A stretch of DNA of 64,000 nucleotides from contig NZ_CP018049.1 of the NCBI RefSeq assembly GCF_002934065.1, positions 370,501-434,500 of the forward strand. Direction: 5' to 3'. The position numbers and the translations under genes were made by a program. The notes under the pieces were generated by a model. The model did not search any database and was not told the origin of the DNA. It saw nothing but the letters and a program-made list of their open reading frames with translations. How positions within the stretch are numbered: the first letter of the stretch is position 1; the number at the start of each line of letters is the position of its first letter. This document shows positions 1 to 64,000 of this stretch, piece by piece. Origin of the DNA: Pseudomonas orientalis (GTDB taxonomy: Bacteria > Pseudomonadota > Gammaproteobacteria > Pseudomonadales > Pseudomonadaceae).

Positions 1-171
1 GCCGAGCAGGCGCTGGGGCATGACAAAGGCGCTGATGCCAGCACCGTGCTGGAGTGGAAAGCCTCCCCTGGCAGCAAGCCATTGGCGGTCGCCGCCTGGC
101 TGGTGGTGGGCATTCCGTTGGCGTGGGGTGTGTGGGTGACCCTGCAGAAGACCGCAGTACTGTTCCACTAA
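1..171 (+). CDS. small single-pass membrane protein, C-terminal part (MFS transporter small-subunit type)
   Basis: The frame is open from base 1 to the TAA at 169-171, giving 56 visible C-terminal residues; the start lies outside the window. The tail has a polar, charged stretch, then a single hydrophobic segment around residues 30-45 containing GIPLAWGVW, and ends with a short helix and Phe-His. This pattern resembles the short companion proteins annotated as MFS transporter small subunit beside oxalate/formate-type transporters in pseudomonads. That assignment is from memory of the family and the partner gene is not visible. It could equally be the last helix of a longer membrane protein. 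Confidence 0.55.
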   Translation, partial: AEQALGHDKGADASTVLEWKASPGSKPLAVAAWLVVGIPLAWGVWVTLQKTAVLFH

Positions 172-185
172 CACTGCAAAACCTT

Positions 186-274
186 TGTGGGAGGGGGCTT
201 GCCCCCGATGGCCGCGCATCAGTCAATGCATTGTTGACTGATCCACCGCTATCGGGGGCAAGCCCCCTCCCACA
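186..274. repeat. REPIN (GGGGGC-class REP doublet)
   Basis: Two inverted copies of a REP palindrome (GTGGGAGGGGGCTTGCCCCC and its complement) face each other across about 45 bp of less conserved sequence. The whole unit can fold into one long hairpin. It starts 15 bp after the stop of the upstream gene. This is the commonest repeat in the window. Families of this kind are known from P. fluorescens as REPINs, mobilised by RAYT transposases; no RAYT gene is in this window. Confidence 0.9.
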
Positions 275-396
275 TTGGTTGTTCAGTGTTCTGGTGGGCT
301 GGGTCCCACATGTATGCACATGTCTATCCCCGACATTCCCCGCTTCAACTCGTCAGTCTTATCCCCTTCGATGTTTCTGTTTAGCGCCCGCGCCCC

Positions 397-402
397 TATA
401 AT
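397..402 (+). promoter_or_regulatory. candidate -10 element upstream of hisB
   Basis: A perfect TATAAT lies 37 bp upstream of the hisB start. The hexamer one spacer upstream (TTTCTG near 374) is a poor -35. It would give a leader of about 30 nt. Sequence match only. Confidence 0.4.
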
Positions 403-439
403 GGCTGCCTTTTTCGCCCAATGATTTGCGGAGCTGGTG

Positions 440-1033
440 ATGGTCGAACGTATGGCGTCCGTCGAGCGCGACACTCTGGAAACCCAGATCAAAGCCTCGA
501 TCAACCTGGATGGCACCGGAAAGGCCCGATTTGATATCGGTGTACCTTTTCTTGAGCACATGCTGGACCAGATCGCCCGTCATGGGCTGATCGACCTGGA
601 TATTGTCAGCAAGGGCGACCTGCACATCGACGACCACCACACGGTGGAAGACGTGGGCATCACCCTCGGCCAGGCCTTTGCCAAGGCCATCGGCGACAAA
701 AAAGGCATCCGTCGCTACGGCCACGCCTATGTCCCGCTGGACGAAGCGCTGTCGCGCGTCGTCATCGACTTCTCCGGCCGCCCAGGCCTGCAGATGCACG
801 TGCCCTACACCCGCGCCACCGTGGGTGGCTTTGACGTCGACCTGTTCCAGGAATTCTTCCAGGGTTTCGTCAACCACGCCCTGGTCAGCCTGCACATCGA
901 CAACCTGCGCGGCACCAACACCCACCACCAGATCGAAACCGTGTTCAAGGCTTTCGGCCGCGCGCTGCGCATGGCCGTGGAGCTGGATGAGCGCATGGCC
1001 GGGCAAATGCCTTCGACCAAGGGCGTTCTGTAA
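440..1033 (+). CDS. hisB: imidazoleglycerol-phosphate dehydratase
   Basis: HisB dehydrates imidazoleglycerol phosphate to imidazoleacetol phosphate, the sixth step of histidine synthesis, in the cytoplasm. The 197-residue length is that of the monofunctional enzyme; there is no phosphatase domain as in enterics. The duplicated metal-binding His motifs are present: DDHHTVED near residues 64-71 and the THHQIE segment near 158. The ATG at 440 is preferred over the GTG at 437 because GGAG at 430-433 is then spaced 6 nt. The TAA overlaps the hisH ATG by one base, so the two genes are translationally coupled. Confidence 0.96.
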
Positions 1034-1671
1034 TGCAGACGGTCGCGGTTATCGATTACGGCATGGGTAACCTGCACTCGGTGGCCAAGGCCCTCGAGCA
1101 CGTGGGTGCCGGCAAGGTGCTGATCACCAGCGATGCCAATGTGATTCGTGAAGCCGACCGCGTGGTGTTTCCAGGCGTTGGCGCGATTCGCGATTGCATG
1201 GCCGAGATCCGTCGCCTGGGCTTTGACAGCCTGGTGCGCGAAGTCAGCCAGGACCGTCCGTTCCTCGGTATCTGCGTGGGCATGCAAGCCTTGCTCGACA
1301 GCAGTGAAGAGAACGGCGGTGTCGACTGCATCGGTCTGTTTCCCGGCCAGGTGAAGTTCTTCGGCAAAGACCTGCATGAAGACGGCGAGCACCTCAAGGT
1401 GCCGCACATGGGCTGGAACGAAGTGCGTCGCGCGGTGGATCACCCGCTGTGGCACGAGATTCCGGACATGGCGCGCTTCTACTTTGTGCACAGCTATTAC
1501 ATCGCCGCCGGTAACCCGCGCCAGGTGGTGGGGGGCGGGCATTACGGCGTCGACTTCGCCGCCGCGCTGGCCGACGGTTCGCGCTTTGCCGTGCAGTTTC
1601 ACCCGGAGAAGAGCCATACCCATGGCCTGCAATTGCTGCAGAACTTCGCCGCGTGGGATGGGCGCTGGTAA
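1033..1671 (+). CDS. hisH: imidazole glycerol phosphate synthase, glutaminase subunit
   Basis: HisH hydrolyses glutamine and channels ammonia to HisF, which makes imidazoleglycerol phosphate and AICAR. It is a class I glutamine amidotransferase of 212 residues. The nucleophile Cys81 sits in GICVGMQ, and the His-Glu pair is in FHPEKS (His190, Glu192). The start overlaps the hisB stop by one base. Its partner hisF follows after one small gene and hisA. A second HisH-HisF pair exists in some pseudomonads for O-antigen synthesis, but the genomic setting marks this as the biosynthetic copy. Confidence 0.96.
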
Positions 1672-1929
1672 ATGGCCAGGAAGTCGAAGCCGCCGATCTT
1701 GAACCTTGCGCCCGAGCAGGAGCGTGAGGCCACCGACAAGATCAAGCGTTTCATGGAAGACCGCTTCGAGCTCAAGCTGGGCTCGTTCGAGGTCGCCGAG
1801 ATTCTCGAGCTGTTCACCACCGAAGTGGCACCGCACTATTACAACAGGGCGATTTTCGACACGCAGACGCTCCTTAAAGAAAGGTTCGAAAGCATCGAAA
1901 GCGACTTGTGGTCGCTTGAGAAACCCTGA
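1672..1929 (+). CDS. DUF2164 family protein in the his operon
   Basis: This 85-residue protein starts immediately after the hisH stop, with no gap, so it is almost certainly co-translated. It is highly charged, with a basic N-terminus, a central segment predicted to be helical (residues 14-60) and an acidic C-terminus. No signal peptide or membrane segment is seen. I recognise it as the DUF2164 family, whose function I do not know. Its fixed place between hisH and hisA suggests a link to histidine synthesis or only a passenger role; the sequence does not decide. Confidence 0.85.
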   Translation: MARKSKPPILNLAPEQEREATDKIKRFMEDRFELKLGSFEVAEILELFTTEVAPHYYNRAIFDTQTLLKERFESIESDLWSLEKP

Positions 1930-1968
1930 TTTCCCAAGCATTGCTGAATATCGAATAAGGTTTGCCAG

Positions 1969-2706
1969 ATGCTGATTATCCCCGCTATCGATCTCAAGGA
2001 CGGCGCCTGTGTCCGTCTGCGCCAGGGCCGCATGGAAGATTCCACGGTGTTCTCCGATGACCCGGTGAGCATGGCCGCCAAATGGGTGGAAGGGGGCTGC
2101 CGTCGTCTGCATCTGGTGGACTTGAACGGCGCGTTCGAAGGCCAGCCGGTCAATGGCGAGGTGGTCACCGCGATTGCCAGGCGCTACCCGAACCTGCCGA
2201 TCCAGATCGGTGGCGGTATCCGCTCCCTGGAAACCATCGAGCACTACGTCAAGGCAGGCGTGAGCTACGTGATCATCGGCACCAAGGCCGTGAAAGACCC
2301 GGCCTTCGTCGCCGAAGCCTGTCGCGCCTTCCCGGGCAAGGTGATCGTCGGCCTGGACGCCAAGGACGGCTTTGTCGCCACCGACGGCTGGGCCGAGATC
2401 AGTACCGTGCAGGTGATCGACCTGGCCAAGCAGTTCGAAGCCGACGGCGTGTCCGCCATCGTTTATACCGACATCGCCAAAGACGGCATGATGCAGGGCT
2501 GCAACGTACCGTTCACCGCCGCGCTAGCCGCTGCGACGAAGATCCCGGTGATCGCTTCCGGCGGCATTCACAACCTGGGTGACATCAAGTCACTGTTGGA
2601 CGCCAAGGCCCCCGGCATCATCGGCGCGATCACCGGCCGCGCAATCTATGAAGGCACCCTGGACGTCGCCGAAGCTCAGGCTTACTGCGATGCCTACAAC
2701 GGCTGA
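1969..2706 (+). CDS. hisA: phosphoribosylformimino-5-aminoimidazole carboxamide ribotide isomerase (ProFAR isomerase)
   Basis: HisA catalyses the Amadori rearrangement of ProFAR to PRFAR, the HisF substrate. The (beta-alpha)8 barrel of 245 residues has the two catalytic aspartates Asp8 (PAIDLKDG) and Asp130 (GLDAKDG). The phosphate-binding glycine loops are visible (QIGGGIRS near 79-86 and a later ASGGIHN). An AAGG-like Shine-Dalgarno lies just upstream of the ATG. hisF follows 9 bp downstream in the same operon. Confidence 0.97.
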
Positions 2707-2715
2707 GGACTGACC

Positions 2716-3486
2716 ATGGCGCTGGCCAAACGCATCATCCCTTGCCTGGACGTCGACAACGGTCGCGTGGTCAAGGGCGTCAAGTTCGAGAACATCCGTG
2801 ATGCCGGCGACCCGGTGGAAATCGCCCGTCGCTACGATGAGCAGGGTGCCGACGAAATTACCTTTCTCGACATCACTGCCAGCGTCGACGGCCGCGACAC
2901 CACGCTGCATACCGTCGAGCGCATGGCCAGCCAGGTGTTTATCCCGCTGACCGTGGGCGGCGGCGTGCGCACCGTGCAAGACATCCGCAATCTGCTCAAT
3001 GCCGGCGCGGACAAGGTCTCGATCAACACCGCCGCCGTGTTCAACCCTGAATTTGTCGGCGAAGCCGCGCAGCACTTCGGCTCGCAATGCATCGTGGTCG
3101 CCATCGACGCCAAGAAAGTTTCCGGCCCCGGTGAAACCCCGCGCTGGGAAATCTTCACCCACGGCGGGCGCAAACCGACCGGGCTGGACGCGGTGGAGTG
3201 GGCGATGAAGATGGAAGCCCTCGGCGCCGGTGAAATCCTGCTGACCAGCATGGACCAGGACGGCATGAAAAACGGCTTTGACCTGGGCGTAACCCGCGCC
3301 ATCAGCGATGCCCTGGGCATCCCGGTCATCGCCTCCGGCGGCGTCGGCAACCTGCAGCACTTGGCCGATGGCGTCATCGAAGGGCATGCCAGCGCGGTGC
3401 TGGCGGCGAGTATTTTCCACTTCGGCGAATACACCGTGCCCGAGGCAAAGGCCTACATGGCCGCACGCGGTATCGTCGTGCGCTAA
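2716..3486 (+). CDS. hisF: imidazole glycerol phosphate synthase, cyclase subunit
   Basis: HisF takes ammonia from HisH and converts PRFAR to imidazoleglycerol phosphate plus AICAR. The 256-residue (beta-alpha)8 barrel carries catalytic Asp12 (PCLDVDNG) and Asp131 (AIDAKK), and the paired phosphate-binding loops VGGGVRT and ASGGVGN. Length and motifs are canonical. It is the last gene of the his cluster visible here; hisE and hisI lie far away at 58521-59248 on the opposite strand. Confidence 0.97.
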
Positions 3487-3552
3487 ACGCCGCTGGACAG
3501 CATGGCAGGCGCGCGGCACTCTCTGCGCTTGCCATGGATTCCGGTAGCCTTC

Positions 3553-4308
3553 ATGTTCAAACACCTGCTGCTCGCCCTTGCCAGTTCCTCCATGCTCATG
3601 GCGGCTACGGTGCACGCCGACGAATCGTCTGACACCTCACTGGTGCTGCTGACGGAAAATTTCCCGCCTTACAACATGGCGAAAAACGGCAAGAACTTCG
3701 CCAGGGACGAGAACATCGAAGGCATCGCCGTGGACATCATGCGCGAGACCTTCAAGCGTGCCGGTATTTCCTACAACCTCACCCTGCGTTTCCCCTGGGA
3801 GCGAATCTACAAACTCGCCCTGGAAAAACCCGGCTATGGTGTGTTCGTCACGGCGCGTTTGCCGGACCGTGAAGCCTTGTTCAAATGGGTCGGCCCCATC
3901 GGCCCGGACGATTGGGTGCTGTTGGCCAAGGCTGACAGCAAAATCCAGTTAGAAGGCCTGGAGCAGGCGCGCCGCTACAGGATTGGCGCCTACAAAGGCG
4001 ATGCCATTGCCCAGAGCCTGGACAAGCAGGGGCTCAAGCCGGTTGTCGCCTTGCGTGACCAGGACAATGCGCAAAAGCTCATGGAGGGCCAGATCGACCT
4101 GTGGGCCACCGGCGACCCTGCTGGCCGTTACCTGGCGCGGCAGGTGGGGGTGAACGGGCTCAAGACGGTACTGCGTTTCAACAGTGCGCAGCTTTACCTG
4201 GCGTTGAACAAGGATGTGCCGGACGAGGTGGTTGCCAGGCTCCAGGCTGCGCTGGATGAGTTACGCAAGAGCGGTCGAGTAGACGAAATCATGGCGCGTT
4301 ACCTCTAA
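3553..4308 (+). CDS. periplasmic solute-binding protein, family 3-like
   Basis: The 251-residue product begins with a signal peptide (MFKHLLLALASS, cleavage near Ala-Asp 22-23), then an SBP family 3 type fold with LTENFPPYN near the start and the usual two lobes. No permease or ATPase gene is adjacent, so it is an orphan binding protein. In pseudomonads such proteins near hisF are common, and their ligands are mostly unknown to me. An upstream in-frame start at 3502 would add 17 residues before the signal peptide and is less likely. Confidence 0.75.
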   Translation: MFKHLLLALASSSMLMAATVHADESSDTSLVLLTENFPPYNMAKNGKNFARDENIEGIAVDIMRETFKRAGISYNLTLRFPWERIYKLALEKPGYGVFVTARLPDREALFKWVGPIGPDDWVLLAKADSKIQLEGLEQARRYRIGAYKGDAIAQSLDKQGLKPVVALRDQDNAQKLMEGQIDLWATGDPAGRYLARQVGVNGLKTVLRFNSAQLYLALNKDVPDEVVARLQAALDELRKSGRVDEIMARYL

Positions 4309-4341
4309 AGTTGACCGTTCCGAAGAATAAACGCGATCAAA

Positions 4342-4434
4342 AATGTGGGAGGGGGCTTGCCCCCGATAGCAGTAGATCAGCCAATATATTTTAAGCTGAC
4401 ACACCGCCATCGGGGGCAAGCCCCCTCCCACATT
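4342..4434. repeat. REPIN (GGGGGC class)
   Basis: Inverted AATGTGGGAGG/CCTCCCACATT ends enclose two facing REP palindromes. It fills the gap between two converging genes, the binding protein (stop at 4308) and the deacetylase (stop at 4461). Confidence 0.9.
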
Positions 4435-4460
4435 GGGAATTGGATTTTCGCCACCTTCAT

Positions 4461-5234
4461 TCAGCGGTAAATGCCGTCTTTGCCGTGCCCGGCCATGGCC
4501 CGATTACTGCGCACGCTGATCATCAACTTGATATCGATCCACTCCACACCCTGCGCCTTGAGCTTGGGCAATTCGCGCTCCAGCACCGCCAGGGTCTGGG
4601 GATAAGGGTGCCCGATCATCACCGCCGAACCCTGCTTGTGCGCCAGCTTGATTGCGGTTTGCAGCTGCGTGGTGATCGCTGCCTCGGTGCGTTCGTCATC
4701 CAGGAACACATCCCGCGAAACATGCGCCAGTCCAATCTTCTGCGCCTCGGCGGCGGCGACAGTCTGTGCGCTGGTGCGGCTGTCCACAAAGAACTTGTGG
4801 CGCCGCTGCAGCTCGCCCATTAACCACGCCATTGCCTGCGGCTGCGCCGTCATGCGGCTGCCCATATGGTTATTGATGCCGGCGGTGTAGGGCACGGCCG
4901 TGAAGGCGGCGTCCAGGCGCTTGGCCAGTTCTTCGATCGACAGCTCGGGGTGCCAGGCAAACGGACCGGTGGCCGGGTCCATGGGCATATGCAGGATGAC
5001 GATCTTGCCGGCCTTGTGGGCCTCGCGGGCGAATTCGGCGGCGTGAGGGGTGTCAGGCATGATCGCGGTGGTGACCGGCCCGGGCAGGCCCAGCACGCGA
5101 CGATCCCTGGGCAGGTTCTGCCCGAGGTCGTCGATGATCAGGGTGAGATAGGCTTTGTGCGGCTCGCCGACCGGCGTCGCTTGCGCGAATCCGGCCAGGC
5201 TGCACAGCACAGCGATAATCAGCGCAACACGCAT
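4461..5234 (-). CDS. divergent polysaccharide deacetylase family protein (YibQ-like)
   Basis: The 257-residue protein has a cleavable signal peptide (about residues 1-19) followed by a divergent polysaccharide deacetylase domain (PF04748 type). Recognisable features are LIIDDLGQN near the N-terminus, HMPMDP, a GINNHMGSR segment and a GHPYPQTL near the end. The family is periplasmic and its true substrate is unsettled. The start codon lies one base after the ctpA stop, so it is the last gene of the envC-ctpA-yibQ unit, which suggests a cell-envelope role. Confidence 0.88.
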   Translation of the reverse strand: MRVALIIAVLCSLAGFAQATPVGEPHKAYLTLIIDDLGQNLPRDRRVLGLPGPVTTAIMPDTPHAAEFAREAHKAGKIVILHMPMDPATGPFAWHPELSIEELAKRLDAAFTAVPYTAGINNHMGSRMTAQPQAMAWLMGELQRRHKFFVDSRTSAQTVAAAEAQKIGLAHVSRDVFLDDERTEAAITTQLQTAIKLAHKQGSAVMIGHPYPQTLAVLERELPKLKAQGVEWIDIKLMISVRSNRAMAGHGKDGIYR

Positions 5235-5235
5235 A

Positions 5236-6543
5236 TCAACGGCTGCGCGTGATGCTCAGGCCCTTGAGCAGGCTCAGCGCCTGGGCCAACTGGTAATCGT
5301 CGTCCTGCGGCATCGGTTTGGCTTTGGCGCCGCTGCCGGTCGGCTGGTCGGCGCCGCCGTTGCCATTGCCCAGGTGGCCTTGCAGGTCCGCCTCTTTGTA
5401 GTACTCGCTGTCGATCTCGTTGGTGATCTTGGCCTTGCGCACCTCAATGTCCGGCACAATGCCCTGGGCCTGGATCGAGCGACCGTTGGGCGTGTAGTAC
5501 AGCGCCGTGGTGATCTTCAGTGCACGCTCGTTATTGAGCGGCAATACGGTTTGCACCGAGCCTTTACCGAAGGTCGTGGTGCCCATCAGCACACCGCGCT
5601 TCTGGTCCTGCAGGGCGCCGGCGACGATCTCCGAGGCCGAGGCGCTGCCGCCGTTGATCAGCACGGCCAGCGGTACGTTCTCGCTCAGATCGTTGCCGGT
5701 GGCCGAGAAGCGCAGCTCGGAATTGGCGATGCGGCCCTTGGTGTAGACGATCAGGCCCTTGGTGATGAAGTGGTCGACCACTTCCACCGCCGACTGCAAC
5801 ACGCCGCCCGGGTTGTTACGCAGGTCGAGCACGATGCCGTTGAGCTTCTTGCCGTTGTCCTTGCGCAGCTTGGCCAGGGCCTTGGCCACTTCGTCGCCGG
5901 TCTTGACCTGGAACTGGGTGATGCGGATGTAGCCGTAGCCCGACTCCAGCAGCTGGCTCTTCACGCTCTTGACCACGATGGTGGAGCGGGTCAGGGTCAC
6001 GTCGAACGGATTGCCGCCGTCGCGCACCAGGGTCAGGGTGATTTTCTGGCCGATCTTGCCGCGCATCTTGTCGACGGCTTCGGTCATGGTCTGGCCGCGG
6101 GTCGGCTGGCCGTTGATCTTGACGATAAAGTCACCCGCCTGGATGCCGGCCTTGGATGCCGGGGTGTCGTCGATGGGCGAGACCACCTTGATGTTGCCGT
6201 CTTCGGAACCGACCTCAATGCCCAGGCCACCGAATTCACCGCTGGTGCTTTCCTGCAGTTCAGCGAAGTCTTCCGGGCCCAGGTAGGCCGAATGCGGGTC
6301 GAGGTTGCTGAGCATGCCCTTGATGGCATTTTCCAGCAGGGTCTTGTCGTCTACGGGTTCGACATAGGCTGCCTTGATCCGGTCCATGACCTCGGCAAAG
6401 GTGCGCAGCTCGTCCAGCGGCAACGGCGCCTTGGTGGTCGCAGCGGTCGCGGCGGGGACAGCCTGGTCGGCAAAAGCCAGAGGCGCGCCGATCACCAGGG
6501 CGATCGTCAGGGCCAGCGAAGTGAGGCGGGACAAATGCAGCAT
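5236..6543 (-). CDS. ctpA: C-terminal processing peptidase, S41 family
   Basis: CtpA is a periplasmic serine protease with a Ser-Lys dyad. The 435-residue product has a signal peptide (about 1-25), a PDZ domain (about 100-185, GLGIEVG onward) and an S41 core. The nucleophile Ser302 lies in GGSASASE and the general base Lys327 in TFGKGSVQ. In P. aeruginosa CtpA works with an outer-membrane lipoprotein partner to degrade peptidoglycan cross-link hydrolases; that link is family knowledge, not seen here. It follows the EnvC gene by 30 bp and precedes the deacetylase gene by one base. Confidence 0.94.
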   Translation of the reverse strand: MLHLSRLTSLALTIALVIGAPLAFADQAVPAATAATTKAPLPLDELRTFAEVMDRIKAAYVEPVDDKTLLENAIKGMLSNLDPHSAYLGPEDFAELQESTSGEFGGLGIEVGSEDGNIKVVSPIDDTPASKAGIQAGDFIVKINGQPTRGQTMTEAVDKMRGKIGQKITLTLVRDGGNPFDVTLTRSTIVVKSVKSQLLESGYGYIRITQFQVKTGDEVAKALAKLRKDNGKKLNGIVLDLRNNPGGVLQSAVEVVDHFITKGLIVYTKGRIANSELRFSATGNDLSENVPLAVLINGGSASASEIVAGALQDQKRGVLMGTTTFGKGSVQTVLPLNNERALKITTALYYTPNGRSIQAQGIVPDIEVRKAKITNEIDSEYYKEADLQGHLGNGNGGADQPTGSGAKAKPMPQDDDYQLAQALSLLKGLSITRSR

Positions 6544-6573
6544 GTCGAACGAACTCCTAATGTAGATGAGACC

Positions 6574-7869
6574 CTATCCTTGGGATCTGCACCATTGTGC
6601 AGGGTCGCTCGGGCGGCCCTGCTGACGAATAGCGAAGTACAGCGCCGGGGTGTCCTGGCCACCACTGTTACCGACAGTGGAGATGGATTCACCGGCTTTT
6701 ACCACATCACCTGCCGACTTGAGTAACGTCTGATTGTGGCCGTAAAGGCTCAAATAGCCATTACCGTGGTCAAGAATCACCAGCAGGCCGGCCCCGCGCA
6801 GCCAATCGGCAAACACCACGCGCCCGCCGTGGACGGCGTGGACCTGGCTGCCCGCTGACGCGCTGATCATCACACCATCCCACTTGGCACGGGTGTCATC
6901 GCCACGGGTTTCGCCGAAGCGTGCCAACAGTCGACCATCAACTGGCCATGGAAGTTTGCCGCGCGCTGAAGCAAAAGGCCCGCCGAACGACTCGCCGCTG
7001 CTGGAAACCAGTGGGCCAGGCGCTGCGTGCGCCGGTTTGCGCGGGGCCGGCGCATCGGTAGTGGCTGCCAGTTCGGCCTCACGCTGGCGCTTTTTTTCGG
7101 CTTCCTGCTGGGCGATCAGCGCTTTTTGCCGCGCCTCCTCGGCCTCGCGTGCCTGGCGCGCCAGGGTTTCTTCGATAGTCTTGAGCACTTTGGCCAGGTC
7201 GGCCTGGTCCTGCTCGCGGGCCTGGAGCTTGGCGTCGCGGGCTTTTACGTCATTATTGAGCTTGGCCAGGGCTTGCTGGCGTTCCTTGCGGACCTTGTCC
7301 AACTCGTTGCGCTGGGTGTCGAGCGCAGTCTTCTGGTCGAGCAGTTGAGCCTGCTGATCATTGATCTCCTGCTCGACATTGGCCAACTGGCGCAGCGTTT
7401 CGTTAAAGCCCTTCAACTGCGCCAGGCGCGCCTGGCTCAGGTAATCGTAATAGGTGAGGGTGCGGGCAAATTTTTCCGGGTTCTGCTGGTTGAGCAGCAG
7501 CTTGAGATATTCCTGGCGGCCGCTCTGGTAGGCGGCGCGGGCCTGGATCGCGATCAGGCGTTGCTGTTCAACGCGTGCGCTCTGGAGTTTTTTTTTCTCA
7601 GCGTCGAGTCGCTCCAGTTCCGACTCGCTCTTCTTTAATTCTTTTTGCAGCTCCTGGACCTGCTTCTCCAGCTTGCCCATTTCGGTTTCCGTGCCGCGCA
7701 GGTCTTTCTGCACCCCGGACTTTTCTTCCTGGAGCTTGCCGAGCAGTTTTTTCAGCTCGGTAATGTCCTGACGCGTAGCGTCCAACTGTTGTTGGGTTTG
7801 TGCACGCTCATCGGCAAATGCCGGTTGGAGCAGGCAGACAAGAGCGAGGGTAATCAAGGCGCGAAGCAT
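6574..7869 (-). CDS. envC: EnvC-type murein hydrolase activator (degenerate LytM/M23 protein)
   Basis: The 431-residue protein has a signal peptide (about 1-17), a long coiled coil (about 20-265, rich in Glu, Lys and Gln heptads) and a C-terminal LytM/M23 fold. The fold lacks the zinc ligands: the first His position reads KWDG and the HxH motif reads ALYFAI. As in E. coli EnvC, this implies an activator of periplasmic amidases rather than an endopeptidase. The ATG at 7869 was chosen because the signal peptide begins there; longer in-frame extensions run into the REPIN. It is probably co-transcribed with ctpA. Confidence 0.9.
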   Translation of the reverse strand: MLRALITLALVCLLQPAFADERAQTQQQLDATRQDITELKKLLGKLQEEKSGVQKDLRGTETEMGKLEKQVQELQKELKKSESELERLDAEKKKLQSARVEQQRLIAIQARAAYQSGRQEYLKLLLNQQNPEKFARTLTYYDYLSQARLAQLKGFNETLRQLANVEQEINDQQAQLLDQKTALDTQRNELDKVRKERQQALAKLNNDVKARDAKLQAREQDQADLAKVLKTIEETLARQAREAEEARQKALIAQQEAEKKRQREAELAATTDAPAPRKPAHAAPGPLVSSSGESFGGPFASARGKLPWPVDGRLLARFGETRGDDTRAKWDGVMISASAGSQVHAVHGGRVVFADWLRGAGLLVILDHGNGYLSLYGHNQTLLKSAGDVVKAGESISTVGNSGGQDTPALYFAIRQQGRPSDPAQWCRSQG

Positions 7870-8016
7870 AGAGGCGGGCGACACCAGGGGAAAGGGACGC
7901 TCTAGTATGCCCGCCAAGCGCCGCAAAAAAAACGTCCAATTGGAGCGGGCGGGCAAGATAGGTGCCGAGTGGTGGTGGTATGGCAAAAAGATATCTTCCA
8001 AACACCGAAGGGCCAA

Positions 8017-8105
8017 TGTGGGAGGGGGCTTGCCCCCGATAGCGGTGGACCAGTCACATAAGTGTTGACTGACACTCCGTCATCGGGGGCAAGCCCCCTC
8101 CCACA
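8017..8105. repeat. REPIN (GGGGGC class)
   Basis: A facing REP doublet in the 259-bp gap between the gpmI stop and the envC start. It may attenuate read-through between these two same-strand genes. Confidence 0.9.
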
Positions 8106-8128
8106 CTGGATCTACAGTGTTGTTTAGA

Positions 8129-9655
8129 TCAGACCAGAATTGAGGTCCCGGTCATTTCCTTAGGCTTTTCCAGCCCCATCAGCATCAGCATGGTCGGCGC
8201 CACATCCGCCAGTACGCCGCCGTTACGCACTTTGAAATCGCGCTTGCCGACGTAGATGAACGGCACCGGCTCGGTGGTGTGGGCTGTGTGGGCCTGGCCG
8301 GTTGACTCGTCGGACATCTGCTCGCAGTTGCCGTGGTCGGCGGTGATCAGCGCTTCGCCACCGACTTTGTCCAGGGCGTCGACGATGCGGCCCACGCACA
8401 GGTCCAGGCATTCCACGGCCTTAGTGGCAGCCTCCAGGTTGCCGCTGTGGCCGACCATGTCGCCGTTGGCGTAGTTGACCACGATGACGTCATAACGCTG
8501 ATGCTCGATGGCGTCGACGATCTTGTCGGTGACTTCCGGTGCGCTCATTTCCGGCTGCAGGTCGTAGGTGGCGACTTTTGGCGATGGGATCAGGATGCGC
8601 TCTTCGCCAGGGAAAGGTTCTTCACGTCCGCCGGAAAAGAAGAAGGTCACGTGGGCATATTTTTCGGTTTCGGCGATGCGCAGTTGAGTCTTGCCGTTTT
8701 TCGCCAGGTAATCGCCCAGCACGTTTTCCAGGCTGCCCGGCGCAAAAGCCGACGGGGCCGGGATATTGGCGGCGTATTGGGTGAGCATGACGAACTCGAC
8801 TTTCGGCTGGCGTGCGCGTTCGAAGTCCTTGAAACCGTCGTCGACAAACACATGGCTCAGCTCACGGGCACGGTCGGCGCGGAAGTTCATGAACACCATG
8901 GCGTCGCCGTCTTCGACTTTCACCGGCTCGCCGATGGTGGTGGCCTTGACGAATTCATCGCTCTCGCCACGGGCGTAGGCGGCTTCCAGGCCTTGCTGGG
9001 CGGTGGCGGCGTTGAATTCGGCCTGGCCATCGACGATCAGGTTGTAGGCCTGGGCCACGCGGTCCCAGCGGTTGTCGCGGTCCATGGCAAAGTAACGGCC
9101 TACCAGGCTGGCGATGCGGCCTTTGCCCAGGGCGGCGAAGGTGGCGTCCAGCAGTTCGATGGACGACTGCGCGCTTTTGGGCGGGGTGTCGCGACCGTCA
9201 AGGAAGGCGTGCAGGTAGATCTTGTCGGCGCCGCGCTTGAAGGCCAGTTCGGCCATGGCGATCAGGTGGTCCTGATGGCTGTGTACGCCGCCATCGGAGA
9301 GCAGGCCCATGAAGTGCACGGCCTTGCCGGCGGCGACGGCTTTGTCCACCGCTGCGCAGATGGTCGGGTTCTCGAAGAACTCGCCATCGCGGATCGCTTT
9401 GGTCACGCGGGTGAAGTCCTGATAGACCACTCGTCCGGCGCCGAGATTCATGTGACCGACTTCCGAGTTGCCCATCTGGCCGTCCGGCAGGCCCACGTCC
9501 ATGCCGGAGCCTGAGATCAAACCGTTGGGCACGGTGGCGGTGAGACGGTCCAGCACAGGCTTGCGGGCGGCGTACACCGCGTTGTCGTGGTGGCTTTCAC
9601 TGTGTCCGAAGCCATCGAGAATTATCAGGACCAAAGGTTTAGGCGTGGTAGTCAT
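8129..9655 (-). CDS. gpmI: 2,3-bisphosphoglycerate-independent phosphoglycerate mutase
   Basis: GpmI interconverts 3- and 2-phosphoglycerate using Mn2+ and a phosphoserine intermediate. The 508-residue product belongs to the alkaline phosphatase superfamily. LIILDGFG near residue 10 supplies the first metal aspartate and MGNSEVGH holds the nucleophile Ser64. Later metal sites appear as HSHQDH and ADHGNCEQ. The ATG at 9655 begins a typical N-terminus; the longer reading adds 26 residues with no homologous look. It is divergent from the rhodanese-like gene at 9807. Confidence 0.95.
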
Positions 9656-9806
9656 AGATCCTCTCGCGGCGGTAATAAAGGAAGGCAATGGAAAAGTGAG
9701 TGGCAGTTTAAAGCGAAGTTCCAACCGCGTCACCGCTTTACGGGGGTTGGCCGCCCCCGACGGCTGTGTATACTTACCGCCATTTTAACGCCCTGGAACC
9801 TCCTTG

Positions 9807-10220
9807 ATGGTTGATCACCTGATTGCATTTGCCACTGCCCACTATCTGCTCGTGGGTGCCTTCGTCATCCTGCTGGCGCTGCTGATCGCTCACGAATTGA
9901 GCCGTGGTGGCCGCAGCCTGAGCACATCGGAGCTGACCGCCCTGGTCAACAAGGATGAGGCGGTTGTCGTGGATATTCGCCCGGCCAAGGATTTCGCCGC
10001 CGGCCATATCGTCGGCGCCCTGAACATTCCCCAGGACAAGCTGATCGCGCGCTTGGCCGAACTGGAGAAATACAAGGCCAAGACCATTATCCTGGTCGAC
10101 GCCCAAGGCCAGCACTCCGGCACGCATGCCCGCGAGATGCTCAAGTCCGGCTTTACCGCCGCCAAGCTGTCCGGTGGTATCAGCAGCTGGCGTGGCGATA
10201 ACCTGCCGTTGGTGAAGTGA
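9807..10220 (+). CDS. membrane-anchored rhodanese-like protein without catalytic Cys
   Basis: The 137-residue protein has an N-terminal membrane segment (about 10-30, YLLVGAFVILLALL) followed by one rhodanese domain with the usual DIRPAKDFAAGHI and GGISSWR landmarks. At the active-site loop, where sulfurtransferases have Cys, it reads LVDAQGQHSG, so a sulfur-carrier reaction is unlikely. It is one base upstream of grxC and then secB, suggesting a redox or envelope setting. ATG 9807 was preferred to TTG 9804. Confidence 0.88.
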   Translation: MVDHLIAFATAHYLLVGAFVILLALLIAHELSRGGRSLSTSELTALVNKDEAVVVDIRPAKDFAAGHIVGALNIPQDKLIARLAELEKYKAKTIILVDAQGQHSGTHAREMLKSGFTAAKLSGGISSWRGDNLPLVK

Positions 10221-10221
10221 T

Positions 10222-10476
10222 ATGAGCCAGGTTGTCGTGTATTCCAGCGATTACTGCCCTTACTGCATTCGAGCCAAGCAGTTGCTCCAGAGCAAGAAGG
10301 TCGCCTTCGAAGAAATCAAGGTCGACGGCAAGCCCCAAGTACGCGCTGAAATGGCCCAGAAGGCTGGCCGCACGTCGGTGCCGCAGATCTGGATCGGCGA
10401 CAGGCATATCGGTGGCTGTGACGACCTGATGGCTCTGGAGCGCGCCGGTAAACTCGATGCGCTGCTGTCCGCCTAA
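10222..10476 (+). CDS. grxC: glutaredoxin 3
   Basis: A cytoplasmic glutathione-dependent dithiol oxidoreductase of 84 residues. The redox motif Cys12-Pro-Tyr-Cys15 is intact, the cis-proline loop TSVPQIWIG is at 51-59 and the glutathione-binding GGCDD follows. The start codon is one base after the rhodanese-like stop, so the two are co-translated, and secB follows after 35 bp. Length and motifs match GrxC of other Gammaproteobacteria. Confidence 0.96.
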
Positions 10477-10511
10477 CCCCTAAAAGACCCCAAGATAAAG
10501 AAGGATCTGCG

Positions 10512-10991
10512 ATGACTGATCAACCGAACACCGAAGCAGCGCAAGACCAAGGCCCACAGTTTTCGCTGCAGCGCATCTACGTGCGTGACCTGTCGTTCGA
10601 AGCGCCGAAAAGCCCGGCTATCTTCCGCCAGGAATGGACCCCAGGCGTCGCGCTGGACCTGAACACCCGCCAGAAAGCCCTGGAAGGTGACTTCCACGAA
10701 GTCGTGCTGACCCTGTCGGTCACCGTCAAGAACGGCGAAGAAGTGGCCTTCATCGCTGAAGTGCAACAGGCGGGTATCTTCCTGATCCAGGGCCTGGACG
10801 AAGCGTCCATGAGCCACACCCTGGGCGCGTTCTGCCCGAACATCCTGTTCCCGTACGCCCGTGAGACCCTGGACAGCCTGGTCACCCGTGGCTCGTTCCC
10901 GGCGTTGATGCTGGCGCCGGTGAACTTCGATGCCCTGTACGCTCAAGAGCTGCAGCGCATGCAACAGGAAGGTTCGTCGACGGTTCAATAA
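10512..10991 (+). CDS. secB: SecB, protein-export chaperone
   Basis: SecB is a tetrameric cytoplasmic chaperone that keeps preproteins unfolded and hands them to SecA. The 159-residue sequence has the conserved core [13 protein letters not shown] near residue 21 and the NILFPYARE and [10 protein letters not shown] segments near 115-135. The acidic, flexible C-terminus is short, as in pseudomonads. AAGGA lies 8 bp before the ATG. The grxC-secB order is common in this group. Confidence 0.97.
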
Positions 10992-11006
10992 GTCGACGCG
11001 GTAAAA

Positions 11007-11101
11007 AAATGTGGGAGGGGGCTTGCCCCCGATAGCGGTGTATCAGCCAGCCTATCTGTAGCTGACCCACCGCAATCGGGGGCAAGCCCCCTCCCACATT
11101 T
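11007..11101. repeat. REPIN (GGGGGC class), near-identical to the copy at 12338
   Basis: Inverted AAATGTGGG/CCCACATTT ends. The 90 bp from 11011 to 11100 differ from 12341-12430 at a single base. It lies between the converging secB and trmL genes. Confidence 0.92.
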
Positions 11102-11112
11102 GCTATGCGGTG

Positions 11113-11568
11113 TTACTTGAAACCGAGTTGGCGCCAGCCTTCGTAGACGGCGACGGCGACGGTGTTGGACAGGTTCAGGCTGCGGCAGCCCTCGCGCATC
11201 GGCAAGCGCAGGCGGTGGCCATCAGGCAGGGCATCGAGCACGTCGGCCGGCAGGCCGCGGCTCTCCGGGCCAAACAGAAACGCGTCGCCCTCGGCAAAGC
11301 TGGCATCATGAAACGGTCGCGAGCCCTTGGTGGTGAACGCGAACACGCGTGGCTGGCCCAGGCTTTCCAGGCAGCTTGCCAGGTCGGCATGGCGCTGGAG
11401 AGTGGCGTACTCGTGGTAATCCAGCCCGGCGCGGCGCAGGCGTTTATCGTCCATGTCGAAGCCCAGCGGTTCGATCAAATGCAGGTGGCAGCCACTGTTG
11501 GCGCACAGCCTGATAACGTTGCCGGTATTCGGCGGAATTTCTGGTTGAAAAAGGATGACGTGAAACAT
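11113..11568 (-). CDS. trmL: tRNA (cytidine(34)-2'-O)-methyltransferase
   Basis: TrmL is a SPOUT-class enzyme that 2'-O-methylates the wobble base of tRNA-Leu isoacceptors. The 151-residue protein shows the minimal SPOUT knot: IPPNTGNVIR near residue 11, LFGPESRGLP near 98 and SLNLSNTVAVAVYE near the C-terminus. The start at 11568 gives the standard N-terminus MFHVILFQPEIPPN. Its ATG and that of the divergent neighbour share the tetramer CATG at 11566-11569. Confidence 0.94.
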   Translation of the reverse strand: MFHVILFQPEIPPNTGNVIRLCANSGCHLHLIEPLGFDMDDKRLRRAGLDYHEYATLQRHADLASCLESLGQPRVFAFTTKGSRPFHDASFAEGDAFLFGPESRGLPADVLDALPDGHRLRLPMREGCRSLNLSNTVAVAVYEGWRQLGFK

Positions 11569-12007
11569 GCACGGCTCCGAAGGCAAAGATGCGCTGCATT
11601 CTACCCCTGAAGACGATCCAAGGCCGAAGCTATTGCCCAGGGTACTCGGCTCGCTGGCGATTGTCGGCCTGATGGTGGGCTTGATGATTGGTCGCCTGAC
11701 CACCCCGGAGCCGGTCGAGCTGCAACAGATAGAACCTGTGGCGGACGGTCTGCTGGTGTGGTTCAACCGCGAGCCCAAGCTGCACGGCGAACATATCGAC
11801 GGCGCCGTGGCGCTGTTGTTCGACGCACAGGGCAAGGCTGCCAATGGGCAACTGAAGGTCAATGACAAGGACGTGAACTGGCGCGTGCGCAAGACCGACG
11901 GCGGTTTGCTGCTCAATCTGGTGGCGGCGCGGCCATTGCGTGGGGAGTGGAACGGCCAGGAGGTGGATGACCGCTGGCGGCTGGAGATCCATCTCCAAGA
12001 GCAATAA
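11567..12007 (+). CDS. hypothetical single-pass membrane protein
   Basis: I do not recognise this 146-residue protein. It has a polar N-terminus, one hydrophobic segment at about 26-42 (VLGSLAIVGLMVGLMIG) and a periplasmic-type domain with beta-rich character (VADGLLVWFNREPK, LLLNLVAARPLRGEW). This predicts an inner-membrane protein with its C-terminal domain outside. The start overlaps the trmL start by two bases in the opposite direction. An alternative start was not found before the membrane segment, so the overlap is probably real. The gene has the same neighbours in other pseudomonads, as far as I recall. Confidence 0.75.
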   Translation: MHGSEGKDALHSTPEDDPRPKLLPRVLGSLAIVGLMVGLMIGRLTTPEPVELQQIEPVADGLLVWFNREPKLHGEHIDGAVALLFDAQGKAANGQLKVNDKDVNWRVRKTDGGLLLNLVAARPLRGEWNGQEVDDRWRLEIHLQEQ

Positions 12008-12128
12008 AAGAGGGAGTTCCCGGCCTGCCTGTACCAGGGCTCCCAAAACGGGGTGAAGCCAGAGGCTTCGGTGTTAAAGAGGGGATTCTCGGCCTGCCTG
12101 TACCAAGGTCCCCGAAACTGGGTAGTAC
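12003..12128 (-). ncRNA. nrsZ: NrsZ-like nitrogen-regulated small RNA (candidate)
   Basis: Read on the minus strand, this stretch holds two copies of a 33-nt hairpin unit. Unit A pairs 12109-12113 with 12081-12085 and unit B pairs 12040-12044 with 12012-12016. Both have a 23-nt loop sharing TGGTACAGGCAGGCCG. The second hairpin is followed by TCTTTTATT, a plausible terminator. A near-consensus sigma-54 promoter lies just upstream (12138-12153). P. aeruginosa encodes the nitrogen-dependent, NtrC/RpoN-controlled sRNA NrsZ beside ntrC, and position, promoter type and repeated hairpins match it. Transcript ends are estimated, not measured. Confidence 0.72.
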
Positions 12129-12137
12129 CAGGGTTAT

Positions 12138-12153
12138 TGCAGGGCGCGTGCCA
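12138..12153 (-). promoter_or_regulatory. sigma-54 promoter for the NrsZ-like RNA
   Basis: The minus strand reads TGGCACGCGCCCTGCA, which matches TGGCACG-N4-TTGCW except for one T to C change. The -24 GG is at 12151-12152 and the -12 GC at 12139-12140, giving a start near 12128. RpoN plus an enhancer-binding protein would be required. Confidence 0.75.
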
Positions 12154-12192
12154 AAGTTTGCAATTGGCGCGGTAAATGATTGCAAGAAAGCG

Positions 12193-12217
12193 CAAAGCCC
12201 CGAAATCCGGGGCTTTG
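12193..12217. terminator. GC-rich hairpin, possible bidirectional terminator
   Basis: CAAAGCCCCG and CCGGGGCTTTG pair across an AAAT loop. The flanking tracts are only weakly T-rich in either direction. It lies upstream of the sigma-54 promoter and could stop transcription coming from the plus-strand gene at 11567. Confidence 0.5.
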
Positions 12218-12294
12218 GTGGTTTCAGCGTTCAAGAATTTTTGAGCGATAGCGATCTTTCAGGTCTCAAGTCAGTGCCCAATGCCGGTTCATGG

Positions 12295-12311
12295 TGCATT
12301 GAAGCAGTGCA
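12295..12311. promoter_or_regulatory. candidate NtrC site upstream of the NrsZ-like RNA
   Basis: TGCATTGAAGCAGTGCA has the 17-bp TGCA-N9-TGCA frame of the NtrC consensus with a good right half. It is about 150 bp upstream of the -24/-12 promoter, a normal enhancer distance. Match is partial. Confidence 0.45.
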
Positions 12312-12337
12312 CAACCTTCAAATCTTGTGACGATCCA

Positions 12338-12430
12338 AATGTGGGAGGGGGCTTGCCCCCGATAGCGGTGTATCAGCCAGCCTATCTGTAGCTGACCCAC
12401 TGCAATCGGGGGCAAGCCCCCTCCCACATT
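12338..12430. repeat. REPIN (GGGGGC class)
   Basis: Facing REP doublet 28 bp beyond the ntrC stop (minus strand). Nearly identical to the unit at 11007, including the normally variable centre. Confidence 0.92.
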
Positions 12431-12458
12431 GGATTTTCAGTGGAGCAGAGAGCGGTGA

Positions 12459-13895
12459 TCAGGCGTCGTCGCTGTCGTCGTCATCTGCGCCATCCACCTT
12501 CATCCCCAGTTCCTTGATCTTGCGCGTCAGGGTATTGCGGCCCCAACCCAGCAGCACGGCGGCATCGCGACGGCGGCCGGCGGTGTGCTTGAGCGCGGTC
12601 TCGATCATGATCCGCTCGAACGCCGGTACGGCGCTGTCGAGCAGGTTCGACTGGCCGCGTGCCAGGGCCTGGTCGGCCCATTGGCGCAGCGCCTGTTCCC
12701 AGTTGGTCACTGGGGCCGAGTCCTGCGGCAGGCTCAACAGCTCCGGTGGCAGGTCGCTGATGTGCACTTCGCGCCCGGACGCCATTACCGTGATCCAGCG
12801 GCAGGTGTTCTCCAGCTGGCGTACGTTGCCGGGCCATGGCAGGTTCTTCAGGTATTCCTCGGTCTCGCTTTTGAGCAGCTTCGGCTCCACGGCCAGTTCC
12901 AGGGCGGCGCGGCTGAGGAAGTGGCGGGCGAGGGTGGGGATGTCTTCGCGGCGGTCCGACATGCGCGGAATGTGGATGCGGATCACGTTGAGGCGGTGGA
13001 ACAAGTCTTCACGGAACTTGCCGGCGTGCACCAGGGTTTCCAGGTTCTGGTGGGTGGCCGCGATGATGCGTACATCCACCTTGACCGGCGTGTGCCCGCC
13101 CACCCGATAGAACTCGCCGTCGGCCAGCACCCGCAGCAGGCGGGTCTGGGTATCGGCCGGCATGTCACCGATTTCATCGAGGAACAGGGTGCCGCCGTCG
13201 GCCTGTTCAAAACGTCCACGGCGCAGATTGGCCGCGCCGGTGAACGCGCCTTTTTCATGGCCGAACAGCTCGGACTCCATCAAGTCCTTCGGGATTGCGG
13301 CCATGTTCAGTGCAATGAACGGCGAGGCTGCCCGAGGGCTGTGACGGTGCAGGGCGTGGGCCACCAGCTCTTTACCGGTGCCCGATTCGCCGTTGATCAG
13401 CACGGTGATGTTGGAGTGGCTCAAGCGCCCGATGGCGCGAAACACTTCCTGCATCGCCGGCGCTTCACCGATGATTTCCGGGGTGCGGGTCAGGGCCGGC
13501 GGGGCTTCCTGGTTCTGTTGCTCCTGGGCGTGCTGGTTGGCGCGCTTGACCAGCGCCACCGCCTCGTCCACATCGAACGGCTTGGGCAGGTACTCAAAGG
13601 CGCCGCCCTGGTAGGACGCGACAGCGCTGTCCAGGTCCGAGTGCGCGGTCATGATGATCACTGGCAGGCGCGGGTGCTGCTCGCGAATGCGCGCCAGCAA
13701 GTCCAGGCCGCTGGCGCCGGGCATGCGGATATCGGAGATGATCACGTCCGGCTGCTGGCGAGCCAGGCGGCTCATCACACCGTCGGCGCTGTCGAAGCTC
13801 TGGGTGGTCATGCCTTCCTGTTGCAAGGCTTTCTCCAGGACCCAGCGGATAGAACGGTCGTCATCGACGATCCAGACAGTTTCACTACGGCTCAT
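12459..13895 (-). CDS. ntrC: nitrogen regulation response regulator NtrC
   Basis: NtrC (NR(I)) is the sigma-54 enhancer-binding protein for nitrogen limitation. The 478-residue product has a receiver domain (1-120, phosphoacceptor Asp55 in ISDIRMPG), an AAA+ domain (about 140-370, Walker A GESGTGKE, the sigma-54 contact loop GAFTGA and Walker B LFLDEIGD) and a C-terminal Fis-type helix-turn-helix ending in an acidic tail. The start overlaps the ntrB stop by 4 bp. Candidate NtrC sites occur upstream of ntrB, glnA and the sRNA in this window. Confidence 0.97.
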   Translation of the reverse strand: MSRSETVWIVDDDRSIRWVLEKALQQEGMTTQSFDSADGVMSRLARQQPDVIISDIRMPGASGLDLLARIREQHPRLPVIIMTAHSDLDSAVASYQGGAFEYLPKPFDVDEAVALVKRANQHAQEQQNQEAPPALTRTPEIIGEAPAMQEVFRAIGRLSHSNITVLINGESGTGKELVAHALHRHSPRAASPFIALNMAAIPKDLMESELFGHEKGAFTGAANLRRGRFEQADGGTLFLDEIGDMPADTQTRLLRVLADGEFYRVGGHTPVKVDVRIIAATHQNLETLVHAGKFREDLFHRLNVIRIHIPRMSDRREDIPTLARHFLSRAALELAVEPKLLKSETEEYLKNLPWPGNVRQLENTCRWITVMASGREVHISDLPPELLSLPQDSAPVTNWEQALRQWADQALARGQSNLLDSAVPAFERIMIETALKHTAGRRRDAAVLLGWGRNTLTRKIKELGMKVDGADDDDSDDA

Positions 13896-14977
13896 GTCGT
13901 GGGGGCTCCTTGTTCCAATGGCAGGAAGATCGAGAACGTGGTGTGGCCGGGATGGCTCTCACATTCGATCAGGCCCTGGTGCTGGCTGATGATGTTCTGG
14001 GTAATGGCCAGGCCCAGCCCGGTACCGTCCGGGCGGCCGCTGACCATGGGGAAGAAGATGGTTTCCTGCAGTTCGGCCGGAATGCCCGGGCCGTTGTCGA
14101 TGATCTCGACCTTGGTCACCAGGCGATGGCGTACATGGCCAATGGTGAACTGGCGCAGCGCGCGGGTGCGCAGGCTGATGCGGCCCAGGCGCAACTCGTT
14201 CTGGCTGCTGATGGCCTGCATGGCGTTGCGCACGATGTTGAGTACTGCCTGGATCATTTGCTCGCGGTCGATCAAGACGTCGGGAATGCTTGGGTCGTAG
14301 TCGCGCACCAGGGTGATGCAGCCCTGGCTTTCGGCGTCGACCAGTTGGCAGACGCGCTCGAGCACTTCGTGCACGTTGGTCATGGCCAGGGACGGCAGCT
14401 TGTTGGAGCCGAGCATGCGGTCCACCAGGTTACGCAGGCGGTCGGCCTCTTCGATGATGACGTTGGTGTAGTCCTTGAGATGCTCCTCCGGCAACTCGCG
14501 GGCCAGCAACTGCGCCGCGCCGCGAATGCCGCCCAGGGGGTTCTTGATCTCATGGGCCAGGCCACGCACCAGCATCTTGCTGGTTTCCTGCTTGGACAGC
14601 TGCGCCTCTTCCTTGGTGATGCGCAGCAGGCGGTCGCGGGGGTGCACTTCGAGCAGCAGCAGGGTGGCGCCATTGCTCAGGATTGGTGTCACCGCGTAGT
14701 CGACGGTCAGCGTCTGCCCGGTCAGGGCGGTGAGCATTGCTTCGCGCTTGGTGAACGGGTGCGCCTGCTCCACGGCCTGGCGCAACGAGCTCAGGGCCTC
14801 GGCGGACTCGGTGAACAATTCGCTGATGAACTGCCCATGGCTGCGCTGGCCGCTGATGGCCAGGAGCATCTCCGCCGCCGGGTTCATGTACTCAAGGCGC
14901 AAGTCGGCATTGAGCAGAATGGTCGCGGTGGTCAGGTTGTCGAGTAACAAACGGTGCAGTGCATCGCTGATGGTCAT
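13892..14977 (-). CDS. ntrB: nitrogen regulation sensor histidine kinase NtrB
   Basis: NtrB (NR(II)) phosphorylates or dephosphorylates NtrC depending on PII (GlnB/GlnK). It is cytoplasmic, with no membrane segments. The 361-residue protein has a PAS domain (about 10-110), a dimerisation/phosphoacceptor domain with His142 in LAHEIKNPLGG and a HATPase domain with the N, G1 and G2 boxes (NIVRNAMQA, IDNGPGIP, GTGLGLA). ntrC follows with a 4-bp overlap. Confidence 0.97.
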   Translation of the reverse strand: MTISDALHRLLLDNLTTATILLNADLRLEYMNPAAEMLLAISGQRSHGQFISELFTESAEALSSLRQAVEQAHPFTKREAMLTALTGQTLTVDYAVTPILSNGATLLLLEVHPRDRLLRITKEEAQLSKQETSKMLVRGLAHEIKNPLGGIRGAAQLLARELPEEHLKDYTNVIIEEADRLRNLVDRMLGSNKLPSLAMTNVHEVLERVCQLVDAESQGCITLVRDYDPSIPDVLIDREQMIQAVLNIVRNAMQAISSQNELRLGRISLRTRALRQFTIGHVRHRLVTKVEIIDNGPGIPAELQETIFFPMVSGRPDGTGLGLAITQNIISQHQGLIECESHPGHTTFSIFLPLEQGAPTT

Positions 14978-15252
14978 CGGGACCTCTTTTGGAGCAAGGC
15001 GCAGGCTTGAGGCACACGCTGATACAAGGAAAATGCAAAAACCAAACCAAGGCTCCGAAAAGAAGCGTTAAGGCCCTGAAATAGGGAGTTTTGGCACGAA
15101 ACTGTGGCGTTCTGCCAGCTTAAGCGGGAAGTTTCGAACCAAAATGGGCTGGACAACTGCGCAGGGTGCAGGCTATCGCACCAATATAGTGCGGTTTTGT
15201 GAAGGTTGTTCAGGAAGCTGCCAGAGATGGCCCTGAATGCATACAGGCCAAG
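14978..15252. other. ntrB upstream region, no gene recognised
   Basis: This part of the 387-bp gap between ntrB and the chorismate mutase gene contains the NtrC-like site at 15177-15193. A 60-codon minus-strand frame (14974-15156) overlaps the ntrB start, lacks a recognisable ribosome binding site and looks non-coding. The plus strand contains a TGGCACG (15095-15101) without a matching -12 element. In some relatives a DUF4124 gene lies here; none is visible. Confidence 0.6.
15177..15193. promoter_or_regulatory. NtrC binding site upstream of ntrBC
   Basis: GCACCA-ATA-TAGTGC is a near-perfect dyad matching the NtrC consensus GCACYA-N3-TRGTGC. It lies 200 bp upstream of the ntrB start. In enteric bacteria NtrC controls its own operon through such sites; autoregulation here is an inference. 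Confidence 0.65.
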
Positions 15253-15342
15253 TGTGGGAGGGGGCTTGCCCCCGATAGCAGGGTGTCAGTCAGCCTATAC
15301 ATCAACTGAACCACCGCCATCGGGGGCAAGCCCCCTCCCACA
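15253..15342. repeat. REPIN (GGGGGC class)
   Basis: Facing REP doublet 22 bp downstream of the chorismate mutase stop codon, between it and the ntrB upstream region on the same strand. Confidence 0.9.
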
Positions 15343-15364
15343 TTTTTAATTGGGTTTACAGGGG

Positions 15365-15901
15365 CTAGCCTTTGTATATGCACAGCTCGGCGGTGGCGCG
15401 GATCATCGCCAGTTGGCGCAGCGGATCGTTCAACGGTTCATGCACCGCCGCGGCCAGCCACTGCGGGCACTGCGGGTCGGTACGCTGCGGGGTGAAGTCG
15501 GCCAGTTGTTGCAGCAGGCGTTTTTGCAGTTCATCCAGTCGTGGGCGAATCTGCTTGACCAGGTCCGGGCGCGGATCGTCCGGCGCCTTGCCCTGGAACT
15601 GCCAGTCGGACAGGTGGGTGTATTGCACCAGTTTGTTCGCCTCGATCTGCGCTGAGAAAAACTGCTCGGCGGCGGCGGGGTCCAGTTTGTAGCTCGGGGC
15701 TTGGGCGACGACGCTGGCGATCACTTCCTGCTCGCGCTTTTTGTCTTCAACGGGCTTGTGGCTGTCCCATTTGCTCAAGGCCACCTGGTCGGCGATCTCC
15801 AGGCGTTCGGCGATGCTGTTGAGCAACGGCTCAAGCGTGGGCGGCGCGGCACTGGCGGTGACGCTGACAAATAACAGAGCGAACACAAATCGACGTTTCA
15901 A
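15365..15901 (-). CDS. periplasmic (gamma-subclass) chorismate mutase
   Basis: Secreted AroQ-gamma enzymes convert chorismate to prephenate outside the cytoplasm. The 178-residue product has a signal peptide (about 1-18, ending in ASAA) followed by an all-helical AroQ domain. The conserved pattern AERLEIADQVALSKW and the basic DKKREQEV supply the substrate-binding Arg/Lys residues. A paired Cys in the C-terminal part (QCPQW, AELCIYKG) is typical of the secreted form, where it makes a disulfide. Its role in pseudomonads is not established. It is flanked by REPIN elements on both sides. Confidence 0.85.
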   Translation of the reverse strand: MKRRFVFALLFVSVTASAAPPTLEPLLNSIAERLEIADQVALSKWDSHKPVEDKKREQEVIASVVAQAPSYKLDPAAAEQFFSAQIEANKLVQYTHLSDWQFQGKAPDDPRPDLVKQIRPRLDELQKRLLQQLADFTPQRTDPQCPQWLAAAVHEPLNDPLRQLAMIRATAELCIYKG

Positions 15902-15911
15902 AGGAAATCCC

Positions 15912-16013
15912 CTGTAGGAGCGAGCTTGCTCGCGAAGGTCGTTAACGATAACGCGTAAATGTTGAAGAAATGTGGTGTCCTGGCGTTTTTCGCGGGCAAG
16001 CTCGCTCCTACAG
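15912..16013. repeat. REPIN of the second class (GAGCGAGCTTGCTCGC)
   Basis: CTGTAGGAGCGAGCTTGCTC and its inverse face each other across about 50 bp. The core differs from the GGGGGC class but the architecture is the same. It begins about 10 bp upstream of the chorismate mutase start, an unusual upstream position that should place it in or over the promoter. Confidence 0.85.
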
Positions 16014-16143
16014 TGGTCGCGTAGGGCGTCAGGCGCAGGCTACCTTAGCTTGCGCGGTTGCCTACAGGTAAGCCAGAATCCGCCGGCTTGTACGGCTGGC
16101 TTGTCGTCTCTAAGGTTGCTCGGTCGCTGCTCATCAGCGATCA

Positions 16144-16325
16144 GGTTTAGTAGCCTGAGGGTCAAGTTAAGCGTGTACCGCACCGTTCTTTATGGCGGCT
16201 GTGTGCAGGGCATCTTCGGATGCGCCGGTTTTTGCTTAACTTCCCCGGTCTACTAACCTGCGCCCAGCTGCCACCCAATCGTTTAGTAGCGAGTCGATGG
16301 CGGCCTCATTCGAGGAAGTTAAGAC
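16144..16325 (+). promoter_or_regulatory. structured leader with mutually exclusive hairpins upstream of the small DUF gene
   Basis: A central segment contains GCTTAACTTCC (16234-16244), CTACTAACC (16250-16258) and CAGCTGCC (16265-16272). The left flank has their complements GGTTTAGTAG (16144-16153), AAGTTAAGC (16164-16172) and GGCGGCTG (16194-16201). The right flank has them again: GTTTAGTAG (16281-16289), TGGCGGC (16298-16304) and GGAAGTTAAG (16314-16323). The last overlaps the Shine-Dalgarno GAGGAAG of the gene at 16326. Pairing of the centre with the right flank would hide the ribosome site; pairing with the left would free it. A TTCG-capped hairpin lies at 16210-16223. A 15-codon frame (16192-16239) ends inside the central arm. 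Confidence 0.6.
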
Positions 16326-16562
16326 ATGTTCAAGCCAACCCCAAATCCACCCCCATCCGTCTTCACCATTGCCGCCGATATCGACGACGAAGCCTTGATG
16401 ATCAACAGCTTCGAAACCTTCTCCTCGGTCAGCACCTTGTTGCTGGACCTTTGCGAAGACCTGGATGGCAAGCACCGCGATATCGCACTGGCCATTCACC
16501 AATTGAGCGCCATGGGGACGCTGATGGTCAGCCGTATGCTCGACCGCCAAGCGGCCATCTGA
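16326..16562 (+). CDS. small DUF3077/DUF6124-like protein
   Basis: A 78-residue acidic protein, mostly predicted helical, with no signal peptide or membrane segment. The N-terminus MFKPTPNPPP and the later helix with DLDGKHRDIALAIHQL are typical of a small protein family that is abundant and Pseudomonas-restricted. I recall it under the names DUF3077 or DUF6124; the exact number is uncertain. Its function is unknown. GAGGAAG at 16312-16318 is spaced 7 nt from the ATG. A strong terminator follows directly, shared with glnA on the other strand. Confidence 0.78.
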   Translation: MFKPTPNPPPSVFTIAADIDDEALMINSFETFSSVSTLLLDLCEDLDGKHRDIALAIHQLSAMGTLMVSRMLDRQAAI

Positions 16563-16578
16563 CAATCCACAGGCAAAA

Positions 16579-16602
16579 AAAGACCTCCCGAAGGAGGTCT
16601 TT
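16579..16602. terminator. bidirectional terminator between the DUF gene and glnA
   Basis: AAAGACCTCC and GGAGGTCTTT form a perfect 10-bp stem with a CGAA loop. It is preceded by a run of A and followed by TTTAT, so it can act in both directions. Confidence 0.88.
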
Positions 16603-16634
16603 ATCATCACGCTACGTCAAGCAGCGCTACCGGA

Positions 16635-18041
16635 TCAGCAGCTGTAGTACAGCTCGTATTCCAGTGGGTGTACGAAGGTGCGAACCTTGATTTCTTCTTC
16701 GCTTTTGAGCTCGATGTAGGCATCGATGAAGTCGTCGCTGAACACGCCGCCCTTGGTCAGGAACGCACGGCCCTTGTCCAGTTCTTCCAGGGCTTCTTTC
16801 AGGCTGCCGCACACTTGTGGGATCTCTTTGGCCTCTTCAGGCGGCAGGTCGTACAAGTTTTTGTCGGCGGCGTCGCCAGGGTGGATCTTGTTCTGGATAC
16901 CGTCCAGGCCGGCCATGACCAGCGCAGCGAAGGCCAGGTACGGGTTGGCTGCCGGGTCCGGGAAGCGGGCTTCGATACGGCGAGCGCGCGGGCTGGACAC
17001 GTAAGGAATACGGATCGAGGCGGAACGGTTACGGGCCGAGTAGGCCAGCATTACCGGCGCTTCGAAACCTGGGACCAGACGCTTGTAGGAGTTGGTCGAC
17101 GGGTTGGTGAAGCCGTTCAGGGCCTTACCGTGCTTGATGATGCCGCCGATGAAGTACAGGGCGGTGTCGGACAGGCCGGCATAACCTTCGCCGGCGAAGG
17201 TGTTCTTGCCTTCTTTGGCGATGGACAGGTGAACGTGCATACCCGAACCGTTATCGCCGTACAGCGGCTTGGGCATGAAGGTAGCGGTACGGCCGTAGGC
17301 ATCCGCCACGTTGTGTACACAGTACTTCAGGGTCTGGACTTCGTCAGCCTTGGCGACCAGGGTGTTGAACTTCACACCGATTTCGTTCTGGCCGGCAGTC
17401 GCCACTTCGTGGTGGTGAACTTCGATGACCAGGCCCATCTCTTCCATGGCGTTGCACATGGAGGTACGGATTTCGTGGTCGTGGTCGAATGGCGGGACCG
17501 GGAAGTAGCCGCCCTTGATGCCTGGACGGTGGCCTTTGTTGCCGCCTTCCACGTCCTGGTCGGACATCCACGAACCTTGTTCGGAGAAAATCTTGAACAT
17601 CGAACCGGAGATGTCGGACTTGAACTTGACCGAATCGAAGATGAAGAATTCAGGCTCCGGGCCTACGAATACGGTGTCGCCGATACCGGTCGACTTCAGG
17701 TATTCCTCGGCACGCTTGGCGATCGCACGTGGATCGCGGTCGTAGCCTTGCATGGTCGAAGGCTCAATCACGTCGCAGACGATGATCAGGGTTGGGTCTT
17801 CGGTGAACGGGTCGAGGACGGCCGTGCTGTCGTCCGGCATCAGGATCATGTCGGAGGCTTCGATGCCTTTCCAGCCGGCGATGGAGGAACCGTCGAACAT
17901 CTTGCCTTCTTCGAAGAAAGCATCATCCAGCGCGTCGCGAGCCGGCATGGTCACGTGGTGCTGAGTACCTTTGGTGTCCGTGAAGCGCAGATCAATCCAT
18001 TTAACGTCATGATCTTTGATGAGTTGAACCGACTTCGACAT
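16635..18041 (-). CDS. glnA: glutamine synthetase type I
   Basis: GlnA makes glutamine from glutamate, ammonia and ATP as a cytoplasmic dodecamer. The 468-residue product has the GSI-beta features: DGSSIAGWK near 50 (latch/active-site region), the metal-binding and ATP motifs ([18 protein letters not shown]) and the adenylylation site Tyr397 in NLYDLPPEE. Activity is therefore likely controlled by GlnE. It is transcribed toward the small DUF gene and has its own sigma-54 promoter upstream. ntrBC are nearby but separated by the chorismate mutase and DUF genes, so they are not in one operon with it. Confidence 0.98.
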
Positions 18042-18142
18042 GGTGTCCTCCGGGTGGCTTCGGGCTTGGTAGTGGAGTTAGCCCTTAGAATTTGGGTGAT
18101 GCCGGCGCGGATACTCCGCCAAGGCAACCTGCCTCACAAGAG

Positions 18143-18158
18143 AGCAAATTGCATGCCA
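18143..18158 (-). promoter_or_regulatory. sigma-54 promoter of glnA
   Basis: The minus strand reads TGGCATGCAATTTGCT, matching TGGCACG-N4-TTGCW with one change. The -24 GG is at 18156-18157, the -12 GC at 18144-18145, with a predicted start near 18132 and a leader of about 90 nt. Confidence 0.78.
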
Positions 18159-18261
18159 GTGCGCCAACATGGTCTTTTTGCTTCAAAATGGCCCCTATAA
18201 CGGTGCAAACGGCCAACGAGTGATAAATGTCGCACCGCAATGTAGCGTTATTGGGTGCAAA

Positions 18262-18278
18262 TGACCTGTTTTGGTGCG
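18262..18278. promoter_or_regulatory. candidate NtrC site upstream of glnA
   Basis: TGACCTGTTTTGGTGCG matches the 17-bp NtrC consensus with an excellent right half (TTTTGGTGC) and a poor left half. It is about 105 bp upstream of the -24 box. Further GGTGCA half-sites at 18203 and 18254 could make a cluster. Confidence 0.5.
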
Positions 18279-18304
18279 TTGCACATGCGATGCATATTAA
18301 CTGG

Positions 18305-18332
18305 TTAAACCTTGAGCGATTTCCGCTATAAT
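18305..18332 (+). promoter_or_regulatory. candidate sigma-70 promoter of thiI
   Basis: TTAAAC (18305-18310) and a perfect TATAAT (18327-18332) are separated by 16 bp. Transcription would begin near 18339, about 36 nt before the thiI ATG. It is divergent from the glnA promoter. Confidence 0.5.
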
Positions 18333-18374
18333 CCGCGCCCCCCTTTTTCAGCAGGCCCGGCGCGCGCTGTTTCC

Positions 18375-19829
18375 ATGAAATTAATCGTAAAAGTCTTCCC
18401 CGAGATCACCATCAAGAGCCGACCGGTACGGATGCGTTTCATCCGTCAGTTGGCCAAGAACATCCGTGCCGTGCTCCGCGATCTGGACCCGGCTGTGGTG
18501 GTGAACGGCGTGTGGGACAATCTCGAGCTGGAAACCCGCCTGACCGACGCCAAAGCCTTGAAGGACATGACCGAGCGCCTGAGCTGCATGCCGGGCATCG
18601 CGCATTTCCTGCAAGTGGACGAGTACCCGCTGGGCGACTTCGACGACATCACCGAGAAGTGCCGGCTGCACTTTGGTGATGAGCTTGCCGGCAAGATTTT
18701 TTCGGTGCGTTGCAAGCGCGCCGGCAAGCATCCGTTCAGCTCCATGGATGTGGAGAAATACGTCGGCAGCAAGCTGCGTCGCGAGTGCGGCGCGGCCGGA
18801 ATCTCCCTCAAAGCGCCGCAAATCGAAGTGCGCATGGAAATTCGCGACCAACGGTTGTTTGTGATCCACAGCCAGCACAACAGCATCGGCGGTTACCCGC
18901 TGGGCGCCCTGGAACAGACCCTGGTGTTGATGTCCGGCGGTTTCGATTCCACGGTCGCGGCCTACCAGATCATGCGGCGCGGCCTGATGAGCCACTTCTG
19001 CTTCTTCAACCTGGGCGGTCGTGCACACGAATTGGGCGTGATGGAAGTGGCGCACTTTATCTGGAAGAAGTACGGCAGCTCCCAGCGCGTGCTATTTGTA
19101 AGCGTGCCGTTCGAAGAAGTGCTGGGCGAAATTCTCGGCAAAGTCGATAACAGTCATATGGGCGTAGTTTTGAAGCGTATGATGTTGCGCGCCGCGTCCC
19201 GGATCGCCGACCAGTTGCAGATCGATGCGCTGGTGACCGGTGAAGCGATCTCCCAGGTATCCAGCCAGACGTTGCCGAACCTGTCGTTGATCGACTGCGT
19301 GACCGAGAAGCTGGTGCTGCGCCCGCTGATCGCCAGCCACAAGCAGGACATCATCGACCTGGCAGAAGAAATCGGCACCGCCGACTTTGCCAAGCATATG
19401 CCCGAGTATTGCGGGGTCATTTCGGTGAACCCCAAGACCCACGCCAAGCGCAACCGCGTGGAGTATGAAGAACAACAGTTCGACATGGCGATTCTGGAGC
19501 GTGCGCTCGAGAACGCCAAACTGGTCCCGATCGATCGCGTCATCGACGAGCTGGGCCAGGATGTGCAGATCGAAGAAGTCAGCGAAGCCCTGGCCGGCCA
19601 GATCATCGTCGACATCCGTCACCCGGATGCCGCCGAAGACGAGCCCCTGGAGATTCCTGGCATCGACGTACAAACGCTGCCGTTTTATGCATTGAACGCG
19701 CGTTTCAAGGAACTGGATGACAGCCGTCAGTACCTGCTGTATTGCGACAAAGGCGTGATGAGTCGCCTGCATGCCCACCATTTGCTCAGTGAGGGGCATG
19801 CCAATGTGCGCGTTTATCGACCGAGCTAA
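18375..19829 (+). CDS. thiI: tRNA 4-thiouridine synthase / thiamine-thiazole sulfur carrier enzyme
   Basis: ThiI makes s4U8 in tRNA and supplies sulfur for the thiamine thiazole. The 484-residue product has an N-terminal ferredoxin-like and THUMP region (about 1-165), a PP-loop ATPase domain with SGGFDS at 187-192, and a C-terminal rhodanese domain with the persulfide Cys457 in LYCDKG. The presence of the rhodanese domain matches the gammaproteobacterial form. ATG 18375 gives the standard N-terminus [11 protein letters not shown]; a longer reading from 18312 crosses the promoter. Confidence 0.96.
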
Positions 19830-19968
19830 GAGCCCGGGGCTGTTTGCCTGTGGCCTGCGTCACCGGCCCCCCGACTCTGCCGTCAAGCTGTAACGGCAAG
19901 GCCTGACTCTACTGTTAATCGCTGCCACGACCTGTCAGCACACCGAATCCTCTGATCGAGATACACAA

Positions 19969-21789
19969 GTGATCGAAAATCTACGTAACATCGCCATCAT
20001 TGCTCACGTTGACCATGGTAAAACCACCCTGGTAGACAAACTCCTGCGTCAATCCGGCACCCTGGAGCGCAACGAGCTCAACGACGAGCGCGTGATGGAC
20101 TCCAACGACCAGGAAAAAGAGCGCGGTATTACCATCCTGGCGAAAAACACCGCCATCAACTGGAACGGCTACCACATCAACATCGTGGACACCCCGGGCC
20201 ACGCCGACTTCGGCGGCGAAGTAGAACGCGTAATGTCGATGGTTGACTCCGTTCTGCTGCTGGTTGACGCTCAAGACGGCCCTATGCCGCAAACCCGTTT
20301 CGTGACCAAGAAGGCGTTCGAAGCCGGCCTGCGTCCGATCGTGTGCATCAACAAGGTTGACCGTCCAGGCGCGCGTCCGGACTGGGTTCTGGACCAGATC
20401 TTCGACCTGTTCGACAACCTCGGCGCTACCGAAGAACAGCTGGACTTCCAAGTCATCTACGCCTCGGCCCTGAACGGTATTGCCGGTCTGGAACACACCG
20501 CCATGGCGGAAGACATGACCCCGCTGTACCAAGCAATCGTTGACCACGTTCCACCACCGAAGGTTGACCGTGACGGTCCGTTCCAGATGCAAATCTCGGC
20601 ACTGGACTACAACAGCTTCCTGGGTGTTATCGGCGTTGGCCGTATCGCGCGTGGCAGCGTCAAGCCGAACACCCCGGTTGTTGCCATCGGCGCCGACGGC
20701 AAGAAGCGTAACGGTCGTATCCTGAAGCTGATGGGTCACCACGGCCTGCACCGCATCGACGTTGAAGAAGCCTTCGCCGGTGACATCGTGTGCGTCAGCG
20801 GCATGGACTCGCTGTTCATCTCCGACACCCTGTGCCAGCCGGACACCGTCGAGGCGATGAAGCCTCTGACCGTTGACGAGCCAACCGTTTCCATGACCTT
20901 CCAGGTGAACGACTCGCCGTTCTGCGGTAAGGAAGGCAAGTTCGTGACCTCCCGTAACATCAAGGAGCGTCTGGACAAAGAGCTGCTGTACAACGTTGCA
21001 CTGCGCGTTGAAGAAGGCGACTCGGCCGACAAGTTCAAGGTCTCCGGCCGTGGTGAGCTGCACCTCTCGGTACTGATCGAAACCATGCGTCGCGAAGGCT
21101 TCGAAATGGGTGTTGGTCGTCCGGAAGTGATCATCCGTCAGGTTGACGGCGTGAAGCAGGAACCGTTCGAAAACGTCACCATCGACACCCCTGAAGAATC
21201 CCAGGGCAAGGTCATGGAAGAGATGGGCCTGCGTAAGGGCGACCTGACCAACATGGTGCCGGATGGCAAGGGCCGTGTACGTCTGGAATACAACATCCCT
21301 GCGCGTGGCCTGATCGGTTTCCGTAACCAGTTCCTGACCCTGACCAACGGTGCTGGCATCCTGACCTCGATCTTCGATCGCTACGACACCATGAAGTCCG
21401 GCGACATGTCCGGTCGTCAGAACGGTGTTCTGGTATCGGTAGAAACCGGCAAGGCGCTGACCTACTCCCTGGAAACCCTTCAGGCACGTGGCAAGCTGTT
21501 CGTTGAACACGGTCAAGAGATCTACAACGGTCAGATCGTTGGTCTGAACAGCCGTGACAACGACATGGGCGTCAACCCAACCAAAGGCAAGAAGCTCGAC
21601 AACATGCGTGCTTCGGGTAAAGACGAAACCATCGCTCTGGTTCCACCTGTTCGCTTCACCCTGGAACAGGCCCTGGAATTCATCCAGGACGACGAGCTGT
21701 GTGAAGTCACGCCTAAGTCGATCCGCCTGCGTAAGAAGATCCTGGACGAAGGCGAGCGTACCCGCGCTGCCAAGAAAGCCAAGAACTGA
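19969..21789 (+). CDS. typA: translational GTPase TypA/BipA
   Basis: TypA is a ribosome-associated GTPase involved in 50S assembly and in stress and virulence responses. The 606-residue protein has an EF-G-like layout: a G domain (G1 AHVDHGKT at 12-19, G3 DTPGHADF, G4 NKVDRPGA), a beta-barrel domain II, domains III and V, and the TypA-specific C-terminal domain. The start is GTG at 19969, which yields the typical [17 protein letters not shown]-terminus. A strong terminator follows 20 bp after the stop. Confidence 0.96.
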
Positions 21790-21810
21790 GTTAACTCAGG
21801 CTGAATGAAA

Positions 21811-21845
21811 AACGCCCCCGGTCGAAAGGCCGGGGGCGTTTTTTT
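21811..21845 (+). terminator. rho-independent terminator of typA
   Basis: AACGCCCCCGG and CCGGGGGCGTT form an 11-bp stem, followed by T(5+2). The T-tract is on the plus strand, so this serves typA. Confidence 0.93.
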
Positions 21846-21880
21846 ATGCCTGCTGTTTGTGTGGTGTCTGTACTGGCCCT

Positions 21881-21952
21881 ATCGGGGGCAAGCCCCCTCC
21901 CACATTTTGATCTGTGAACACATTCAAGTGTGGGAGGGGGCTTGCCCCCGAT
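21881..21952. repeat. REP pair in everted (tail-to-tail) orientation
   Basis: Two GGGGGC-class REPs point away from each other (ATCGGGGG outside at both ends) with about 23 bp between their GTGGGAGG ends. This is opposite to the facing REPINs and resembles the junction left when two REPIN halves abut. It lies between the typA terminator and the converging YkgJ-family gene. Confidence 0.88.
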
Positions 21953-21982
21953 GAGGCCCTTGAGAGCCCCACAAACCCTGGA

Positions 21983-22417
21983 TCAGAACTTATCGAGGGT
22001 CTTGAACTTGGTCTCGCGCACCACTTCTTTCGGCTTGTACGCGCAATACCCCGGCCGCGGGCCGATCTTGGGGTGATTGCGGCAGGTATCCGGGCGCTTG
22101 TCATAAATAGTGCAGAAGCGCGTCTTACGATCCAGGTACAAGCAATCATTGTTGCTCATGCGCTGCAGGGTAAAAATCTCGGATTTATTGTTGTAGCGCT
22201 CGACGATGCCTTCCTTTTGCAAGCGCTTGGCGATGTTCTTCGGCGGGTCGCCGCGCTCGAACTCATCGACGATGCCAATGCGGATCAGGTCCTTGATCTT
22301 CACCTCGACCGGCAGCGTGCAGCAGCTGGACACGCAGCCGCCGCACATGTGGGCGGAATATTTCTGCCAGGTCTCGAGACGGTCGAGTTCCGCGGCGGCG
22401 ATCAGTTGAGGCTTCAT
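21983..22417 (-). CDS. YkgJ family cysteine cluster protein
   Basis: A 144-residue cytoplasmic protein with the Cys cluster of the YkgJ/CxxCxxxCC family (UPF0153): MCGGCVSSCC near residues 24-33, CLYL near 93, CTIYDKRPDTCRNHP near 103 and a late Cys. The spacing suggests a metal or iron-sulfur site. The biochemical role is not known. Start 22417 gives MKPQLIAAAELDRLETWQKY; longer starts enter poorly coding sequence. It is a single gene converging on typA. Confidence 0.88.
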   Translation of the reverse strand: MKPQLIAAAELDRLETWQKYSAHMCGGCVSSCCTLPVEVKIKDLIRIGIVDEFERGDPPKNIAKRLQKEGIVERYNNKSEIFTLQRMSNNDCLYLDRKTRFCTIYDKRPDTCRNHPKIGPRPGYCAYKPKEVVRETKFKTLDKF

Positions 22418-22645
22418 CGGGGTTCCAAAAGGTGGGGCTGTATCCGGGCGCGCGATCATACCGGGATTGGTGGTTTTTTGAACAATCTTTTCAGGGTTTC
22501 TGCGCGAACGGCGATCGGGCACGACCTCTGCATCAAATTCACGCAACCGTGAATGAGTTAAAAAATTGACGAACCAGAGCGTCTACCGTCTGTCAGACCG
22601 TCTAGGCTCTAGCAACTCCTTCTATCTCGCCCGAGGTCGCAATTG

Positions 22646-25096
22646 ATGTCTCAGGAACCACTTGCACGAGAAGCAGAGGTAGCCGCATTTCGCGATGCCG
22701 TCTTGACCAAACTCACCTACGCGGTGGGCAAGGACCCGGACCACGCCTTCGACCATGACTGGTTCGAGGCCATTGCCCTGGCCGCACGCGACCAGATGGT
22801 CGACCACTGGATGGACCACACGCGGCGCATCTACCGCAAAGGCCAGAAGCGCGTGTATTACCTCTCGCTGGAATTTCTTATCGGCCGCCTGCTCTACGAC
22901 AGCCTGAGCAACCTTGGCGTGTTGGAGATCGCTCGCGAAGCCCTGTCCGAGCTCGGCGTCGACCTTGAGCGCATTCGCCTGCTCGAACCCGACGCGGCGC
23001 TTGGCAACGGTGGCCTGGGCCGCCTGGCGGCGTGCTTCATGGAAAGTATGTCGACCCTGGGCATTGCCGGTCACGGTTATGGCATTCGTTACGAGCACGG
23101 CTTGTTCCGCCAGGCAATTGTCGATGGCTGGCAGCAGGAGCAGACCGAACGCTGGCTGGATTTCGGCAACCCCTGGGAGTTCGAACGCGCCGAAGTGATC
23201 TACCCGATCGGTTTCGGCGGCAGCGTGGAAACCCTGGCGGACGCGTCCGGCAAGATGATTCAGGTGTGGTCGCCCAGCGAAACCGTACGCGCGGTGGCCT
23301 ATGACACCCCGGTAGTCGGCTGGCGTGGCGCCAGCGTCAACACACTGCGCCTGTGGCGTGCCCGCGCGGTGGAAGACCTGCACCTGGAACGCTTCAACGC
23401 CGGTGACCACCTGGGCGCCGTGGCCGAGGTGGCCCGCGCCGAAAGCATCTCCCGCGTGCTTTACCCGGCCGACAGCACCGAAGCGGGGCAGGAGCTGCGC
23501 CTGCGTCAGGAATACTTCTTCGTGTCCGCCTCGTTGCAGGACTTGCTGCGCCGCCACAAGAACATGCACGGCACGGTGCTGAGCCTGGGCGAACATGCCG
23601 CCATCCAGCTCAACGACACCCACCCGTCCATCGCCGTGGCCGAGTTGATGCGCCAGTTGGTCGACCTGCACGATATCCCGTGGGAGGCCGCGTGGGACGT
23701 CACCGTCGAAACGCTTTCCTACACCAACCACACCTTGTTGCCCGAGGCGTTGGAAACCTGGCCTGTCGGCTTGATGGAACGCATGCTGCCCCGGCACATG
23801 CAGATCATCTACCTGATCAACGCCCGACACATCGACTCGCTGCGCGCCAAGGGCATTCATGACTTCGACGTACTGCGCGCGGTGTCATTGATTGAAGAGG
23901 ACAACGGCCGTCGCGTACGCATGGGCAACCTGGCGTTCCTCGGTTCCCACAGTGTCAACGGCGTGTCCGGGCTGCACACTCAACTGATGCGCAGCACGGT
24001 GTTTTCCGAACTGCATAAGCTCTACCCGGAGCGCATCAACAACAAAACCAACGGCATCACCTTCCGTCGCTGGCTGTACCAGGCCAATCCCAAGCTCACG
24101 TCGATGCTGGTGGACGCGCTGGGCCCGGACATTCTCGACACCATGGAAACGCGGCTGGGCGAGCTGGAAACCTTCGCCGAGAAGCAGACCTTCCGCAAAG
24201 CCTTCGCCGACCAACGCCTGCACAGCAAGCGGGCGCTGGCCGACATCATCCATGAGCGCCTGGGCATTTCGGTGAACCCGGCGGCAATGTTCGACGTGCA
24301 GGTCAAGCGGATTCACGAGTACAAGCGCCAGTTGCTCAACCTGCTGCACACCGTGGCGTTGTACCAGGCGATCCGCGCCGAGCCGGAAGTCGATTGGGTG
24401 CCGCGGGTGAAAATCTTCGCCGGCAAGGCGGCGGCGAGTTATCACCAGGCCAAGCTGATCATCAAGCTGACCAACGACATCGCCCGCACCGTCAACAACG
24501 ACCCGACCGTGCGCGACCTGCTCAAGGTGGTGTTCCTGCCCAACTACAACGTCAGCCTGGCGGAAAGCATCATTCCGGCGGCGGATTTGTCGGAGCAGAT
24601 TTCCACCGCCGGTTTCGAGGCGTCGGGTACCAGTAACATGAAGTTCGGCCTCAACGGCGCGCTGACCATCGGCACCATGGACGGCGCCAACGTGGAGATG
24701 CACGAGCGCGTGGGCGCCGAGCATATGTTCATCTTCGGCCTCAGTGCCCAGCAGGTGGAAGCCCGCAAGCATGCCGGCGAATTCAATGCAGGGCCGGATA
24801 TTGCCGCGTCCCACCGGTTGAACGATGTGCTGCAAGCGATCCGTGGCGGGGTGTTCTCGCCGGATGATCCGGGCCGGTATGTGGGGTTGATCGACGGGCT
24901 GATCGACTACGACCGCTTCCTGGTGTGTGCCGACTTCGACTCCTACTGGGACGCCCAGGCGCGGGTCGAGGCGCATTGGCACGACTCCAAGGCCTGGTGG
25001 CGCTCGGCGGTGTTGAACACGGCGCGGATGGGCTGGTTCAGCTCGGACCGTACCATCCGCGAATACGCCACCGAAATCTGGAAAGCCCTCGACTAA
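22646..25096 (+). CDS. glgP: glycogen/maltodextrin phosphorylase
   Basis: GlgP releases glucose-1-phosphate from alpha-1,4-glucans using pyridoxal phosphate. The 816-residue protein is a family GT35 enzyme of full length, with the PLP lysine Lys666 in SGTSNMKFGLNGAL, the catalytic-site segments RIHEYKRQ and NGGLGRLAACF, and KTNGITFRRWL. The N-terminal allosteric region is bacterial-like. ATG 22646 follows GAGG by 9 nt. It stands apart from the glg/tre genes but next to fbp, another gluconeogenic/carbon storage gene. Confidence 0.95.
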   Translation: MSQEPLAREAEVAAFRDAVLTKLTYAVGKDPDHAFDHDWFEAIALAARDQMVDHWMDHTRRIYRKGQKRVYYLSLEFLIGRLLYDSLSNLGVLEIAREALSELGVDLERIRLLEPDAALGNGGLGRLAACFMESMSTLGIAGHGYGIRYEHGLFRQAIVDGWQQEQTERWLDFGNPWEFERAEVIYPIGFGGSVETLADASGKMIQVWSPSETVRAVAYDTPVVGWRGASVNTLRLWRARAVEDLHLERFNAGDHLGAVAEVARAESISRVLYPADSTEAGQELRLRQEYFFVSASLQDLLRRHKNMHGTVLSLGEHAAIQLNDTHPSIAVAELMRQLVDLHDIPWEAAWDVTVETLSYTNHTLLPEALETWPVGLMERMLPRHMQIIYLINARHIDSLRAKGIHDFDVLRAVSLIEEDNGRRVRMGNLAFLGSHSVNGVSGLHTQLMRSTVFSELHKLYPERINNKTNGITFRRWLYQANPKLTSMLVDALGPDILDTMETRLGELETFAEKQTFRKAFADQRLHSKRALADIIHERLGISVNPAAMFDVQVKRIHEYKRQLLNLLHTVALYQAIRAEPEVDWVPRVKIFAGKAAASYHQAKLIIKLTNDIARTVNNDPTVRDLLKVVFLPNYNVSLAESIIPAADLSEQISTAGFEASGTSNMKFGLNGALTIGTMDGANVEMHERVGAEHMFIFGLSAQQVEARKHAGEFNAGPDIAASHRLNDVLQAIRGGVFSPDDPGRYVGLIDGLIDYDRFLVCADFDSYWDAQARVEAHWHDSKAWWRSAVLNTARMGWFSSDRTIREYATEIWKALD

Positions 25097-25111
25097 CTAA
25101 CGCAATACAAC

Positions 25112-25203
25112 ATGTGGGAGGGGGCTTGCCCCCGATTGCGCAGTGTCAGTTTACACAGGTGTCGACTGGTACACCGCCATCGGGGGCAAGCCCCCTCCCA
25201 CAT
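25112..25203. repeat. REPIN (GGGGGC class)
   Basis: Facing REP doublet 15 bp after the glgP stop, between glgP and fbp. Confidence 0.9.
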
Positions 25204-25266
25204 TGGGTTCTGTGTAAATACAGCGCGGCCCGTTGCGCCACGCCGTGAACTCTATTGGCGTTAAAT

Positions 25267-25280
25267 CCTCTGATTAGAGG
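25267..25280. promoter_or_regulatory. palindrome upstream of fbp
   Basis: CCTCT-GATT-AGAGG is a perfect 5-bp dyad 63 bp upstream of the fbp ATG. It may be an operator; no regulator is recognised. Confidence 0.35.
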
Positions 25281-25343
25281 AAATACGCCCCGACTCGCGT
25301 TAAACTGCGCGGGTTTTCAGCCCCCCATTCTCCGGAGCCTTCC

Positions 25344-26351
25344 ATGTCCCGCGTTACCTTGAGTCGCTATTTGATCGAGCAGACCCGCAGCAACAACACG
25401 CCTGCCGATCTGCGCTTCCTTATCGAAGTGGTGGCGCGTGCCTGTAAGGAAATCAGCCACGCCGTGTCCAAAGGCGCACTGGGTGGTGTCCTGGGCAGCA
25501 TGGGCACTGAAAACGTGCAGGGCGAAGTGCAGAAGAAGCTCGACGTCATCTCCAACGAGATCCTGCTCGAAGCCAACGAATGGGGCGGTCACCTGGCCGG
25601 CATGGCGTCCGAAGAAATGGACAATGCCTACCAGATCCCGGGTAAATACCCTAAAGGCGCGTACCTGCTGGTATTCGACCCACTGGACGGCTCGTCCAAC
25701 ATCGACATCAATGCCCCGGTCGGCACCATCTTCTCGGTACTGCGTTGCCCGAACGAATACCTGAGCCAGAACGAAGCCCTGAACGAAAAGGCCTTCCTGC
25801 AGCCCGGCACCGAGCAGGTCGCCGCCGGTTACGCGATCTACGGCCCGCAGACCATGCTGGTCCTGACCCTGGGCGATGGCGTCAAGGGCTTCACCCTGGA
25901 CCGCGAAATGGGCAGCTTCGTACTCACCCACGAAGACATCTCCATTCCTGCCTCCACCCAGGAATTCGCGATCAACATGTCCAACCAGCGTCACTGGGAA
26001 GAACCGGTGAAACGCTATGTCAACGAATTGATGGAAGGCGAAGAAGGCCCGTTGAAGAAAAACTTCAACATGCGCTGGGTCGCGGCCATGGTGGCCGACG
26101 TGCACCGCATCCTGACCCGTGGCGGTCTGTTCATGTACCCACGTGACAGCCGCGAGCCTTCCAAGCCGGGCAAGCTGCGCCTGATGTACGAAGCCAACCC
26201 GATGTCGTTTCTGGTTGAGCAGGCGGGCGGTGCGTCCACTGACGGCCACCAGCGCATCCTCGACATCCAGCCCGAAGGCCTGCACCAGCGAGTGGCGGTG
26301 TTCCTGGGTTCGAAGGAAGAAGTTGAGCGTGTGACGGCTTATCACAAGTAG
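25344..26351 (+). CDS. fbp: class I fructose-1,6-bisphosphatase
   Basis: Fbp hydrolyses fructose-1,6-bisphosphate, the committed step of gluconeogenesis; it matters in pseudomonads, which lack phosphofructokinase. The 335-residue sequence shows the Li+-sensitive phosphatase motif [11 protein letters not shown] near 111-121 and, later, the metal/substrate segments [19 protein letters not shown]. The ATG follows CCGGAG by 7 nt. Confidence 0.97.
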
Positions 26352-26352
26352 G

Positions 26353-26368
26353 CGCGAGCTTGCTCGCG
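26353..26368. repeat. single REP of the second class
   Basis: CGCGAGC-TT-GCTCGCG begins next to the fbp stop codon. It is a solitary half of the element seen at 15912-16013. Confidence 0.75.
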
Positions 26369-26427
26369 AAAAGCTGACAGGCGACGCGGGCATCCAGACA
26401 GCCCGCTTCATGATCGTTCCTACCCTG

Positions 26428-26464
26428 AGCCCCGAAACGTTTCAGCGTTTTCGGGGCTTTTTTG
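26428..26464 (+). terminator. rho-independent terminator after fbp
   Basis: AGCCCCGAAACG and CGTTTTCGGGGCT form a long stem followed by seven T. It is 75 bp downstream of the fbp stop. Confidence 0.92.
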
Positions 26465-26553
26465 TTTTCGTTCGTCGGGAACCAGACACCTCTTTTCCCT
26501 TCTAAGCTTCTGGCAGATACCCCAGCTGCTTTGTCTCTCCAGGAGCTTTTTCC

Positions 26554-26808
26554 ATGTCTTTACGCCGTCTCGCCCTGCTGGCTTTTTGCGTGCTGTTGGC
26601 CGCTTGCAGCAAGGTCAACCAAGAAAATTACCAGAAGCTGTCGGCCGGCATGGCCAAGGCCGAGGTGGAGTCGTTGCTGGGCAAGCCGACCGATTGTTCC
26701 GGCGCACTGGGCATGTCCAGTTGCACCTGGGGCGATAAAAACAGCTTTATCAGCGTGCAGTATGCCGGTGACAAGGTTCTGATGTTTTCCGGGCAAGGCC
26801 TGAAGTAA
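26554..26808 (+). CDS. small SmpA/OmlA-like lipoprotein
   Basis: The 84-residue protein has a lipoprotein signal peptide with lipobox LLAAC (Cys at residue 18). The mature part, NYQKLSAGMAKAEVESLLGKP, resembles the start of BamE/SmpA-type folds, in which a short repeat KxxxGMxxxEVxxLLGxP is typical. Two further Cys (TDC and SSC) are present and may form a disulfide. Likely an envelope lipoprotein of unknown function. CAGGAG lies 9 nt before the ATG. The lipocalin gene follows 30 bp downstream and may be co-transcribed. Confidence 0.82.
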   Translation: MSLRRLALLAFCVLLAACSKVNQENYQKLSAGMAKAEVESLLGKPTDCSGALGMSSCTWGDKNSFISVQYAGDKVLMFSGQGLK

Positions 26809-26838
26809 ACCGGGGCGCGAGCCTGCGGGAGAAGAAGA

Positions 26839-27408
26839 ATGATGCGTTTTGTTGTGTTCCTTTGCGCCAGCCTGTTTTTGGCGGGCTGTGCCAGCCATTC
26901 TGGCGATGATCTGCAACCCAAGACCGCGAGTCACGTCAACCTCAAGCGTTACCAGGGCACCTGGTATGAGCTGGCCCGCTTGCCGATGTACTTCCAGCGC
27001 AATTGTGCGCAGTCCGAAGCGCGCTACACCTTGTTGCCCGATGGCGACATGTCGGTGTTCAACCGCTGCCTGACGCCTGAATGGAAATGGCAGGAAGCCA
27101 AAGGCACGGCCACGCCCCAGGTGCCGGGCAAGACCGACAAGCTCTGGGTGGAATTCGACAACTGGTTTACGTCGTTACTGCCCGGCGTCGCCAAGGGCGA
27201 TTACTGGGTGCTGTATGTCAGCGATGACTACAAGACGGCCATCGTCGGCAGCCCTAGCCGGCGTTATATGTGGATCCTGTCGCGTACGCCAACGGTGAGC
27301 GCCGACACCCGTGAGGACCTCCTGAGCAGGGCGCGGCAGCAGGGGTATGACACGACGCGGTTGATCTTCCGTACTCCAGATAAGCAGATGGCCAAGAGTT
27401 CGCAGTAA
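26839..27408 (+). CDS. outer-membrane lipocalin (Blc type)
   Basis: The 189-residue product has a lipobox LAGC (Cys near 17) and a bacterial lipocalin domain. The first structural motif GTWYELARLP is near residue 48, the second is the YVSDDYKTAIVGSP region and the third the IL-SRTP segment. Blc-type lipocalins bind lysophospholipids or fatty acids at the outer membrane under stress. GGGAGAAG precedes the start; ATG 26842 is also possible and would shorten it by one Met. Confidence 0.92.
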   Translation: MMRFVVFLCASLFLAGCASHSGDDLQPKTASHVNLKRYQGTWYELARLPMYFQRNCAQSEARYTLLPDGDMSVFNRCLTPEWKWQEAKGTATPQVPGKTDKLWVEFDNWFTSLLPGVAKGDYWVLYVSDDYKTAIVGSPSRRYMWILSRTPTVSADTREDLLSRARQQGYDTTRLIFRTPDKQMAKSSQ

Positions 27409-27412
27409 TCAA

Positions 27413-27444
27413 AATGTGGGAGGGGGCTTGCCCCCTCCCACATT
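27413..27444. repeat. collapsed REP: perfect 32-bp palindrome
   Basis: AATGTGGGAGGGGG, a CTTG loop and CCCCCTCCCACATT form a perfect 14-bp stem starting 5 bp after the lipocalin stop. It looks like a REPIN from which everything between the outer arms has been lost. It may serve as an attenuator between the converging lipocalin and hutF genes. Confidence 0.88.
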
Positions 27445-27460
27445 GGTTAGATGTTGGCCT

Positions 27461-28825
27461 TTAGCTCAACAAATCCCTCAAGACCTGGGTGAATGCCCGG
27501 CTGCTGTCTTCTTCGCCAGCATGACGCCCATCGCGCACCACCCACTGGCCGTTGACCAGTACATCACGCACTTGCCGATCACCACCGGCAAACAGCCAGC
27601 GATTGAGAATCCCGTCTTCACTGGCCGTGGCCAGGTACGGATCGTTACCGTCCAGCACGATCCAGTCCGCCCGCTTGCCCACTTCCAGGCGGCCAACCGG
27701 CTGCCCCAGCGCTTGGGCGCCACCGTCCAGCGCCGCATCGAACAGCGTGCGGCCCACCATCGGCTGGTCGTCGCGATACAGACGATTGCGCCGTTGATCG
27801 CGCAGGCGCTGGCCGTATTCCAGCCAGCGCAATTCTTCCACCACGCTCAGTGACACATGGCTGTCGGAGCCGATACCCATGCGGCCGCCCTGGGCCAGAA
27901 AATCCACTGCCGGGAAAATGCCATCACCCAGGTTGGCTTCGGTGGTCAGGCACAAACCGGCAATCGCCCGGCTCCTGGCCATGCGCGTCACTTCATCGGA
28001 GTCGGCATGGGTGGCATGAACCAGGCACCAGCGTTCATTCACGTCGACATTGTCATACAGCCACTGCAATGGGCGTTTGCCGCTCCAGGCCAGGCAGTCG
28101 TCGACTTCCTTTTGCTGTTCGGCAATGTGGATGTGCACCGGACAAGCCGTGTCGCTGGCGGCCAGCACTTGCTTGATCTGCTCGGGCGTGACTGCCCGCA
28201 GGGAGTGGAAACACAGGCCCAGGTGCTGCGCAGGTTGCGCGGCAAGCATCGGCTGCAGGCGCGCCTGCAAATCCAGGTAGTTTTCGGTGCTGTTGATAAA
28301 CCGGCGCTGCCCGTCGTTGGGGGCCTGGCCACCGAACCCCGAATGCGTATAAAGCACCGGCAGCAGGGTCAAGCCGATCCCGCTGCTGGCGGCTGCCTGG
28401 CTGATCTGGCGCGACAGCTCTGTGCGGTCGGCATAGGGCTGGCCGCTGACGTCGTGGTGTACATAGTGAAACTCGGCCACCGAGGTATAGCCGGCCTTGA
28501 GCATTTCGATGTACAGCTGGCGGGCGATGACCTGCAACTGGTCCGGGCTGATTTTGCCGACCATGCGGTACATCAGGTCGCGCCAGGTCCAGAAACTGTC
28601 GTTCGGATTGCCTGCCACTTCAGCCAGGCCCGCCATGGCGCGCTGGAAGGCGTGGGAATGCAGGTTCGGCATGCCGGCCAGTACCGGCCCCCTGAGCCGC
28701 TCGGCGCCGTCTGCCGTGGCATTGGCCTCTACCTTCGTCAGCCGCCCATCGGCGCTGATTTCAAGACGTACATCATTGGCCCATCCATCAGGCAGCAGCG
28801 CGCGTTCGGCAAAGAAAGCAGACAT
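27461..28825 (-). CDS. hutF: formimidoylglutamate deiminase
   Basis: HutF converts N-formimidoyl-glutamate to N-formylglutamate and ammonia, the fourth step of the five-step histidine pathway. The 454-residue cytoplasmic amidohydrolase has the metal motif HSHAFQRAM near 60 and later GLCFHS, HIAEQ and CLVHATHAD. It is divergent from hutC; a HutC-like palindrome lies between them. Start 28825 (ATG) is preferred to TTG 28831. Its presence with hutG defines the route through formylglutamate rather than the one-step HutG formiminoglutamase. Confidence 0.94.
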   Translation of the reverse strand: MSAFFAERALLPDGWANDVRLEISADGRLTKVEANATADGAERLRGPVLAGMPNLHSHAFQRAMAGLAEVAGNPNDSFWTWRDLMYRMVGKISPDQLQVIARQLYIEMLKAGYTSVAEFHYVHHDVSGQPYADRTELSRQISQAAASSGIGLTLLPVLYTHSGFGGQAPNDGQRRFINSTENYLDLQARLQPMLAAQPAQHLGLCFHSLRAVTPEQIKQVLAASDTACPVHIHIAEQQKEVDDCLAWSGKRPLQWLYDNVDVNERWCLVHATHADSDEVTRMARSRAIAGLCLTTEANLGDGIFPAVDFLAQGGRMGIGSDSHVSLSVVEELRWLEYGQRLRDQRRNRLYRDDQPMVGRTLFDAALDGGAQALGQPVGRLEVGKRADWIVLDGNDPYLATASEDGILNRWLFAGGDRQVRDVLVNGQWVVRDGRHAGEEDSSRAFTQVLRDLLS

Positions 28826-28854
28826 GATCAAGTCACCCCGGTCGTGTGTTTATT

Positions 28855-28870
28855 TGTATATACATATACA
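28855..28870. promoter_or_regulatory. HutC operator-like palindrome, hutF-hutC intergenic
   Basis: TGTATATACA at 28855-28864 is a perfect dyad and is followed by TATACA (28865-28870). It resembles the dyad at the hutU promoter and lies in the 108-bp gap between the divergent genes, so HutC can regulate hutF and its own gene. Site assignment is by similarity to known HutC operators. Confidence 0.6.
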
Positions 28871-28933
28871 GACGTTTGCCTGCTCGGTAAACTCCGGCAA
28901 TCTATGCATCTTTTTCCCTTGCAAGGATTCCTC

Positions 28934-29683
28934 GTGCCGACTCCGCCTGCCAAGTCTTCGCTGGCTGCCCACATGGACGAAAGTCCGGCGCCCTTGTATG
29001 CCCGCGTCAAACAGATGATCAGCCAGCAGATCCTCAACGGCAACTGGCCGCCCCATTACCGCGTGCCGTCGGAGAGCGAGCTGGTCAGCCAACTGGGCTT
29101 CAGCCGCATGACCATCAACCGCGCGTTGCGTGAGCTGACGGCCGAAGGGTTGCTGGTGCGCATGCAGGGTGTGGGTACGTTCGTCGCCGAGCCCAAGAGT
29201 CAGTCGGCGCTGTTTGAAGTGCACAACATTGCCGATGAGATCGCCTCCCGTGGCCATCGCCATACGTGCCAGGTCATTACCCTGGGCGAGGAAGCGGCCG
29301 GTTCCGAACGCGCCGTTGCCCTGGAAATGCGCGAAGGCGGGCGGGTGTTTCACTCGTTGATCGTGCATTTCGAAAACGACATTCCGGTGCAGATCGAAGA
29401 CCGTTTCGTCAACGCCCTGGTCGCCCCGGAATACTTGCAGCAGGATTTCACCCAGCAAACGCCCTACGCCTACCTCAACCAGGTGGCCCCGCTGACCGAA
29501 GGCGAGCACGTGGTTGAAGCGATCCTCGCCGATGCCGCCGAATGCAAGCTGCTGCAGATCGAAGCGGGCGAGCCCTGCCTGCTGATTCGCCGGCGCACCT
29601 GGTCCGGCCGCCAGCCGGTCACGGCAGCGCGCCTGATTCACCCCGGTTCCCGGCACAGCCTCGAAGGACGCTTCAGTAAATGA
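28934..29683 (+). CDS. hutC: histidine utilisation repressor HutC
   Basis: HutC is a GntR-family (HutC/FarR subgroup) repressor induced by urocanate. The 249-residue protein has an N-terminal winged helix (about 20-85; SRMTINRALRELTAEGLLVR is the recognition region) and a C-terminal UTRA ligand-binding domain. GTG 28934 follows AAGGA by 7 nt and aligns with the known start of pseudomonad HutC (VPTPPAKS); an upstream reading extends far into hutF antisense and is not real. hutD follows with a 4-bp overlap. Confidence 0.94.
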   Translation: MPTPPAKSSLAAHMDESPAPLYARVKQMISQQILNGNWPPHYRVPSESELVSQLGFSRMTINRALRELTAEGLLVRMQGVGTFVAEPKSQSALFEVHNIADEIASRGHRHTCQVITLGEEAAGSERAVALEMREGGRVFHSLIVHFENDIPVQIEDRFVNALVAPEYLQQDFTQQTPYAYLNQVAPLTEGEHVVEAILADAAECKLLQIEAGEPCLLIRRRTWSGRQPVTAARLIHPGSRHSLEGRFSK

Positions 29684-30240
29684 GTTCAGTCAACGTCTGG
29701 CGCGCCGCCGACTATGTGCGCATGCCGTGGAAGAACGGCGGCGGCAGTACCGAAGAAATCACCCGCGACGCGGGCACCGGCCTTGAGGGTTTCGGCTGGC
29801 GCCTGTCGATCGCTGATATTGCCGAGTCGGGCGGGTTTTCCACCTTCGCCGGTTACCAGCGCGTGATTACGGTGATCAAGGGCGCGGGCATGGTGTTGAC
29901 CGTCGACGGTGAGGAACAGCGCGGTTTGTTACCGCTGCAGCCGTTTGCCTTTGCCGGTGACAGCCAGGTGTCGTGCCGCTTGATCACCGGGCCGATCCGC
30001 GATTTCAACCTGATCTACTCGCCTGAGCGTTACCATGCGCGCTTGCAGTGGGTGGATGGCGTGCAACGCTTTTTCAGCACGGCCCGGACGGTGCTGGTGT
30101 TCAGCGTTGCCGATGAGGTGAAGGTGCTGGGCGAGAAACTCGGCCATCACGATTGCCTGCAAGTGGACGGTAACACCGGCTTGCTGGATATCTCGGTCAG
30201 TGGCCGCTGCTGCATCATCGAACTGACACAGCGCGGTTAA
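29680..30240 (+). CDS. hutD: HutD family protein
   Basis: A 186-residue cupin-like protein. HutD has been proposed in P. fluorescens to act as a governor that limits hut expression, possibly through binding a pathway intermediate such as formylglutamate. Visible landmarks are RMPWKNGGGSTEEI near 14, FGWRLSIADIAESGGFS near 40 and ITGPIRDFNL. It overlaps hutC by 4 bp, forming the hutCD operon. A REPIN follows immediately. Confidence 0.92.
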   Translation: MSSVNVWRAADYVRMPWKNGGGSTEEITRDAGTGLEGFGWRLSIADIAESGGFSTFAGYQRVITVIKGAGMVLTVDGEEQRGLLPLQPFAFAGDSQVSCRLITGPIRDFNLIYSPERYHARLQWVDGVQRFFSTARTVLVFSVADEVKVLGEKLGHHDCLQVDGNTGLLDISVSGRCCIIELTQRG

Positions 30241-30243
30241 AAC

Positions 30244-30334
30244 ATGTGGGAGGGGGCTTGCCCCCGATAGCGGTGTATCAGCCAAAGATCTGGTGGCTGA
30301 CACTCTGCAATCGGGGGCAAGCCCCCTCCCACAT
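30244..30334. repeat. REPIN (GGGGGC class)
   Basis: Facing REP doublet 3 bp after the hutD stop, in the 392-bp gap before hutU. The rest of the gap holds the hutU control region. Confidence 0.9.
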
Positions 30335-30358
30335 TTGTTTCTGCGGCGTTTCCAACCT

Positions 30359-30375
30359 GTGCACCAATTTGTTAC
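30359..30375. promoter_or_regulatory. candidate activator site upstream of hutU
   Basis: GTGCACCAATTTGTTAC has a good left NtrC half-site (GCACCA) and a GTTAC at 30371-30375 of the kind proposed for CbrB. It is about 155 bp upstream of the -24 element. The match is partial and cannot separate NtrC from CbrB. Confidence 0.35.
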
Positions 30376-30528
30376 CGAATGCCCCAGCGTGACGCAAAGC
30401 CATGCTGTCGTGACTACCTTTCCCCCGTCGTAAATTCCTCTGTAAGAAATTTCATCAAGCCTGGAAGCCTTAATTTCCAAGGCTCCCACGCGCTGTGCAA
30501 AAAAATCCAAGCCCCTCTCGCGGAAAGT

Positions 30529-30544
30529 TGGCCGCTCGATTGCA
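30529..30544 (+). promoter_or_regulatory. sigma-54 promoter of hutU
   Basis: TGGCCGCTCGATTGCA has the -24 GG (30530-30531) and -12 GC (30542-30543) at the required spacing and a perfect TTGCA. Predicted start is near 30555. hut transcription in P. fluorescens is known to need RpoN with CbrB or NtrC. Confidence 0.7.
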
Positions 30545-30548
30545 TATG

Positions 30549-30562
30549 CTTGTACATACAAG
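30549..30562. promoter_or_regulatory. HutC operator at the hutU transcription start
   Basis: CTTGTA-CA-TACAAG is a perfect 6-bp dyad. It covers the predicted start site, so HutC binding would block initiation or promoter escape. Confidence 0.72.
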
Positions 30563-30632
30563 TAAAGGTGTGTGCGTAAGACTCTTCTTCGCACCGTCCA
30601 AGTCCGCGCATCGATCGCCGAGGAGTCCAGTT

Positions 30633-32318
30633 GTGACCGATTTTTCGAAAGCAAGGCCTACAAAATACCGTGACGTCGAAATCCGCGCCGCCCGCGGTAA
30701 CACGCTCACCGCCAAAAGCTGGCTGACCGAAGCGCCGCTGCGCATGTTGATGAACAACCTCGACCCGCAAGTGGCCGAGAACCCCAAGGAACTGGTGGTA
30801 TACGGCGGTATTGGTCGTGCGGCGCGCAACTGGGAATGCTACGACCAGATCGTCGAGAGCCTCACCCACCTCAATGACGACGAAACCCTGCTGGTGCAAT
30901 CGGGCAAGCCGGTAGGCGTGTTCAAGACCCACAGCAACGCCCCGCGCGTATTGATCGCCAACTCCAACCTGGTGCCACACTGGGCCAGTTGGGAACACTT
31001 CAACGAACTGGATGCCAAGGGCCTGGCCATGTACGGCCAGATGACCGCCGGCAGCTGGATCTATATCGGCAGCCAGGGCATCGTCCAGGGCACCTACGAA
31101 ACCTTCGTTGAAGCCGGTCGCCAGCATTACGATTCGAATCTCAAAGGCCGTTGGGTGCTTACCGCAGGTCTGGGCGGCATGGGTGGCGCGCAACCACTGG
31201 CCGCGACCCTGGCCGGTGCCTGCTCGTTGAACATCGAGTGCCAGCAGGTCAGCATCGATTTCCGCTTGAACAGCCGCTATGTCGACGAGCAAGCCACCGA
31301 CCTCGACGACGCCCTGGCGCGCATCGCCAAGTACACCGGGGAAGGCAAAGCCATCTCCATCGCCCTGCTGGGCAACGCCGCCGAAATTTTGCCTGAGCTG
31401 GTCAAGCGTGGCGTGCGTCCGGACATGGTCACCGACCAGACCAGCGCCCACGACCCGCTCAACGGTTACCTGCCGGCCGGCTGGACCTGGGACGAATACC
31501 GCGCCCGCGCCAAGACTGAGCCCGCCGCCGTAATCAAGGCAGCCAAGCAGTCGATGGCCGTGCACGTCAAAGCCATGCTGGAGTTCCAGAAGCAGGGCAT
31601 CCCGACGTTCGACTACGGCAACAACATCCGCCAGATGGCCCAGGAAGAGGGCGTGGAAAACGCCTTCGACTTCCCGGGTTTCGTACCGGCCTACATCCGC
31701 CCGCTGTTCTGCCGTGGCATCGGCCCGTTCCGTTGGGCGGCGCTGTCCGGTGACCCGCAGGACATCTACAAGACCGACGCCAAAGTCAAAGAGCTGATCC
31801 CCGACGACGCCCATCTGCACAACTGGCTGGACATGGCCCGCGAACGCATCAGCTTCCAGGGTTTGCCGGCACGTATCTGCTGGGTCGGCCTGGGCCAGCG
31901 CGCCAAACTTGGCCTGGCCTTCAACGAAATGGTGCGCAGCGGCGAATTGTCGGCACCGGTGGTGATCGGCCGTGACCACCTCGACTCCGGCTCGGTCGCG
32001 AGCCCGAACCGCGAAACCGAATCCATGCAGGATGGCTCCGACGCCGTGTCCGACTGGCCGCTGCTCAACGCCTTGCTCAACACCGCCAGCGGCGCGACCT
32101 GGGTTTCGTTGCACCACGGTGGCGGCGTCGGCATGGGCTTCTCGCAGCACTCGGGCATGGTGATCGTGTGTGACGGCACCGACGAAGCGGCCGAACGCAT
32201 TGCTCGGGTGCTGCATAACGATCCGGCGACCGGGGTGATGCGTCACGCGGATGCGGGTTACCAGATCGCTATCGATTGCGCCAGGGAACAGGGCCTGAAT
32301 CTGCCGATGATCAAGTAA
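30633..32318 (+). CDS. hutU: urocanate hydratase
   Basis: HutU converts urocanate to 4-imidazolone-5-propionate with tightly bound NAD+. The 561-residue enzyme matches the family: NAD-binding [10 protein letters not shown] near 183, the catalytic-site cysteine in [10 protein letters not shown] near 416, and [13 protein letters not shown] near 510. The start is GTG 30633 after GAGGAG (spacing 7). It heads the hutU-permease-XWV-H1-H2-I-G series and is preceded by a sigma-54 promoter. Confidence 0.96.
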
Positions 32319-32321
32319 CCC

Positions 32322-32413
32322 ATGTGGGAGGGGGCTTGCTCCCGATAGAGGTGGATCAGTCACCTGATCTGTTGGCTGATACACCGCCATCGGGGGCAAG
32401 CCCCCTCCCACAT
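32322..32413. repeat. REPIN with altered left REP
   Basis: Facing doublet 3 bp after the hutU stop. The left REP reads CTTGCTCCCGA instead of CTTGCCCCCGA, so one arm is imperfect. It lies inside the hut operon, between hutU and the permease. Confidence 0.9.
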
Positions 32414-32458
32414 TGGCCGGTGTACTACATAAAGACAATCCATCAGAGGTTGAACAGC

Positions 32459-33904
32459 ATGGCTGCGAACGACACCACCCCGTTGATCGAAAGGCGTTCG
32501 ATCGACTACATCCCCGAAGCGGAACGACATGGTCGTCTACTGAGCCAGTTCACCCTGTGGATGGGGGCCAACCTGCAAATCACCGCGATTGTCACCGGGG
32601 CCCTGGCCGTGGTGCTGGGCGGTGATGTGTTCTGGTCGTTGATCGGTCTTTTGATCGGTCAACTGATCGGCGGCGGCGTCATGGCGTTGCATGCGGCGCA
32701 GGGGCCCAAGCTTGGCCTGCCGCAGATGATCTCCAGCCGGGTGCAGTTCGGCGTGTATGGCGCGGCCATCCCGATCGTGCTGGTGTGCCTGATGTACCTG
32801 GGCTTTACCGCCACCGGCACCGTGTTGTCCGGGCAGGCGCTGGGCCAGTTGTTCGGGGTCAGCGACAGCGTGGGCATCCTGATCTTTGCCAGTGTCATCG
32901 TGCTGGTCACGGTGCTTGGTTACCGGGTGATCCATTTCATTGGGCGTGTTGCCAGCGTCATCGGCGTGATCGCCTTTGTCTACCTGTTCAGTCGCCTGAT
33001 GAGCCAGACCGATGTTGGCGCACTCCTGCAGATCCGTCACTTCAGCTGGAGCAGTTTTCTGCTGGCGGTGTCGCTTGCGGCCTCCTGGCAGATCGCCTTC
33101 GGCCCCTACGTTGCGGACTATTCGCGTTACCTGCCGAGCAAGACGTCATCGGTGAAAACCTTCTTCGCCGCGGGTGCGGGCTCAGTGATTGGTGCACAGG
33201 TGGCGATGGTGCTCGGTGTGTTTGCCGCCGCCATGTCCAACGGCCAATTCGCCGGGCATGAAGTGGCCTACATCGTTGGCTTGAGCGGTACGGGGGCCAC
33301 TGCGGCGTTGCTGTACTTCAGCATCGCGTTCGGCAAGGTCACCATCTCCACGCTCAATTCCTACGGCAGCTTCATGTGCATTGCGACCATCATCAGCGGT
33401 TTTCGTGGCCGCCTTGAGGTCACCCGTTTGCAGCGCCTGGTGTTCGTGCTCGTCATCGTCGGTGCGGCAACCCTGATCGCGTTGCTCGGCCAGCACTCGT
33501 TCCTCGGTGCGTTCAAGTCGTTCATCCTGTTCCTGCTGGCGTTCTTCACGCCCTGGAGCGCGATCAACCTGGTGGATTACTACTGCATCACCCGCGAGCG
33601 CTACGACGTGCCGGCCTTGTCCGACCCGAACGGACGCTACGGTCGCTGGAACCTGTTGGGGATCAGCGTCTATGTGTTCGGCGTGCTGGTGCAGTTGCCG
33701 TTCATCTCAACCAAGTTCTACACGGGGCCCCTGGTGGCTGCGCTGGGGGACGTGGATATTTCCTGGATCATCGGCCTGGTACTGCCTGCAGCCGTGTATT
33801 ACGTGTGTGCGAAAAAATGGCACGGCACGGTGCCCGATCATCTGATCCTGCCGAAAGAGCAGGGCGCTTTACTCACAACAGACGGGCTGCCTGCGCAAGC
33901 CTGA
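32459..33904 (+). CDS. NCS1-family permease, probably the urocanate transporter
   Basis: The 481-residue protein has about 12 membrane segments and belongs to the cytosine/purine/allantoin (NCS1) family; landmarks are TLWMGANLQITAIVTGA near 30 and QMISSRVQFG near 85. In P. fluorescens SBW25 the permease at this place in the hut locus has been called HutTu and imports urocanate; I assign it by position and family. ATG 32459 follows AGAGG. It is separated from hutU by a REPIN. Confidence 0.85.
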   Translation: MAANDTTPLIERRSIDYIPEAERHGRLLSQFTLWMGANLQITAIVTGALAVVLGGDVFWSLIGLLIGQLIGGGVMALHAAQGPKLGLPQMISSRVQFGVYGAAIPIVLVCLMYLGFTATGTVLSGQALGQLFGVSDSVGILIFASVIVLVTVLGYRVIHFIGRVASVIGVIAFVYLFSRLMSQTDVGALLQIRHFSWSSFLLAVSLAASWQIAFGPYVADYSRYLPSKTSSVKTFFAAGAGSVIGAQVAMVLGVFAAAMSNGQFAGHEVAYIVGLSGTGATAALLYFSIAFGKVTISTLNSYGSFMCIATIISGFRGRLEVTRLQRLVFVLVIVGAATLIALLGQHSFLGAFKSFILFLLAFFTPWSAINLVDYYCITRERYDVPALSDPNGRYGRWNLLGISVYVFGVLVQLPFISTKFYTGPLVAALGDVDISWIIGLVLPAAVYYVCAKKWHGTVPDHLILPKEQGALLTTDGLPAQA

Positions 33905-33972
33905 TGGGACGTGGACAAGGCAGGACGCCTTTTGACTGCCGTAATCCATTTCATGATTGGGAGCGTCACATA

Positions 33973-34938
33973 ATGAAAATGCATAAGACCCTGCTGACCA
34001 CGTTGCTGTCTGCGGGCTTGCTGGCAAGCGCCGGCGCCCAGGCGGCCGGCTGGTGCGAATCCGGCAAGCCGGTGAAATTCGCCGGGCTGAACTGGGAAAG
34101 CGGCATGTTGCTCACCGACATCCTGCAAACCGTGCTGGAGAAAGGCTACGACTGCAAAACCGACAGCCTGCCGGGCAACTCCATCACCATGGAAAACGCC
34201 CTGGGCAGTAATGACATCCAGGTGTTTGCCGAGGAGTGGGTGGGCCGCAGCGAAGTCTGGAACAAGGCCGAGAAGGCCGGCAAGGTCGTCGGCGTCGGCG
34301 CGCCGGTGGTTGGCGCGGTTGAAGGCTGGTACGTGCCGCGCTATGTGATCGAAGGTGACGCCAAGCGCAAGCTGGAAGCCAAGGCGCCTGACCTGAAGAA
34401 CATCGCTGACCTGGCCAAGTACGCCGCCGTGTTCAAGGACCAGGAAGAACCGTCCAAGGGCCGCTTCTACAACTGCCCGGCCGGCTGGACCTGTGAACTG
34501 GACAACAGCGAAATGCTCAAGAGCTACGGCCTGGAAAGCACCTACACCAACTTCCGCCCCGGCACCGGCCCGGCGCTGGACGCGGCGGTACTGTCGAGCT
34601 ACAAGCGCGGCGAGCCGATCCTGTTCTACTACTGGTCGCCGACGCCGCTGATGGGCCAGGTGGACCTGGTCAAGCTGGAAGAAAAACCGGGCGTGGATAA
34701 GCGCGTGAGCATCAAGGTCGGCCTGTCCAAGACCTTCCACGAGCAAGCGCCGGAACTGGTGGCCGTGCTGGAAAAGGTCAACCTGCCCATCGACCTGCTG
34801 AACCAGAACCTGGGCCGCATGGCCAAGGAACGGATCGAGTCGCCGAAGCTGGCGAAAATTTTCCTCAAGGAACATCCTGAAGTCTGGCACGCCTGGGTGA
34901 GCGAAGACGCCGCCAGGAAAATCGACGCGGCCTTGTAG
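33973..34938 (+). CDS. hutX: periplasmic binding protein of the hut ABC transporter
   Basis: The 321-residue protein has a signal peptide (about 1-25, cleavage after AQA) and an OpuAC-type substrate-binding fold of the glycine betaine/choline/histidine class. It is followed by a permease and ATPase of the same class. In this setting HutXWV is taken to import histidine; family knowledge supports quaternary amines as an alternative ligand. ATG 33973 gives the signal peptide. Confidence 0.88.
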   Translation: MKMHKTLLTTLLSAGLLASAGAQAAGWCESGKPVKFAGLNWESGMLLTDILQTVLEKGYDCKTDSLPGNSITMENALGSNDIQVFAEEWVGRSEVWNKAEKAGKVVGVGAPVVGAVEGWYVPRYVIEGDAKRKLEAKAPDLKNIADLAKYAAVFKDQEEPSKGRFYNCPAGWTCELDNSEMLKSYGLESTYTNFRPGTGPALDAAVLSSYKRGEPILFYYWSPTPLMGQVDLVKLEEKPGVDKRVSIKVGLSKTFHEQAPELVAVLEKVNLPIDLLNQNLGRMAKERIESPKLAKIFLKEHPEVWHAWVSEDAARKIDAAL

Positions 34939-35009
34939 GTAAAGCGTGTCCGGCTACCCTGAGAGGCAGCCGGACGCCTGGCCTCAACCCACTGGATCGA
35001 GAGCACGCT

Positions 35010-35861
35010 ATGTTTCCCGAGAGTTTTACGTTTTCCATCGCCGACTGGGTCAACGGTTGGGTGGACTCGCTGGTCACCAACTACGGCGATGTGTTCCGGC
35101 ACATCTCCGACACCCTGCTGTGGGCCATCGTCAATCTGGAAGGGCTGCTGCGCGCGGCGCCCTGGTGGTTGATGCTGGCCATCGTTGGCGTGATCGCCTG
35201 GCATGCCACCCGCAAGGTGGTGACCACGGCCGTGATAGTCGGTTTGTTGTTCCTCGTCGGTGCGGTCGGCCTGTGGGACAAACTGATGCAGACCCTGGCG
35301 CTGATGATGGTCGCCACGGTGATCTCGGTGCTGATCGGCATTCCCCTGGGCATCCTTTCCGCGCGCAGCAATCGCTTGCGCTCGGTGCTGATGCCGTTGC
35401 TCGACATCATGCAAACCATGCCCAGCTTCGTGTACCTGATCCCGGTGCTGATGCTGTTTGGCCTGGGCAAGGTACCGGCGATTTTCGCCACGGTCATTTA
35501 CGCCGCGCCGCCGCTGATCCGCCTGACCGACTTGGGCATTCGCCAGGTCGATGGCGAAGTCATGGAAGCCATTAACGCTTTCGGTGCCAACCGCTGGCAG
35601 CAATTGTTCGGCGTGCAACTGCCGTTGGCTCTGCCGAGCATCATGGCGGGCATCAACCAGACCACCATGATGGCGTTGTCGATGGTGGTGATCGCTTCGA
35701 TGATCGGCGCGCGTGGTTTGGGTGAAGATGTCCTCGTCGGCATCCAGACCCTCAACGTCGGGCGTGGCCTGGAGGCCGGTCTGGCGATTGTGATTCTTGC
35801 AGTGGTCATCGACCGCATTACCCAGGCCTATGGTCGTCCACGGCATGAGGCGAGCAAATGA
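35010..35861 (+). CDS. hutW: permease of the hut ABC transporter
   Basis: The 283-residue inner-membrane protein has an N-terminal hydrophilic part and about 6 membrane segments. The BPD_transp_1 EAA loop is near 185-215 ([27 protein letters not shown]). It belongs to the OpuAB/ProW-type permeases. It starts 71 bp after hutX and its stop overlaps the hutV start by 4 bp. Confidence 0.9.
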
Positions 35862-36682
35862 CTACCGTCAGCAAAATCGAAGTCAAAAACGTCTTCAAGA
35901 TCTTCGGCAACCGCTCCAGGGAAGCGCTGGCGCTGATTGGCCAGGGCAAGACCAAGGACCAGGTATTGGCCGAGACCGGCTGCGTGGTCGGCGTGAACGA
36001 CCTGTCCCTGAGCATCGCTACCGGTGAAATCTTTGTGATCATGGGCCTGTCCGGCTCCGGCAAGTCCACCCTGGTGCGTCACTTCAACCGCCTGATCGAC
36101 CCCACCAGCGGCGCGATCCTGGTGGATGGCGAAGACATCCTGCAACTGGACATGGAAGCCCTGCGTCAATTCCGTCGCCACAAGATCAGCATGGTGTTCC
36201 AGAGCTTCGGCCTGTTGCCCCACAAAAGCGTGCTCGACAACGTCGCCTATGGCCTGAAAGTGCGTGGCGAAACCAAGCAGGTCTGCGCCGAACGCGCCCT
36301 GCACTGGATCGAAACCGTGGGCCTCAAAGGCTATGAAAACAAATACCCGCACCAGCTCTCCGGCGGCATGCGTCAACGTGTGGGCCTGGCCCGCGCACTG
36401 GCGGCCGACACCGATATCATCCTGATGGACGAAGCCTTCAGCGCCCTCGACCCGCTGATCCGCGCCGAGATGCAGGACCAGTTGCTCGAGCTGCAAAAGA
36501 CCCTGCACAAGACCATCGTGTTTATTACCCATGACCTCGACGAGGCCGTGCGCATCGGCAACCGCATTGCGATTCTCAAGGACGGCAAGCTGATCCAGGT
36601 CGGCACGCCGCGCGAGATCTTGCACTCGCCGGCGGATGAGTATGTGGATCGCTTTGTTCAGCGGCGGGCGGCGGTGGTCTGA
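35858..36682 (+). CDS. hutV: ATPase of the hut ABC transporter
   Basis: The 274-residue protein has Walker [10 protein letters not shown] near 61-69, the signature LSGGMRQRV near 167 and Walker [13 protein letters not shown] near 187. The N-terminal extension before the nucleotide-binding domain matches the ProV/OpuAA class. No CBS domains follow, so it is the short form. It overlaps hutW by 4 bp. Confidence 0.92.
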
Positions 36683-36703
36683 TCCGGGTTTGGTGCTGAG
36701 GCT

Positions 36704-36786
36704 GCCGGCCTCATCGGGGGCAAGCCCCCTCCCACAGGGGAATGCATTTCAAAGGTGGGAGGGGGCTTGCCCCCGATAGGGCCGGC
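36704..36786. repeat. everted REP pair with GCCGGC ends
   Basis: Two GGGGGC-class REPs point away from each other (ATCGGGGG at 36713, CCCCCGAT to 36777), extended by matching GCCGGC at both ends. It sits between hutV and hutH1. Confidence 0.85.
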
Positions 36787-36818
36787 AAAGCTGCACAAAA
36801 ATTGAAGAAGGTACAAAG

Positions 36819-38327
36819 ATGCCCCAGGCAACAACAATCATCATCGCCGACACCCCAATGCGCTGGCAGGACGTCGCCGCCGTCGCCCGCCACGGCGCAG
36901 TGCTCGAACTTTCGAGCCAGGCTTGGGCACGGATCGACAATGCCCAGGCCGTCGTGCAGTGCATCGTCGCCAGCGGCGAACGCGCGTATGGCGTGAACAC
37001 AGGCCTGGGCGCGCTGTGCAACGTGTCGCTGGAGGGCGAGCAACTGAGCCAGTTGTCGCGCAACACCTTGCTCAGCCACGCCTGCGGCGTCGGCCCTGTC
37101 TTGAGCGACGAGCAGACCCGCGCGATCATCTGCGCCGCCATCATCAACTACAGCCACGGCAAATCCGGCCTGCATCGGCAAGTGGTGCAGGCGCTGCTGG
37201 CGCTGCTCAACCACGGCATCACGCCCCAAGTACCGTCCCAGGGCTCGGTGGGCTACCTGACCCACATGGCCCATGTCGGCGTGGCGCTGCTCGGCGTCGG
37301 CAACGTCAGCTATCGCGGCCAGGTTGTGACCGCACAAGAAGCCTTGGCCGCCGAAGGTTTGCAGCCCGTCGTCCTGGGCGCCAAGGACGGCCTGTGCCTG
37401 GTCAACGGCACGCCGTGCATGACCGGCCTGAGCTGCCTGGCCCTGGCCGATGCGCATCACTTGCTGCAATGGGCCGACGTGATCGGCGCCATGAGTTTCG
37501 AAGCCCAGCGCGGCCAGATCGATGCCTTCGACGCAGAAATCATTGCCCTCAAGCCCCATGCGGGCATGCAGGAAGTCGGGCGTAACCTGCGCGCCTTGCT
37601 CGACGGCAGCGAAGTGATCGCCACCAGCCGGGACATCCGTACCCAGGACGCCCTGAGCATCCGCTCGATCCCGCAGATCCACGGCGCGGCGCGCGATCAG
37701 GTGGCGCACGCCACCCGCCAGATCGAGACCGAACTCAACAGCGCCACCGACAACCCGCTGGTCCTCGGCACGCCGGACAACTACCGCGTAGTGTCCCAGG
37801 CCAACCCCCACGGCCAGTCCGTGGCGCTGGCGGCCGACCTGCTGGCGATTGCCATGGCCGAAATCGGCTCGGTGGCCGAACGTCGCCTGGACCGCCTGAT
37901 CAACCCGCACGTCAGCGGCTTGCCGGCGTTCCTGGTGAGCAACCCCGGGGTCAACTCCGGGATGATGATCGTGCAGTACGTCGCCGCGTCGTTGTGCGGG
38001 CAGAACCGCCAATTGGCGCAACCGGCGGTGCTCGACAACTTCGTCACCTCGGGCCTGCAGGAAGACCACTTGAGCATGGGCACCAATGCGGCGCTCAAGC
38101 TGCATCAGGTATTGCTCAACGTTACCCAGATTCTGGCCATCGAATACCTGCTGGCGGCCCAGGCGTTCGAGTTTCTCAAGGGCCAGCGCTTCGGCGCCGG
38201 CACCGACCGCGCCTGGCGCCTGCTGCGCGAAGTGGTTCCGGCTTACGAGCAGGACCGCTGGCTGGCGCCGGATATTGCCGCGGCCGCCGACCTGATCAAA
38301 GACACCGCATCACCGAATTTGTATTGA
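36819..38327 (+). CDS. hutH1: histidine ammonia-lyase paralogue lacking the MIO tripeptide
   Basis: The 502-residue protein has the full fold of the HAL/PAL family, with YGVNTGLG near 57, [10 protein letters not shown] near 194, [11 protein letters not shown] near 276 and the QEDHLSMG helix near 417. The Ala-Ser-Gly tripeptide that cyclises to the MIO cofactor is missing: where hutH2 reads [12 protein letters not shown], this protein reads GSVGYLTHM (codon 145 to 146). The catalytic Tyr280 position is also Leu279. Histidine deamination is thus unlikely. The frame is intact. It lies 34 bp before hutH2, in the same operon. Possible roles are a regulatory, binding or new lyase function. Confidence 0.9.
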
Positions 38328-38361
38328 ATGCCTAGAAGAACAATTCACAAGGAGAATGAAT

Positions 38362-39894
38362 GTGACTGCGCTAACCCTGATTCCAGGCCAACTGAGCCTT
38401 GCCCAACTGCGGGCCATCTACCAGCAGCCGGTAACCCTCAGCCTGGATGACAGCGCCACGGCGCAGATCGAAGCCAGTGTGGCGTGCGTGGAGCAGATTC
38501 TCGCCGAGAACCGCACCGCCTATGGCATCAACACCGGTTTTGGCCTGCTGGCCTCGACTCGCATTGCCAGCGAAGACCTGGAAAACCTCCAGCGTTCCCT
38601 GGTGCTGTCCCATGCCGCTGGGGTGGGTGAGCCGATCAGCGATGCGCTGGTCAGGCTGGTCATGGTGCTCAAGGTCAACAGCCTGAGCCGTGGGTTCTCC
38701 GGGATTCGTCGGCAGGTGATCGACGCGCTGATCGCACTGATCAACGCCGAGGTGTACCCGCACATTCCGCTTAAAGGTTCGGTCGGTGCATCCGGTGACC
38801 TGGCGCCGTTGGCCCATATGTCCCTGGTGCTGCTCGGCGAAGGCAAGGCGCGCTACAAGGGCGAATGGCTGGAGGCGACCGACGCGCTGAAAGTCGCCGG
38901 CCTGACGCCGCTGACCCTCGCCGCCAAAGAAGGCCTGGCCCTGCTCAACGGCACCCAGGTGTCCACCGCCTATGCCTTGCGCGGCCTGTTTGAAGGCGAA
39001 GACCTGTTCGCCGGCGCTCTCGCGTGCGGTGGCCTTACCGTGGAAGCGGTGCTCGGCTCGCGCTCGCCGTTCGACGCGCGGATTCATGCCGCACGCGGCC
39101 AACGTGGGCAGATTGACGCCGCTGCGGCCTATCGCGACCTGCTCGGTGAAAGCAGCCAGGTGTCCCAGTCCCACCAGAACTGCGACAAGGTGCAAGACCC
39201 TTACTCCCTGCGCTGCCAGCCGCAGGTCATGGGCGCCTGCCTGACCCAGTTCCGCCAGGCCGCCGAGGTGCTGGTGGTGGAGGCCAACGCCGTGTCGGAC
39301 AACCCGCTGGTGTTCGCGGCCGAAGGCGATGTGATTTCCGGCGGTAACTTCCACGCCGAGCCGGTGGCCATGGCGGCCGACAACATGGCGTTGGCGATTG
39401 CCGAAATCGGTTCGCTCAGTGAGCGCCGTATCTCGTTGATGATGGACAAGCACATGTCGCAACTGCCGCCGTTCCTGGTGGGCAATGGCGGGGTCAACTC
39501 CGGCTTCATGATCGCCCAGGTCACCGCTGCGGCGCTTGCCAGCGAGAACAAGGCACTGGCCCATCCCCATAGCGTCGACAGCCTGCCGACCTCGGCCAAC
39601 CAGGAAGACCACGTGTCCATGGCCCCGGCTGCGGGCAAGCGCCTGTGGGAAATGGCCGAGAACACCCGTGGCATTCTCGCTGTGGAATGGCTCTCCGCCT
39701 GCCAGGGCCTGGATCTGCGCGACGGCTTGAAAACCTCGCCCGCGCTTGAAAAGGCCCGTGGCCTGTTGCGTGACAAAGTGGCGTTCTACGACAAGGACCG
39801 CTTCTTCGCCCCGGACATCATCGCCGCCAGCGAACTGCTTGCCAGCCGCTGCCTGAATGAGCTGGTGCCGGCCAAGCTGCTGCCAAGTCTCTAA
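38362..39894 (+). CDS. hutH2: histidine ammonia-lyase
   Basis: HutH eliminates ammonia from L-histidine to give trans-urocanate, the first step of degradation. The 510-residue enzyme has the MIO-forming Ala-Ser-Gly in [15 protein letters not shown] near 139-153, YGINTGFG near 51, [10 protein letters not shown] near 193 and the [11 protein letters not shown] near 276 with catalytic Tyr. This is the functional lyase of the pair. GTG 38362 is chosen over ATG 38356 because AAGGAG (38349-38354) is then 7 nt away, and 510 residues matches P. putida HutH. Confidence 0.95.
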
Positions 39895-39916
39895 CACGTC
39901 GCCGCCCCACTGCGCC

Positions 39917-40030
39917 GATCGTTCCCACGCTCTGCGTGGGAATGCCGCCCCGGACGCTCTGCGTTCGCTTTTTAGAGTAGTGACGCGGAGCGTCACAGGA
40001 TGCATTCCCACGCAGAGCGTGGGAACGATC
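39917..40030. repeat. third repeat family: GATCGTTCCCACGC inverted element
   Basis: GATCGTTCCCACGCTCTGCG and its inverse mark the ends. Inner palindromes such as GTGACGCGGAGCGTCAC lie at 39980-39996. It differs from the REP classes and is a separate interspersed family of this genus. It fills most of the 248-bp gap between hutH2 and hutI. Confidence 0.85.
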
Positions 40031-40142
40031 TTCTCCTCATAAGAATAATAGGGACGAGAAATGCACCCGCCAGAAAAAGGTTTGAAACGCGGGCTCAACG
40101 CTCGAATAGACTTTGTCTCATCGATAACTTAGGGAGGCGTTA

Positions 40143-41348
40143 ATGAAAACCCTTTGGCAACACTGCCACGTGGCAACCATGGCCCAGGGCAAATACTCGA
40201 TTATCGAGGATGCCGCCATGGTGACTGCGGGCTCGCTGATCGAGTGGATCGGCCCGCGCAGCCAGGCGCCGACGGCGGATTACGCCCAGGTGCATGACCT
40301 GCAAGGCGCGTGGGTCACGCCTGGACTGATCGACTGCCACACCCACACCGTGTTCGGCGGCAACCGCAGCGGCGAATTCGAGCAGCGCCTTGAAGGCGTC
40401 AGCTACGCCGACATCGCGGCCCGGGGCGGGGGTATTGCCAGTACCGTGCGGGCCACCCGTGCTGCGACGGAAGATCAATTGTTTGCCAGTGCCGAAAAGC
40501 GCCTGCGCAGTCTTTTGCGCGACGGCGTGACCACGGTGGAGATCAAGTCCGGCTACGGCCTGGACCTGGCCAACGAACGCAAGATGCTGCGCGTGGCGCG
40601 GCGCCTGGGTGAAGCGCTGCCGGTGAGCGTGCGCGCCACCTGCCTGGCGGCTCATGCGTTGCCGCCGGAGTACAAGGACCGCGCCGATGACTACATCGAG
40701 CACATCTGCAATGAGATGCTGCCGGCCCTGGCCGCAGAGGGCCTGGTGGATGCGGTGGATGCGTTCTGTGAATACCTGGCGTTCTCCACCGAGCAGGTCG
40801 AGCGCGTGTTTAAAGTCGCCCGGCAACTGGGCTTGCCGGTGAAGCTGCATGCCGAGCAACTCTCGTCGCTGCACGGTTCCAGCCTGGCCGCGCGTTACCA
40901 GGCGTTGTCGGCGGACCACCTGGAGTTCATGACCGAGGAAGATGCCATCGCCATGGCCGCTGCCGGCACCGTTGCCGTGTTGCTGCCAGGGGCCTTCTAC
41001 TTCCTGCGCGAAACCCAATTGCCGCCGATGGACGCCCTGCGCAAACACGGTGTGAAGATTGCCATCGCCAGCGACCTCAACCCCGGCACTTCGCCGGCGC
41101 TGTCGGTGCGCCTGATGTTGAACATGGCCTGCACCCTGTTCCGCATGACCCCGGAAGAAGCCCTGGCCGGCGCCACGCAACATGCGGCTACCGCCTTGGG
41201 CATGGGCGACACCCATGGTTCGCTGGAAGTGGGCAAGGTCGCGGATTTTGTCGCCTGGCAGATCGATCGCCCCGCCGACCTGGCCTATTGGCTGGGTGGC
41301 GAGCTGGATAAACGCGTTGTGCGCCATGGCGTCGACGTCACTGTTTGA
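40143..41348 (+). CDS. hutI: imidazolonepropionase
   Basis: HutI hydrolyses 4-imidazolone-5-propionate to formimidoyl-glutamate. The 401-residue amidohydrolase has metal-binding HTHTVFGG near 67, KSGYGLDL near 138, KLHAEQLS near 236 and a late SDLNPGT with the metal aspartate. GGGAGG lies 7 nt before the ATG. The stop overlaps the ribosome binding site of hutG, so the two are coupled. Confidence 0.96.
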
Positions 41349-41359
41349 GGAGAAGCGTT

Positions 41360-42160
41360 GTGGATAAGGTTCTGACATTCAAACAAGGCCGCGTACCGCT
41401 GCTGATCAGCATGCCCCACGCCGGCCTGCGCCTGACGCCTGCGGTCGAGACCGGGTTGATCCCCGAGGCGCAAAGCCTGCCGGACACCGACTGGCATATT
41501 CCCTTGTTGTATGACTTTGCCGAGGAACTGGGCGCCAGCACCTTGGCGGCCGAGTATTCGCGGTTCGTCATCGACCTGAACCGGCCAGCCGATAACAAGC
41601 CGCTCTATGCGGGCGCCACCACCGGCCTGTACCCGGAGACGCTGTTCGATGGCGTGCCGTTGTTCCGTGAAGGGCAGGCACCGTCCGAGGCCGAGCGCGC
41701 CACCTACCTGCAGAAAATCTGGGGCCCGTATCACCGCACGCTGCAAGAAGAACTGGCGCGCCTCAAGGCCGAATTCGGCTACGCGCTGCTGTTCGACGCG
41801 CACTCGATCCGCTCGGTGATCCCGCACCTGTTCGAGGGCAAATTGCCGGACTTCAACCTCGGCACCTTCAATGGCGCCGCCTGCGATCCCGGACTGGCCG
41901 GCCAGCTGGAAGCCATCTGCGCCCGGCATCCTCAGTACACCCACGTGCTGAACGGGCGTTTCAAGGGCGGTCACATTACCCGCCACTACGGTAATCCGGC
42001 GCAGGATATTCATGCAGTGCAGTTGGAGTTGTGCCAGAGCACGTATATGGAAGAGGTTGAGCCGTTCCGCTATCGCCCGGACCTGGCCGAGCCGACCCAG
42101 GTGGTGTTGAAACAATTGCTGCAAGCCTTGCTGGCGTGGGGGCAAGCGCACTATCGATAA
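41360..42160 (+). CDS. hutG: N-formylglutamate deformylase
   Basis: HutG hydrolyses N-formylglutamate to glutamate and formate, the last step of the pathway. The 266-residue protein is an N-formylglutamate amidohydrolase with SMPHAGLRL near 15, FVIDLNRP near 70 and FDAHSIRS near 145. GTG 41360 is favoured because GAGGAGAAG ends 4 nt before it; starting at TTG 41345 would leave no ribosome site. Confidence 0.94.
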   Translation: MDKVLTFKQGRVPLLISMPHAGLRLTPAVETGLIPEAQSLPDTDWHIPLLYDFAEELGASTLAAEYSRFVIDLNRPADNKPLYAGATTGLYPETLFDGVPLFREGQAPSEAERATYLQKIWGPYHRTLQEELARLKAEFGYALLFDAHSIRSVIPHLFEGKLPDFNLGTFNGAACDPGLAGQLEAICARHPQYTHVLNGRFKGGHITRHYGNPAQDIHAVQLELCQSTYMEEVEPFRYRPDLAEPTQVVLKQLLQALLAWGQAHYR

Positions 42161-42282
42161 AGGCTGACGCGGGTCCAGGCGCTCAAGGACATGCTCATTG
42201 CACAATTCGGGTTTATGATGCCAGACGGCAGAATAATAGACGTCCCCCCAGGGATGAACCCGACACCCCCACGGAGCGCGCA

Positions 42283-43254
42283 ATGCAGACTTGGTACCCG
42301 CAGATCAAACCCTATGCCCGGCACGATCTGGCAGTCGATGATGTTCACACCCTGTACGTCGATGAAAGCGGCTCCCCCGAGGGCCTGCCGGTGGTGTTCA
42401 TCCATGGCGGCCCCGGCTCCGGTTGCGACGCGCAGAGCCGTTGCTACTTCGATCCGAACCTGTACCGCATCGTCACCTTCGACCAGCGCGGTTGCGGACG
42501 CTCCACCCCCCGCGCCAGCCTTGAAAACAACACCACCTGGGACCTGGTCGCCGACCTTGAGCGCATCCGCGAGCACCTGGGTATCGACAAATGGGTGCTG
42601 TTCGGTGGCTCCTGGGGTTCGACGCTGTCCCTGGCCTACGCGCAAACCCACCCCGAGCGTGTGCATGGCTTGATCGTGCGCGGCATTTTCCTGGCGCGTC
42701 CTCAGGACATTCACTGGTTCTACCAGGAGGGCGCGAGCCGGCTGTTCCCGGATTACTGGCAGGACTACCTGGCACCGATCCCGGTGGAAGAGCGTCACGA
42801 CATGATCGCGGCGTATCACAAGCGTCTGACCGGCAACGACCAGATCGCCCAGATGCACGCGGCCAAGGCCTGGTCCGGCTGGGAAGGGCGCATGCTGGGC
42901 CTGTGCCCGAGCCCGCAGCATGTGGAGCGCTTCTCCGAGCCGCAGCGTGCCTTGTCCATTGCCCGCATTGAATGCCATTACTTCACCAATAACTCGTTTC
43001 TGGAGCCTGACCAGCTGATTCGCGATATGCACAAGATCGCCCATCTGCCCGGGGTCATCATCCACGGCCGCTACGATATGATTTGCCCGCTGGATAACGC
43101 CTGGGACCTGCATCAGGCCTGGCCGAACAGTGAGTTGCAGGTGATTCGCGAGGCGGGGCATGCCGCGTCCGAGCCCGGCATTACCGATGCGCTGGTCCGC
43201 GCAACCGGCGAAATGGCACGACGCCTGCTTGATTTACCGCCTGAGGAAGCATGA
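42283..43254 (+). CDS. pip: proline iminopeptidase
   Basis: A cytoplasmic peptidase of the alpha/beta hydrolase fold (family S33) that removes N-terminal proline. The 323-residue sequence has the oxyanion HGGPGSG at 41-47, the nucleophile elbow GGSWGS with Ser110, and later an Asp (GRYDMICP) and His (REAGHAA). ATG 42283 follows GGAG by 8 nt. dtd follows with a 4-bp overlap; it is separated from hutG by 122 bp. Confidence 0.95.
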
Positions 43255-43688
43255 AGGGCTTGTTGCAACGGGTGCGAGGCGCCCGTGTCGAGGTGGCCGG
43301 TGAAATAGTTGGGGCAATTGACCAGGGTTTACTGGTGCTGGTGGCCGTCGAACCTTCAGATACGCCCGAGAGCGCCGATAAACTGCTGCACAAGCTGCTT
43401 AACTATCGGGTGTTCAGCGACGATGAGGGCAAGATGAACCTGTCGTTGAAGGATGTCGACGGCGGGCTGCTGCTTGTATCGCAGTTCACCCTGGCGGCGG
43501 ATACCAAAAGCGGACTGCGGCCGAGCTTCTCCACGGCAGCCCCGCCGGCCCTCGGAGCGGCGCTTTTTGATCACTTGTTGTTACAAGCGCAACAATTGCA
43601 TGGCAAGGTGGCATCAGGGCGTTTTGGCGCGGATATGCAGGTGTATTTGGTCAATGATGGCCCTGTGACCTTTCTGTTACAGACCTGA
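43251..43688 (+). CDS. dtd: D-aminoacyl-tRNA deacylase
   Basis: Dtd hydrolyses D-aminoacyl-tRNAs and mischarged glycyl-tRNA-Ala, protecting translation. The 145-residue protein has the family marks: [13 protein letters not shown] at the start, the active-site [12 protein letters not shown] near 79-90 and the cross-subunit NDGPVTFLL near 135. It overlaps pip by 4 bp. Confidence 0.96.
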
Positions 43689-43955
43689 ATGTATGAAAAA
43701 CGACTTTAATGCCTAAAAACGCAGGGTTTCGCTACAAATACTTCGTTGTCCCTGATGCGTTGTCTCGCGGGCTGCTAGATAATCGCGCGCTACGGGGATC
43801 AGCGTTGTTTGGTCCATTTTTGACTTAGGTAGAGACTTGTCCGACAAACCAGTGGGGAATCATTTTGCCCCTGCGGAGTCGGAACAATGCTCGCCAACCT
43901 GGCATATAGATAGCTGGCCGTTGGTTTTTTGATCTGTTTTCGGCGAGGGTTGCTC

Positions 43956-45707
43956 GTGATTGTTAGTCCCTGTAATGCACCAAAATTGTCTGCCAAACGG
44001 TTACGAAACGCACTGGTGACGGGCTCTGCCCTGTTCTGCCTGTTCGGCGCGGGTCAACTGTGGGCATTCAGCCTGGACGATGTATCGGCCAAGGCAAAAG
44101 AGCTGGCCGGGCAGAAATACGAAGCTCCGCGCAGCAATCTGCCGAACGAATTCCGCGAAATGAAATTCGCTGATTACCAGAAGATTCGTTTCCGCAATGA
44201 AAAAGCCGAGTGGGCCGATCAGAACACTCCGTTCAAGCTGTCCTTCTATCACCAGGGTATGCACTTCGATACACCGGTGAAAATCAATGAAGTCACCGCT
44301 GACAGCGTCCAGGAAATCAAGTACGACCCGAATCGCTTCGATTTCGGCGACGTGAAATTTGATCCGAAAGCTACCGAACAGTTGGGCTATGCTGGCTTCC
44401 GGGTGCTGTTCCCGATCAACAAGGCCGACAAGCAAGACGAAATCATGACCATGCTTGGCGCCAGCTATTTCCGCGTCGTCGGCAAGGACCAGGTGTATGG
44501 CCTGTCCGCCCGTGGCATGGCGATCGACACGGCGCTGCCGTCCGGTGAAGAATTCCCGCGTTTCACCGAGTTCTGGATCGAGCGTCCGAAGCCGGGCGAC
44601 AAGCACCTGGTGATCTTCGCCCTGCTTGATTCCCCGCGTGCGACGGGCGCCTACCGCCTGATCCTGCGTCCGGGCACCGACACGGTGGTCGACGTCAAAT
44701 CCCAGATGTACCTGCGCGACAAGGTGAGCAAGCTGGGCGTGGCCCCGCTGACCTCGATGTTCCTGTTCGGCGCCAACCAGCCATCCAAGGTCCTCAACTA
44801 CCGTCGTGAACTGCACGATTCCAGCGGCCTGTCGATCCATGCCGGCAATGGCGAGTGGATCTGGCGCCCGCTGAACAACCCTAAACACCTGTCGGTCAGC
44901 AACTTCAGCGTGGAAAACCCGCGTGGGTTCGGTCTGCTGCAACGCGGTCGCAACTTCAGCCACTACGAAGACCTGGACGACAACTACGACAAGCGCCCAA
45001 GCGCCTGGATCGAACCTGAGGGCGACTGGGGCAAAGGCACCGTCGACCTGGTAGAGATTCCGACCGCTGACGAAACCAACGACAACATCGTTGCCTTCTG
45101 GAGCCCGGCCGAACTGCCGGAAGTCGGCAAGCCGCTGGATGTGTCCTACCGTCTGCACTGGACGCTGGACGATGCCGCCTTCCATTCGCCGGACAGTGCC
45201 TGGGTCAAGCAGACCCTGCGTTCCACCGGTGACGTGAAGCAATCCAACCTGATCCGTCAGCCGGATGGCACCGTCGCTTATCTGGTGGACTTCGAAGGCC
45301 CGGCCCTGAAGAAACTGCTGCCCGACGCTCCGGTGCGCAGCCAGGTGAGCGTTGGCGATAACGCTGAGCTGGTTGAAAACAGCGTGCGCTACAACGAGCA
45401 CACCAAAGGCTGGCGCCTGACCCTGCGCATGAAGATCAAGGACGCGAGCAAGCCGACTGAAATGCGTGCGGCGCTGGTGCAGGAGATCGCACAGGCTGAG
45501 CCCGAGCAGGTGTCGACCCACGTGCTCAAGGCTGACAAGGTCCTGGCCAAGCAACACGAGAAACAGGCCAAGAAAGACGCCAAAGAGGCGAAGGACAAGG
45601 ACGCCAAGCAGCCAGAAGCTGCCCCGGCCCCTGTCACGCCCGAGCCGGCCAAGACCGAGCAAGTCCTGACCGAAACCTGGAGCTACCAGTTGCCCGCCGA
45701 TGAGTAA
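43956..45707 (+). CDS. opgG: glucan biosynthesis protein G
   Basis: OpgG (MdoG) is a periplasmic protein needed for the backbone or branching of osmoregulated periplasmic glucans. The 583-residue product has an N-terminal signal segment (about 16-38, ending near LWAFS) and the large MdoG domain ([17 protein letters not shown] onward, [15 protein letters not shown] near 330). It carries a long, lysine- and alanine-rich charged insert near the C-terminus (about 510-570). The start is GTG 43956, giving [12 protein letters not shown], with GCGAGGG upstream. It overlaps opgH by 8 bp. Confidence 0.93.
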
Positions 45708-48270
45708 TTCACACGTTAAGCCAGAAACTCTGACCGAGTACCTGGCGCATCTCCCCATGACAGCTGAGCAGCGCGCCGAGCTGGCAGGCTGCAGCTCCTT
45801 CAGCGAGCTGCACGAACGCCTGTCGTCCGCCACCTTCGACGCACCCACCGATGCCGCCCAGGCGTCGGTGGGCCGCAGGTTGACCCTCAGCACGGCCGAA
45901 GAGCTGCAGGACGCGGAGATGCTGGCGCTCGACGCCAGCGGCCGCGTCTGCCTGAAGGCCACGCCGCCGATCCGTCGGACCAAAGTGGTGCCCGAGCCCT
46001 GGCGCACCAACATCCTAGTACGCGGCTGGCGCCGGATGACCGGGCGCACCAACCCGCCGAAGCCGCCGAAGGACGAACGGGTACTGCCCGCCGCGCGCTG
46101 GCGTACCGTGGGTTCGATCCGCCGCTATATCCTGCTGGTGCTGATGCTGGGCCAGACCATCGTCGCCGGCTGGTACATGAAAGGCATCATGCCGTACCAG
46201 GGCTGGTCGCTGGTCGACTTCGACGAGATCCGCAACCAGACCCTGCTGCAAACCGCTACCCAGGTACTGCCTTACGCACTGCAGACCAGCATCCTGATCA
46301 TGTTCGGGATTCTGTTCTGCTGGGTGTCGGCCGGGTTCTGGACCGCGCTGATGGGCTTCCTCGAGCTGCTGACCGGTCACGACAAATACCGTATCTCCGG
46401 TAAAAGTGCCGGCGACGAGCCGATTCCCAAGGATGCACGCACCGCGCTGGTGATGCCGATCTGTAACGAGGATGTGCCCCGGGTGTTTGCCGGTCTGCGC
46501 GCCACGTTCGAATCGGTGGCCGCGACCGGCGACCTGGACCGTTTCGACTTCTTCGTGCTCAGCGACAGTAATGAAGCGGATATCTGCATCGCCGAACAGC
46601 AAGCCTGGCTCGACGTGTGCCGTGAAGCCGGTGGTTTCGGCAAGATTTTCTATCGCCGCCGTCGCCGTCGCGTCAAGCGCAAGAGCGGCAACCTCGACGA
46701 CTTCTGCCGTCGCTGGGGCGGTGACTACAAGTACATGGTGGTGCTCGACGCCGACAGCGTGATGAGCGGCGAATGCCTGACCAGCCTGGTACGCCTGATG
46801 GAAGCCACGCCGGATGCCGGGATTATCCAGACCGCGCCGCGTGCGTCGGGGATGGACACCCTGTATGCGCGCATGCAGCAGTTCGCCACCCGCGTCTACG
46901 GTCCGCTGTTTACCGCCGGCCTGCACTTCTGGCAGTTGGGTGAATCCCATTACTGGGGCCACAACGCGATCATCCGCATGAAACCGTTTATCGAGCACTG
47001 CGCCCTGGCGCCATTGCCAGGTAAGGGCGCGTTTGCCGGTGCGATCCTCTCTCACGACTTCGTTGAAGCAGCGCTGATGCGCCGCGCCGGCTGGGGCGTG
47101 TGGATTGCCTACGACCTGCCGGGCAGCTACGAAGAACTGCCGCCGAACCTGCTGGACGAACTCAAGCGTGACCGTCGCTGGTGCCACGGTAACCTGATGA
47201 ACTTCCGCCTGTTCCTGGTCAAGGGCATGCACCCGGTGCACCGTGCGGTGTTCCTAACCGGCGTGATGTCCTACCTGTCGGCGCCGTTGTGGTTTTTCTT
47301 CCTGGTGTTGTCGACGGCCTTGCTGGCGGTGAACACCCTGATGGAGCCGCAGTACTTCATGGCGCCGCGCCAGTTGTACCCGCTGTGGCCGCAATGGCAT
47401 CCGGACAAGGCGGTGGCACTGTTTTCCACCACGATCGTGCTGCTGTTCCTGCCTAAACTGCTGAGCATCATCCTGATCTGGGCCAAGGGCGCCAAAGAGT
47501 TCGGCGGCAAGTTCAAGGTGACCTTGTCGATGCTGCTGGAGATGCTGTTCTCCATGCTGCTGGCGCCGGTGCGCATGATCTTCCACACCCGTTTCGTACT
47601 GGCCGCGTTCCTCGGCTGGGCCGCGACCTGGAACTCGCCGCAGCGCGACGATGACTCCACGCCGTGGAGCGAAGCGGTCAAGCGTCACGGTCCGCAGACC
47701 TTGCTGGGCTTTTTGTGGGCGTTACTGGTGGTGTGGCTCAACCCAAGCTTCTTGTGGTGGCTGATCCCGATCGTCGGTTCGCTGATGCTGTCGATCCCGG
47801 TGTCGGTGATTTCCAGCCGGGTCAAGCTGGGCCTCAAGTCCCGCGATGAGAGCCTGTTCCTGATCCCCGAGGAATACAATCCGCCGCAGGCATTGCTGTC
47901 GACCGAGAAGTACACCCACGAAAACCGTTGGCACGCGCTCAATGACGGGTTTGTGCGTTCGGTGGTCGACCCGCAGCAGAACGCCCTGGCCTGTGCCCTG
48001 GCGACCTCGCGGCACCGCGAGGCGGAGCCGATCGAGTACCTGCGGGTGGAGCGTGTTCGCCACGCGTTGAAAGTCGGCCCGGCCGGCCTCACCAACAGCG
48101 AACGCCTGGCCCTGCTCAGCGACCCGGTAGCCCTGGCTCGCTTGCATGAGCAGGTGTGGAGCGAAGGCCACGCCGAGTGGCTGGATGCTTGGCGTGCTTC
48201 GATCAAGGCGGATCCGCACGCGCCATTGCTCCCGCTGCAACCACTGTCGTCCCAGGCACAACCGGCCTGA
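45700..48270 (+). CDS. opgH: glucan biosynthesis glucosyltransferase H
   Basis: OpgH (MdoH) is an inner-membrane glycosyltransferase that polymerises glucose from UDP-glucose into periplasmic glucan. The 856-residue protein has a cytoplasmic N-terminus, two membrane segments (near 145 and 205), a GT2 domain with [11 protein letters not shown] near 247, DADSVMSGE near 350 and the (Q/R)xxRW-type RRWCHG near 490, and further membrane segments (about 515 onward). A terminator follows the stop. Confidence 0.94.
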
Positions 48271-48275
48271 TTCAG

Positions 48276-48306
48276 ACGCCCCCGAGGGCTCACCTCGGGG
48301 GCGTTT
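48276..48306 (+). terminator. terminator of opgGH
   Basis: ACGCCCCCGAGG and CCTCGGGGGCGT form a 12-bp stem starting about 5 bp after the stop, followed by a short T run. Confidence 0.82.
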
Positions 48307-48395
48307 CAAGCGCTGGTCCTACAGCGTTTGGCGCCGCTTCCTTTCCTCCCTAACTCCTTGTTATTTCGAAACAAAAGACCTTCGTTCGAAGCGTA

Positions 48396-48422
48396 TTGTC
48401 GTGCCTGTGGCTGGGGTAGCAT
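48396..48422 (+). promoter_or_regulatory. candidate promoter of the first binding-protein gene
   Basis: TTGTCG and TAGCAT are 15 bp apart and are followed by ATCGCCCCCCAAAT. The same arrangement occurs before the paralogue at 49476, which supports it as a promoter. Confidence 0.4.
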
Positions 48423-48456
48423 CGCCCCCCAAATTTGACGCGCCACGGGGGCACAC

Positions 48457-49257
48457 ATGTTCAAAAGGTATTGTTCGGCACTGCTGATAGGTGTTGTCGT
48501 ATTGCTTCACACCGGCTTGCTCTCTGCCGGGGCGATTGACGACGCTGTGCGCCGTGGCGTGCTGAAAGTGGGCACCACGCCGACTTACGTACCGTTCGAA
48601 ATGACGGACAAGCAGGGGCGCATCATAGGCTTCGAGATCGATTTGCTTCAGGCGATGAGCCGCGCGCTGGGGGTTGAACTCGAACTGGTCGCGGTGCCCT
48701 ACACACAATTGCTGCCGGGGCTGATGGAGAATAAGTTCGACTTGATCGGCAGCGGCATGACGGTCACCCAGGAACGTAACCTGCAGCTCAACTTCAGTGA
48801 TTCCTTTATCGTGGTGGGCCAATCCGTCCTGCTGAATTCGCGCCTGGCCGGCAGGGTATCGAGTATCGAAGACCTGGACGAGGCGGGTTATCGAATCGCG
48901 GTCACCGAAGGCACCACGGGCGAGGCCGCGGCGCAGCGCTTTCTGGGGGCGGCCCGGCTCCAGCGTTTCATAGCGCCGGAGGACGGCGTGCGCCAGGTGG
49001 TGGAGGGCAAGGCCGACGCCTTTATTTATGATGCGCCCTACAACCTGATCGCCATGACCCGGCCCGAGAACAGCGCATTACTGACGCTTGAGCAACCTTT
49101 TACCTTCGAACCCCTGGCGTTCGGCCTGAAAAAGGGTGATTACGACAGCGTCAACTGGATCAATCACTTCCTCAATCAAGTGGCCCAGGACGGCACCTAC
49201 GATCAATTGCACGACAAGTGGTTCAGGGACACTGCCTGGCTCGCGGAGATTGAATGA
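48457..49257 (+). CDS. amino-acid type ABC transporter binding protein (first of tandem pair)
   Basis: The 266-residue SBP family 3 protein has a signal peptide (about 1-25) and the mature start GAIDDAVRRGVLKVGT. It is clearly similar to the protein at 49476 but more diverged, with changed ligand-site surroundings (PTYVPFEMTDKQG retained). It is upstream of the paralogue, the permease and the ATPase. The ligand is unknown; the family binds polar or cationic amino acids. The start ATG has no strong Shine-Dalgarno. Confidence 0.88.
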   Translation: MFKRYCSALLIGVVVLLHTGLLSAGAIDDAVRRGVLKVGTTPTYVPFEMTDKQGRIIGFEIDLLQAMSRALGVELELVAVPYTQLLPGLMENKFDLIGSGMTVTQERNLQLNFSDSFIVVGQSVLLNSRLAGRVSSIEDLDEAGYRIAVTEGTTGEAAAQRFLGAARLQRFIAPEDGVRQVVEGKADAFIYDAPYNLIAMTRPENSALLTLEQPFTFEPLAFGLKKGDYDSVNWINHFLNQVAQDGTYDQLHDKWFRDTAWLAEIE

Positions 49258-49382
49258 TCGTCATAACTACTTACACATCAACTCATTAGCGAGTCCGTGC
49301 AGCGACCTGTCTAGGTCTTTAGTCAGGCGCCGCGCTGTAGGGCCTCTCTTGCAGGCCTCGATAACATTTAGTCGTGAAACCT

Positions 49383-49410
49383 TTGTGACGAGCAACGAGT
49401 GGGTTAGGAT
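49383..49410 (+). promoter_or_regulatory. candidate promoter of the second binding-protein gene
   Basis: TTGTGA and TAGGAT are 16 bp apart, followed by ATCGCACCCCGAAAT. Resembles the promoter at 48396. Confidence 0.45.
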
Positions 49411-49475
49411 CGCACCCCGAAATAGCGCAGCCCATAGCGCGCCAACCTTATAAAAACCGTTCAGGGGACTTGATG

Positions 49476-50273
49476 ATGAAAAAGTATCTTTCGATGCTGA
49501 TGCTCGGCGTCACTGCGCTGGTGGCGGCCACTGCGGCACAGGCCGGCGCCATCGATGATGCGGTCAAGCGCGGCACGCTGAAAGTCGGCATGGACCCGAC
49601 CTACATGCCGTTCGAAATGACCGACAAACGTGGTGAAATCATCGGCTTCGAAGTCGACATCCTCAAGGCCATGGCCAAGTCCATGGGCGTCAAGCTGGAG
49701 CTGGTGTCCACCGGCTACGACGGCATTATCCCGGCCTTCCTGACCGGCAAGTTCGACATGATCGGCAGCGGCATGACCCTGACCCAGGAGCGCAACCTGC
49801 GCCTGAACTTCAGCGAACCCTTCATCGTGGTCGGCCAGACCCTGCTGATTCGCAAGGAGCTGGAAGGCACCATCAAGTCCTATAAAGACCTGAACGACGA
49901 AAAATACCGCCTGACCTCCAAGCTGGGCACCACCGGTGAGATGGTTGCCAAAAAGCTGATCGCCAAAGCCAAGTACCACGGTTATGACAACGAGCAGGAA
50001 GGTGTGCTGGACGTGGTCAACGGCAAGGCGGACGCCTTTGTCTACGACGCGCCGTACAACGTGGTCGCCGAGAAGAAAGTCGGTAACGGCAAGCTGGTGT
50101 TCCTTGACGAACCCTTCACCTTTGAGCCCCTGGCGTTCGGCTTGAAGAAAGGCGACTACGACAGCGTCAACTTCATCAACAACTTCCTGCACCAGATCAA
50201 GAACGACGGCACCTACGATCGCATCCATGACAAGTGGTTCAAGAGCTCCGAGTGGCTCAAGGATATGGAATAA
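49476..50273 (+). CDS. amino-acid type ABC transporter binding protein (second of tandem pair)
   Basis: The 265-residue SBP family 3 protein has a signal peptide (cleavage after AQA near 21) and the mature start GAIDDAVKRGTLKVGM. It shares long blocks with the preceding gene (FEPLAFGLKKGDYDSVN). It corresponds in position to the binding protein beside opgH in P. aeruginosa (PA5076). Three starts are possible (TTG 49470, ATG 49473, ATG 49476); AGGGG spacing favours 49476. The permease gene is 123 bp downstream across a REP pair. Confidence 0.9.
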   Translation: MKKYLSMLMLGVTALVAATAAQAGAIDDAVKRGTLKVGMDPTYMPFEMTDKRGEIIGFEVDILKAMAKSMGVKLELVSTGYDGIIPAFLTGKFDMIGSGMTLTQERNLRLNFSEPFIVVGQTLLIRKELEGTIKSYKDLNDEKYRLTSKLGTTGEMVAKKLIAKAKYHGYDNEQEGVLDVVNGKADAFVYDAPYNVVAEKKVGNGKLVFLDEPFTFEPLAFGLKKGDYDSVNFINNFLHQIKNDGTYDRIHDKWFKSSEWLKDME

Positions 50274-50295
50274 GGCTTAAGACCGAGTTGCCTGT

Positions 50296-50360
50296 ATCGG
50301 GGGCAAGCCCCCTCCCACAGGGAAACGCATTCCAAATGTGGGAGGGGGCTTGCCCCCGAT
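50296..50360. repeat. everted REP pair
   Basis: Two GGGGGC-class REPs point away from each other, 22 bp apart, between the binding-protein and permease genes of one transport operon. Confidence 0.87.
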
Positions 50361-50396
50361 GGCGGCCGGCCAGGCAACACCTATGCGGACAGTGAA

Positions 50397-51356
50397 ATGA
50401 AACAGAAAAAAGCCCAATGGCCCTGGCACCTGCTGACCGTGGTCGTGCTGGTCGGCCTGGCCGGCGCCTTGTACTACGCCACCTCGCTGATGTCCTACGA
50501 ATGGCGCTGGAACCGGGTGCCCCAGTATTTCGCCTATCAGGCCGAAGAAGCGCAGCGTGCAGCCGTTATTTCCACCGTCATCGAGCTGGTCCGCAAGGGC
50601 GATGTGGCCGAGGTGACGCTGCGCAGTGATGCCGGTGCCGAGCAAAAGGTGACGGTCGCCGACAACAGCCTGCAAGTGGCGCGCGGCGATGATGTGGCTG
50701 AAGGTGACGTCATCGGTGTCAACCGTCATTGGGCATTGGGCCCGCTGATGTGGGGCTTGTGGACCACGCTGTGGTTGTCGGTGGTGTCCGGCATCCTGGG
50801 CCTGGCGATTGGCCTGGCCACCGGCTTGTGCCGGTTGTCCAGCAACCCGACCTTGCGCGACCTGTCGACGATCTACGTCGAACTGGTGCGCGGTACGCCG
50901 CTGCTGGTGCAGATCTTCATTTTCTATTTCTTTATCGGCACGGTGCTCAACCTGTCCCGGGAGTTTGCCGGGATCGCGGCGCTGTCGCTGTTCACCGGCG
51001 CCTACGTGGCGGAAATCGTGCGTGCCGGTGTGCAGTCGATCACCCGTGGCCAGGACGAGGCCGCGCGCTCCCTGGGCTTGAGCGCCAGCCAGTCGATGCG
51101 GCATGTGGTGTTGCCGCAGGCGTTCAAGCGCGTCCTGCCGCCGCTGGCCGGTCAATTCATCAGCCTGGTGAAAGACACTTCGTTGGTCTCGGTGATCGCG
51201 ATCACTGAGCTGCTCAAGAGCGGACGCGAAGTGATTACCACCTCATTTTCGCCCTTTGAAATTCTGTTCTGTGTGGCAGGCCTGTACCTGCTGATCAACC
51301 TGCCGCTGTCGAAAATGGCCAGCCGGCTTGAGCGGAGGCTCGCGCAAAGTGATTGA
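50397..51356 (+). CDS. amino-acid type ABC transporter permease with N-terminal periplasmic domain
   Basis: The 319-residue protein is longer than the usual 220-240 residues of the GlnP/HisM class. An N-terminal membrane helix (about 8-30) is followed by a hydrophilic, probably periplasmic part (about 32-110, [18 protein letters not shown]), then the normal BPD_transp_1 core with the EAA motif near 220-250. The extra domain may be specific to pseudomonads. The stop overlaps the ATPase start by 8 bp. Confidence 0.9.
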
Positions 51357-52083
51357 AGTCCGCGATCTGGTAAAAGTCTTCGATACCCGTGGCCATGTGG
51401 TGCGCGCCGTGGACCATGTCACCACCCAGGTAGCCAGGGGCGAAGTGCTGGTGGTGATCGGCCCGTCCGGTTCCGGCAAGTCCACTTTTCTGCGCTGTCT
51501 TAATGGGCTGGAGGAGTTCGATTCAGGTTCGGTCAGCATCGACGGCCTGCAACTGGCCGACCCGAAGACCGATGTGAATGCCTACCGCCGTGAAGTCGGC
51601 ATGGTGTTCCAGCATTTCAACCTGTTCCCTCATATGACCGTGCTGGAGAACCTGTGCCTGGCGCAAAAGGTCGTGCGCAAGCGCGGCAAGCGAGAGCGTG
51701 AGGCCAAGGCCCTGGCATTGCTGGAGAAGGTTGGTATCGCCCAGAAAGCCAATGAGTTTCCGTCGCGCCTTTCCGGAGGCCAGCAGCAGCGGGTGGCGAT
51801 TGCCCGAGCCCTGGCAATGGAGCCCAAGGTGATGCTGTTTGACGAACCGACCTCGGCGCTGGACCCGGAAATGGTCGGCGAGGTGCTCGACGTCATGAAG
51901 ACCCTGGCCCTGGAAGGCATGACCATGGTCTGCGTCACCCACGAGATGGGCTTTGCCCGCGAAGTGGCGGACCGGGTGTTGTTCTTCGATCACGGCAAAT
52001 TGCTGGAAGACGCGGCGCCGGCGGAGTTCTTCGATGCACCCAAGGACCCACGCGCCCAGGCTTTCCTGCGCCAGGTTTTATAA
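51349..52083 (+). CDS. amino-acid type ABC transporter ATPase
   Basis: A 244-residue ATPase with Walker [10 protein letters not shown] near 38, signature LSGGQQQRV near 141 and Walker [13 protein letters not shown] near 160. It belongs to the GlnQ/HisP class. GTG 51349 follows GCGGAGG by 10 nt; the alternative TTG at 51328 would add 7 residues. The stop TAA is formed partly by the first bases of the following REPIN. Confidence 0.93.
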
Positions 52084-52176
52084 ATGTGGGAGGGGGCTTG
52101 CCCCCGATGGCGGTCTGTCAGTCTCTTCTGTATTGACTGTTACACCGCTATCGGGGGCAAGCCCCCTCCCACATTT
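52082..52176. repeat. REPIN joining two stop codons
   Basis: Facing REP doublet with AAATGTGGG/CCCACATTT ends. The first A residues belong to the ATPase TAA (52081-52083) and the last T belongs to the TGA of the converging chemoreceptor gene (52176-52178). Confidence 0.92.
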
Positions 52177-54083
52177 CAGAGCTTGAATTTGCCGACCAGC
52201 GTCTGCAAATCCACGCTCAACCGCGTCAACTGAACACTCGCCGCCGCCGTTTCCTCGCTGGCGGCTGCGGTCTGTTCCGACACATCCCGCACCTTCAATA
52301 CACTGCGATTGATTTCCTCGGCCACCGCGCTTTGCTGCTCGGCGGCGGCGGCAATCTGCGGGTTCATTTCCTGGATCACCGCCACCGTGCGGGCAATCGC
52401 CGTCAGGGCCTCACCAGCGTCGCGGGTCAGGGCAACGCTGTTGTCGGTCAGGTTGCGGCTGCTGTCCATGATGTCCGCTACCTGTTGGGTGCCGTTATGC
52501 AGGCCGAGGATCAGCCCTTCGATTTCTTCAGCCGACTCCTGTGTGCGTTGGGCCAGGCTGCGTACTTCATCGGCGACCACGGCGAAGCCTTGGCCGGCAG
52601 TGCCCGCGCGCGCCGCTTCGATCGCGGCGTTCAGGGCCAGCAGGTTGGTCTGCTGGGACACCGACTTGATCACGTCCAGCACGCTGGCGATCTTTTGGCT
52701 TTCCTGTTGCAGGGTCAGCATGGCGCGACCGGACAAGGCCATTTCACTGGCCAGGTTGCCGATCTGCTCAACCGCCTGGGTGACCACCTGCTCACCGGCG
52801 CCGGCCTGCTGGTCGGCTTCGTTGGCGGCAACGGACGCGCGTTCGGCATGACGTGCGACTTCCTGGGCGGTGGCGAGCATTTCATTCATCGCTGTTGCCA
52901 CCTGGTCGGTTTCATCTTTCTGGTCGTTGAGCCCGTTACGGGTCTGTTCGGTAACGCTGGACAACTGCGTCGCCGCACCGGCGATCTGGCGGGCGCTGTC
53001 GCCGATGCTGCTGATCAGGCTGCGCAAGCTGCGGGTCATCTGCCCGATGCTGTGTTGCAGTTGGCCCAGTTCGTCGCGGCGCTCCACCTGGATATCGTGG
53101 CTCAGGTCGCCGTTCGCTATGCGGTTGGCGCACGCAAGCGCCTGGCGTAGCGGCACGCTGATCTGCCGCGCTATCCACCAGGCGGCCAGGGTGCCGAACA
53201 GCAGTGCTACAACGGTGACGCTGGTGAGCAGGGTACGGGTTCGGTCCGCTTCCCGGTCGCGCTTTGAGACTTGGGCCTGGCTTAACAGGTCGTTTTGTTC
53301 CAGTACTTGATCGAGTTGTTGTTCGACTCGTTTCTGCACGGCTTCGGTATTGAGCTGGGCCTCCTTGAGCGTTATCAATTGCTCGCGGTAGGTGGTCAAT
53401 TGGGTTTTGAGCAACGCGGCATCTACTGGAAGGGCCATGACGGCCATCTGAGCAGCCTCCAGTGCATCGAGCGCCGTGCTGACTGTTTGGGCATAGGTTT
53501 GCAGTGAGTCGGCTGCCCAGGCGGGGTTCTGGGTGGCATCATCAGCAAGTGTTATTGCCTGGCGCAGGTCTTCAATGGCATCAAGGGCTTTCTGGTCATC
53601 CTGGTCAGGCAAATCACTGGCGAATTGGGCCAGGGTGTCGCTGGTCTCAAGCGCCATTGTCTTGAGCGGAGCACGGGCTTTTTCACGTTGTTCGACCAGC
53701 GACGGCAGCTCGCCGAGTGCGGCTTTCAATCCCGCTATCAGGTTGGTTGTCTGCTGAAGGTGCCGTTGATCGGAGGGCGCACTCATGCGGATTGAGAGGT
53801 CAGCGAGATACAGTTCGATTTTTCCGATCTGCGCGTTGATTTTGCCCAGGCTGGCAGTGTCCGCCAGTATTCGGTACACAATTCGATCGGCACGCATGGC
53901 TTCGGCATCAACAGCCAATTGTCCCAATGTCGTCAGCTTGGAAGAGCGTTCAAGCACGGCATTCAGAGCTTGCCAGCCTGTCACTGCGATGATGAGACTG
54001 AGGAGCAGCACCAGGCCAAAACCCAGGGCGAGTTTGAGGCGAACGCTGATGTTGCTCAGCGAGCGAGTCAGCCAAGTAAACAT
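52176..54083 (-). CDS. methyl-accepting chemotaxis protein, HBM-type sensor (first)
   Basis: The 635-residue chemoreceptor has membrane segments near 16-38 and 283-305, enclosing a helical periplasmic sensor of about 245 residues that fits the HBM (helical bimodular) class, then HAMP (about 305-360) and the signalling domain with the conserved tip [19 protein letters not shown] near 473-491. P. aeruginosa carries the alpha-ketoglutarate receptor McpK at this position (PA5072). Which of the two receptors here is the counterpart is unknown. Confidence 0.9.
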
Positions 54084-54218
54084 GGTGAACCTCCAAATCT
54101 GAAAAAGCGCTTAGCAACAGAGCAAACGCTAATCCGAATCGAGGTGAGGGCGGGCTGATAACCGTGTAGGAAATTTCACAAGAAGCGGCAGCCGCAATCG
54201 GCTGCCGCGCAAGTCGGG

Positions 54219-56135
54219 TCAGATGCGGAAACGTCCGACCAGGGTTTGCAAGTAGATGCCCAGGCGCGCCAGCTCAGCACTGGACGCCGCCGTTTCTTCG
54301 CTGGCCGAAGACGTCTGCTCGGAGACATCGCGCACATTCAACACGCTGCGGTTGATCTCTTCGGCAACGGCGCTTTGCTGCTCGGCGGCGGTGGCGATCT
54401 GCGAGTTCATCGCCTGGATGGTCGACACGGTGCGAGTAATGCTCTCCAGCGCGCTGCCGGCGCGGCGGGTCAGTTCGACACTGCTGTCGGTCAGGCCGCG
54501 ACTGTTGTCCATGATGGTCGCCACCTGCTGCGTGCCGTTTTGCAGGCCGACGATCAGCTCCTCGATCTCCTCGGTGGACTTCTGTGTGCGCTGGGCAAGA
54601 CTGCGCACTTCGTCGGCGACCACGGCGAAGCCACGCCCGGCTTCACCGGCACGCGCCGCTTCAATGGCCGCGTTAAGCGCCAGCAGATTGGTTTGCTGGG
54701 CCACGGACTTGATGACGTCAAGCACACTGCCGATCTTGTCACTTTCGCGCTTCAGGTCGCCCATGGCGATCGTCGAATTGCCGACTTCAGTGGCCAGGCG
54801 TTCGATCTGGGCGATAGCTTCACCGACCACTCGGTCGCCTTCGCGGGCCTGCACGTCGGCGGCCACGGCGGCTTCCGACGCTTCTTCGGCATTGCGCGCC
54901 ACTTCCTGCACAGTGGCCGCCATTTCGTTCATGGCCGTGGCCACCTGGTCGGTCTCGATTTTCTGACTGTTGACCCCGGCGCTGGTCTGTTCGGTGACTG
55001 CCGACAGCTGCTCGGCGGCGCTGGCGATCTGGGTGACGCCGTCGCTGATACCGCCAATCAACGTGCGCAGGCCCAGGGTCATGCTTTGCATGGCGCGTTG
55101 CAGTTGGCCCAGTTCATCCTGGCGGGCGGACTCCAGATTGTGGCTGAGGTCGCCCGAGGCCACGCGCTCGGCGACCTTGAGGGTTTGATTGAGCGGGATG
55201 ATGATCTGGCGAGTGATGGCCCAGGCGGCGAAGAGGCCAAACAGCAGTGCCAGCAGGGTAGACAGCAGCAACAGCTGTTTGGCTTGGGCGGCGTCGCTGT
55301 CGCGGACCACGGTTTGCGAGGCAGTGAGTTTGCTGCTGCGGTCCAGCAGAATGTCGCCCTGGACGTTCATGATTTTCAGCGCGGCGGCGCTGGCCACCTG
55401 CGAGTCACGGTACTGGCTGACAGCAGCACGGTAGGCTTGCAGCGAGGTGCCGGCCTGTTGCAGGTTGGTGGAAAATTGATCAGGTAGCTGGCCGTTGAGC
55501 GCGGCGATTTTCTTCAGGGCATTATCGATGGCATCCAGCGCGGGCTGCTCGGCTTCGACTTTGCCGCTGTAGGTGTAGCCGCGCACCTGGAACCGCGCCT
55601 GCTGGATCAGCTTGCTCAGGTCGACGATGCTGTTGAACTGGCTGACGCTGTCGCCCTGTAGCAGGGTCTTTTCCACTTCGCCGACTTTGAGCACCGCATT
55701 GTCAGCAGTATCGCCGAGCTTGCTGCGCGCGTTTTCGCGATTGGCACCCGCCTGGACCATGGCGTCGAAGGCGCGCTTGTACTGGTCAACGGCGGCGAGC
55801 TGGTCATCGACCAGCGCGATATCGGCGGGCTGTTCAATCAGCGCCCGGGCCGTTTTCAGGCCGCTTTCCAGCTGGCCCAGAAATCCGTTGACTGCCCCCG
55901 GGCCCTGCTCGCCACGGCGCATTTCAAAGTCCAGGCGCGCGATGCGCAGGTCCTTGCTCAAATCGTTGAGGCTGGCGATGTAGCCCAGTTTGTCGCCACG
56001 GCTGATCACGCCCGAGAGCCCGGCCCAGCCTGTGAGCGTGATGATTAATGTAAGCAGCAACACCAGGCCGAAGCCGACGCCCAACTTGGTTTTGACGCTG
56101 ACATTCCCCAGCTTTTCGGCTAACCAACGATACAT
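54219..56135 (-). CDS. methyl-accepting chemotaxis protein, HBM-type sensor (second)
   Basis: The 638-residue chemoreceptor has the same layout as its neighbour: membrane segments near 17-38 and 285-307, an HBM-type sensor, HAMP and a signalling domain with the tip [19 protein letters not shown] near 476-494. The signalling halves are nearly identical and the sensors are much more diverged, as expected of a tandem duplication with ligand specialisation. 135 bp separate the two genes. Confidence 0.9.
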
Positions 56136-56219
56136 GCTGCAAACTCCCCTGGAACAAGGCTTGGACTTATTCCGGGGTTATCGGCATGTGTATGAAATTC
56201 TGAAGCGACGCAGTACCCC

Positions 56220-56309
56220 TGTGGGAGGGGGCTTGCCCCCGATAGCGGTGTATCAGCCACTGAATGTGGCGACTGATACTCTGTCATCGGGGGCAAGCCC
56301 CCTCCCACA
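56220..56309. repeat. REPIN at the rsmE stop
   Basis: Facing doublet whose terminal CACAT runs into the rsmE stop codon (TTA at 56310-56312 on the plus strand). It lies between rsmE and the second chemoreceptor, which are transcribed in the same direction. Confidence 0.9.
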
Positions 56310-57017
56310 TTAGAACAAGCGGGCGAGCAGGGCGGTCACGGCGGTTTCAACCCGCAGGATGCGCGCGCCGAGTTGCACCGGCTGCAGGCCGGCCTTGCTC
56401 AGCAATTCGACTTCATAGGGTATCCAGCCACCTTCCGGCCCGATCGCCAGGGTCACCGGTTCATCCAGGCCGCGGGGGCAGGGCGGGTAGTCGCCGGGGT
56501 GGCCGATCAGGCCAAGCGTGCCGGTGGTCATGGCCGGCAAGCGATCTTCAACGAACGGCTTGAAGCGCTTCTCGATAATGATCTCGGGCAATACCGTGTC
56601 CCGCGCCTGTTCCAGGCCGAGAATAAGCTGCTCGCGAATCGCTTCAGGCTCCAGGAACGGGGTCTGCCAGAAGCTTTTTTCCACGCGGTAGCTGTTGACC
56701 AGTACAACCTTCGGCACGCCCATGGCGGCTACCGTTTGCAGCACCCGACGCAGCATTTTCGGACGAGGCAGGGCCAGCAGCAGGGTCAGCGGCAGTTTGC
56801 TCGGCGGCGCCTGGTCGAAGCCGACGTGCAGCTCGGCTTCCCCGGCTTCCAGGCGCAGCAGTTGGGCACTACCCATCAGCCCGCCAATGCGGCCCACGCG
56901 CAGGTTGTCGCCGACCACGGCGCGGTGCACCTCCTGCATATGCACCAGGCGCCGATCACGCAGCACCACCCGGTCGGCCGCGATAAAGTCGGCGTCTTCC
57001 AGCAGCAGCAGGTTCAC
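56310..57017 (-). CDS. rsmE: 16S rRNA (uracil(1498)-N3)-methyltransferase
   Basis: RsmE methylates U1498 in helix 44 of 16S rRNA. The 235-residue SPOUT protein has an N-terminal PUA-like domain (about 1-70) and a C-terminal knot with AIGPEGGW near 192 and the [16 protein letters not shown] end. The start is GTG 57017, overlapping the tatC stop by 4 bp (GTGA), so it closes the operon and is co-translated. Confidence 0.92.
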
Positions 57018-57805
57018 GGCTGGGTCGCTGGCGGCTGGTCGTCGTCGGCGGTCTGGTCGTCCGGGTGCTCGCCACGCTTGCTGATCAAGCCGCTGAACAG
57101 GATGCCGATCTCGAACAGCATCCACATCGGCACGGCCAGCAGGGTCTGGGAGAAGATGTCCGGCGGGGTAAGGATCATGCCGACCACGAAGCAGCCGATG
57201 ATCACGTAAGGACGGATTTTCTTCAGGTAAGCCACGTTGACGACGCCGATCCACACCAGCAACACCACCGCCACCGGAATTTCGAAGGCTACGCCGAAGG
57301 CGAAGAACAGCGTCATCACGAAGTCGAGGTAGCTGGTGATGTCGGTCATCATTTCCACGCCGGCCGGGGTGGCGGCGGCGAAGAATTTGAAGATCAGCGG
57401 GAACACCAGGAAGTAGGCGAAGGCCATGCCGGTATAGAACAGCAGGATGCTCGACACCAGCAACGGCACGGCGATGCGCTTCTCATGCTTGTACAGCCCC
57501 GGCGCGATGAAGCCCCAGATCTGATGCAGGATCACCGGGATCGCCAGGAACAGCGAGACCATCATGGTCAGCTTCAACGGCGTCAGGAACGGCGAAGACA
57601 CGTCGGTGGCGATCATCGTCGCGCCGGCCGGCAGATACTGGCGCAGCGGCGTGGAGACGAAGGTATAGATCTGCTGGGTGAAGGCAAACAGCCCGGCAAA
57701 GATGATGAAGATGGCCGCTACGCAACGCAGCAGGCGGGTACGCAGCTCAGTGAGGTGCGAGACCAGCGGCATGTGCTGGTCGTTTTCCGGTTTATCAGCG
57801 CTCAT
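57014..57805 (-). CDS. tatC: Sec-independent protein translocase subunit TatC
   Basis: TatC is the receptor for twin-arginine signal peptides in the inner membrane. The 263-residue protein has about six membrane segments; landmarks are [11 protein letters not shown] near 16-26, [38 protein letters not shown] (72-109) read as a helix pair, and a late EIGILFS. The start overlaps the tatB stop by 4 bp. Confidence 0.96.
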
Positions 57806-58206
57806 GGGGCTCGCGGCGGCAATGTAGGGTCATGGGGCGCGGGCGACGCAACGGGCGTCGGCGCAGGCTCGGTTGGCGCGGTCGGTGCCGGGGGGGCGGC
57901 TTCAGTCACAGGCGCGATACTGTTCTGGACCACAGGTTCCACCGGTTTGGCGGGCTCCTGCACCGGCGACAGAATCTTGCGCGTTTCCTGCTCCAACGAC
58001 AGGATGTGCTCGTTGTGCAATTGCCGGCGGATCTCGTCGGCACCGATTTCCCGCTCAACTTCCTGTTTGATCGCGTTGAAACTGCGTTTCAGGCGCCCGA
58101 TCCACAGGCCGGCCGTGCGTGCCGCACCGGGCAGGCGTTCGGGGCCCAATACCAGCAGGGCCACGAGGCCGACGAGCAGCAGTTCAGAGAAGCTGATACC
58201 AAACAT
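57802..58206 (-). CDS. tatB: Sec-independent protein translocase subunit TatB
   Basis: TatB forms the receptor complex with TatC. The 134-residue protein has the N-terminal membrane helix with [22 protein letters not shown] (split: helix 5-21), the hinge Gly-Pro, an amphipathic helix (about 22-75) and a flexible Pro-Ala-rich tail (about 80-134). Confidence 0.95.
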
Positions 58207-58216
58207 TAGTCAGTGC

Positions 58217-58495
58217 TCACGAGTCTTTGCGGGTCGGCTCTTCGACTTTTTCAGCCTGCACGTCGAAGGTACGACGCTCGGTGATCGGCTGGGCGGCCTG
58301 CGGGTGCACAGGCTGGGCCGGTGGAACCGGGTTTGCAGTGGGCTCGGCCGGCTTTTCGTCGTCGTTCATGGCTTTGCGAAAGCCCTTGATCGACTCGCCG
58401 ACATCGGTGCCCAGGTTCTTGAGTTTCTTGGTGCCGAACACCAGTACCACGACCACCAGAATGACAATCCAGTGTTTCCAGTCAAAAATACCCAT
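58217..58495 (-). CDS. tatA: Sec-independent protein translocase subunit TatA
   Basis: TatA oligomerises to form the translocation pore. The 92-residue protein has [20 protein letters not shown] at its start as the membrane helix, the FGTKKL hinge, an amphipathic helix with IKGFRKAM and a variable polar tail. ATG 58495 gives the canonical start. It lies 10 bp before tatB and 25 bp after hisE. Confidence 0.96.
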
Positions 58496-58520
58496 GCTGC
58501 AAATCCTCGATAAAAGTTGT

Positions 58521-58853
58521 TCAGGTGGACGGGCGTGCAGCCTTCTCGGCGTGCCCGGACAGGCCGAAGCGACGGTCCAGTTCATCCAGCACGGCCTGTG
58601 GATGCTGCCCCAGTTGGGCGAGCATGACCAGGCTATGGAACCACAGGTCGGCGGTCTCATAGATGACATCGCTGCAATCGCCGCTGATCTGCGCATCCTT
58701 GGCGGCAATGATCGTCTCGACGGATTCTTCGCCGAGTTTTTCCAGGATCTTGTTCAGACCCTTGTGATACAGGCTGGCGACATAGGAACTGTCGGCATCC
58801 GCGCCCTTGCGCTCTTCCAGCACCTGGGCCACGCGGTTGAGGGTATCGCTCAT
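58521..58853 (-). CDS. hisE: phosphoribosyl-ATP pyrophosphatase
   Basis: HisE hydrolyses phosphoribosyl-ATP to PR-AMP, the second histidine biosynthetic step. The 110-residue MazG-like protein has the metal motif [11 protein letters not shown] near 41 and [10 protein letters not shown] near 68. hisI is 2 bp upstream; in enterics the two activities are fused, here they are separate proteins. Confidence 0.95.
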
Positions 58854-58855
58854 GA

Positions 58856-59248
58856 TCAATGTCCTGCCGAATAAATGGCGTGCGGGTCTTTGAGCACCGG
58901 TTCCACCACCTTCCATTCGCCGTTCTCGAACACGCGATAGAAGCAACTGTGACGGCCGGTGTGGCAGGCGATGCCGCCGATCTGTTCGACCTTGAGGATC
59001 ACCACGTCGGCATCGCAGTCCAGGCGCAACTCATGCAGGGTCTGCACATGCCCGGACTCTTCGCCCTTGCGCCACAGTTTGCCACGCGAACGTGACCAGT
59101 AGATGGCGCGCTGCTCGGCGGCGGTCAGGCTCAGGGCCTCGCGGTTCATCCAGGCCATCATCAGCACGCGCCCGGTCTTGTAGTCCTGGGCAATGGCCGG
59201 CACCAGGCCGTCACTGTCCCACTTGATCTCGTCCAGCCAGTCTTTCAT
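58856..59248 (-). CDS. hisI: phosphoribosyl-AMP cyclohydrolase
   Basis: HisI opens the adenine ring of PR-AMP, the third histidine biosynthetic step. The 130-residue zinc enzyme has MAWMNREAL near 31, the ligand set LDCDADVV near 81 and [11 protein letters not shown] near 97. ATG 59248 gives [18 protein letters not shown]. It follows ubiB by 41 bp and precedes hisE by 2 bp. Confidence 0.95.
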
Positions 59249-59289
59249 GTTCGGCTCCGGCAATTTGCGACAGTGTATAACCGGATGGG

Positions 59290-60894
59290 TTATCGACGCA
59301 CGATCAGATAAACGCCCACGGCGACCATGATTCCGGCCGGCCAGTGGCCCAGTTGATTCAACGGTCCGCCAATCGCCAGCATGACCCCACCCACCAGATG
59401 CGCGGCGCCGAGCAGGCGCAGGAACCAGTCGTCCTTGCGCTTGCGCCATGGCGGCTCAGGGTCCCTGGCATGAGGCTGGGACATACGCTCAAGCAGGTCG
59501 CGGGTCATGTTGGCCAGGTGCGGCAGCTGTTCCATCTGGCTGTGCAGGTTGCCCAGCATGGTCTTCGGGCTCATCCGCTCACGCATCCAACGTTCCAGGA
59601 ACGGCTGCGCGGTGTTCCACAGATCGAGGTCCGGGTACAGCTGGCGGCCCAGGCCTTCGATGTTGAGCAAGGTTTTCTGCAGCAGCACCAACTGCGGCTG
59701 CACTTCCATATTGAAGCGCCGCGCGGTCTGGAACAGGCGCATCAGCACCTGACCGAAGGAAATATCCTTTAACGGTTTTTCAAAGATCGGTTCGCACACG
59801 GTGCGGATCGCCGCTTCGAATTCATTCAGTTTGGTTTCCGCCGGCACCCAGCCCGAATCAATGTGCAACTGCGCCACGCGGCGATAGTCACGCTTGAAAA
59901 AGGCGAACAGGTTACGCGCCAGGTAGTCCTGGTCTTCCGGCGTGAGGCTGCCGACGATGCCGCAGTCGATCGCAATGTACTGCGGGCTCCACGGGTTGAC
60001 GGTGCTCACGAAGATGTTGCCCGGGTGCATGTCGGCGTGGAAGAAACTGTCGCGGAACACCTGGGTGAAGAAAATCTCCACGCCGCGCTCGGCGAGCATT
60101 TTCATGTCGGTGCGCTGGTCGGCCAGGGTCGCGAGGTCGGTGACTTGCACGCCGTAGATGCGCTCCATCACCAGCACTTTGGGGCGGCACCAGTCCCAAT
60201 ACACTTGCGGCACGTACAGCAGCTGCGAGCCTTCGAAGTTGCGGCGCAGCTGGCTGGCGTTGGCCGCTTCGCGCAGCAGGTCGAGTTCGTCGTAGATGGT
60301 TTTTTCGTAGTCGGCCACCACATCCACCGGATGCAGCAGGCGCGCATCGGCGGAGAACCGTTCGGCGGCGCGGGCCAGGATGAACAGCCACGCCAGGTCC
60401 TGGCCGATGATCGGCTTGAGGCCCGGGCGAATCACCTTCACCACCACTTCTTCACCGCTCTTGAGCTGCGCGGCATGCACCTGCGCAACCGAGGCCGAAG
60501 CCAGCGGCTCGACATCGAAGCGGCTGAACACCTCGCTGATCTTCCTGCCCAGTTGCTCTTCGATCAGCTTCATCGACAACTGCGAATCGAACGGCGGCAC
60601 ACGGTCCTGCAGCAGCATCAGCTCATCGGCGATGTCTTCGGGCAGCAAGTCGCGGCGGGTCGACAAAATCTGCCCGAACTTGATGAAGATCGGCCCCAGG
60701 TCCTGCAACGCCAGGCGCACGCGAGCACCTCGGCTCAGTTCCAGTTTTCTGCGCGGCAACCAGCGCCACGGCAGCACATAGCGCACCGCGAGCAGGAACC
60801 ATGGCAGGGGCAGGGCAAACAGCAGGTCATCGAGGCGGTAGCGGATTACGACGCGCTGGATACGAAACAAACGGCGGACGGCGAGCAGCTTCAT
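59290..60894 (-). CDS. ubiB: ubiquinone biosynthesis protein UbiB (ABC1/ADCK kinase-like)
   Basis: UbiB is an atypical kinase-like ATPase needed for aerobic ubiquinone synthesis. The 534-residue protein has the [11 protein letters not shown] (KxGQ) motif near 71, [11 protein letters not shown] near 148, [11 protein letters not shown] near 286 and AIDCGIVG near 306, and two C-terminal membrane segments (about 500-530). Its start overlaps the ubiJ stop by 4 bp. Confidence 0.95.
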
Positions 60895-61514
60895 GCGTTA
60901 TCGCTTGGATCAAGGGAACGGCTCAGGCGCTCGAAGCGGGCCTCGAGACGTTCCAGGTCGATTTTGGCCTTGTCGAGCTCACGAAAGCGCGCTTGCGCTT
61001 CCCGTTGCCCGACCAGGGTGCGCGATTCTTCGCTCAGGTATTCGGCGAGGTTCTGGTTGAGGCTGGCGAACCCTTGCTGGTACCAGCGCGAACGGCTGCG
61101 CAGGTGCCCGCCGAGCAACTGGGTGGCGACGGGGCCGAGCCAGCGCGAGAGTTCGTATTCCCAGTCCAGCTCCAGGTCCTGCAGCACGGCGGCCAGGTCC
61201 ATCAGCACCGCGCTGTCGCCTTCCAGCGCCACTTCGGGGCTGTGCAGGATAGCGGTCTTGTTGCGGCTCAGGGCCAGGTGCACCAGGCTGGCGGCGGGCG
61301 CACGCAGGGTGCAGTCGGCCTCGGCGGCCCATTGCGACGCGAGCAGCAGGCCCTCATCGCTGGGCAGGATAAACAGCTGCAGGGCAGGGCTGCGGCAATC
61401 GACGGCGATGACTTTGCCGGTCAGGTGCGCAAGCCGCGCCAGGGCGGTGCTGTCCAGGCGCAAAACACGGTTGAGGCCGTGCTCGACGCTGGCGAGAAGG
61501 CCTGCGAGCAGCAT
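60891..61514 (-). CDS. ubiJ: ubiquinone biosynthesis accessory factor UbiJ
   Basis: UbiJ is an SCP2-domain lipid-binding scaffold of the Ubi complex. The 207-residue protein has an N-terminal SCP2 fold (about 1-110) and a C-terminal coiled coil (about 165-205, [19 protein letters not shown]). Position between ubiE and ubiB is diagnostic. The start shares one base with the ubiE stop (TGATG). Confidence 0.93.
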
Positions 61515-62284
61515 CAGGGCTTGATGCCGCGGTGCAGGGCGACGATGCCCGAGGTCATGTTGTGGTAGGTCACGCGGTCGAAACCGGCCTCCACCATCAT
61601 CGACTTCAGGGTTTCCTGGTCGGGGTGCATGCGGATCGATTCGGCCAGGTAGCGGTAGCTCTCGGCATCATTGGTGATCAGCTTGCCCATCAACGGCATG
61701 AAGGCGAACGAATAGGTGTCGTACACCTTGGACATCAGCGCGTTGGTCGGCTTGGAGAATTCCAGCACCAGCAGGCGGCCACCCGGTTTGAGCACGCGCA
61801 GCATCGAGCGTATCGCGTCTTCCTTGTGGGTGACGTTGCGCAGACCGAAAGCGATGGTCACGCAATCGAAGTGGTTGTCGGGGAACGGCAGTTTTTCCGC
61901 ATCGGCCTGGACGAATTCGATATTGCCGGCCACGCCCTTGTCGAGCAGGCGGTCGCGACCGACCTTGAGCATCGAGCCGTTGATATCGGCCAGTACCACC
62001 TGGCCGGTAGGCCCTACCAGCTTGGAAAACTTGGCGGCCAAATCGCCCGTGCCGCCGGCGATGTCGAGCACGCGATTGCCGGTGCGCACGCCCGACAATT
62101 CGATGGTGAAACGCTTCCACAGGCGGTGCATGCCACCGGAGAGCACGTCGTTCATCAAGTCGTACTTGGCGGCTACGGAGTGGAACACCTCAGCGACTTT
62201 TTCCGCTTTCTGGCTTTCCGGGACGTTCTTGAAGCCGAAGTGAGTGGTGGGTTCGGCATCGCTGCCTTTGCGCTGATCAGTCAT
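61514..62284 (-). CDS. ubiE: demethylmenaquinol/2-octaprenyl-6-methoxy-benzoquinol methyltransferase
   Basis: UbiE is a SAM-dependent C-methyltransferase of quinone synthesis. The 256-residue class I enzyme has motif [11 protein letters not shown] near 73, the UbiE marks [18 protein letters not shown] near 40 and VLEFSKPTN near 170. ATG 62284 gives [18 protein letters not shown]. It is the first gene of the nine-gene minus-strand operon. Confidence 0.96.
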
Positions 62285-62428
62285 ATCGCTGTCACCAAAA
62301 GAGAATGCGGGACATGATAATCCCCGGGGCCTGCTTTGTCTTGGCAAGGCTGAAGGTAAGATAGGTGCTTATCGAGACCTTTTGCCGCATGGAAGGTTTC
62401 CAAGCCCTCATAGAAAGGAGCCATTGCA

Positions 62429-62704
62429 ATGGCGCGTATAACCGTTGAGCGTGAGCATTCCCTGGGTAAAGCCGCCGCACGGGCGAAGGCCGACACGCTG
62501 GCGCAGAAACTCAAGGATAAATATGGCGTGGAGTCGTCGTGGTCCGGCGATTCCCTGAACCTCAAGCGGTCGGGCGTTAAAGGCACCGTTCAGGTCTCTG
62601 ATGATGCATTGCGTATCGATGTTGAACTGGGCCTGTTGATGTCGGCCATGAGCGGTACCCTCAAGTCCGAAATCGAAAAAGCCCTGGATAAAGCGCTGGC
62701 CTGA
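62429..62704 (+). CDS. polyhydroxyalkanoic acid system family protein
   Basis: The 91-residue protein belongs to the PHA_gran_rgn type family (PF09650), found beside phasin genes in pseudomonads. It reads MARITVEREHSLGKAAARAK with later VQVSDDALRIDVELG. Its function is not known to me. AAAGGAG precedes the ATG. It is divergent from ubiE (144-bp gap) and upstream of phaI. Confidence 0.88.
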   Translation: MARITVEREHSLGKAAARAKADTLAQKLKDKYGVESSWSGDSLNLKRSGVKGTVQVSDDALRIDVELGLLMSAMSGTLKSEIEKALDKALA

Positions 62705-62808
62705 CTCGACGCTCTTAGGGTGCCGATTCTAATTTTTCACCCTACGTTGTGCCCAAGCCCCCAACTCCGGCGGGCGGTTCCTCCACCCGGTTCTATGTGA
62801 GGTGCACC

Positions 62809-63231
62809 ATGGCCAACGTTATTTTGCAGAAAAAAATCGACAGTCAGACCACTGCCCTGAGTGAGGTCAAACGCTATGCCCGCAGGATCTGGCTGGCGGG
62901 TCTTGGTGCCTACGCCAAGGTCGGCAGCGAGGGCGGCGAATACTTCAATGAGCTGGTTAAGAGCGGTCAACATATTGAAAGTAAAAGCAAAAAAGTTGCC
63001 ATTGAACAACTTGATGCCGCTAACAGTCAGATTGATCAAGTAAAGAGTAACGTCTCGAGTGTCGGCCGCCGCGTTGAAGTTCAACTGGATAAAGTTGAAA
63101 AAGCATTTGACTCGCGTGTTGCAAGTGCCTTGAATCGAATCGGCATTGCGTCTAAACATGACGTTGAGACACTCTCTGCTAAGCTCGAAGAGCTGACGGC
63201 ATTGCTCGAACGTGTCGCGCGTAAACACTAA
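62809..63231 (+). CDS. phaI: phasin, PHA granule-associated protein PhaI
   Basis: PhaI coats medium-chain PHA granules. The 140-residue protein has the phasin family sequence RYARRIWLAGLGAYAKVG near 22-39 and long amphipathic helices to the end (about 130, ELTALLERVARKH). It lacks a basic tail. GAGG lies 7 nt before ATG 62809. Its sibling phaF follows after 12 bp. Confidence 0.93.
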   Translation: MANVILQKKIDSQTTALSEVKRYARRIWLAGLGAYAKVGSEGGEYFNELVKSGQHIESKSKKVAIEQLDAANSQIDQVKSNVSSVGRRVEVQLDKVEKAFDSRVASALNRIGIASKHDVETLSAKLEELTALLERVARKH

Positions 63232-63243
63232 GGAGACATCGGG

Positions 63244-64000
63244 ATGGCTGTTAAAAAAACTACTCAGAAAGAAAGCAGCTCGTGGGTCGGGGAAGTTGAA
63301 AAATATTCCCGAAAGATCTGGCTTGCTGGTTTAGGCGTGTATTCGAAGGTGAGCAGTGACGGCGGCAAATACTTCGAGACGCTGGTCAAGGACGGTGAGA
63401 AAGCCGAGAAGTTGACCAAGAGCACTGTGGGTAAAAAAGTCGATGCGGCCAAGGCGAGCGCAGGTTCGGCCAAGTCGAGCATTTCCGACACGTGGAACAA
63501 GTTGGAAGAAACCTTCGACAAACGCCTCAACAGTGCCATTTCGCGACTGGGCGTGCCGAGCAAGGCTGAGCTGAAAACACTGCACAGCAAGGTCGACACC
63601 CTGACCAGGCAAATCGAAAAACTCACAGGCGCCAAAGTGGCGCCAGCCAAGACGGCTGCGGCCAAGCCTGCGGCAAAACCGGCCGCCAAACCTGCGGCTA
63701 AAACCGCAGCGGCAAAACCCGCCGCGAAAACGGCCGCCAAGCCTGTGGTTAAAGCGGCCGCCAAACCGGCTGCAAAACCTGCGGCCAAGGCGCCCGCCAA
63801 GGCTGCTGCAAAACCTGCCACCAAGCCCGCAGCCAAAACCGCTGCCGCCAAACCGGCCACCAAGCCTGCCGCTAAGCCAGTGGCCGCTAAAGCCGCTGCA
63901 AAACCTGCGGCTAAACCGGCTGCCAAACCAGCCGCTGCGAAGTCAGCAGCCAAGCCTGCTGCAAAACCTGCAGCGGCCAAAAAACCTGCGGTAGCGAAAA
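63244..64000 (+). CDS. phaF: phasin PhaF, N-terminal 252 codons (cut by window end)
   Basis: PhaF has an N-terminal phasin domain (1-135, KYSRKIWLAGLGVYSKV near 20) and a long Ala-Lys-Pro-rich C-terminal tail like histone H1 (from about 140). The tail binds DNA non-specifically and couples granules to the nucleoid. The tail repeats AAKPA motifs to the end of the window, so the stop codon lies outside. GGAGACATCGGG precedes the ATG. In other pseudomonads the phaC1-Z-C2-D genes lie on the far side. Confidence 0.93.
   Translation, partial: MAVKKTTQKESSSWVGEVEKYSRKIWLAGLGVYSKVSSDGGKYFETLVKDGEKAEKLTKSTVGKKVDAAKASAGSAKSSISDTWNKLEETFDKRLNSAISRLGVPSKAELKTLHSKVDTLTRQIEKLTGAKVAPAKTAAAKPAAKPAAKPAAKTAAAKPAAKTAAKPVVKAAAKPAAKPAAKAPAKAAAKPATKPAAKTAAAKPATKPAAKPVAAKAAAKPAAKPAAKPAAAKSAAKPAAKPAAAKKPAVAK

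Follow-up and report, generated by a model that had tools for sequence, protein, structure and literature searches.

A histidase-like protein lacking the MIO tripeptide in the Pseudomonas hut operon as a candidate hercynine trimethylamine-lyase

We examined a 64,000-nucleotide stretch of the Pseudomonas orientalis genome (assembly GCF_002934065.1, contig NZ_CP018049.1, positions 370,501 to 434,500; hereafter the window) that carries genes for histidine utilization, with hutU, a gene for an NCS1-family permease, hutXWV, hutH1, hutH2, hutI and hutG following one another in that order (Table 1). The binding protein HutX is related to those for betaines and DMSP, and all 98 homologues retain its cage tryptophans (W41, W89, W119 and W221). 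A third lyase is encoded elsewhere in the same genome, outside the window (L003; G000:C1:481229-482596), and scores best against a tyrosine ammonia-lyase model.

Table 1. Features of the hut locus, with positions counted from the first nucleotide of the window.
Feature	Position	Strand	Basis or remark
hutF, formimidoylglutamate deiminase	27461..28831	-	
hutC, hut gene repressor	28973..29683	+	
hutU, urocanase, consumer of the predicted product	30633..32318	+	
NCS1-family permease, probably urocanate transporter hutTu	32459..33904	+	family match; SBW25 operon in PMC8871633
hutX, periplasmic binding protein, glycine-betaine/proline/DMSP type	33973..34938	+	family match, homologue alignment
hutW, ABC permease, ChoW/ProW type	35010..35861	+	family match
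hutV, ABC ATPase, betaine/proline/choline family	35858..36682	+	passes ProV subfamily cut-off
hutH1, histidase/aromatic ammonia-lyase family protein (PF00221) lacking MIO; candidate hercynine trimethylamine-lyase	36819..38327	+	ORF, 502 aa
HutH1 MIO loop without Ala-Ser-Gly	37242..37271	+	codons 142-151; Y146 and H149 invariant in clade
HutH1 QDALSIR motif	37644..37664	+	Q276 and R282 kept; HAL Tyr280 replaced by Leu279
HutH1 Pro330 in place of HAL Phe329	37806..37808	+	alignment
hutH2, canonical MIO histidase	38356..39894	+	ASG loop present
hutI, imidazolonepropionase	40143..41348	+	
hutG, N-formylglutamate deformylase	41345..42160	+	

The hutH1 frame is open across its 502 codons and its product matches the PF00221 profile with 549 bits. 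A multiple alignment with HutH2 and other relatives places a gap of exactly three residues, in frame, at the Ala-Ser-Gly position of HutH1; it is bordered by Y146 (codon 37254-37256, following the residue 145 codon at 37251-37253), which corresponds to HAL D145, and the loop holds no other Xaa-Ser-Gly capable of MIO formation. In the same alignment the Tyr of QDPYSLR (HAL Y280) is Leu279 and HAL F329 is P330. The first-pass annotation had already described the exact loss of Ala-Ser-Gly, the Leu279 substitution and the intact frame, all of which agree with our alignment; its statement that the rest of the active-site shell is kept applies to Y57, H87, N196, Q276, R282, M383 and E415, but not to D145 and F329. 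The kept residues are the equivalents of Y53, H83, N195, Q277, R283, M382 and E414 in canonical HutH (P. putida, PDB 1b8f; HutH2 in the window), with which HutH1 shares the fold and the operon. In histidases Y53 is a candidate catalytic base, R283 and N195 lie on the carboxylate side and H83, M382 and E414 on the imidazole side, and the amine is surrounded by MIO, Y280 and F329. Read with these roles, which come from family knowledge, the alignment indicates that HutH1 keeps the imidazole, carboxylate and base residues and loses the amine side (MIO, D145, Y280 and F329). Such a loss of bulk at the amine site, with the imidazole and carboxylate sites retained, would be consistent with a histidine carrying a bulky amine. 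An AF2 model of HutH1 (pLDDT 91) superposes with a TM of 0.93 on HAL and 0.90 on ergothionase. Against the TIGR01225 hutH equivalog HutH1 scores 540.4 bits, passing the cut-off of 539.15 by only 1.25 bits, and automatic pipelines therefore call it a histidine ammonia-lyase.

HutH1 has orthologues in roughly two thirds of the 150 Pseudomonas genomes that were sampled. All 81 near orthologues from this genus share the MIO-less loop, letter for letter save for one A151S substitution, and GSVGYLTHM, Y57, H87, N196, Q276, L279, R282, P330, M383 and E415 are invariant in the 81 aligned sequences; the imidazole, carboxylate and base set (Y57, H87, N196, Q276, R282, M383 and E415) is also present in nearly the whole of the wider clade. 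In a quick tree of 45 family members, which has some long branches elsewhere, all 28 MIO-less proteins with a YxxH loop form one clade (support 100) apart from canonical HutH. This clade spans several proteobacterial families, Ala-Ser-Gly is absent from every member, and a sister group from other bacteria carries Ala at the F329 position. Median pairwise dN/dS was 0.105 for HutH1 and 0.058 for HutH2, values indicating that HutH1 is under purifying selection; its clade is ancient. These results cover two of the checks suggested in the first-pass annotation, universality of the loss among pseudomonads and dN/dS. Chance, and the sequencing error at 37251-37256 that it had named as a possible refutation, are excluded by the 81 loops and by the presence of orthologues in so many genomes. 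Recent decay of a hutH2 duplicate was also considered and rejected, given an identity between HutH1 and HutH2 of 38-39%, their separate clades and the purifying selection on HutH1.

We compared the surroundings of 56 non-redundant MIO-less loci with those of 20 hut loci having canonical HutH only. A betaine-type transporter (BCCT or HutXWV) lay within 6 kb at 33 of the MIO-less loci and at none of the 20 ordinary ones (p 2e-6), and within one family a BCCT gene was present at 14 of 15 MIO-less loci compared with 0 of 12 ordinary loci (p 7e-7), although both p-values are too small, as the loci share ancestry and their independence is overstated. Ancestry alone does not explain how unrelated transporter types swap at the same place: loci without hutXWV often have a BCCT gene in the position directly upstream of the lyase. 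These BCCT genes encode BetP homologues. A simple BCCT tryptophan pattern search gave no match among them because the cage is partly changed: in the alignment to BetP, the cage residues W373 and W377 are replaced by Ile and Tyr. Polar-amino-acid (PAAT) ABC transporters occur at 19 of the 56 loci, one of which also has a BCCT; these, about a third of the survey, say nothing about betaines. On the product side, hutU is present at 38 of the 56 loci and another hut gene at 11 more, so that the product is most simply urocanate; if urocanate arises by loss of trimethylamine, the betaine substrate would be hercynine. At two Pseudomonas loci (L103:11749-17028 and L104:6569-11396) the MIO-less lyase has a demethylase/GbcA-type Rieske oxygenase on one side and a reductase on the other. 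A search with one of the two oxygenases matched two structures of stachydrine demethylase, 4qup and 3vca, at E about 1e-117.

Five genomes of a single genus have the arrangement hutU, BCCT gene, lyase, hutI (with hutG also present in three of the five in the stretch read) and no histidase-type ASG lyase, leaving the HutH1-type protein as the only hut lyase. Their sole other MIO lyase has a different loop type; the one example scored fell far below the hutH cut-off and was best matched by the tyrosine ammonia-lyase model. Of 30 genomes tested for canonical HutH, 29 have it together with the MIO-less lyase, and the remaining one belongs to these five. HutH1 is therefore neither a stand-in for histidase nor dependent on canonical HutH, a partner that the five genomes do without while keeping the HutH1-type gene together with hutU, BCCT and hutI. 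Elsewhere too, members of the clade have a transporter of their own and no canonical HutH nearby, for example at L155, L157 and L110.

Several characterized systems bear on the function of HutH1. The original SBW25 hut paper is said to have called one hutH copy non-functional. In Sinorhizobium meliloti, HutXWV reportedly is a histidine transporter that also takes betaines, and a mutant in the hutH2 gene next to hutXWV reportedly grew more poorly on histidine; this operon resembles ours in gene neighbourhood, a betaine-type ABC transporter adjoining a histidase-like gene. By operon position (hutU, hutTu, hutXWV, hutH1, then hutH2), hutH1 of SBW25 is the same gene as that in the window, and the passages of the report that deal with it describe a second histidase dispensable for growth on histidine, without proposing a function, and ascribe to HutXWV a part in histidine uptake (PMC8871633). 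This dispensability fits a hercynine lyase. The first-pass annotation held that all members of the family need MIO; this is contradicted by the ergothionase of T. denticola (PDB 6s7j/6s7q), which has the same histidase fold and lacks MIO (PMC13405746). HutH1 matches 6s7j over its whole length at 29% identity, below its match to HAL, and the sequence match is very weak (22 bits) around residues 276-352. Ergothionase, which removes trimethylamine from ergothioneine, is a precedent for such elimination on a histidase fold without MIO, the electrophilic cofactor being unnecessary because trimethylamine is a good leaving group. The same chemistry on a histidine betaine is proposed for HutH1, with the difference that the ergothionase substrate bears a thione and that ergothionase is, as far as known, not in a hut operon.

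Taking the kept and lost residues together with the gene neighbourhoods, we infer with reasonable though not high confidence that HutH1 is an active, MIO-independent lyase of the histidase fold, most likely eliminating trimethylamine from hercynine to give urocanate. Hercynine (N-alpha-trimethylhistidine, or histidine betaine) would be imported by the betaine-type HutXWV encoded just upstream of hutH1. R282 and N196 would hold the carboxylate of the substrate and H87, M383 and E415 its imidazole, Tyr57 would serve as the base at the beta carbon, and the three methyl groups would fit into the room vacated by MIO, Y280 and F329, trimethylamine leaving without an MIO electrophile. The urocanate formed would pass to HutU, HutI, HutF and HutG and, by way of HutC, act as an inducer of the operon. 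Against this reading stand the part in histidine uptake ascribed to HutXWV (PMC8871633), the partly changed BCCT cage, the PAAT transporters at about a third of the loci, a 64-kb window with no obvious trimethylamine-using gene and perhaps the poorer growth on histidine reported for the Sinorhizobium hutH2 mutant. Our literature search found no paper linking hercynine to Pseudomonas or naming a hercynine lyase. The histidase label of HutH1 is probably wrong, and filing it there is unsupported because a defining feature, Ala-Ser-Gly and the MIO it forms, is missing; HutH1 differs from HutH moreover in its separate clade and its attached betaine transporter. Filing it as an ergothionase is likewise unsupported: HutH1 may work like one, the resemblance being of fold and overall sequence rather than of compared catalytic residues.

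Ergothioneine remains the main alternative substrate. HutH1 could be an ergothionase proper, releasing trimethylamine from ergothioneine or its sulfonate to give thiourocanate or a related acid; the common MIO-less fold and the identity and TM values given above speak for this, and ergothioneine, also a histidine betaine, would need a betaine-type transporter. We nevertheless consider it unlikely, since the sequence match to ergothionase is very weak around residues 276-352, M383, which is close to the ring in histidase, is kept, and the product-side neighbours are plain hut genes (HutU, HutI and HutG) together with HutC, no extra desulfurising gene of the kind expected for thiourocanate being seen in the window. 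Dimethylhistidine, an opine-like adduct or some other N-alpha-modified histidine or imidazole acid is a distinctly unlikely substrate. The demethylase-type Rieske oxygenases at two loci could supply partly demethylated compounds and PAAT transporters are found at a third of loci, but secondary and tertiary amines leave less readily than trimethylamine when MIO is lacking, and betaine-specific transporters dominate the informative loci.

That HutH1 has no catalytic role is very doubtful. Loss of MIO, frequent co-transcription with hutH2 and the dispensability of hutH1 on histidine in the passages cited (PMC8871633) would suit a dead pseudoenzyme that joins the HutH tetramer as a decoy or senses a ligand; against this, the base, carboxylate and imidazole residues are invariant, members of the clade have their own transporter away from canonical HutH (L155, L157 and L110), and the clade is also present in genomes devoid of a histidase-type ASG lyase. 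The first-pass annotation was right that HutH1 cannot be a histidase of the MIO-dependent kind and that it may catalyse another reaction, but a decoy or sensor tied to HutH2 is disfavoured because the clade is ancient, is often found away from canonical HutH and has coherent active-site residues. Highly improbable, finally, is a HutH1 that still eliminates ammonia from histidine without MIO, even though it passes the TIGR01225 cut-off and five genomes have no other hut lyase. To our knowledge, all histidases studied require MIO for efficient ammonia elimination. Canonical HutH is kept alongside in 29 of the 30 genomes tested, and SBW25 does not need hutH1 on histidine according to the same passages (PMC8871633).

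In roughly two thirds of the Pseudomonas genomes sampled, and in relatives from several other proteobacterial families, the gene in question is named a histidase. If HutH1 is indeed a hercynine lyase, the puzzle of why the hut operon contains a second histidase that can be dispensed with would be solved, a pathway by which bacteria convert hercynine to glutamate and trimethylamine would have been found, many automatic annotations would need correction, and the histidase fold would have been turned to MIO-free elimination by removal of exactly the cofactor tripeptide. The broader proposal, that HutH1 founds a widespread unrecognised family of hercynine trimethylamine-lyases and that some whole "histidine utilization" operons serve hercynine and not histidine, we regard as evenly balanced.

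Other lyases of interest were noted during the survey. The HutH1-type gene of an Erwinia plasmid (L155:8771-14880) is about 71% identical and is accompanied by a PAAT transporter of its own and by an NCS1 permease; no hutU was present in the 25 kb read. A second MIO-less group, with the loop GSVGYLAVEGH or GSVGYLGPEGH (L103:5855-7429, L105:4832-6412, L106:8194-9807 and L175:9986-11560), keeps Y280 and F329 in Pseudomonas and adjoins PAAT transporters; its members may be ergothionases or a new type of enzyme. MIO has been lost in a third way at L165:4513-6051, where the loop reads GSLG-AA-DLAQ and an adjoining gene encodes an OsmF-type glycine-betaine binding protein. On an Agrobacterium plasmid a further MIO-less lyase (GSVGYLIATSH; L174:11971-13518) is flanked on one side by an ABC transporter and on the other by genes for a CoA-transferase, a hydroxyacyl-CoA dehydrogenase and an enoyl-CoA hydratase.
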